Below, one piece after another: positions 1 to 29,736 of a stretch of DNA of 29,736 bases. Position numbers and translations under genes: made by a program. Source of the DNA: a virus. The DNA lies in IMG/VR virus record IMGVR_UViG_3300031578_000250, positions 1 to 29,736 of that record; one strand, given 5' to 3'. Under the pieces are notes generated by a model, which did no database searches, was not told the DNA's origin, and was given only the letters and a program-made list of their open reading frames with translations. Position 1 is the stretch's first letter. Each line of letters opens with the position of its first letter.

Positions 1-3000
1 TGGTGTATGTATTAATCTGACATTACCAGTTGCACCCGTAGAAAGTGATTGTATGAAAGCACGATATTGATAATCCGCATCATCTGCCAATCCAGTTAAT
101 GTCATGCTAAAACTATTAGCCGTAAGTGGGGGGTTAGGGGGAATGGTCTTTGATACCCTTGTCCAATTATTTGCCACCGCTTCTATTTCAAAATTAATTC
201 CTTCAAGTAGGTTCTGTAACCCAATTGGTTCTGACCCACCATACGGATAATCAGGTCTTTTATATTCAATACCATATTCAATAACTTCTTCGAACCCAAG
301 AATGTTGTAACCACCAGTTGTTAGGCTACCCAATATACCACCTACTGTTTCAACATACAATACTGTTGGTGGTGGTGGGGGTGCAAGTATTTCCTGAACT
401 ATTTCAAACGTGCTACCGTCAGTACCAAAATACTGTAAAAGATAGTTACCTCTCATATCAAATATAGTAGTACCACTTGCAACATTAACACCCCTCTTAT
501 ACCAATGCTTCTGTTTAGTAAATACGGTGTTTCTAATCAATAACCCACCCTTTTTAATGATAATTGTTGCAGCTAATAACTGGTCAACAAATCTCTGGAA
601 GAAAGCATTATATTTACTAAGGAACGGATAGAGATTCTGGAATGTATAGCCATTTGATTGTAATGGGTCTTCATCTGGAAGTAATGACCTTTTTAAATAA
701 GTCTCATATATTCTTAATAGTGCTGGATACCAACCACCTTTGAAATCAGTTACAACTTTTCTGTTTCTGGCGTTAATCATTTTTCTCTGAATCAACTCAA
801 TGAATTCCAAGAATGATAACTGACTTATGTCACCAAGACCGAAATTATCTCCAACAACAGGAGCAAATGCTGCACTGTTAGCAACGAGATAATATGCACC
901 AATCACATCACCGAATTTTATACCTTTCGGTAGAAATATTTCATAGGGATTCTGGACATTAATATTATAGTCTTTAATTGGTTCCAATGCAATTCCGTTA
1001 ATTAAAAACTTAACGTCACTGGCAGTCGTTACTTTATAATTAAGTTTGTAAACATACTTATTCGCACCGCTATTGAAATAAATTTTACTACTGTTGAAAC
1101 TATCGACCCTAACAATTTCACTCCTTAAATTAATATCGTTACTACCAACAACAGTCATATAAGCAACCTGTACTTCAGGACTCGAATTAAGAAAAGTAAT
1201 TACATCAGGGTTTTGAAGTATGATTCGATTTGCACCACCACTTGAATTAGCCGGGTCTAATATATAGTCAGCAGTGAATTGCGGTGTACCTTTCGTAAGT
1301 GCTATTCCATTAATGGTCACTTGTAAATCACCACGTGGATAACTTGGTAAATCGAGATATATACTAGCTCCAACCTTTTGTAGTCTAGTAACAATATATT
1401 CAACAGTAACACCACTAAGTGCGCTATTAATTGTTCCACCTGTGGTTACAAGAGTTGCTTGAATCACATCCCTTCTGGTTCCCATGTTTTTTGCAACACC
1501 CCCAATCAATGTAAATGAATTTCCAGAAATACTATAATCGGCTTCAGTTGTGTAAGATACCCCACTAAGACTAGGGGCATTCAGAAGGATTCCATTATAC
1601 CTAACCTCAAAATCACCCTGCATTTCATTGATGTTGTATGGGAGGATGAATGTGGTTTGACCACTAACAGGAGCAATAGGTAGTGAAATATTTACATATG
1701 AATAAGGTAATGTGTAACCACTTGAATTAGCTGCGAAGTCTTTTTGAATATAATCCCACACATCCCATTCGATACCTCGTGCAGTATCAAGGGCAACATC
1801 AATTTCTTTGGTGTTGATTACAAGTTTACTGTCTTCTTGAAAATATTGTGGGGTTGTGTTATGGATTCTAGTTGTTGCACCTGCTTGAACCCAAGATTTT
1901 TTATTATCGACTGTTTCCGAAAGATTGAATCCAGCACTCCTAAAAACATCGAGATATGCTTGACCACTATCAGTATTACCACTGAGTTGGAAATAGAAAT
2001 CGCTGGTTTCCAATGGGGCAACTGGATAGCCACTACTATCATAAGGCAATGAATTTGAAGGAAACTCTGATTGAGTGAGTGGGACCGTGTTAGGGTCTAT
2101 CTTGCCATCAACAGTATAAACGTATTCCGTTATATTAATGAATGGCTCCGGTATTCCAATCAATAAAAACATTGATTTTATTGCGTGACGAGTACCTTTT
2201 GATTTCCAGAAGTAACTTGTATTATTTATGATTCTTCTCCAGAGTTCCACATCGATTTCTGCTGGTAAAATGTCTTCATTCAAGTTTCTTTCAATGTCAT
2301 CAACGGTTAGAAAACCTTCAACCAATTCACTTTCATTCACCAACGAGAAATAATCCCAACCAAAAGTATTTGCCATATTTTTAATTAACTGGTCTGGGAC
2401 ATTATTGATTTTATCGTAAGTTACCTTATTGATGTATACCAATGAGTCGATAAATTGTCTGATTTGGTCGAATTCTCTTCCGTAGATTCTTAATAATTTA
2501 GGAATCTTACCTTCCTCAGTAAAGTCATAGGTTTTAAGTGATGCCGGGGTCAGGAATCTCGCAATTAAATCCGTTTTTACTTTATCGTATTTGGCTCCAA
2601 TCGTCAATACGATTTTCAAGAATTTCTGATATGCTGGAGTATTGATATCGATATTATACCCGTCACCAGTTGTCCAAAACATTTCTGAATCACTATAAAT
2701 TATTTTACCGTCTTCAAGTAATGTTGGGTTTTTTAAGACGAATTCAAAACCATCGGTTCCACTTCTTTTACTGACAATATTTTGTTCATATTGGTTAAGT
2801 AATGCTCGGAATTCTTCGAAAACAACATTGTTTGGTCTAATATGATAATCAATACTAGCCGAATCTCCGGTCCCAGCTAACGCAAACGGATTACCTTCAA
2901 CCTCAAGTTTTAAATATTTATTGACTTGGAAAGGTGTTGAACCAGTAGTTCCACTTGGGTAATAACCTGCACTATTTACTGTGTTCCCGGTATAACCAAC

Positions 3001-3594
3001 AACGGGAAATAATGTATCGGGTTCAAGACTTGACCATATCACATATTTCTCATATGATAAATTCAGATTCTTTAGTTCTTTATCATCGGGGATGGTTTCA
3101 TTACCAGCATTAATTACCAACCCAAAAGTATTATTTGTTGCACCAGTTTTAAGATAAAATGTTGCGATGTTTGAGACCTCACTATAACTAAATCCCTCAT
3201 AGGTTATAGTTCCACCCAATTCCTTCTGTGAATTAGCAAATAAACTACCCGGATATGCCAGAATTACGTTCTGAATACTCACCCTCAAAAACTCATAAGC
3301 AGACCCAAATCTAACAAAGGTGTTCAGGTCCGATTTATCGAGATTCAGAACAGCATTTGTTGTATAATAATCTATGATTTCAGACTGCGTTTCATTAACA
3401 CCAAGTGTTTCCAATGTAACAGGACGAACAAACGAACTCAGAGTATCGGTGTAATCAATAGTTACCTTCCCATCAAAGTTTGTAGTAACAAAAAACTTTC
3501 CAAACGAAAATATCGTGTTGGAAGGTGTGTCGTTAAAATATTCTCCGTTTAAATTCTGGTTGAGTGAGTTTTTTATTACTTTTACCTTTGCCAC
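1..3594 (-). CDS. Large tail/baseplate protein, 3' end outside window
   Basis: An open frame of 1198 codons runs off the window at position 1, so the C-terminus is missing. I chose the GTG at 3594 because no in-frame ATG lies nearby, an in-frame stop occurs a few codons upstream, and it sits 16 nt after the promoter motif, as in neighbouring units. Around residues 366-480 it reads LLRIYGREFDQIRQFIDSL, then an aromatic GWDYF, then FWKSKGTRHAIKSMFLLIGI. This resembles the P2 gpI-type tail/wedge proteins that link the baseplate to fibres. Near residues 662, 753 and 861 are three modules of the form V-x-(Y/I)-NGI-x-L followed by a (E/K)DY strand, a pattern common in phage tail fibres. A proline run (APPPPPT) near residue 1075 looks like a linker. 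It is the only gene of its unit in view and follows the baseplate operon and a terminator. The virion role is likely; exact T4 equivalence is unknown. Confidence 0.8.
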   Translation of the reverse strand, partial: MAKVKVIKNSLNQNLNGEYFNDTPSNTIFSFGKFFVTTNFDGKVTIDYTDTLSSFVRPVTLETLGVNETQSEIIDYYTTNAVLNLDKSDLNTFVRFGSAYEFLRVSIQNVILAYPGSLFANSQKELGGTITYEGFSYSEVSNIATFYLKTGATNNTFGLVINAGNETIPDDKELKNLNLSYEKYVIWSSLEPDTLFPVVGYTGNTVNSAGYYPSGTTGSTPFQVNKYLKLEVEGNPFALAGTGDSASIDYHIRPNNVVFEEFRALLNQYEQNIVSKRSGTDGFEFVLKNPTLLEDGKIIYSDSEMFWTTGDGYNIDINTPAYQKFLKIVLTIGAKYDKVKTDLIARFLTPASLKTYDFTEEGKIPKLLRIYGREFDQIRQFIDSLVYINKVTYDKINNVPDQLIKNMANTFGWDYFSLVNESELVEGFLTVDDIERNLNEDILPAEIDVELWRRIINNTSYFWKSKGTRHAIKSMFLLIGIPEPFINITEYVYTVDGKIDPNTVPLTQSEFPSNSLPYDSSGYPVAPLETSDFYFQLSGNTDSGQAYLDVFRSAGFNLSETVDNKKSWVQAGATTRIHNTTPQYFQEDSKLVINTKEIDVALDTARGIEWDVWDYIQKDFAANSSGYTLPYSYVNISLPIAPVSGQTTFILPYNINEMQGDFEVRYNGILLNAPSLSGVSYTTEADYSISGNSFTLIGGVAKNMGTRRDVIQATLVTTGGTINSALSGVTVEYIVTRLQKVGASIYLDLPSYPRGDLQVTINGIALTKGTPQFTADYILDPANSSGGANRIILQNPDVITFLNSSPEVQVAYMTVVGSNDINLRSEIVRVDSFNSSKIYFNSGANKYVYKLNYKVTTASDVKFLINGIALEPIKDYNINVQNPYEIFLPKGIKFGDVIGAYYLVANSAAFAPVVGDNFGLGDISQLSFLEFIELIQRKMINARNRKVVTDFKGGWYPALLRIYETYLKRSLLPDEDPLQSNGYTFQNLYPFLSKYNAFFQRFVDQLLAATIIIKKGGLLIRNTVFTKQKHWYKRGVNVASGTTIFDMRGNYLLQYFGTDGSTFEIVQEILAPPPPPTVLYVETVGGILGSLTTGGYNILGFEEVIEYGIEYKRPDYPYGGSEPIGLQNLLEGINFEIEAVANNWTRVSKTIPPNPPLTANSFSMTLTGLADDADYQYRAFIQSLSTGATGNVRLIHTP

Positions 3595-3610
3595 AGTCTT
3601 TACAATTTAC

Positions 3611-3619
3611 TATAAATAC
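3611..3619 (-). promoter_or_regulatory. Late-type promoter motif GTATTTATA
   Basis: The sense strand reads CGTATTTATAGTAAA, 16 nt upstream of the GTG start of the large tail protein and directly after a terminator. It matches the shared motif GTATTTATAnnAAA found at the head of eight other units here. Confidence 0.7.
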
Positions 3620-3622
3620 GAT

Positions 3623-3657
3623 AAAAAGAAAAATCCCAATCTAATGAATTGGGATTT
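3623..3657 (-). terminator. Intrinsic terminator after baseplate operon
   Basis: In the sense direction a perfect 10-bp stem (AAATCCCAAT / ATTGGGATTT) with a 7-nt loop is followed by TTCTTTTT. It lies about 20 nt after the stop codon at 3680 and immediately before the next promoter motif. Confidence 0.85.
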
Positions 3658-3679
3658 CTTGAAATTAATTGAAATTATT

Positions 3680-4585
3680 TTATTGCACCCCATCGGTAAC
3701 TTCATCGAAATTCTGTGTTTCGTCAATATTCGTCCTTTTTTCCTTGACTTCATATAGTGGGACATCACCAACATCCTCTTTGATTTCATAGATGTTAAAT
3801 TGTTTTGTTATCACCCTATTTTGGTCATAATAAGTAAGAATTCCGTTATCAATATCTTTGATTTGTTCACCAGCAACATAATTTGTGAGGGTATCAATGG
3901 TATTAGCAACCATATCTATTTCAATCACCAGTGGTGAGAAGAATGTATTTGATATTAAAATGGTCTGGTCTGGTGTGCCAATAAAAGGTGATGAGTTTGG
4001 TTTAACATCACTAGCACTACTTGGAGTCACCTGAACGAAAAGGAGTGTCCCACTGTCATCAAACCTATATCTTGTCGCATTCTGACTTGTGTTACCAACA
4101 TTTTCTGTAACCGGAACAACACGATTTGCTGTGACGACATAACGGACAAGATTTCTTATTTTATCATCGGTATCGGGGTCAATGTATTCAATACGATATC
4201 CCTGTAACGCATTGTTTGTTCTCAGGTTCTCAGGTAATTCGTTGGCATTGAGTACAATTCCTTTAACACTTGGTAGTGATGACAATACACTACAATCCAT
4301 AATAATTGTATCAATTTTCTTGGGTTTGAGATATAGGGTATATAATCCTAATTGAGCGAAAACAGTTGCTGGTAATCTCAAATTATAAAGACCCTCTAAT
4401 AGATTTTCATTTCCAACAATTTGTTCCTCTTCCGGTAAATAATTATAAGACAGCAATTCCGTTGCTTCTAATTTATAAATGTCGGTATTAAGTGTCTCTC
4501 TGTTAGGAGTATAATTATAATATACATCGATATCATCGATACTTACGTCTGCGGGTCTTGTTAAGCCATATGTTCCTACTGCCAT
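3680..4585 (-). CDS. Putative virion/baseplate protein, family not recognised
   Basis: A 301-residue protein that ends the baseplate operon, with a terminator just downstream. It has no transmembrane segment or catalytic motif that I recognise. The first half contains extended hydrophobic/aromatic segments (for example NLRLPATVFAQLGLYTLYL near residue 75) and the middle is predicted to be beta-rich; the C-terminus is acidic and polar. It starts 1 nt after the preceding gene's stop, so the two are probably translated together. Position between a gp6-like protein and the large tail protein suggests a wedge, connector or fibre-attachment component. That is inferred from context only. Confidence 0.75.
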   Translation of the reverse strand: MAVGTYGLTRPADVSIDDIDVYYNYTPNRETLNTDIYKLEATELLSYNYLPEEEQIVGNENLLEGLYNLRLPATVFAQLGLYTLYLKPKKIDTIIMDCSVLSSLPSVKGIVLNANELPENLRTNNALQGYRIEYIDPDTDDKIRNLVRYVVTANRVVPVTENVGNTSQNATRYRFDDSGTLLFVQVTPSSASDVKPNSSPFIGTPDQTILISNTFFSPLVIEIDMVANTIDTLTNYVAGEQIKDIDNGILTYYDQNRVITKQFNIYEIKEDVGDVPLYEVKEKRTNIDETQNFDEVTDGVQ

Positions 4586-4586
4586 C

Positions 4587-5024
4587 TTATGAGTTATTAA
4601 TTATATTAAAAAAACTTCCACCAGCATATGTTGTCAAATCAACTAGGTTTCCAATGTATTCCAACCTGTAGTTTTTATCAAATGCCGTTTGTTCCGTTCT
4701 TATTATAAATACATCATCTTTAATTTTAGGGTTACTGATAATTTTTTCCTTACTTACATTTTTATAATACGGAACATTAACAAAATTGGGGTCACTATTT
4801 GGGTTATAACTAAAACTTGTATGGACTCCATCAATTAGTGTTGCATCAACATATCTAATACCACCAAGAAAATAAACAACATATTCTATTGCTGGTGAAT
4901 TCAGATAGTCAACACCATCGGTACTCCAGTTTCCTCCACTAACATATTGGTTGGCAAATAGCGGACTAACCGTGTATTTGCGCAATTCAGCCAATCTACT
5001 ATTTTCTGTTGTACCTGTTATCAT
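4587..5024 (-). CDS. Putative virion protein, family not recognised
   Basis: A 145-residue protein without signal peptide or membrane segment, rich in N, Y, G and S as phage structural proteins often are. Its start codon shares one base with the stop of the glycosyltransferase upstream (ATGA-type overlap at 5024), and it is followed within 2 nt by the next gene, so it belongs to the baseplate operon. A copy of GTATTTATA occurs inside it (4704-4712) and could be an internal promoter or chance. No function can be named. A tail or baseplate accessory role is inferred from location. Confidence 0.72.
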   Translation of the reverse strand: MITGTTENSRLAELRKYTVSPLFANQYVSGGNWSTDGVDYLNSPAIEYVVYFLGGIRYVDATLIDGVHTSFSYNPNSDPNFVNVPYYKNVSKEKIISNPKIKDDVFIIRTEQTAFDKNYRLEYIGNLVDLTTYAGGSFFNIINNS

Positions 5025-5884
5025 TATACCGCTATTTTATCCATCACTTCTACCTTATATTTGTCAATTAAATTAGAAAATAATGGAAATTCCTTTTTTA
5101 TTTTTAATTTCATCGCCTCTATATATTGAGGATTGAATTTACTACCGAACCACATATGAGTGTACCTGTGGTCATTACCTACCTTTATTGCACCATGTTT
5201 AAGAATCTCAGCATGAGGAAGTATTTCATGAACCCTAAAATTATTATTCAATGCCACTAAATATAATGGAAATTCTTCAATCATAATGCTTGCATATTGT
5301 TGGTCAATTATGATTTTCTTTTCCAAATATGCATTCTTTAGTGCCTCACAAATTGGGATGTATTCTTTTTTCACCTCACTTGTTATGCCAACAGTACCAC
5401 AACTAAAAAATTTCCCATCATATTTACTTGTATCGAGAAGATTTTCGTGTTTTAAATATTTTAAAATTGCAGGAACGGATTTCTTTAACGGACTTCCATC
5501 TAAACTTATTTTATCTTGAACAATGATGTTGCATTTGTTTTTAATAAATGGGGCAAATAAATCATCAAAAATAAAAACATCTGAATCCACATGAATGAAA
5601 TCATATCTCATTCTTTTCATTACATCAACTTTATAATAACTCCAAAAATTGAAATCGTTGGTGTTTTCAATAATTTTAATTTCATCATATGGGATGTATT
5701 TGATAAAACTATCATATGCTTTTTGATTGCAATACATGGTAACACTACCATAATATTTCTTTAAGGTTAAATAACTTAGCAAGAATGAGTAGAAATTCAA
5801 ATACTTATTATTCCATTCACTTCCCTGAATATTTAAATAAAAATTCCCCTTATCAAATTCCGCAAACGATTGTATTATCTTCAT
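5024..5884 (-). CDS. Glycosyltransferase-like protein (GT-A type, DXD), DUF6734-like
   Basis: A 286-residue protein beginning MKIIQSFAEFDKGNF. Residues 98-107 read HVDSDVFIFD, a DXD metal/nucleotide-sugar motif (D100, D102) at the end of a hydrophobic strand, as in GT-A glycosyltransferases. The overall pattern, an IQSF opening, a central VDSDVF and later aromatic strands, resembles the DUF6734 group that I recall from Bacteroidota. It would transfer a sugar from an activated donor; the acceptor cannot be read from sequence. It sits inside the baseplate operon between a fibre-like gene and two virion-like genes and overlaps its downstream neighbour by 1 nt. Glycosylation of a tail component is plausible; modification of host surface glycans or an inserted 'moron' gene are alternatives. 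Confidence 0.72.
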   Translation of the reverse strand: MKIIQSFAEFDKGNFYLNIQGSEWNNKYLNFYSFLLSYLTLKKYYGSVTMYCNQKAYDSFIKYIPYDEIKIIENTNDFNFWSYYKVDVMKRMRYDFIHVDSDVFIFDDLFAPFIKNKCNIIVQDKISLDGSPLKKSVPAILKYLKHENLLDTSKYDGKFFSCGTVGITSEVKKEYIPICEALKNAYLEKKIIIDQQYASIMIEEFPLYLVALNNNFRVHEILPHAEILKHGAIKVGNDHRYTHMWFGSKFNPQYIEAMKLKIKKEFPLFSNLIDKYKVEVMDKIAV

Positions 5885-5894
5885 ATCGTATTAT

Positions 5895-6386
5895 TTAAGG
5901 CACGTATGTAACGTAAATATATCCTCTGATTCCTCCAGTACCATTACCATCAAATGAGCCTTGGTCGAAATATGAAGGATTTACGACTGCTGCGTCAGAC
6001 TGTATTGAAACTACGGCAGGGGCATCCAGATTTCCGTCTTGCCTTATAAACCAAAAAGATTTTATCTCTTTATTACCTGCTGGCATTGGCAATGGATATA
6101 AACCACCTTGATTCGAGCGTATAAGTACGGTACAACTTCTAATTTTATCTTTCGCAACACCCAAAGGAACTTCTTTATTCTTCCATCCACTACCAGACAT
6201 ATCATAATTAGTAATATTCACGACTTTCGTTAGTAATGTTGATGAGGGTGGTATTGCGCTTAGTATCCAATCTCTGAAATTACCAGCAGTTATGTTTTTG
6301 TAGGTACTACCAGCTTTACCATAAGCAATCTTGTCGCTGGTAGCTGGTGTCCCTAATAATAATTCAAATAATTTTTTGTTTGCCAT
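5895..6386 (-). CDS. Putative tail fibre/receptor-binding-type virion protein
   Basis: A 163-residue protein starting MANKKLFELLLGTPA. The N-terminal half (residues 1-60) has the 'no-error' style leader of fibre attachment domains (Y-x-N-I-T-A-G-N-F-R-D-W). The C-terminal end is a glycine-rich beta stretch (SFDGNGTGGIRGYIYVTYVP) that is typical of phage tail tip or fibre heads ending on a hydrophobic strand. It has no enzymatic motif. Its place, just after gp6-like and the proline-rich gene and before the glycosyltransferase, fits a fibre or baseplate decoration protein. The family assignment is inference. Confidence 0.68.
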   Translation of the reverse strand: MANKKLFELLLGTPATSDKIAYGKAGSTYKNITAGNFRDWILSAIPPSSTLLTKVVNITNYDMSGSGWKNKEVPLGVAKDKIRSCTVLIRSNQGGLYPLPMPAGNKEIKSFWFIRQDGNLDAPAVVSIQSDAAVVNPSYFDQGSFDGNGTGGIRGYIYVTYVP

Positions 6387-6388
6387 GT

Positions 6389-6667
6389 CTATTCGTATAT
6401 AAAAAGATTATTATTGTTATTGTCTGTAAACACATCCCCATCATCATCTTCCAGAAAATATGTTATTAGTGGCGGTTCCGGTGGTATTGGTGGTATTGGT
6501 GGTACAAATTCGATGTACGCATCAAAAAAACCGATATCACGTGCTGTTTGCTTCAATCCAAATTTAAGATGATACGTTATACTTAAATCGGGAACGATAA
6601 TTGTTGTGCCACTAGATGTTACTTCCGTAGTCAATGCTTGTAATATGGTTTTTTTCAATATCTCCAT
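6389..6667 (-). CDS. Small proline-rich baseplate-operon protein
   Basis: A 92-residue protein of unknown family. Residues 1-50 contain alternating hydrophobic/polar strands. Residues about 55-66 form a rigid PPIPPIPPEPP linker, and the C-terminus is very acidic and Asn-rich (DDDGDVFTDNNNNN followed by LFIYE). The start codon overlaps the stop of the gp6-like gene by one base, and two bases separate its stop from the next gene, so it is clearly part of the operon. The linker plus acidic tail suggests a connector or docking peptide between baseplate and fibre. This is inferred; no motif supports a specific role. Confidence 0.7.
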   Translation of the reverse strand: MEILKKTILQALTTEVTSSGTTIIVPDLSITYHLKFGLKQTARDIGFFDAYIEFVPPIPPIPPEPPLITYFLEDDDGDVFTDNNNNNLFIYE

Positions 6668-8517
6668 TACCCAACATTCTTTCTTAACAACACTTTAATA
6701 TCCTTCTCAGGATATTTGATTTCGAACATCGAATCCGGTGTTGAATAAATCGTGTTGTTCTCTATTTTTATTTCGCCAGTACTGGTATTTGTAATACCCT
6801 GCGCAATTGTATTGCTTGAGTACTGGTTACCGACCTTATTAAATACTTTAATACCAATTACATTTATCACACCATTAGCATCGGAAATTTTATTTTCTAA
6901 TTGAGTGAGGAAAATGTCTTGATTCATTTCGTGATTATTAATATCCAGATAATTTCTAACGGTTGAAATAATACTGTTAGCGATTTGATTATCTGCTGTG
7001 TTTGTAACATATACATCGATTTCAAATGCTAGATTATAAATTTTACCATTATTAATTTCAACGTAATCATTTACCATCCTGAACTCAGTCAGGTATTCGG
7101 CAATATTGGTATTCATTATCGAAGTACTGGTGTTATCCAATTTACCTTCAGCATTAATACCAAGAGTTGAAATCAACACTTTGTTATTTATCTTGAACGT
7201 ATTTAATCTGAATGGTGAGCCATAATTTCCCGGCATCTTATATACTTGTATTTTGTAGTCACTAAGAGTTACATCCCTGTTTTGACTAGCAAAATTATAT
7301 TTAATTAATTGACGTATTTGTTCGGTACTTAAACCATCATTTCCACCAATAGCTGGAATGGGGTTTGTCGATTTTAAACTTCTACGAACAGCTTGGTTAT
7401 AATCGCTACGAGAACCATTAACATTTAAAGTATATGCACCTAATTCAGTCAGTACATCAGAACCGATATTAGAAGCAACCCCACCACCAGTTTTGTATGT
7501 AACAAATAGTGTCTGGTTTGCTATGAGTTTCTCACCAAGAGCCGTGTTATTTAAGAAGTTTTCAAGGAAATAACGATTATTGACACCTTCTTTTAAAAAA
7601 CCATCTTTGAACGCATTAATATCCGCATCACCAGAACCAAAAGTTAATTTACAGAAACCATTTGGGGTAAATTCTTTTATGAATTTTTTTGTGATATCAA
7701 TCCAAGTAGCCACCTTCAAATTATTTGTGTTGGTGTTTGCACTTGAACTATATGGGTCTTCTACAAAAACACGTTGCTGTGCCAGATAATCGACCTCATA
7801 GTATCTTTCACCATATAATATTTGGTCTGTTGCTGTTGGGGTTGTTGCCCAATTAGTGCCTTGCATCAAATACACGCTTTCGATTTCAATAACATCGGGG
7901 TCTGGTAATGTAAACGAAAAGAATGACACAACATCCTCGGTGTTAATAACTTTTCTATAAACACTGGTACTACCATTAATTACCACTTCTCTTTTTGTAA
8001 TATTATAACTAACGGGGATACCATTTGGGTCTAAAACAGGAACAATACTTCGGTTAGGGTCACCTAAACTACTGATACCGGAATTCCAATCAATGTTTTC
8101 TTGTATTTCGAATGTCTTACCACCACCAAGTACTTGCGCACCTGCTTGTAAGACCGGATAATAATTACTATTAGGAGCATTCCCAAGAACTGGCACTGTA
8201 ACAGTGAAATCAACAACGGTAACACTTGGTCTTCTTGCCGGAATATTAAATCCCATATTTTTTGCGATATTCAGAATCGAATTTCTTTGCTGTGCATATG
8301 GTAATTGAGTTTCTTGAAATGCTCTATCGGTATTAACACTGAGGTTATTAGTCACACCAGCGTTTAAGTCGATAAGCATTGCCCCAACACTTGAATCCGT
8401 GAAGTCTGAAAGGACTTCTGGATATGCTTGACGAATCAAACCAATTAAATCGGTTCTTATTTCTCCGAAAGTTCTACTTCCGTATTGAATAACATTTCTT
8501 GTTGTATCTGTTGCCAT
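6667..8517 (-). CDS. Baseplate wedge protein, gp6-like / baseplate J family
   Basis: A 616-residue protein, close in size to T4 gp6 (about 660). The N-terminus reads QYGSRTFGEIRTDLIGLIRQ, then YPEVLSDFTDSSVGAMLIDL. This matches the conserved N-terminal pattern of gp6/baseplate J proteins (FxEIRxxLI...FxDSSxGxxLIDL). In T4, gp6 forms the inner ring that joins the wedges and triggers sheath contraction. Residues 400-480 and the C-terminal part (QLENKISDANGVINVIGIKV) fit the family's dimerisation and core domains. It follows the gp25-like gene directly, the order seen in T4-type and other contractile systems. ATG at 8517 lies 10 nt after the upstream stop without a clear ribosome binding site. 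Confidence 0.9.
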   Translation of the reverse strand: MATDTTRNVIQYGSRTFGEIRTDLIGLIRQAYPEVLSDFTDSSVGAMLIDLNAGVTNNLSVNTDRAFQETQLPYAQQRNSILNIAKNMGFNIPARRPSVTVVDFTVTVPVLGNAPNSNYYPVLQAGAQVLGGGKTFEIQENIDWNSGISSLGDPNRSIVPVLDPNGIPVSYNITKREVVINGSTSVYRKVINTEDVVSFFSFTLPDPDVIEIESVYLMQGTNWATTPTATDQILYGERYYEVDYLAQQRVFVEDPYSSSANTNTNNLKVATWIDITKKFIKEFTPNGFCKLTFGSGDADINAFKDGFLKEGVNNRYFLENFLNNTALGEKLIANQTLFVTYKTGGGVASNIGSDVLTELGAYTLNVNGSRSDYNQAVRRSLKSTNPIPAIGGNDGLSTEQIRQLIKYNFASQNRDVTLSDYKIQVYKMPGNYGSPFRLNTFKINNKVLISTLGINAEGKLDNTSTSIMNTNIAEYLTEFRMVNDYVEINNGKIYNLAFEIDVYVTNTADNQIANSIISTVRNYLDINNHEMNQDIFLTQLENKISDANGVINVIGIKVFNKVGNQYSSNTIAQGITNTSTGEIKIENNTIYSTPDSMFEIKYPEKDIKVLLRKNVG

Positions 8518-8527
8518 GTTCTATGTT

Positions 8528-8926
8528 TTAAAAATTTAAATCAAGATTACCTTCTTCGCTAAGTGCTCCTTCTTCATACGTAAATTTAATATTAACATTC
8601 AGTTGATTTTCCGATATAGTATTCCCGTCATCATCAATGTTCCAATTAAATGTTACTGAAGTAATTTTAACCTCTGGAATATATAATGCCACTGTATTTC
8701 TAAGTTCATCCTCAACTTGACTAGCAGTTAGTTGGTCGTTGGGTTCGAAGATGAATTTCAAAAGATTTGTTCCATAATCTGGTTCCATATACCTCTCACC
8801 CTTTTGCGTTAATAAGAGCAACAATAGATTTGAACTATATGCGTCCTTACTCACTTGATTCGTTTCAATAAACGCATTAAGTTCATTATCGTCTTGAAAC
8901 GGAAACTTGATATTATACGAATTCAT
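8528..8926 (-). CDS. Baseplate wedge protein, gp25-like / GPW family
   Basis: A 132-residue protein when started at the ATG at 8926 (MNSYNIKFPFQDD); an ATG 33 nt upstream would overlap the promoter region and is unlikely. The core, LLTQKGERYMEPDYGTNLL, KFIFEPND, then VEDELRNTV and PEVKITSVTF, is the GPW/gp25 family signature (TxxGER-x5-FGxxL...LF-P...I...L..wEPRV.v). In T4, gp25 is the conserved sheath-polymerisation initiator at the inner baseplate, homologous to P2 gpW. It is the first gene after a terminator and a late-type promoter motif, and gp6-like follows directly. T4 gp25 is of nearly the same length. The annotation is secure. Confidence 0.93.
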   Translation of the reverse strand: MNSYNIKFPFQDDNELNAFIETNQVSKDAYSSNLLLLLLTQKGERYMEPDYGTNLLKFIFEPNDQLTASQVEDELRNTVALYIPEVKITSVTFNWNIDDDGNTISENQLNVNIKFTYEEGALSEEGNLDLNF

Positions 8927-8940
8927 TATAATTGATTTCC

Positions 8941-8949
8941 TATAAATAC
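8941..8949 (-). promoter_or_regulatory. Late-type promoter motif GTATTTATA
   Basis: Sense AAGTATTTATAGGAAA, 14 nt upstream of the gp25-like start and 8 nt after the preceding terminator's U-tract. It heads the baseplate operon, which is the main reason for calling the motif late. Confidence 0.75.
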
Positions 8950-8957
8950 TTATAAAC

Positions 8958-8987
8958 AAAAAAATCCCGACAAATTATTTGTCGGGA
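8958..8987 (-). terminator. Intrinsic terminator before baseplate operon
   Basis: In the sense direction a perfect 10-bp stem (TCCCGACAAA / TTTGTCGGGA) with a 3-nt loop is followed by seven T residues. It ends the 10891-9015 unit and sits 9 nt before the next promoter motif. Confidence 0.92.
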
Positions 8988-9014
8988 CTTGTCGTAAATT
9001 GTCGTAAATTATTT

Positions 9015-9500
9015 TTACTCCTTAATAATAGGATTATATTTCGATTTAATACTTTCGATTTTCTGATACAGGTCACCAAATATTGGGTTTTCGGTTTCAA
9101 ATTCTTTTGCAAATCTGGCTTCGAGTTCACCAAGGAATCCAAACATATCATCAACACTTAATTTCACCATATCCTCAATTTCAATTAGTGTAGCCAGTTG
9201 TGCATTAATCATATCCTGCTTTTTAATCTGTTCCATTTGTTTCTCATACTTTGAATTGAGTACGAGAACATCTTCCTCGCTTACTGCTTCGGTTACTGCT
9301 GGAGCATCTTTGAGTTCTTCTACCTCATCTTCAATTCGTCTTTTTTCAAGACTCTCCTTTAATCTCTCAATATCAACATCCCCAGCACCAGTTAGCTTGG
9401 TTTCAGCTAATTTATTTATTTCAAGTATTTTCTTTGCTGCTTCGGAATTAAATTCTCCGGTATCAGCAGCTTTCTTTAAATTTTCTAAAAAATCGCCCAT
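9015..9500 (-). CDS. Coiled-coil protein of unknown function
   Basis: A 161-residue acidic protein (MGDFLENLKKAADTGEF...) that is almost entirely helical by composition. Residues 45-75 are highly charged (ESLEKRRIEDEVEELKD), and residues 85-160 contain heptad-like spacing of I/L/M. There are no membrane segments, cysteines or catalytic motifs. It is the last gene of a three-gene unit that ends in a strong terminator, directly before the baseplate operon. Short acidic coiled-coil proteins next to baseplate genes are often tail chaperones or assembly factors. That is a guess from context; I do not recognise the family. Confidence 0.75.
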   Translation of the reverse strand: MGDFLENLKKAADTGEFNSEAAKKILEINKLAETKLTGAGDVDIERLKESLEKRRIEDEVEELKDAPAVTEAVSEEDVLVLNSKYEKQMEQIKKQDMINAQLATLIEIEDMVKLSVDDMFGFLGELEARFAKEFETENPIFGDLYQKIESIKSKYNPIIKE

Positions 9501-9513
9501 TTCTAATCTAGTT

Positions 9514-10413
9514 TTAATTTCCCATTATTTGCATTGCAATTCCGTTGAATTTCAATACTTCATGGGTGTCGTTATAATTTATTCTTTTAAAATATTCATT
9601 GACCCCGAAGCCAATTAATTCACCGTATTCATCACGAATAAACACTTGTTTAATATCAATGATTTGTTTGAAAATCTCGGAGCCTTCATCAAGTTCTGTT
9701 GTTTTGAACTTCAAAGGTATAAAAAATTCTAATTGTACGTGTTCAAAACCAATTTTTTTCACATGAAGAAACTCACTTAGTTCCTCAATCTTATTTAACG
9801 TATCTTCGTTATCACGTACTGCCGTAATGGGGAAGTGGAATTGTTTTGATTTGTTTTCCATATCAACAACCTCTAACACCCCACCTTCTTTCTCTTCAAC
9901 AACATCCATAACTTTGGCAAAACCAACTTCAATTGGTGCATTGTTGAAGATGTACATCATTTCCAATTCATCGTCTTTAGTTCGCCTTTCCTCGAACTCC
10001 AATGCAATTACTTCACCAATGGTTTTCCCTGCATGTTTGTGTTTGTCATCGAAGAACCCATAATGTTCATATCGTCTCCCATATTGGTCCTTCATTCCGT
10101 AACTCGTACCGTATTTATCAGCAGCAACAGCCATTTGATGTGGGGTTGCTGTTCTGATAAATTTGTCGGCTTTCTTCAAAACCTCGTAATATTCCTGAAC
10201 ATATTTCTCATCGGTTTTCCCGGCATAGAATTTCTCAAGTAATTGATTTCTACTACGCATTCTCTGAGTATGATTGTTCCTCTCATCACCACTAATTGAA
10301 CCCGTCTTAAGCATTTCGGTTTCAGTGTTGAATAGCGCAACGCCAATAGCAAGTCCTAAAGTGTGGAGTCGGATGTAAATCCAGAGTACAAGATTTTGAA
10401 AGAATTTACGCAT
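9514..10413 (-). CDS. Unrecognised protein with N-terminal hydrophobic segment
   Basis: A 299-residue protein. Residues 5-30 (FFQNLVLWIYIRLHTLGLAI) are hydrophobic with a basic start, suggesting a membrane anchor or an amphipathic helix rather than a classical cleaved signal. The rest is soluble: a helical, charged region (residues 50-150, with TATPHQMAVAADKYG) and a C-terminal part with alternating strands (for example HVQLEFFIPLKFKT). The start codon overlaps the upstream gene by 8 nt. No catalytic motif is evident. It could be a membrane-associated factor or a virion protein; sequence alone does not decide between them. Confidence 0.75.
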   Translation of the reverse strand: MRKFFQNLVLWIYIRLHTLGLAIGVALFNTETEMLKTGSISGDERNNHTQRMRSRNQLLEKFYAGKTDEKYVQEYYEVLKKADKFIRTATPHQMAVAADKYGTSYGMKDQYGRRYEHYGFFDDKHKHAGKTIGEVIALEFEERRTKDDELEMMYIFNNAPIEVGFAKVMDVVEEKEGGVLEVVDMENKSKQFHFPITAVRDNEDTLNKIEELSEFLHVKKIGFEHVQLEFFIPLKFKTTELDEGSEIFKQIIDIKQVFIRDEYGELIGFGVNEYFKRINYNDTHEVLKFNGIAMQIMGN

Positions 10414-10891
10414 CTTCTAATATTCCCTTTTCAGTTTTTAAGGATTTTATTTCTTCCGTGAATATCTTTGCTTCATTTTTAAGTGCCCTTAATTTTTCTC
10501 GCTTTATAGCAATTTCTTCACCTAATTTTTCGGCATCGAACCCCATTCTCTCGTTGTGTTCAGTAATTAACTTTTTAATTTTACGAAATAAAATATCGTA
10601 ATATTCACCTCGCCACGCTGCTAATGCGTCTTCATCTCTTCTTTGGAGCTTCTTCGTAATTGCCACAGATTTAGCTAGAGTATTAACCACTTCATCACCA
10701 CGATACTGAAACTCAGATTTCACTAATTTCATAATTTTCTCCTGTTTCTTCTCGGCTTTCCTCTGGCGTTTCTTATCCCTTTTCTGGCGTTTCTTATCTA
10801 CTTTAGCTTTTTTCTCATCTTTCTGAGCAGCAAAAGCAGCCAAACTCTTTTCGATTTGTTTTTTCGATTGTTTTTTGTTCTTTTTTTTCAT
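10406..10891 (-). CDS. Lysine-rich coiled-coil protein, unknown function
   Basis: A 161-residue protein with an extremely basic N-terminus. Residues 1-55 are mostly K, R, Q and E, with repeated KKRQKRDKKRQRKAEKKQ-type segments. A helical, charged region with coiled-coil character follows (residues 100-161, for example ALKNEAKIFTEEIKSLKTEK). The basic tail could bind DNA or RNA, or the host membrane; the C-terminal coiled coil probably oligomerises. It is the first gene after a late-type motif (31 nt upstream), and its end overlaps the next gene by 8 nt. No family recognised. Confidence 0.72.
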   Translation of the reverse strand: MKKKNKKQSKKQIEKSLAAFAAQKDEKKAKVDKKRQKRDKKRQRKAEKKQEKIMKLVKSEFQYRGDEVVNTLAKSVAITKKLQRRDEDALAAWRGEYYDILFRKIKKLITEHNERMGFDAEKLGEEIAIKREKLRALKNEAKIFTEEIKSLKTEKGILEDA

Positions 10892-10922
10892 AACTTTTTG
10901 TTTTAATGTATGTTATTTATAT

Positions 10923-10931
10923 AATAAATAC
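10923..10931 (-). promoter_or_regulatory. Late-type promoter motif, GTATTTATT variant
   Basis: Sense GAGTATTTATTATATAAATA, 31 nt upstream of the lysine-rich gene. The last base differs from the consensus. A T4-like TATAAATA on the sense strand overlaps the downstream side, so either element could be active. Confidence 0.6.
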
Positions 10932-10946
10932 TCCGCTATGAAATTA

Positions 10947-12326
10947 TTAAACTTCTAACCCTTTCATGACCACAGACTTATAAAATTCGGCACGTTTTTC
11001 AGTCACGTTTTCAAGATTAAAATCTTCACAAAAATCATTATATAATTGGTTACCTAAACGATTCCTCAAATCACCATCTAATATCAACTGTTTCAGGTAC
11101 TTCTTCCAATATTTATGTGCGTTTTTCTTATTGGGAATCAACACACAATTTTCCATATGTTTACCATCGATATTATATGGTGGGATATCACTACAAACAA
11201 TTGGGAGTTTTCTTGTCCAACACTCGACTTGTTTCAAGTTAGACTTCATCGTATTAAACTCGTTATCAGCAAGTGGGGCAAGTACAATATCGGTTTCATC
11301 CAGAACCTGTGCGTATGTATTGGCTTTCTGTGTCCAACGTCTACCGAAATTAACTTCATCATCATAATCAACGTTTCTTTCGAAATTCATGAGCCATTGA
11401 AGGTAATCCGGGTTATCAATTAACCTGTGATTATCTGTTAGAATTTTTTCGTAAATAAGATAGACACTTTCCTCAGACTTGATATCACGTTGCTTACTAT
11501 CAAATATCTTGTCCCTGTACTTATCCTTTAGTTCTTGCGAAATTCTGGGAATCTGGTCTACATCACCTCTTGATTTATTAATTGCTTTTACAACTTCATG
11601 TACCCAGACTCCTTTTTTCTCAAGTTCTGTTTTGAAGTCTTGATTGAAGGTGATATCGGTTGTACTACCTTCGGTATCCCAACCAGCGATAATGACTTTG
11701 AATTTTCCTCTGGTTGAGGGGTCGCTATTCAACACGTTTATCACGCCTTCCAGTTGTTGAACGTCACCCATGTGAGAACTACCAGCCATATATGTGATTC
11801 TAACCAAACCATTAGGGTCTGGCTTCCAGTTGTTCTGGAACTGTTTCATCCACTTAGGGTCGATGCTGTTGGCATAGACCATAACGTTATCTTTACCAGT
11901 TACTTTACGAATTTCAGATGCAAATAAATCTGTTGTTGTTGTAACGTAATCAGCAATTTTTAGGTTTTCAAGAATTGGAACATGTAATTGTTTCTCTTGA
12001 CTCATATGATAGAATGGGTGCTGTCTGTGTAGTTTCCAGTAGTCATCAATATCAACAATCAAAATTGTTCCTGATTTTCTAAGTTCAGTAGCCAATTTTA
12101 ACATCTCTGCGCTATCACTTATGAATTGTCTGTGATAATGTATGATGTGGAATGATTTTAAATAGTCAAAGAATCCGGGGTCATTAAAGTCTATTTGTGG
12201 GTTTATTTCCACATAAAAGTCATCACTATGATTTCTTTCAAGCTCCATTGCAGGAGTTAAAGTACGGAAGTAGTTTACACCCGCTCCGTCAAGGTTATAG
12301 AATAAAATTCTTATTTTTCCGTCCAT
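10947..12326 (-). CDS. Glycosyltransferase, GT-B fold (GT4-like)
   Basis: A 459-residue protein when started at the ATG at 12326 (MDGKIRILFYNLDGAGVNYF). An in-frame ATG at 12410 would place 28 hydrophobic/basic residues inside the upstream terminator and is rejected. The N-terminal Rossmann-like part has a hydrophobic strand, the Gly-containing LDGAGVNYFR loop, and ILIVDIDDYWKLHRQHPFY near residue 88. The C-terminal half has the donor-site layout of GT4 enzymes: DIVLAPLADNEFNTMKSNLK, then QVECWTRKLPIVCSD, with K and E spaced as in the family's nucleotide-sugar site. It likely transfers a sugar from a nucleotide donor; candidates are virion proteins, phage DNA bases or host surface glycans. 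It is flanked by a terminator upstream and a promoter motif downstream, so it forms a single-gene unit. Confidence 0.82.
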   Translation of the reverse strand: MDGKIRILFYNLDGAGVNYFRTLTPAMELERNHSDDFYVEINPQIDFNDPGFFDYLKSFHIIHYHRQFISDSAEMLKLATELRKSGTILIVDIDDYWKLHRQHPFYHMSQEKQLHVPILENLKIADYVTTTTDLFASEIRKVTGKDNVMVYANSIDPKWMKQFQNNWKPDPNGLVRITYMAGSSHMGDVQQLEGVINVLNSDPSTRGKFKVIIAGWDTEGSTTDITFNQDFKTELEKKGVWVHEVVKAINKSRGDVDQIPRISQELKDKYRDKIFDSKQRDIKSEESVYLIYEKILTDNHRLIDNPDYLQWLMNFERNVDYDDEVNFGRRWTQKANTYAQVLDETDIVLAPLADNEFNTMKSNLKQVECWTRKLPIVCSDIPPYNIDGKHMENCVLIPNKKNAHKYWKKYLKQLILDGDLRNRLGNQLYNDFCEDFNLENVTEKRAEFYKSVVMKGLEV

Positions 12327-12395
12327 ATTATAAATTTTTATAAATTGTTTATATATGGTAATACGAGTTTCGGAAAAGAATCTTGAATTATAAAT

Positions 12396-12423
12396 AAAAA
12401 AAGCCAACATTTCTGTCGGCTTT
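12396..12423 (-). terminator. Intrinsic terminator with GAAA loop
   Basis: In the sense direction AAAGCCGACA-GAAA-TGTTGGCTTT forms a 10-bp stem with one G-U pair and a GNRA tetraloop, followed by TTTTATTTATAA. It lies 21 nt after the stop of the basic-tailed gene (12445). Confidence 0.88.
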
Positions 12424-12444
12424 CAATCCATGTGTGTTTTCTTA

Positions 12445-12828
12445 TTATGCTTTCTTTGCAGGTCTCCCCTTTTTCCCCAATTCTGGTTTTTCAGTAACAA
12501 CATCAACAACGGGTTCTTCCACTACTTTAGCTACGGGTTTTTTTACCGCTTTTGGTTTAGGTGTAACCTTTTTTGGAGGTCTGGCTTTCTTCATTGTTTT
12601 AGCGACTTCAGCAGGACTAACTTCAGTAACTATGATTAGGTTCTTAATTCTCAACCTATGTACTGATAGTGGTAGTGTTGTAACGGTTAAATATACCGAA
12701 TCATTCGGTTTTACGTTAATCGTTTTCTTCGTCATTTTATCAACATATTCAATTCCTAGTGTTGAATTGAATTTCCTATCACGCTTTGCGAGAAGATTTG
12801 TTATATTTGTTATCTTATATGTGTTCAT
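12445..12828 (-). CDS. Small protein with basic Pro/Lys/Ala C-terminal tail
   Basis: A 127-residue protein. The N-terminal 80 residues look like a compact beta domain (NTYKITNITNLLAKRDRKF, then VYLTVTTLPLSVHRL). From about residue 85 the protein becomes a low-complexity, lysine/proline/alanine-rich tail (KKARPPKKVTPKPKAVKKP) interrupted by a VVEEPVVDVV block and ending KKGRPAKKA. Such tails bind nucleic acid or act as flexible connectors in virions. It follows the ParB/ART-like gene by 6 nt and precedes a terminator. No family recognised. Possible roles are a head/neck decoration protein or a DNA-associated internal protein. Confidence 0.75.
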   Translation of the reverse strand: MNTYKITNITNLLAKRDRKFNSTLGIEYVDKMTKKTINVKPNDSVYLTVTTLPLSVHRLRIKNLIIVTEVSPAEVAKTMKKARPPKKVTPKPKAVKKPVAKVVEEPVVDVVTEKPELGKKGRPAKKA

Positions 12829-12834
12829 TTTATC

Positions 12835-13653
12835 TTATTTTAGTCCTTGAATTATTTGATTACCGTATTTAATTCCATCATAACCCATCTTCATTGCTTT
12901 TTCGGCAACCGCTTTATTTTTAATGTTAACTGCTGGAACATCATACTGCTTACTTATTTTTTCGAAATTTACATTAGGGAACCAAGATTTCGCCAGAATA
13001 TCGACTGGCTCCTGACCGTCTTTATAATTAACTCCCAGACTGGTTGTATCCAATAAGTTATCGAAATCAATTTCATATTTATCATAACCCGGTTGTTCTT
13101 TTAACGTGAAGAAATTACCAACAACACTATTTTCTTTTATCGGTTCTTTTCTGAACGCAACAATTGTCTTCTGATTTTTGTTTGATTCTTCAGGGTTTTG
13201 GGTTGCAAGATTATCTTCTTCCAGTGAGTTCAAGAATTGATTCTCGTCATCACCATAATAATTAATGGCATCTTGCACCTGAACTTCTTCTATTCCCTGT
13301 GATTGTTCGTACTCATAGATGTCCTGAATCTTATTTAAAACCCGGCAAGCATCTTTGTGATTCATGTCAATCATAATACATTTGATTGGAATCTCATCGA
13401 GCAAAGCACGCACCATTCTATGATGACCATCAAGTACCTGCATATCAGAACTAATCCAAATCGGATTCATGTCATCGACATTCACACCACTAACTTCATC
13501 ACTAAAGACGATTCCCTGTAACGGTGTCAAGTCATTTGGATTAACTTCAACTACGGCATAATCCACACCTTCGTCATCAAGTTTTTGTAGCACATAGTCA
13601 TAAGGTGCGTGAACCTGTGGAAGAAAACGTGGTTTATATCTCATGTCAATCAT
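12835..13653 (-). CDS. ParB/Srx-like N-terminal domain with possible ART-like C-terminus
   Basis: A 272-residue protein. Residues 65-95 read IWISSDMQVLDGHHRMVRAL. DGHHR is the core motif of the ParB/sulfiredoxin (ParB N-terminal) fold, which includes CTP-dependent clamps, nucleases and small ATPases. The middle (110-160) is acidic and low complexity. The C-terminal third has GNFFTLKE, then KYEIDFDNLLDTT, and ends AMKMGYDGIKYGNQIIQGL. That order (a FxT element, an 'x-DFDNxLD' strand and a terminal GYDGIxY) resembles phage ADP-ribosyltransferase-like domains. The ParB-like call is good; the ART-like call is a pattern match that I cannot confirm. The gene follows a late-type motif by 13 nt and is the first of a two-gene unit. 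Confidence 0.72.
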   Translation of the reverse strand: MIDMRYKPRFLPQVHAPYDYVLQKLDDEGVDYAVVEVNPNDLTPLQGIVFSDEVSGVNVDDMNPIWISSDMQVLDGHHRMVRALLDEIPIKCIMIDMNHKDACRVLNKIQDIYEYEQSQGIEEVQVQDAINYYGDDENQFLNSLEEDNLATQNPEESNKNQKTIVAFRKEPIKENSVVGNFFTLKEQPGYDKYEIDFDNLLDTTSLGVNYKDGQEPVDILAKSWFPNVNFEKISKQYDVPAVNIKNKAVAEKAMKMGYDGIKYGNQIIQGLK

Positions 13654-13666
13654 ATCGTAAATTTAT

Positions 13667-13675
13667 TATAAATAC
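13667..13675 (-). promoter_or_regulatory. Late-type promoter motif GTATTTATA
   Basis: Sense GCGTATTTATAATAAA, only 1 nt after the stop codon of the HAD gene and 13 nt before the next start. The position leaves no room for a separate upstream element outside coding DNA. Confidence 0.7.
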
Positions 13676-13676
13676 G

Positions 13677-14270
13677 CTAATTTAATTTTTCTATTTCTTC
13701 ACTTATCATTTCCAATAACCTATTTGTTGATTTGAAAGAAACGATACCAGCACCCTCTAACAACCCAATTTTATCTTTATTAACAAAGTATAGTGTATAT
13801 TCCACATCATCAGATAGTTGGTCGGTGATTTTTGTGTATTCAGCAATCTTTCCAACATCTCTATTCATGAAGTCATCATAGACCACAATCTCTTTAAGGT
13901 CTTGATTATAATTTTTGATTTTCAGAATCACATCACCTTTACCTTCATTACCTCTTTTCAATAAAACATCATCAACAACAATACTATACATGTCCATAAT
14001 CTTCTCGATTTCTGGACGTAACTTTTCCATTCTCGAAGTTATAATAACGACTGCGGTATCAGGTGTGGCTTTCTCTTTCTCCAACTGAGCCAGTACATGT
14101 GGGAATGGTTTGATATTGAAAACATCGGTGTCAAGACTTTCTTTACGCCCCCACCATCCATCATACGGGTACTTCTCGCCTTTAACCTTTTCCCATTGTT
14201 TCTTACCTTCTTCCTTCTGGGGTGAGTCAATCAATGTCCCATCGAAATCAAATACAGCTAATCTTCTCAT
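13677..14270 (-). CDS. HAD-superfamily phosphatase of the SAK RNA-repair type
   Basis: A 197-residue protein. The HAD motifs are in order: motif I FDFDGTLIDSP (D8 nucleophile, D10 acid), motif II with T78-S79-R80, a lysine-containing segment near K111, and motif IV YDDFMNRD (D132, D133). Residues 36-47 read YDGWWGRKESLD; the GWW element is the mark of the HAD_SAK_1 domain that I recall from 'Swiss army knife' RNA-repair proteins. The likely reaction is phosphate hydrolysis, perhaps removal of 3' or 2' phosphate from RNA ends, but the substrate is inferred. The gene overlaps the nuclease-like gene by 23 nt and lies in the same unit as the 2H/CCA polyprotein, which supports a role in RNA end healing. 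Confidence 0.82.
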   Translation of the reverse strand: MRRLAVFDFDGTLIDSPQKEEGKKQWEKVKGEKYPYDGWWGRKESLDTDVFNIKPFPHVLAQLEKEKATPDTAVVIITSRMEKLRPEIEKIMDMYSIVVDDVLLKRGNEGKGDVILKIKNYNQDLKEIVVYDDFMNRDVGKIAEYTKITDQLSDDVEYTLYFVNKDKIGLLEGAGIVSFKSTNRLLEMISEEIEKLN

Positions 14271-14763
14271 ATTTCATATCATTAATATCACTAACTTCCA
14301 GACAATACTCGGAAAATAAATGTGTTGGTATTGTATAGAAGTTCATTAGTTTGACCGCCCCACCTTCTTGTTTAACCGGATACTTCAGCATGTACAGAAA
14401 CTTTGTTGGTTCTTCTGGAAACAGAGAGGTGTGACCTTCTTCGACACATCTTCGGAGTTCAGACGTTTTAATTAAAAACCCCTTGACATTATCGGTTATC
14501 ATCCAATAATCGGCAGTTGTTGTTAAAATACCTGATTCCTTGCCATCACAATGGGTTTCAATACAGATATTTCTTGTCTCTTCCCCTCTCTCATCACATT
14601 TACATTCAATAGTCGTACCATCTTCAAGTGTCAAATCATATAACTTTAAATTGGCTGCAACCTCGTTTTTCGCTACACTTACAACCAACTTACATGCAAT
14701 ATCCAGCATTACGAATTCCTCGAAACCCTCCCCAATTGCTAATGATTCTTTCCAAGATGCCAT
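14248..14763 (-). CDS. PD-(D/E)XK nuclease-like protein
   Basis: A 171-residue protein. An N-terminal helix carries acidic residues (GEGFEEFVMLDIACK). The core then reads YDLTLEDGTTIECKCDERG, with D43, E53 and K55 placed as in the D-(X)n-E-X-K site of restriction-like and Holliday junction-resolvase-like nucleases; a following strand (RNICIET) fits the fold. The C-terminal third is a separate alpha/beta region ending with two cysteines. It would cut or process nucleic acid. Which kind (DNA junction, tRNA or foreign DNA) is unknown. It sits 2 nt after the polyprotein gene and overlaps the HAD gene by 23 nt, so the three are probably made together. Confidence 0.7.
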   Translation of the reverse strand: MASWKESLAIGEGFEEFVMLDIACKLVVSVAKNEVAANLKLYDLTLEDGTTIECKCDERGEETRNICIETHCDGKESGILTTTADYWMITDNVKGFLIKTSELRRCVEEGHTSLFPEEPTKFLYMLKYPVKQEGGAVKLMNFYTIPTHLFSEYCLEVSDINDMKYEKISCI

Positions 14764-14765
14764 AA

Positions 14766-17700
14766 TTATTCTTCCTCACTTACCCTACCTGTTAATGTTA
14801 ATGAGAACCCAAGTGGTTTCCAATCAGTTAATTTATTTGAAAGAAACGGTTTACCACCAGCGTTTCGATTCACGGCAATAGTTATATGTGGTTTGGCGTT
14901 TGTTGAAGGATATCCTTCAACACCAACTGCCATAACCAACCCATCGATTGCGTAATCAATCACATTTAATTCAATAGGTTTACCTGATTTCAAATCCCGT
15001 TTCTCCTGACTACCATCAGCAAGACTACCCATCTTAATTGTCATGTGATGCGCAATGATTTCCCAACCTTCCGGTATCATTGGAGTGAAAACCTGAATCA
15101 ATTTTGTGTATGACCCATTATCTAAAACTACTGCGCTATAACTTACTTTCTTCACTGGTTCTTCAGTTAATAAATCTCTATCAGTTAATTCCCAATATAA
15201 TTCCCTTTTTAATTTATCATCAACAGAAAAATCTTCGTAATTGTTCTGAAGAAATTCTAACACAGATTCATGTGATGTATCTGGATATCCCGGTTTTCCA
15301 CCCTGATTATTCCATTTGTTGTATTCCTGAACAAAGAAATCAATAGTTACTTCTTGACCATTCACCTTCCATGTTGAAGGTTGTATGTCACTATAATTAA
15401 GATGCCCTTCTTCCACTTCTTCTGGGTTCTGATTTACCAAAGGTAGTAATTCTTCACGAGTATTCCTAACATCATCATTATATATTTTCATTAACAAACT
15501 TTTCAGCACCTTACCACGCTCCACATCAGGTACATCAGCAGCAATCAAATCATTACCATTGACAGCTAATTCTTTAACTGTTTTAGGGTACTTACCTTGT
15601 AACAATTCCTGTGCAGCAACCTGTAATTTCTCAGGTAATATTTTGCTTTCCAGAACTTTAGTTCCTTTACTTTTCACAACCATGTTATGTGCAGTTGTTC
15701 TATTTACCATAGGCTCATTACTTTCGACAGGCATCCCAATTACCAGACCTTCGAGTTCATTAATGATGTCAATATCTCCCCTGAAATTATTTTTATAAAA
15801 CTCCACAGGTGATACGTTATAATGTGACAGTAAGTAAACAAACTCTGCAAGTGTCTGAACATTATTCCAATCATTACTCACTAACTGTGGTCCGTCAACA
15901 CCCATCGCTCTTAACATGCCAGTATCTTTTAATAAGAAAGCACCCTTTTGAGCATCTCCCTTATTAACAATCTTATCGAATTCAATTTGAATTCGTTCTT
16001 TATCAACAGTCTTTATTTTATCAGCATTGTCTCTAATTAACTTATATGTTGCAGGGTCAATTGTGAAGTTAAATCGACTTGCAAACTGAACAGCCCTCAA
16101 CATTCTCAGAGCATCATCAACAAATGATTTCGGGTGCGTTATTTTAATTTTCCCGGCTTTCAAATCAGCTACACCATTAAATGGGTCAATAACATTACCG
16201 TCCATATCTTTTGCAATTGCATTGATTGTGAAATCTCTGCGTTCCAAATCCTTCTCAATAGGTAATCTATAGTCTGCTGTAATTTCAAAATCATTGTGTC
16301 CTTCGCCAGTTGAAACTTCTGTTCGTGGTAAAGCAATATCGATTTCATCGGTTTCACCGTTCGGTATGAATTTAGTTACGGCAAAACTATTACCAACGGG
16401 TTTAGCTACTCCATATTTTTTTAAAATCTGTGCTAATTTTTCTTCAGGAATACCCCTTATGATAATATCAAGGTCTTTACTATCTTTACCCAGATATTCG
16501 TCACGAACAGCACCACCAACCGCATAAATTTCACCACCAAGTTTTTCAACTTCGTCTCTAAAGGGTAAATCTTGTATTGACATTATTTCTTCATTCATAT
16601 CAGGTACAAGACTACTAAAATATTCTTGGATTACCAAACCTTTTGGTAATCTATACATTAATTGCATGGTTTCGAAATCCTTATTTCTACCCTTATTTAA
16701 AACAAACCCCAGAGATTGATACCATTTTAATAGCTTACCCTTACTTGCACCCCACACATTATCAGGGGTTAGTGTTATAATTTTTTTATTCTTATCGGCA
16801 TATTCAAACAATAATCTCATTGCGTCATTAGCGTATCCAGCACCTCTAAATTCCTTTTCAATAAAAATTTTATCCAGAACCAAATATCTATTACCACGAG
16901 TCATGAGTTCCATTTCACCAACAACCTGACCATCATTCATTATTTTATATGAGGCAAAACCGCCTTGAATATCACCAGCAGGTAAATCAAGAGTTATAGT
17001 TTCATTTACCGAACCAAATTCTAAATTATTAATATCGCCTTGATTACAAGCAACACTAGTATTACCCAAACCAGCAAGCTGACATTTCCTTTTTACCTTT
17101 ACTGTTTTCGAACCGGGCATCCACGCTTTCTTACGTTTCTCCGTTAACATATATTTGTCCTGTGTTGCATTACCTACCACGTGATTATACACAAGGTCTT
17201 CATACATTGCGATATTCGCATCCAAGTCATTATTGATACTTGGTGAGGTGTCATTTGTATTATATACCGGGAAATCGTCTTGATTTACTGCATTATCTGT
17301 GGTGAACTTGGCACTGCCGTCTTCAGGTAGATTAATCATATCTTCATCTGGAATGTCTGGTTCACCAATACCATAATATCCACCAACATCAAAAAACTTC
17401 AATACACCATCTTTATATCCAAGATTTGCAATAGCTATGTAATCTGTTGATTTAATCCCGAAATCCAGTAGTTCTTGACGAATATCGAACATCGTAACAA
17501 TATATTCATATGCTGCTTCCCTATCTATTTTACTAACACCAGCTTCTGGATTATCAGTTAGGACGTGTTTTGCCCATTCGACCCATTCATCATGATTAAA
17601 TCCAGCAGGTTTTTTAATTTCAATCATAATATCTTCATAATCTAAACCACTTGGTACTATCTTATTGATATCGCTCTGTAATTTTCTCAACTTTTCAAGT

Positions 17701-19013
17701 GGTTTATCATTAATATTCTCTTGCATTATCACAAAAATCGATTTGTTCGTATCAGTATCCAGAACTTTATATAAATTAAAAATTGTTGAGATATTTTTTG
17801 GTTGACCTCTCATTAGTTTTGATGCTGCATCAGCTTCACTAATGTCAATAGTGAGTTTCATTACTAAATTATTGTTTATCTCATATGCGAAACCATTACC
17901 TTCACCACCTAAAAATTTAGGGGTACTCAACCCTAATTTACCTACAATTTCTTTTGCTAGTTTATCTCCATAAGTTCTATCACTTAATGTGTCGTATTCA
18001 ACAGGAGGTGTGTCCTCATTGATATGAAAGGTTTCACGGAGTAACGGGTCTCTGTTATAAAAACCTTGTTCGGTAAGATAGGTTTGGAGTTCAAGTAGGT
18101 TACTATAGAATCTTGGTTTGTCTTCAACGACTTTCATTATCTCACTGATGTTGTTCACACATTCATGAAAACGGTCAGTAAGTAATGGGAGATTCTCTAT
18201 TGGTTTATCGGGATATTCTTGTCGGTTTGAAACGAAATTAATAAATTCTTCATTGATTACACCGGGTCCGTCACTTACACTATATGGCATTTGCGCCCAC
18301 ATTCCACGTCTGATATCTCCTTGGTCACCAGTATCACTAAGTATATCATCATTTCCATCGGCATAGTTGAAAAGCTCATACATTTTGTATTGTTGCTTTC
18401 TAATTGGGTCATAATGAGTGTTATAAACTTCGTCATTTAGCCCATAATCTGTTAGAACAATTGTCGGTTGACCATCACGCAGAACCTCACCATAAGTACT
18501 TGGTCTACCCATATCACCAGCATTTTGACCGTAGTTAGCTATGAAGCTCCCTAAGTCTGATGCGAATTCGTTTTCCCAAAAAAACTCTGATTCTTCTTTC
18601 TCTTGATGAAAAATTTCTCTTTTACCTTTGCTTTGTTCTTCGTAATTTCTCAGGAAATAAAATAATGCATTAAGACTCGGTATTCCAGTAAGTTCTTTAA
18701 TTCTTTTTTCATTAACCTTTTTGGCTTTCTCAGAAATTAACCAACTGTCGTCTTCGGCACTATCAAAAACTTCAGTAACAATATGTTGAGTATCACGGTA
18801 ATAACCCGCACCTCCTTCTGCTCCATTCTGTGCAATACCTTTGGCATTCTTTGCTAGTTTCAGAACCTTTTCACCATCGATATCATACACGATTCTACCA
18901 GTACCACTTCCGATTTTATTTAGACGTTCGTTAGCGTATCTGATTTTAGCAGCGAATGATTTCAGGTTTAAGAATTCGGGTAGGAATCCCTCTTTGAATT
19001 CAGCGTATGTCAT
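14766..19013 (-). CDS. Multidomain RNA-repair-like protein: kinase-like x2, GNAT, CCA nucleotidyltransferase, 2H phosphoesterase
   Basis: A 1415-residue protein with at least five modules. (1) Residues about 30-190: kinase-like, IGSGTGRIVYDIDGEKVLKL with K52. (2) About 340-560: a second kinase-like module (GGEGNGFAYEINNNLVMKL, ending GVLKFFDVGGY); both may be pseudokinases. (3) About 660-785: GNAT acetyltransferase with FIEKEFRGAGYANDAMRLL (RGAGYA at 723-728). (4) About 815-1195: class II CCA-adding/poly(A) polymerase with GGAVRD (833-838), DLD (D847, D849), RRDFTINAIA (from 925) and DALRMLRAVQFASRF (from 967). (5) About 1285-1415: 2H phosphoesterase with H-x-T motifs HMT (1323-1325) and HIT (1376-1378). 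Known roles are tRNA 3'-CCA repair and cleavage of 2'-5' or cyclic phosphates. The start is 16 nt downstream of a late-type motif. The fusion of these domains is unusual. Confidence 0.85.
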   Translation of the reverse strand: MTYAEFKEGFLPEFLNLKSFAAKIRYANERLNKIGSGTGRIVYDIDGEKVLKLAKNAKGIAQNGAEGGAGYYRDTQHIVTEVFDSAEDDSWLISEKAKKVNEKRIKELTGIPSLNALFYFLRNYEEQSKGKREIFHQEKEESEFFWENEFASDLGSFIANYGQNAGDMGRPSTYGEVLRDGQPTIVLTDYGLNDEVYNTHYDPIRKQQYKMYELFNYADGNDDILSDTGDQGDIRRGMWAQMPYSVSDGPGVINEEFINFVSNRQEYPDKPIENLPLLTDRFHECVNNISEIMKVVEDKPRFYSNLLELQTYLTEQGFYNRDPLLRETFHINEDTPPVEYDTLSDRTYGDKLAKEIVGKLGLSTPKFLGGEGNGFAYEINNNLVMKLTIDISEADAASKLMRGQPKNISTIFNLYKVLDTDTNKSIFVIMQENINDKPLEKLRKLQSDINKIVPSGLDYEDIMIEIKKPAGFNHDEWVEWAKHVLTDNPEAGVSKIDREAAYEYIVTMFDIRQELLDFGIKSTDYIAIANLGYKDGVLKFFDVGGYYGIGEPDIPDEDMINLPEDGSAKFTTDNAVNQDDFPVYNTNDTSPSINNDLDANIAMYEDLVYNHVVGNATQDKYMLTEKRKKAWMPGSKTVKVKRKCQLAGLGNTSVACNQGDINNLEFGSVNETITLDLPAGDIQGGFASYKIMNDGQVVGEMELMTRGNRYLVLDKIFIEKEFRGAGYANDAMRLLFEYADKNKKIITLTPDNVWGASKGKLLKWYQSLGFVLNKGRNKDFETMQLMYRLPKGLVIQEYFSSLVPDMNEEIMSIQDLPFRDEVEKLGGEIYAVGGAVRDEYLGKDSKDLDIIIRGIPEEKLAQILKKYGVAKPVGNSFAVTKFIPNGETDEIDIALPRTEVSTGEGHNDFEITADYRLPIEKDLERRDFTINAIAKDMDGNVIDPFNGVADLKAGKIKITHPKSFVDDALRMLRAVQFASRFNFTIDPATYKLIRDNADKIKTVDKERIQIEFDKIVNKGDAQKGAFLLKDTGMLRAMGVDGPQLVSNDWNNVQTLAEFVYLLSHYNVSPVEFYKNNFRGDIDIINELEGLVIGMPVESNEPMVNRTTAHNMVVKSKGTKVLESKILPEKLQVAAQELLQGKYPKTVKELAVNGNDLIAADVPDVERGKVLKSLLMKIYNDDVRNTREELLPLVNQNPEEVEEGHLNYSDIQPSTWKVNGQEVTIDFFVQEYNKWNNQGGKPGYPDTSHESVLEFLQNNYEDFSVDDKLKRELYWELTDRDLLTEEPVKKVSYSAVVLDNGSYTKLIQVFTPMIPEGWEIIAHHMTIKMGSLADGSQEKRDLKSGKPIELNVIDYAIDGLVMAVGVEGYPSTNAKPHITIAVNRNAGGKPFLSNKLTDWKPLGFSLTLTGRVSEEE

Positions 19014-19029
19014 ATTATAACTAATTTAA

Positions 19030-19038
19030 TATAAATAC
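19030..19038 (-). promoter_or_regulatory. Late-type promoter motif GTATTTATA
   Basis: Sense CCGTATTTATATTAAA, 16 nt upstream of the 1415-residue polyprotein and after a terminator. It places the RNA-repair cluster in the same regulatory class as the baseplate genes. Confidence 0.75.
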
Positions 19039-19060
19039 GGAATCGGGGGTAAAAGGATTA

Positions 19061-19092
19061 AAAGAAAAAACCGTAATAATAATTACGATTTT
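19061..19092 (-). terminator. Intrinsic terminator overlapping a stop codon
   Basis: In the sense direction AAAATCGTAAT-TATT-ATTACGGTTTT forms an 11-bp stem with one T-G wobble, followed by TTCTTTT. The TAA stop of the upstream gene lies inside the 5' arm. Confidence 0.8.
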
Positions 19093-19796
19093 TGTTTTGA
19101 TTTGCTTCTTTCTTGAATATCTCTAATAACGTCCTTAACGACTTCAGTAATTAAATCTCTGTTTTCATTTAAAACTTCTTTAATTCGTTCAACGGCATAC
19201 ATTTCAATTATAGTTCCTTTAATCGCTTCTTCGAAGACCGGACCTAGATTCTGTTGGAGATGTGTATTAACAATATGTTGTACACTTTCAACAAGTACCG
19301 CTTCATTTATTTGACCCAATTGCATTGTTGTTTGGGGTACTGTTCCTGCTGGTAATGATGTCAGCATTTGTTGTCCATTATAATTAACCATAGGGGCAGT
19401 CGGTGAAGCAGTATTACTTCCTTGGAAACCCGCAATACTTTCAGCAAGAGTTGCTTTTCTTTTCTTCTCAAGGTCAGCAAATAGTTGTTCATCCCTTTCA
19501 GGCGACATATCAATTTTTTTGCGCACTTCTGGTTGCGGTGCTGCTTCATTAATTTTATGAGTCGTTATTCCACCATGTTTTTCAGTTACCTTATTTTCAA
19601 CAACCTTAATTAAATTAGTTGAAGCATTATCTTGTCCAGTTTCTCTGGCTTGTAACAATCCATGTAAAAATGTATCTCGTGGTGCTACGCCAACGCCAGC
19701 ATTTTCACCTAATTGAGATGGGATTGCATATTTGCTTTTTTTCTCGTTAGCAATCTCATCCCTTATCTTATTTAAATCAATTTTTTGGTTAGCCAT
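19083..19796 (-). CDS. Possible prohead core/internal head protein
   Basis: A 237-residue protein, hydrophilic and without cysteine. The N-terminal region is helical and charged. Residues 120-160 are a low-complexity S/T/P/Q/G linker (FQGSNTASPTAPMV). Residues 165-237 are a helical acidic/basic domain (FEEAIKGTIIEMYAVERIKE). Two sites, KINEA (E84/A85) and QINEA (E165/A166), match the T4 prohead-protease consensus (L/I)xE followed by A. A third, TLAES near residue 119, is a variant. Cleavage at both INEA sites would split the protein into three pieces, as happens to T4 scaffold and internal proteins. The motif-based role is inference; I do not recognise the family. It begins 23 nt after a late-type motif. 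Confidence 0.78.
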   Translation of the reverse strand: MANQKIDLNKIRDEIANEKKSKYAIPSQLGENAGVGVAPRDTFLHGLLQARETGQDNASTNLIKVVENKVTEKHGGITTHKINEAAPQPEVRKKIDMSPERDEQLFADLEKKRKATLAESIAGFQGSNTASPTAPMVNYNGQQMLTSLPAGTVPQTTMQLGQINEAVLVESVQHIVNTHLQQNLGPVFEEAIKGTIIEMYAVERIKEVLNENRDLITEVVKDVIRDIQERSKSKQKS

Positions 19797-19819
19797 TTTT
19801 ATAAATTATTATAGTTTTT

Positions 19820-19828
19820 TATAAATAC
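19820..19828 (-). promoter_or_regulatory. Late-type promoter motif GTATTTATA
   Basis: Sense GAGTATTTATAAAAAAC, 23 nt upstream of the putative core protein and 4 nt after the stop of the WYL-like gene. Confidence 0.72.
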
Positions 19829-19832
19829 TCCT

Positions 19833-20765
19833 TTATTTGAAAAAAGTCGTCTTTTTATAAGGAATTGTTGGATTTTCTGTTTCATTTACCCCACTTTGTA
19901 CTTGATTCATTGAGCTTTGCGTCTGACTTAATTTATTCTTAAAGAATGTGTCATCAGCAGGTGCATTACCTTTAACTAGTGAATCATATAATTGTGGTAA
20001 GCTACCAACAATAGCGATATCAGGAATATTTTGTTTATCCTTATCTTTCACCAGCATCAATTGAAAGTCGTTTTTGTCATCAATTACAACCAAATAATTT
20101 CCATGTGCCGTTTTTTGTACTCGACTCGCAACATCCTTTAATTTAACCACGTCATCCGCAGTAATTTTTTTAGCATTTTTATTACCTCTTCGAATACTAT
20201 CCCATTTTGCTTTAAGTTGGTCTGTTCTCGGTATTACCTCTGTTTCGATATCCTTTTTGTACTTATAATCGAAATCCGGTTCATCTTTTGTTGAAACATA
20301 AGCAATAATACTGGTCATGTTGTCATCACCACCCTCATGATACCCCGGAGGTATCATCGGTCCACCTCTACTGTCATTAAATTTCTTACCAATTGGATAT
20401 ACTTGTGATATTTTATCTACATCGAATAGTCTCCAACCCGGTTTTGAACCTTCGTGGTCTGACCAATAATCATGACGTAAACTATCATCACGTGTTGGTT
20501 TGTTATTGAAATGCCAACTATTTTTGGGGTTGTCTTGCCATGCTCTGAGAACCGTGTGATTAGCAGCATTTTTCCCAAGAACATAAGGTCTTATTGTTCT
20601 GGAACCAGTTGCGTTTTCACCATCTTTATTATCAGCGTTATAATAGATATAAAGCCATTCGTGATTATTAATTGCATCGGCAATACTATTCTCACTAACG
20701 CCTTCAGTTAAGAGATGACGAAAGGTTTTAATGTTTTCGAATAATATTTTTGTTTCTGTTGTCAT
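19833..20765 (-). CDS. WYL-like domain protein
   Basis: A 310-residue protein. After a 21-residue leader ending HLLTEG, residues 28-130 read IADAINNHEWLYIYYNADN, then RTIRPYVLG, then TVLRAWQ and GWRLFDVDKISQVYPI. The order of an A-I-x-x-x-x-x-x-I-x-Y strand, an R-x-I-x-P strand and a terminal W-R-L-F-D-V-D-K-I fits the WYL sensor/regulatory domain, which is often linked to phage defence or ligand binding. The rest is hydrophilic, with DNYLVVIDDKN-type strands in residues 200-250. The leader ends at LTE followed by G, which fits a prohead-protease site. A WYL-type fold is an inference from pattern. The gene overlaps the repeat-protein gene by one base. Confidence 0.68.
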   Translation of the reverse strand: MTTETKILFENIKTFRHLLTEGVSENSIADAINNHEWLYIYYNADNKDGENATGSRTIRPYVLGKNAANHTVLRAWQDNPKNSWHFNNKPTRDDSLRHDYWSDHEGSKPGWRLFDVDKISQVYPIGKKFNDSRGGPMIPPGYHEGGDDNMTSIIAYVSTKDEPDFDYKYKKDIETEVIPRTDQLKAKWDSIRRGNKNAKKITADDVVKLKDVASRVQKTAHGNYLVVIDDKNDFQLMLVKDKDKQNIPDIAIVGSLPQLYDSLVKGNAPADDTFFKNKLSQTQSSMNQVQSGVNETENPTIPYKKTTFFK

Positions 20766-21370
20766 TATACTCTACCACTACCTGCACCATATTCATTACC
20801 TTTGGTGTAAAGACCTGCGTTTTTTGCCAGTGAACAAGTTCTACTTGAGAAGTCGATACAAGTACCTGCTTCTTCACCATCAGCTTCTGGTTCTCTACCT
20901 TTATCATCACCATCGGCAATTGTATCTGCGTTTCCAGCACAATATTCGTTACCCGGAGTATATCTATCACTGTTTTTAGCTAATAGACACTCTCTCATAC
21001 CGATATCAATTGTTGTTCCGATGTTCGGATTATGTTGGTTGCCGTCTTCAGGGTCTCTACCTTTATCATCACCATCAGAAATGGTGTCTGCGTGAGCAGG
21101 AAGGTATTCATTGCCGGGAGTGTATAGTGCAGCATTTTTTGCCAGTGAACAATTTCTCATATCAATGTCAATATTTGTTCCAATTGCACCACCATCAGTT
21201 TCAGGGTCTCTACCTTTATTGTCGCCATCAGAAAGTGTTTCCGAAACCGTTGGACAATATTCGTGTCCCGGTGTATATCCACAACTATTCTTAGCCACAG
21301 AACAGGTTCTAAAATCAGCACTATTTTCCAGTAGTCTGCTGCTTTCGTCTATATCATAATTATCTGCCAT
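20765..21370 (-). CDS. Four-repeat Cys/Asp-rich protein
   Basis: A 201-residue protein built from three and a half tandem repeats of about 51-54 residues. Each repeat has R-x-C-S-L-A-K-N, then Y-T-P-G-N-E-Y, then T-I-S-D-G-D-D-K-G-R-D-P-E. The DGDDKG element resembles a Ca-binding loop but lacks the exact dockerin or EF-hand spacing. One cysteine is conserved per repeat and others are sporadic. There is no signal peptide. The start lies 31 nt after a late-type motif, and the last base is shared with the WYL-like gene's start. The protein is likely a virion or surface-display protein; the repeat unit is unfamiliar to me. Sequence similarity between repeats also appears at DNA level, suggesting recent duplication. 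Confidence 0.82.
   Translation of the reverse strand: MADNYDIDESSRLLENSADFRTCSVAKNSCGYTPGHEYCPTVSETLSDGDNKGRDPETDGGAIGTNIDIDMRNCSLAKNAALYTPGNEYLPAHADTISDGDDKGRDPEDGNQHNPNIGTTIDIGMRECLLAKNSDRYTPGNEYCAGNADTIADGDDKGREPEADGEEAGTCIDFSSRTCSLAKNAGLYTKGNEYGAGSGRV
20790..21320 (-). repeat. Tandem coding repeats, about 153-162 bp period
   Basis: The nucleotide strings 'ttgccagtgaac' and 'tctctaccttta', plus 'tcaccatcagaa'-like elements, recur with a period of roughly 150-160 bp. They encode the repeat copies of the protein above. Copy 4 is truncated at the C-terminal end. Confidence 0.75.
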
Positions 21371-21401
21371 TTTGTGTGTGTTAATCTTTTCTGTTATTTC
21401 T

Positions 21402-21410
21402 TATAAATAC
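21402..21410 (-). promoter_or_regulatory. Late-type promoter motif GTATTTATA
   Basis: Sense TTAAGTATTTATAAGAAA, 31 nt upstream of the repeat-protein gene and just downstream of the Nudix gene's stop. Confidence 0.72.
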
Positions 21411-22193
21411 TTAATCGTATTTTTTAAACACGAGAGTAATATATTCGATTAAATGTGGAACAGTATCAAGATATTCCATTTCACTCACGTCATACCAACC
21501 ATATTTAACATTTTCTTTCATGTCGAGTTCAACATCAGTCGGGTCACCCTCATATCGAGAAGCGAATATCGTTTCTTCACTGTCTTCATGTCTTTGAATT
21601 GTGAAAGATTCAACAAACTCATTAATTTCCAAACCAGTTTCTTCCTTAATTTCTCTTTCACACGCTTCTTCAGCACTCTCACCTTTCCCAATACCACCCC
21701 CAACAAGTGCCCATTTATCTGGCATCCATTGGTCTGGAAAATCTGAACGTTTTAGCAATAGAATCTTATTATCATCATTAACAATAACAGCTACAGCATT
21801 CTTTTTTAATTCCTCCTTTTTCTTAGCTTCGTTAAGTTGTGGGGTCTGATGTGGCATCAATTCCGAATTGGGATTAGCCGTTACATCACGCCTTGCTTCT
21901 TTCGACCTCTGAACACCCGCTCTATCCTGATTCAGTGTGGCTTCAATGAATGCTTTCATTGGTTGACCACCAGCAAGATTAAATTGTGTCACATCTCCTG
22001 TCTGTGGATTGAAGTAATCGAAGAAGTTTTTCAATCTCTTCATTGCTTGATAGGTCAGATTAGGCTCGTGAAGGATGTTTTTAGCTCGTTTAACACCCTC
22101 TGCGTTCGGATTGGATACCAAGGATGTCTGGATACCTTTAAGCACGTCTGGGGGAATCCTATAAGTTTTATCGTATAGTTCCTGATTAGCCAT
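21411..22193 (-). CDS. Nudix hydrolase with 120-residue N-terminal extension
   Basis: A 260-residue protein. Residues 166-188 match the Nudix box G-x5-E-x7-REUxEExGU exactly (GGIGKGESAEEACEREIKEE, then TGL), with G166, E172, R180, E181, E184 and E185. The enzyme would hydrolyse a nucleoside diphosphate linked to another group, such as an oxidised NTP, dinucleoside polyphosphate, ADP-ribose or an NAD-type RNA cap. The N-terminal 120 residues are a separate helical domain (YRIPPDVLKGIQTSLVSNPN...) that I do not recognise. The junction reads PQLNEAKKKEE: LNE followed by A at 122/123 matches the T4 prohead-protease consensus, directly before the Nudix fold. The start overlaps the upstream gene by 8 nt. 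Confidence 0.9.
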   Translation of the reverse strand: MANQELYDKTYRIPPDVLKGIQTSLVSNPNAEGVKRAKNILHEPNLTYQAMKRLKNFFDYFNPQTGDVTQFNLAGGQPMKAFIEATLNQDRAGVQRSKEARRDVTANPNSELMPHQTPQLNEAKKKEELKKNAVAVIVNDDNKILLLKRSDFPDQWMPDKWALVGGGIGKGESAEEACEREIKEETGLEINEFVESFTIQRHEDSEETIFASRYEGDPTDVELDMKENVKYGWYDVSEMEYLDTVPHLIEYITLVFKKYD

Positions 22194-22854
22194 TCTTCTC
22201 TAGTAAATTAATCAGCTTATTTTTGTCTTCCATTTCCAGCTTATTAATTAAACCAGCGATTTTTTTAATCTTTTTGTCACTAACTTCTCTGTCGTCAGAC
22301 TTGGTTGACATCTCGTCTTCTTTTTTATCAACCATTTTGTCTTCAAGAACTTTTGATTCAACAATATTTTCTTGGAACTGTTCGTCAAGACTTTTCATTG
22401 ATTTATCGAAATGTTTCTCAATCACCTTAACTAGCTTTTCAGCATATTTATTAAAATTGAATTTTACGTAATCTTTAAGAAATTGTTTATCGTCATCCCC
22501 ATCTTTTACTTTCTGAGTAGATATTGCTCTGAACTCGGTTTTAACCTTATTAGGTTTTCTATAGAAATCTTCGAGGATATTAACATATAGCTCAAATAAT
22601 TCATCGGAAATATCATCCAGTAATTCCTGTTGCCCCTCATTCTTTTCTTCGCCTTCCATAAATGGCATAAGCGTAAAACCGAAACGACCCAGCATATCGT
22701 ATCTGAACGGCTGTGTTCCAATTTTCATGTTGTAGTCAGTGGTATTGTTTGCAGCAGTCTCTAAGTCTGCACCACTTGAAGGGATATCGTCATTACCGAT
22801 TAGTTCACCATTTGTGTTGATGATTTCATCAATATCTTTCTTTTTTAATTCCAT
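22186..22854 (-). CDS. Unrecognised acidic helical protein
   Basis: A 222-residue protein. The N-terminal 45 residues are polar and low complexity (NTNGELIGNDDIPSSGADLE). The middle has an aromatic motif (PFRYDMLGRFGFTLMPF) followed by an acidic helix (LLDDISDELFELYVNILEDF). The C-terminal third is charged and coiled-coil-like (DKKIKKIAGLINKLEMEDKN). There are no cysteines or known catalytic motifs. It begins 15 nt after a late-type motif and overlaps the Nudix gene by 8 nt. A virion, chaperone or portal-associated role is possible; none can be supported by motif. Confidence 0.75.
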   Translation of the reverse strand: MELKKKDIDEIINTNGELIGNDDIPSSGADLETAANNTTDYNMKIGTQPFRYDMLGRFGFTLMPFMEGEEKNEGQQELLDDISDELFELYVNILEDFYRKPNKVKTEFRAISTQKVKDGDDDKQFLKDYVKFNFNKYAEKLVKVIEKHFDKSMKSLDEQFQENIVESKVLEDKMVDKKEDEMSTKSDDREVSDKKIKKIAGLINKLEMEDKNKLINLLEKNG

Positions 22855-22869
22855 GATGGCATGTTTTCA

Positions 22870-22878
22870 TATAAATAC
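22870..22878 (-). promoter_or_regulatory. Late-type promoter motif GTATTTATA
   Basis: Sense CAAGTATTTATATGAAAAC, 15 nt upstream of the 222-residue protein and 9 nt after the polymerase stop codon, so it marks the change from the replication operon to the late-type units. Confidence 0.75.
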
Positions 22879-22887
22879 TTGGTATTA

Positions 22888-25800
22888 TTAATCAGGACCA
22901 TCACCATCATCAAAATATTCACTTGCAGCTTCTTCAACAGCGATTTCTTCTTCCATAATATAATCATCAAAAGCAACATCTGAATTCTCAGCCACTTTAA
23001 ATAGTTCATCCATTGTAGTTTTTATGGGAATACCATGCTTTTCCTTAAATGCATTGAAGTACTTCTCTCTTCTCTTGAGTTGTGCTTCAAAGAAAATTTC
23101 CTTATCACTTTTATTTTTACTAGATAATTCGCTGGCTTCCAGTCCCTCAATTACCTTCTGTTTTTCTTCAGCAATTCTATCGAGTTCAAGTTCTATTTCA
23201 CCTTTTGGAATTTCAACATTGGTTCTAACAATCTGGATATATACACCATTGAACGCACCAACATGATAATTACTATTATCCTTAATTAAAACCAAATCAC
23301 CTTCTCCATAATCCTCGTTTATAGATTTAAGATGAGGTTTATTGAGTTCGGTCATTTTCTCATTGAGGTAATTCAAGGCATTCTCATATATTTCATAATG
23401 AACAGGGTAATCAGCACGTGCTTTAAATCCGTCCCAAACCAATCTGGGGTCATATCCGGTTTTATTCCAATAATCAATTTCAGCGTCTTCCAAATGCATG
23501 GCTTCATCGAAATCATCAAGGTCGTAGTTCTTCAAAACCAATTGGTCGCTCGTGAACATTTCCTTTTTCAACTCACCCTTCTTTTCACCCTTTTTAATTG
23601 TGTTTACCAGTATTTTTTTCGCAATAGCTGGGTCGAAACCAACAAGTATTGATTTAACTTTACTATTGAACGCAGCAAGATATTTTTCGTAATTATATGT
23701 ACCTGTCATTTCAGGATTTTCTTGTAGGTCTTCGTTACTAATTAACGCAGATGCCATTCTCATTTCTCCGGTTTCCTTGTCTTTGATTTCCTTTGATTCA
23801 CCGTGAGACTTAACATAACCAGTATTGACATAATACACGACATCATCCAATTCAGGTTCCGGTGGCATATAGTTAATAATTAACTTCATTTTAGTATCGG
23901 GAGTCAATTGGTCTTCTTTCTCCTTATCACACTCTATCTTGTCCTTATGTACTTCGAAGAGTTCGATAGCTTGTTCTTCACGTTTTTTAATTAAGAGTTC
24001 CATGTGAGCTTGCATGGCTTTTGGTCTACCGTTCTTATCGGTTCCCCGGTTTTTATAACCTTTAATTTTTAATTTAACCCTACTTTTACTTGCAATCTTT
24101 TTCAACGGAATTTGCATGTATCGAATATCTTCGGCATAATCGTAATAATAATCAACAAACTCCTTCCCTTTACCATGAAGAAGAAGGTCGAAACCCTTAT
24201 CAATGAATTCCTCAATATATTCTGGCATTGCTTTAGACTTGATTGTGTTACCAGTGAGTTTGATTTTCTCCTTCATTTCACCAGTTTTCTTATCCTTAAC
24301 CAATGAAAGCGTTGCGTAGTTAATTCTCGCAAGGTTCAGACATGATTCACTCTTACCATCATCATCAACACTCATATATGGCTTCGGCATTTCGGTCTCA
24401 TTGAACAACTCAATTAGCGCACCTATACCCCTTTTACCCCTATATTGCCACATGTCATCAACTAATCCCTCAGTTGTTCCCTCACTTATTCCCTCATCAC
24501 TAACTTTAATTGTGGTGTAATCCGGTATTTGGAAGTTCACACCATCAGTTACAGCAAGTAATGCGGTACAACCGAATTGACTGAACCAATAAATTGCATG
24601 TCTCAACTGAATGCGTGCTACACAGGTAATTCTGCCAGCACATATATTATCCGACCAGTTGAAACTAATGTGTGAACCCAACGCACCATAAAGAGAGTTA
24701 TTCAAAATCTTAATAGGTAACTGCTTAATCTTAAACATCGCAGTATCTTCCGGTGTCAGGGCATCATTAATGTATTTCTCATACACCTTTGGGTCAAGTT
24801 GTTGTAAGAGTTCAACCTCTTCTTTATCAAGTTTATCCCCACTACCCATTTTCTTATAGATGTTACGGGTTGTTGTCATATACAACAACATTTTTCTCAT
24901 AACACCAGTGATGTCAAACATCGGGAATACGTCATCCGTTAACTGAATCATTGGGTATAGTGATGCGTAGTCAATTTTAATAAGTTTTTCAGTATAACCA
25001 ATTTTGAACGTTCTCGCCAGACCTCCACTAAACCCCAAATACTTATCGGGAATCGGAATAGCTAAATTATTTTCGTAGCTCCAAGCAGTAAGAAGTAAGT
25101 TCCAAACTGCTGCCGTACCCATTGTACAAATTCTCTGATATGTGGTTGGGACTATCTTGGCAACCATAAATGATGATTGGTTGTAAAGTTCATCAACCTG
25201 CGAAGTTTCGTAAAGGTCATCGAGCAGATATTGTTTTACAAGTTTTCTACCACCGATAAACGTTGTAAGGCTTTTCTCCAAACAATTTTTTCTAAACCAA
25301 GTAGGAAACTCCTTATTCTCATCGAGATATCTCTTTCTAAACGCTTTATGTTGTTCCGGTGTTAATTTTTTATTATTGGCTTGAAGTTTATATAATTTTT
25401 TTGCGATATCTTGAAACTCGTCAGGTACTTGGAGATATTCGTTCTTTTCATTAACCATGAAAACCTTATTCTCATTATAGAATCTACCAATATCATTATC
25501 TTCACCCTTGATGTATGTTCGATTTTTTCTGGCGAAGTTCTCAAATTTCGCAACATATTTCAGATTGGTTTTCTTTATGTCGGAGTTTACTGCTTGAGTT
25601 CGTTTCGCTGCATGGAGTGTATCGATAATTGAGTAACCCCACATTTTTGTAGCAGTATATTTATCACTGGTATTACCATACTTAACATTAGTACCACCTT
25701 TTCTTGAAATGTGTACACCTTCTTTAAGACCAGTAGGAACCTGAGTTAAATCCATCTTGAGCATCTTGGCTCTACCCAGAATAAATTCCATGTCAAAATC

Positions 25801-26589
25801 TTCCCAATTGTGTCCTAGAATAACGGCAGGTCTAATGTGGTCAATTAAATTGAAGAAGTCCTGAATTAGTTTGATTTCCGATTCGTCATCATCACGTTTT
25901 TCAACTTCCAAAATTGTTTCGAATTCCCGGTTATCCCTAACTCCAATCGCAAACATTCTATGTATTTGATATCTAAGTCCTTCGGTCTCGATGTCAGCAG
26001 TTAAGCGATGAACTTCCCTATATTGTTCGTACCCTTTGTAAAGTCTTGATTGGGTGCTGATGAGAAACTGTTCATTGGTATGAACGGAATTGAAGAAATC
26101 ACGATTCTTATAGACGATTTTATCTTTTTCATCTCTGACAATTTTGCCGTTATCGTCATAAAGTTTTTCGAATAGGTCAAATCCACCGTCTCGGAAATAT
26201 TGAGTGATATCATTACTTGACCTGTGACTCGTTACCTTATAGCAATAACCATCAAGCAATCTTTTTTGATTACCAGTTTTTAGTTTGGTTATTTTAATAC
26301 CATATTTTATTTGCTTACTTTCAATATACGATTCATCTTTACCGGGATATAGGATTATTCCGTGTCTCGCTAAATCTTTCATATACGTAAAAGGTAAGTA
26401 TCTTATCTTTTCAATTTTTGGTTTCAGACCGGGTTCATGAATCACACATTCCGCAATATCCGTCCCATAATCGGTTTCCACATTAACCAGATACTTAATA
26501 TCGTTGTTATATCCCTCAAGAAATCCCTTGATTTCACCCAACACCTCATGTTTATTCATCTGTTTTTTATCCTTCTTGGGTTCCGTCAT
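22888..26589 (-). CDS. Family B DNA polymerase
   Basis: A 1233-residue replicative polymerase. Exonuclease motifs: exo I ADIETEG (about residue 197), exo II ILGHNWEDFDMEF (near 255) and exo III YLLDDL. Polymerase motifs: A KIDYASLYPMIQL (D and SLYP near 536), B ILNNSLYGALGS (near 629) and C AVTDGVNF (near 679). In motif C the usual YxDTDS is changed: the second, catalytic Asp is kept as TDG (D682), but the first Asp is replaced by Val. The C-terminus has a large insertion/thumb region and an acidic tail (EEAASEYFDDGDGPD). The length exceeds T4 gp43 (898) by about 330. It overlaps the helicase gene by 23 nt, so the two are co-transcribed from the host-type promoter. Confidence 0.93.
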   Translation of the reverse strand: MTEPKKDKKQMNKHEVLGEIKGFLEGYNNDIKYLVNVETDYGTDIAECVIHEPGLKPKIEKIRYLPFTYMKDLARHGIILYPGKDESYIESKQIKYGIKITKLKTGNQKRLLDGYCYKVTSHRSSNDITQYFRDGGFDLFEKLYDDNGKIVRDEKDKIVYKNRDFFNSVHTNEQFLISTQSRLYKGYEQYREVHRLTADIETEGLRYQIHRMFAIGVRDNREFETILEVEKRDDDESEIKLIQDFFNLIDHIRPAVILGHNWEDFDMEFILGRAKMLKMDLTQVPTGLKEGVHISRKGGTNVKYGNTSDKYTATKMWGYSIIDTLHAAKRTQAVNSDIKKTNLKYVAKFENFARKNRTYIKGEDNDIGRFYNENKVFMVNEKNEYLQVPDEFQDIAKKLYKLQANNKKLTPEQHKAFRKRYLDENKEFPTWFRKNCLEKSLTTFIGGRKLVKQYLLDDLYETSQVDELYNQSSFMVAKIVPTTYQRICTMGTAAVWNLLLTAWSYENNLAIPIPDKYLGFSGGLARTFKIGYTEKLIKIDYASLYPMIQLTDDVFPMFDITGVMRKMLLYMTTTRNIYKKMGSGDKLDKEEVELLQQLDPKVYEKYINDALTPEDTAMFKIKQLPIKILNNSLYGALGSHISFNWSDNICAGRITCVARIQLRHAIYWFSQFGCTALLAVTDGVNFQIPDYTTIKVSDEGISEGTTEGLVDDMWQYRGKRGIGALIELFNETEMPKPYMSVDDDGKSESCLNLARINYATLSLVKDKKTGEMKEKIKLTGNTIKSKAMPEYIEEFIDKGFDLLLHGKGKEFVDYYYDYAEDIRYMQIPLKKIASKSRVKLKIKGYKNRGTDKNGRPKAMQAHMELLIKKREEQAIELFEVHKDKIECDKEKEDQLTPDTKMKLIINYMPPEPELDDVVYYVNTGYVKSHGESKEIKDKETGEMRMASALISNEDLQENPEMTGTYNYEKYLAAFNSKVKSILVGFDPAIAKKILVNTIKKGEKKGELKKEMFTSDQLVLKNYDLDDFDEAMHLEDAEIDYWNKTGYDPRLVWDGFKARADYPVHYEIYENALNYLNEKMTELNKPHLKSINEDYGEGDLVLIKDNSNYHVGAFNGVYIQIVRTNVEIPKGEIELELDRIAEEKQKVIEGLEASELSSKNKSDKEIFFEAQLKRREKYFNAFKEKHGIPIKTTMDELFKVAENSDVAFDDYIMEEEIAVEEAASEYFDDGDGPD

Positions 26590-28396
26590 TTTCTTCGTTT
26601 TTGTTATATTTTTCTTTAATTCTGTTAATTACTTCACTAAGTACCGATTCATTTACATTCGATTTATAGTCTTCGTTGTCAATTACTTTCATAATTTCCC
26701 TGCGTTTACTCTCAATTGCTGAGAATATGTAGTCATCAATGGTATCGGGAAACACCAGTACATAAATGTTAACGGCAGCTTTCTGACCGATTCTATGTAA
26801 ACGGTCACTAACTTGGTCATATTCTCCCACGGAATACGGGAGTGTCATGATAAACAATTTACTTGCAGCAGTAAGTGTCAAGCCATAAACACAGGTTTGA
26901 GCACTACCAAGGAAAACCTTTAAAACACTATTTGGGTCTTGAAATGTTTCCACTATTTTAGCACGCACTTCCACATCTTTTTCATCACCAGTATGAAGTC
27001 CAGTAACATCCCCAAGTTTATTATTTAATTCATATAAACTATCTTTGTAGGTATCCACTACTACAACCTTTTCTCCGGTCTCCAATATGTTTTCAATTAA
27101 TTCAATTACATGCTGTACTTTAACAAGTGCCAGATATTGTCTTAACCGAATCATTATCGTAAGTGGATTACGGTTGGGGTTCTCAACGAACTCATTGGCT
27201 ACACCCGCTTCGATTTCATTATAGATTCGTTCTTCATCTTCAGTCATTTCCAGTATAATGCGCTGATACGTTTTATCTGGAAGGTCAGTTAGGACTTCAA
27301 ACTTACGTTTCCGATGGACATAAGGTGCGATTTTATGATAGAGTTCTTCAAATTTCTGGTCCATAGTATCTACATGATATCCCCACCCATCTTCGTCACG
27401 GGTCATACCGCAATAATATTCTTGGAAATATTTCTTTGTCGCAAAATCAACAGGTGAAATCTGATTCAATATCGTGTATAATTCATGTGCCCGGTTTGGT
27501 GCTGGGGTTCCAGATAGGAAAATCTTACTGATTTTATCTCCCCTAAATAATGATTTTCTGAAAATACTTTTGAAATTCTTATAGGTATTGGCTTTAGTGT
27601 TCTTGAGTCTCTGAGATTCGTCACATATAACCACATCAATTACATCAACCCCTAATTTCTTCCACTTGGTGATGAATTTCTTCTCTTTGGTATTTTTTGG
27701 ATTAAAGAAATCGTAATTAATAATGACGTATTTGGCTTCTTCGATACCACAGGTGTTCTTTTTCCAGTTCACGATATGGACACTACTATTCGTAAATTTC
27801 TTGACCTCACCATAGAAGTTGAACTTCAGTGAGTTCGGAGTGATAACAAAAACCTTCTCGAACCCATTCATTTCCACGTAGAGAATAGCACTGAGAGTTT
27901 TGCCCAATCCCATTTCATGGGAAATTAACGTGCTACGTGTTACATTCATGAACATGCTTGCAACAATCTGGTGTGGATAGAGTTTAATACCTTCTTTTAG
28001 TAGGGCATGTACCTTCTCGCTGTGCTCCACATATGTGGTTTCCAGTTCTTCCTTATATTTTACCCAATGTTCTTTCTTCACATTGAGTTCGGCAATGAAC
28101 TTACGTTTTTCAATTTCTGTGACTTCAATCTTTTTGATTTGCTCGATAAAAATCTTACGACTTTCCTCTGACCCAAAATCAAAATGTATTTTCTTGGATT
28201 TCCTATATCTTTTAATTAAGGCGAATACCGATTCTACTTTAACTTCCCAACACAACATACCACCATTCCACTTACGGGTCTCTTCCGGTAAGTTTTTTAC
28301 TCTCTGGATTAATTGGTCGTTAATTGGAAATCTAAGGTAATACCATTGTCTCTTTCGAATCCTCTCACAACTAACAACAAAGATTGGTTCTTGCAT
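26567..28396 (-). CDS. SNF2-family helicase, HARP/SMARCAL1-like
   Basis: A 609-residue protein. Helicase motifs in order: Walker A EMGLGKTLSA, motif II CDESQRLKN (DESQ instead of DEAH), motif III LSGTPAPN, and motif VI QVSDRLHRIGQKAAVNIYVL. This is the SNF2 set, and the RLHRIGQ element is typical of SMARCAL1, RapA and related phage proteins. The N-terminal 70 residues (WYYLRFPINDQLIQRVKNLP, then RKWNGGMLCWEV) resemble the HARP domain that gives SMARCAL1 its annealing activity. In a phage it likely remodels branched DNA during replication or recombination, similar to the role of T4 UvsW but of another helicase subfamily. It is the first gene of the replication operon; the ATG is 18 nt below a Bacteroidota-type -10 element. 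Confidence 0.9.
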   Translation of the reverse strand: MQEPIFVVSCERIRKRQWYYLRFPINDQLIQRVKNLPEETRKWNGGMLCWEVKVESVFALIKRYRKSKKIHFDFGSEESRKIFIEQIKKIEVTEIEKRKFIAELNVKKEHWVKYKEELETTYVEHSEKVHALLKEGIKLYPHQIVASMFMNVTRSTLISHEMGLGKTLSAILYVEMNGFEKVFVITPNSLKFNFYGEVKKFTNSSVHIVNWKKNTCGIEEAKYVIINYDFFNPKNTKEKKFITKWKKLGVDVIDVVICDESQRLKNTKANTYKNFKSIFRKSLFRGDKISKIFLSGTPAPNRAHELYTILNQISPVDFATKKYFQEYYCGMTRDEDGWGYHVDTMDQKFEELYHKIAPYVHRKRKFEVLTDLPDKTYQRIILEMTEDEERIYNEIEAGVANEFVENPNRNPLTIMIRLRQYLALVKVQHVIELIENILETGEKVVVVDTYKDSLYELNNKLGDVTGLHTGDEKDVEVRAKIVETFQDPNSVLKVFLGSAQTCVYGLTLTAASKLFIMTLPYSVGEYDQVSDRLHRIGQKAAVNIYVLVFPDTIDDYIFSAIESKRREIMKVIDNEDYKSNVNESVLSEVINRIKEKYNKNEENDGTQEG

Positions 28397-28413
28397 AACT
28401 ATTCAATATCGAA

Positions 28414-28443
28414 CAAAGATAGTGAAAAAAATTAAATCTACAA
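28414..28443 (-). promoter_or_regulatory. Host-type (Bacteroidota) promoter TTG-N19-TATCTTTG
   Basis: The sense strand has TTG, then 19 nt, then TATCTTTG, matching the known Bacteroidota consensus (TTG...TAnnTTTG). The predicted start would be about 10 nt before the helicase ATG. No late-type motif is present here. Confidence 0.72.
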
Positions 28444-28448
28444 CTAAA

Positions 28449-28826
28449 TTAGGTTGGTCGAACAACATATATTGTAAACTCGTCCGTTACGTCTTGTGAA
28501 TTATCACCCGGTGTTGGGAAATATGTGGTATCTGTCGTCTCGACATAAACGGTGTCTTCGTTGGTCAGGTCTTGAGTATTATCACTTAATGCCGGGAAAT
28601 ATGTAGTATTAATCGGAGCTACATACCATGTAGTTAAATCCGTTAGGTCTTGTGCCCCATTACTTAGTATTGGGAAATATGTAGTGCCACTTGCCAATAC
28701 ATAAATCGCCCACTCATCTGTTAGGTCTTGTGTGTTATTACTCGGTACTGGAAAATATGTAGTATTGGTCGGAGTAACGTACCAAATAAAGTCATTTGTT
28801 ATGTCTTGAGGATTTGCGTTACTCAT
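28449..28826 (-). CDS. Small protein of tandem 26-residue repeats
   Basis: A 125-residue protein made of 4.6 repeats of 26 residues, each (N/G)xQD(L/I/V)T(D/N), then a x-x-x-YV strand, then TTYFP and a S/N/D turn. The regular QD-T/YV/TTYFP pattern suggests a beta-strand repeat, as in small fibre, decoration or adhesin-like virion proteins. There are no cysteines, signal peptide or membrane segment. It is the last gene of the holin-containing unit; no terminator is visible, and the host-type promoter of the helicase lies immediately downstream. No family recognised. A virion-associated role is inferred. Confidence 0.78.
   Translation of the reverse strand: MSNANPQDITNDFIWYVTPTNTTYFPVPSNNTQDLTDEWAIYVLASGTTYFPILSNGAQDLTDLTTWYVAPINTTYFPALSDNTQDLTNEDTVYVETTDTTYFPTPGDNSQDVTDEFTIYVVRPT
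28453..28815 (-). repeat. Tandem 78-bp coding repeats
   Basis: The string 'gggaaatatgt' and the neighbouring 'gtcaggtcttg'/'gttaggtcttg' recur with a 78-bp period, about 4.6 copies, exactly matching the 26-residue protein repeats. Copies differ mostly at third positions and in turn residues. Confidence 0.8.
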
Positions 28827-28838
28827 TTTAATTAATAT

Positions 28839-29252
28839 TTAAACCACAGTAGTTTTTGTTATGCTATCTGAAATTTGGACGTTTATTTGATTTTGAGTGG
28901 GTAATGTTATTTTACCACAGTTTTCACCAAGGAAATCTAGTTTAAATTCGCCATAATACCTTCCTGCTTTACCTGTTTGTGGTAGTTTGAATCTATAAGT
29001 CAGCGTATATTGAATTTCATCAGGATACTCTGGTCTGTTATTATTAACAACAAGATTCCCGGCAACATTTGCAATGCGATAAATACCAGTATTAGCTTCC
29101 ATCATAGAGAAAGTCACAGCAACGTTTTCCAGCATATCGGGAGTAATATCGTATTGCTCCATCGTATGTTGCGTCAATGGATATTTCAATTCGGGCAGCG
29201 TACTGTCCTTCTTGATAAAAAAGTTGTTTATATTGAATGTGCTGTAATCCAT
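28839..29252 (-). CDS. Putative virion protein, beta-rich
   Basis: A 137-residue protein with alternating strands and aromatic residues (NVAVTFSMMEANTGIYRIAN, then YTLTYRFKLP, then RYYGEFKLDFLGENCGKITL), ending ISDSITKTTVV. The pattern suggests a beta-sandwich like those in phage fibre attachment or baseplate accessory proteins of the BppU N-terminal kind; that link is inference. It overlaps the holin-like gene by a base (ATG at 29252) and is followed after 12 nt by the 26-residue-repeat protein, so the three form one unit. Confidence 0.72.
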   Translation of the reverse strand: MDYSTFNINNFFIKKDSTLPELKYPLTQHTMEQYDITPDMLENVAVTFSMMEANTGIYRIANVAGNLVVNNNRPEYPDEIQYTLTYRFKLPQTGKAGRYYGEFKLDFLGENCGKITLPTQNQINVQISDSITKTTVV

Positions 29253-29659
29253 TATCCTACGTCATCATCGGCAGTATCACCTGAAATTATTCTTTCGGCT
29301 TCCATCAGTTTCTCTCTGTTGGCTTTAACCATACTAATCTTATTTTTGGCAGTAGCACCGATACCATCACCAATAAGACCCATCATAAGTGCTTCGAAGT
29401 AAGTGAATTCGTGTCCAACGAATTCAACATAAAATCTAAACATAATATATGTTGACAAGAAAGTAACTAAGTACCTACGCCAGTTATCTTTAAGCCAGAA
29501 TCTCCACTTCCATTTCTTTGGAGTTTTGGAGCCTAATTTATCTCTGTTACTTGCTTCGTTTAGTCCATAGATTATGTAACCAATGGCTAAAAACCAACTG
29601 AATCCAAAAATCTGAATCCAAGTGTATGCTCCAAATATTACTTCAAAAATCTCGTTCAT
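29252..29659 (-). CDS. Small membrane protein, possible holin
   Basis: A 135-residue protein with hydrophobic segments at about residues 11-32 (AYTWIQIFGFSWFLAIGYII), 62-82 (RYLVTFLSTYIMFRFYVEF) and a weaker one at 86-103 (YFEALMMGLIGDGIGA). Basic residues lie between the first two (KTPKKWKWRFWLKDNW), and the C-terminus is charged. Size, two to three spans and a charged tail fit a phage holin, which forms membrane lesions at lysis. Alternative roles are superinfection exclusion or membrane anchoring. It is the first gene after a late-type motif. No endolysin is visible in the window, so the holin call rests on topology only. Confidence 0.62.
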   Translation of the reverse strand: MNEIFEVIFGAYTWIQIFGFSWFLAIGYIIYGLNEASNRDKLGSKTPKKWKWRFWLKDNWRRYLVTFLSTYIMFRFYVEFVGHEFTYFEALMMGLIGDGIGATAKNKISMVKANREKLMEAERIISGDTADDDVG

Positions 29660-29672
29660 TGCTTTTGTTTTT

Positions 29673-29681
29673 AATAAATAC
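29673..29681 (-). promoter_or_regulatory. Late-type promoter motif, GTATTTATT variant
   Basis: Sense TAGTATTTATTAAAAAC, 13 nt upstream of the holin-like gene, with the same final-base change as the copy at 10923-10931. Confidence 0.65.
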
Positions 29682-29683
29682 TA

Positions 29684-29736
29684 TTATCTATCTCGTTTAC
29701 CGTGAATCTTCTCTTTATTTGGTACAATTTTGCTGA
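29684..29736 (-). CDS. C-terminal end of an upstream gene (partial)
   Basis: The minus strand has an open frame entering from the window edge and ending at a TAA at 29684, encoding a basic tail (SKIVPNKEKIHGKRDR). The stop lies 2 nt before the next promoter motif, as at other unit boundaries here. A second frame that ends inside the promoter motif is a less likely alternative. The fragment is too short to identify. Confidence 0.45.
   Translation of the reverse strand, partial: SKIVPNKEKIHGKRDR

What the first reader, a model, noticed from the sequence alone, without database searches (positions are those of the whole stretch)
14766..19013. Five-module fusion of kinase-like, GNAT, CCA-adding and 2H phosphoesterase domains in one phage protein
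Seen: two kinase-like glycine-loop modules, a GNAT motif (RGAGYA at 723-728), a full CCA/poly(A)-polymerase signature (GGAVRD, DLD, RRDFTINAIA, DALRMLRAVQ) and two H-x-T motifs at 1323-1325 and 1376-1378. Known: CCA enzymes rebuild tRNA 3' ends, and 2H enzymes open cyclic or 2'-5' phosphates. A single chain joining these looks like an all-in-one tRNA/RNA end-repair or anti-defence protein. I know of no described protein with this order.
Basis: partly seen in the sequence, partly recalled or inferred. Interest (0 to 1): 0.85.

Follow-up and report, generated by a model that had tools for sequence, protein, structure and literature searches.

The report
Cleavable polyprotein of phage effector modules
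A large phage protein joining kinase-like, acetyltransferase, tRNA-CCA-adding and RNA-end-processing modules looks less like one multitool enzyme than like a string of separate enzymes with T4-type head-protease cutting sites at the joints, probably packed in the virus head, cut apart there and injected into the host.

Summary
The 'all-in-one repair enzyme' reading is not supported. In 24 non-redundant relatives from a T4-like jumbo-phage lineage the N-terminal kinase-like array and a 42-aa Cys motif are constant, while cargo modules are swapped, repeated, or encoded as separate genes (CCA fused/split: at least 7 changes on the tree). All 106 module junctions carry [LIVM]xE; 92 match a stricter motif, against 45 (max 57) in same-length windows inside modules. 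L/I-x-E is the published cutting site of T4 prohead protease gp21. Large relatives encode a gp21 orthologue with T4's H85 and S140 conserved; their capsid protein aligns INE with T4 gp23's cleavage Glu65. Best reading: a polyvalent-type effector polyprotein, targeted to the prohead and cut at its joints. Cleavage, packaging and injection are inferred, not shown; some relatives lack the leader site, and split CCA/2H genes have no leader. New variant of a known kind.

The parts
14766..19013 (-). whole ORF, 1415-aa polyprotein
   Evidence: intact relatives of 1097-2688 aa
18975..19013 (-). leader MTYAEFKEGFLPE (residues 1-13), capsid-targeting-like, possible cut after LPE13
   Evidence: sequence; resembles the MKTYQEFIAE leader found by pattern in T4-like contigs; an LxE triad at this place is present in most but not all relatives
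18042..18959 (-). K1, kinase-like module 1 (residues 19-324)
   Evidence: K52, E66, D167, D189, G191 invariant in 22 rows; profile link to K2; stand-alone relatives in XacN1 and Slicko01
18015..18023 (-). INE333|D joint between K1 and K2
   Evidence: [LIVM]xE at this joint in 21 of 22 rows within 3 columns while flanks vary; linker pLDDT below 50 at 321-332
17334..17981 (-). K2, kinase-like module 2 (residues 345-560)
   Evidence: Foldseek prob 1.00 on APH(2''), VIA Z 11.2 on PKR
17139..17147 (-). LTE625|K joint before the Cys motif
17001..17126 (-). CQ motif (residues 630-671), KKCRLGGLGNTSVACNQGDINNL type, function unknown; ends in VNE671
   Evidence: present in every polyprotein long enough to reach it; no match in annotated phages
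16638..16994 (-). GNAT module (residues 674-792)
16590..16598 (-). MNE808|E joint before CCA
   Evidence: stand-alone CCA genes start at about this position
15435..16586 (-). class II tRNA nucleotidyltransferase (CCA) module (residues 810-1193)
15378..15434 (-). linker 1194-1212 with VEE1202|G
15162..15377 (-). MID helical module (residues 1213-1284) ending in LLTE1284|E
   Evidence: block pLDDT 59 at the joint
14775..15155 (-). 2H phosphoesterase module (residues 1287-1413)
20703..20765 (-). leader FRHLLTE|G of the 310-aa neighbour (19833-20765)
   Evidence: LLTE or INE followed by G/A/S at the same place in relatives
21828..21836 (-). LNE122|A site between the N-terminal part and the Nudix domain of the 260-aa neighbour (21411-22193)
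   Evidence: Nudix domain begins at residue 132; LNE|E in a relative
13677..14270 (-). downstream HAD phosphatase-like gene
   Evidence: weak match to HAD_SAK_1 of RNA-repair proteins, 19.5 bits against a cut-off of 25.6

Best explanation
The gene makes a polyvalent-type effector polyprotein of a T4-like jumbo phage, probably of Bacteroidota. SHOWN from sequence or models: constant N-terminal kinase-like modules and Cys motif, exchangeable cargo (GNAT, CCA-adding enzyme, 2H; in relatives also ART and others), [LIVM]xE triads at every joint, and a gp21-type prohead protease in the lineage. INFERRED: in most members the N-terminal leader carries the chain into the prohead core. The prohead protease then cuts after LxE in the flexible linkers. 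The freed enzymes are ejected with the DNA, where the kinase-like modules and GNAT would modify host proteins, the CCA enzyme would keep or rebuild tRNA 3' ends, and 2H would clear cyclic phosphate RNA ends or nucleotide signals.
For: LxE at 106 of 106 junctions; stricter motif 92 of 106 against 45 (max 57) in length-matched windows. [LI]xE 42.3 per 1000 aa in short linkers, against 15.1 in modules and 17.7 in shuffles, while [LI]xD and [LI]xK lie below shuffles. The K1/K2 joint site is kept in nearly all rows with varying flanks and lies in a low-confidence linker. gp21 orthologues in 7 of 8 large relatives, 31-32% identical to T4 gp21, with H85 and S140 invariant. Lineage gp23 aligns MINE|SSD with T4 gp23 Glu65. 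gp21 cuts after L/I-x-E and T4 packages Alt and IPs by such leaders (PMC9026906). Neighbours carry LLTE|G and LNE|A sites. K1 relatives in cultured phages have leaders FLSE|AP and LLE|AP, and XacN1 has gp21. Split CCA and 2H genes begin near the predicted cut. ART-PolyVal occurs in relatives.
Against: No virion proteomics. The leader LxE is missing in L004, L031, L037, L042, L043, L048 and L050. Split CCA and 2H genes have no leader, so packaging of these modules is not obligatory. LxE triads also occur inside folded modules. Junctions of relatives are not independent. The window and several contigs are fragments without the protease gene. Genome-wide enrichment of N-terminal LxE leaders is modest (39 of 275 proteins against 26 of 275 in the control stretch).
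Confidence: 0.66

Rival explanations
1. Multifunctional fusion made and used inside the infected cell, never packaged. The CCA module matures the phage's own tRNAs and 2H trims RNA ends; the LxE triads are relics of linkers.
For: One relative (G010) has about 45 tRNA genes, nearly all without an encoded CCA. Split CCA and 2H genes lack leaders.
Against: Residue-specific LxE enrichment at joints with depletion of LxD and LxK; leaders on neighbours and on stand-alone K1 relatives; CCA is kept in G012, where only 2 tRNA genes were found.
Confidence: 0.2
2. Single-chain RNA end-repair or anti-defence enzyme whose modules act together.
For: CCA and 2H occur in the same order in the loci, fused or adjacent; a HAD phosphatase-like gene lies downstream; Cas12a3 defence cuts tRNA CCA tails (PMC12851939).
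Against: Repeated fission at the joints (at least 7 changes for CCA, 5 for 2H), exchange of unrelated cargo between the kinase array and CCA, protease-type sites at joints.
Confidence: 0.08
3. Packaged and injected as one uncut polyvalent protein, processed only in the host or not at all.
For: N4 virion RNA polymerase is packaged unprocessed (described in PMC5512222).
Against: The lineage has an LxE-type head protease and the chain offers its motif at every joint.
Confidence: 0.06

Closest known systems
Polyvalent proteins (Iyer et al. 2017, PMC5512222)
   Same: Many unrelated enzyme domains in one phage chain; kinase, GNAT, 2H and (in relatives) ART-PolyVal domains; thought to be injected with DNA.
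   Different: No fused zincin or assemblin peptidase found by Pfam in the window protein; joints carry sites for a separate T4-type head protease; contains a full CCA-adding enzyme, whereas that paper describes only minimal Pol-beta NTases; kinase-like modules match no Pfam kinase model.
T4 internal/ejection proteins (IPI-III, Alt) with capsid-targeting leader and gp21 cleavage
   Same: N-terminal leader in most members, gp21 orthologue, L/I-x-E sites, enzymatic cargo such as ADP-ribosyltransferase.
   Different: T4 proteins are single effectors with a removed propeptide; here many modules share one chain with sites between them.
SPN3US/phiKZ head propeptides (PMC7411985, PMC10052503)
   Same: Head protease makes several cuts in one precursor.
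   Different: The multiple cuts remove propeptides; they do not release separate enzymes.
Class II CCA-adding enzymes and 2H phosphoesterases (CNPase, LigT, Acb1)
   Same: Motifs and folds match.
   Different: Embedded in a polyprotein; activity and substrate unknown.

Membership tests
Polyvalent proteins | several disparate enzyme domains in one chain | tested here: met
Polyvalent proteins | shares polyvalent-specific domain families | tested here: met
   ART-PolyVal above cut-off in relatives L036 and L048; not in the window protein itself
Polyvalent proteins | kinase modules recognised by a Pfam kinase model (one feature of the described polyvalent kinases, not of the class as a whole) | tested here: not met
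   no kinase family at E<=1 in any of 22 rows; kinase fold by structure only
Polyvalent proteins | injected with DNA | not testable with these tools
   needs virion proteomics
T4-type internal head protein processed by gp21 | gp21-type S77 protease in the phage | tested here: met
   7 of 8 large relatives, H85 and S140 conserved; the window is a fragment without it
T4-type internal head protein processed by gp21 | N-terminal leader ending in L/I-x-E | tested here: inconclusive
   LPE13 in the window protein; absent in 7 of 23 polyproteins with an N-terminus
T4-type internal head protein processed by gp21 | actual cleavage after Glu and presence in the virion | not testable with these tools
   no proteomics available
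Class II CCA-adding enzyme | head domain with GGxxRD, DxD, RRD and [ED]DxxR motifs | tested here: met
   first two in 28 of 28, last two in 27 of 28 modules, the exception cut by a contig end
Class II CCA-adding enzyme | CCA rather than CC-, A- or poly(A)-adding activity | not testable with these tools
   needs assay
2H phosphoesterase | bilobal 2H fold with two H-x-T motifs | tested here: met
   VIA Z 12.8 to CNPase; 21 of 21 modules checked, though L002's second motif reads HII
GNAT acetyltransferase | acetyl-CoA motif and profile match | tested here: met
   RGAGYA; E 1e-5 in the window protein, just under the cut-off, above cut-off in relatives
Protein/aminoglycoside kinase-like fold | N-lobe, Lys, Glu and DFG-like Asp | tested here: met
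   K1 invariants and K2 fold
Protein/aminoglycoside kinase-like fold | canonical HRDxxxxN catalytic loop in K2 | tested here: not met
   the Asp lies one residue further from the invariant Asn and is Glu in one row; activity is uncertain

The most novel reading that the evidence does not exclude
A viral-style effector polyprotein in a phage: one precursor enters the prohead by its leader, the head protease cuts it at INE/LNE/LTE joints into a set of injected enzymes, and relatives reprogram the set by swapping modules between the fixed joints.
Probability: 0.5. Interest if true: 0.82.

Novelty: new variant of a known kind. Interest (0 to 1): 0.63.

Why it matters
If true, it explains how large phages could deliver many enzymes at once in fixed ratio through one leader, gives polyvalent proteins a concrete maturation route, and makes cargo of unknown function findable by reading between LxE joints. 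It also gives a CCA-adding enzyme a possible early role when host defences attack tRNA 3' ends.

Tried and rejected
Artefact of assembly or gene calling: rejected, since intact relatives with the same start and order exist in many independent contigs. PADLOC: no match. CQ motif in annotated phages: no match. PF03420 in the small contigs: no match, uninformative because they are fragments. Genome-wide N-terminal LxE leader count: only a modest excess, not used as main support. LxE counted over whole proteins: scaffold and other probable head proteins rank highest and polyproteins sit at about twice the genome median (4.1 against 1.8 per 1000 aa), so the signal lies in linkers, not in bulk. Fold of K1 was not tested alone, because the model search was filled by K2. 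Papers on a phage effector polyprotein cut by a separate prohead protease: none found.

Full report
OBSERVATION. The ORF is 1415 aa, ATG-started, on the minus strand at 14766-19013. Pfam and PHROGs find the CCA/poly(A) polymerase head and RNA-binding domains, a GNAT, and a weak C-terminal 2H. Solved CCA enzymes match residues 823-1054 (E 8e-30). An AlphaFold2 model of 1210-1413 (pLDDT 87.5) gives VIA Z 12.8 (rmsd 2.5, 122 residues) to CNPase, 7.3 to Acb1 and 6.6 to LigT, so the 2H call is right. A model of 1-564 shows a kinase fold for 345-549 (matches stop near the DFG-like Asp). K1 is linked to K2 by profile and keeps K52, E66, D167 and D189 in all 22 rows. CCA motifs are intact in every complete module and two H-x-T motifs are in all 21 2H modules checked.

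RELATIVES. A scan with the whole protein gave six relatives and the K1 alignment gave 32 loci, on contigs up to 349 kb. Among 24 non-redundant polyproteins (755-2688 aa, some cut by contig ends), K1, one or two further kinase-like copies (none in L003) and the 42-aa CQ Cys motif are constant. What follows varies: GNAT in six, and in others ART-PolyVal, repeated modules of unknown kind, a HEFVH zincin-like stretch (L027), a second 2H (2Hb, matching 2_5_RNA_ligase2 and weakly Acb1), MID and the C-terminal 2H. CCA and 2H are present in the loci that extend far enough, but in nine of 25 scored loci CCA is a separate ORF and in nine of 23 the 2H is. On a K1 tree the fused/split state of CCA needs at least 7 changes, of 2H at least 5, and GNAT presence at least 5 (only 8 of 23 inner branches are strongly supported). 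So the modules do not need to share a chain.

JOINTS. Every one of 106 junctions between recognised modules holds [LIVM]xE. A stricter form, [LIM][NTSDAK]E, is in 92, against a mean of 45 and a maximum of 57 in 200 draws of equal-length windows inside modules. In short linkers [LI]xE reaches 42.3 per 1000 aa, against 17.7 in shuffles of the same linkers and 15.1 in modules, whereas [LI]xD (6.0) and [LI]xK (6.4) fall below their shuffles. Relatedness makes the junctions non-independent, but the flanks differ while the triad stays, for example INE, IRE, IKE, LDE and IDE at the K1/K2 joint. That joint lies in a stretch with pLDDT below 50, and the LLTE joint before 2H in a block of 59. Stand-alone CCA ('M.SIQDF') and 2H ('M..SYSAVV') genes begin close to where the cut would make an N-terminus in the fused forms.

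PROTEASE. T4 gp21 cuts after L/I-x-E, and T4 internal proteins and Alt are taken into the core by short leaders (PMC9026906). Seven of eight large relatives have a gp21-type S77 protease over the family cut-off. Two of them, aligned to T4 gp21, share 31-32% identity and keep H85 and S140, which from my own knowledge are catalytic residues. The gene sits beside terminase, portal, a scaffold-like protein and a gp23-like capsid protein. The capsid protein's nearest annotated relatives are Flavobacterium phage immuto, huge uncultured phages and RM378, and it aligns MINE|SSD with T4 gp23 Glu65, the known cleavage residue. The window's polyprotein begins MTYAEFKEGFLPE, recalling MKTYQEFIAE, a leader remembered from T4 and found here by pattern in T4-like contigs. 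Stand-alone K1 relatives in XacN1 and Slicko01 begin MKQVRLSQFLSE|AP and MKIYNLYSTLLE|AP, and XacN1 has S77. Next to the polyprotein, a 310-aa protein has LLTE|G after 21 residues and a Nudix protein has LNE|A just before its domain.

MECHANISM. Shown by sequence and models: modular architecture, joint motif, protease orthologue in the lineage, folds. Inferred: packaging through the leader, cutting by gp21, ejection, and the action of each product. For CCA, two roles are open: maturing phage tRNAs (one relative has about 45 tRNA genes nearly all without encoded CCA) or repairing tRNA tails cut by defences such as Cas12a3 (PMC12851939).

LIMITS. Seven of 23 polyproteins lack the leader triad, split CCA and 2H genes have no leader, and the window itself is a fragment without head genes. 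A related contig was binned in a Bacteroidota genome, a weak hint of the host.

COMPARISON. It works like a polyvalent protein (PMC5512222) and like T4's ejected head proteins at once. Polyvalent proteins were proposed to be processed by fused zincin or assemblin-like peptidases; a separate T4-type head protease acting at every joint is, as far as the searched library shows, not described. Multiple cuts in one head precursor are known for SPN3US propeptides (PMC10052503). Hence: new variant of a known kind.

Noticed in passing
L058:1393-3018 (-); G007, G009 and G011: The prohead protease gene carries an in-frame intein-like insert directly behind the ADHP motif of the catalytic His (DHPD-[insert]-SSIISLQ in the uninterrupted forms).
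   Followed up: partly
L081, L082 (G010): About 45 tRNA genes and a tmRNA in an array; nearly all lack an encoded CCA.
   Followed up: partly
window 17001-17126 (-): 42-aa motif KKCRLGGLGNTSVACNQGDINNL, conserved in all the polyproteins that reach it, with no known relative.
   Followed up: partly
L001:10535-11470, L001:13301-13951, L002:10527-11135: Homing-endonuclease-like ORFs sit at the points where the polyprotein gene is broken up.
   Followed up: no
window 20765-21370 (-): 201-aa protein made of repeats LAKN..YTPGNEY....ISDGDDKGRDPE.
   Followed up: no
window 28449-28826 (-): 125-aa protein of repeats TTYFP..S.N.QDLT.
   Followed up: no
window 22888-26589 (-): Divergent 1233-aa DNA polymerase; its best annotated relatives are Salinibacter phages at about 23% identity.
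   Followed up: no
G010:182861-183244 (-): Stand-alone ART-like gene with leader ..ELLNE|TTYEVYHGT, related to a cargo module.
   Followed up: partly
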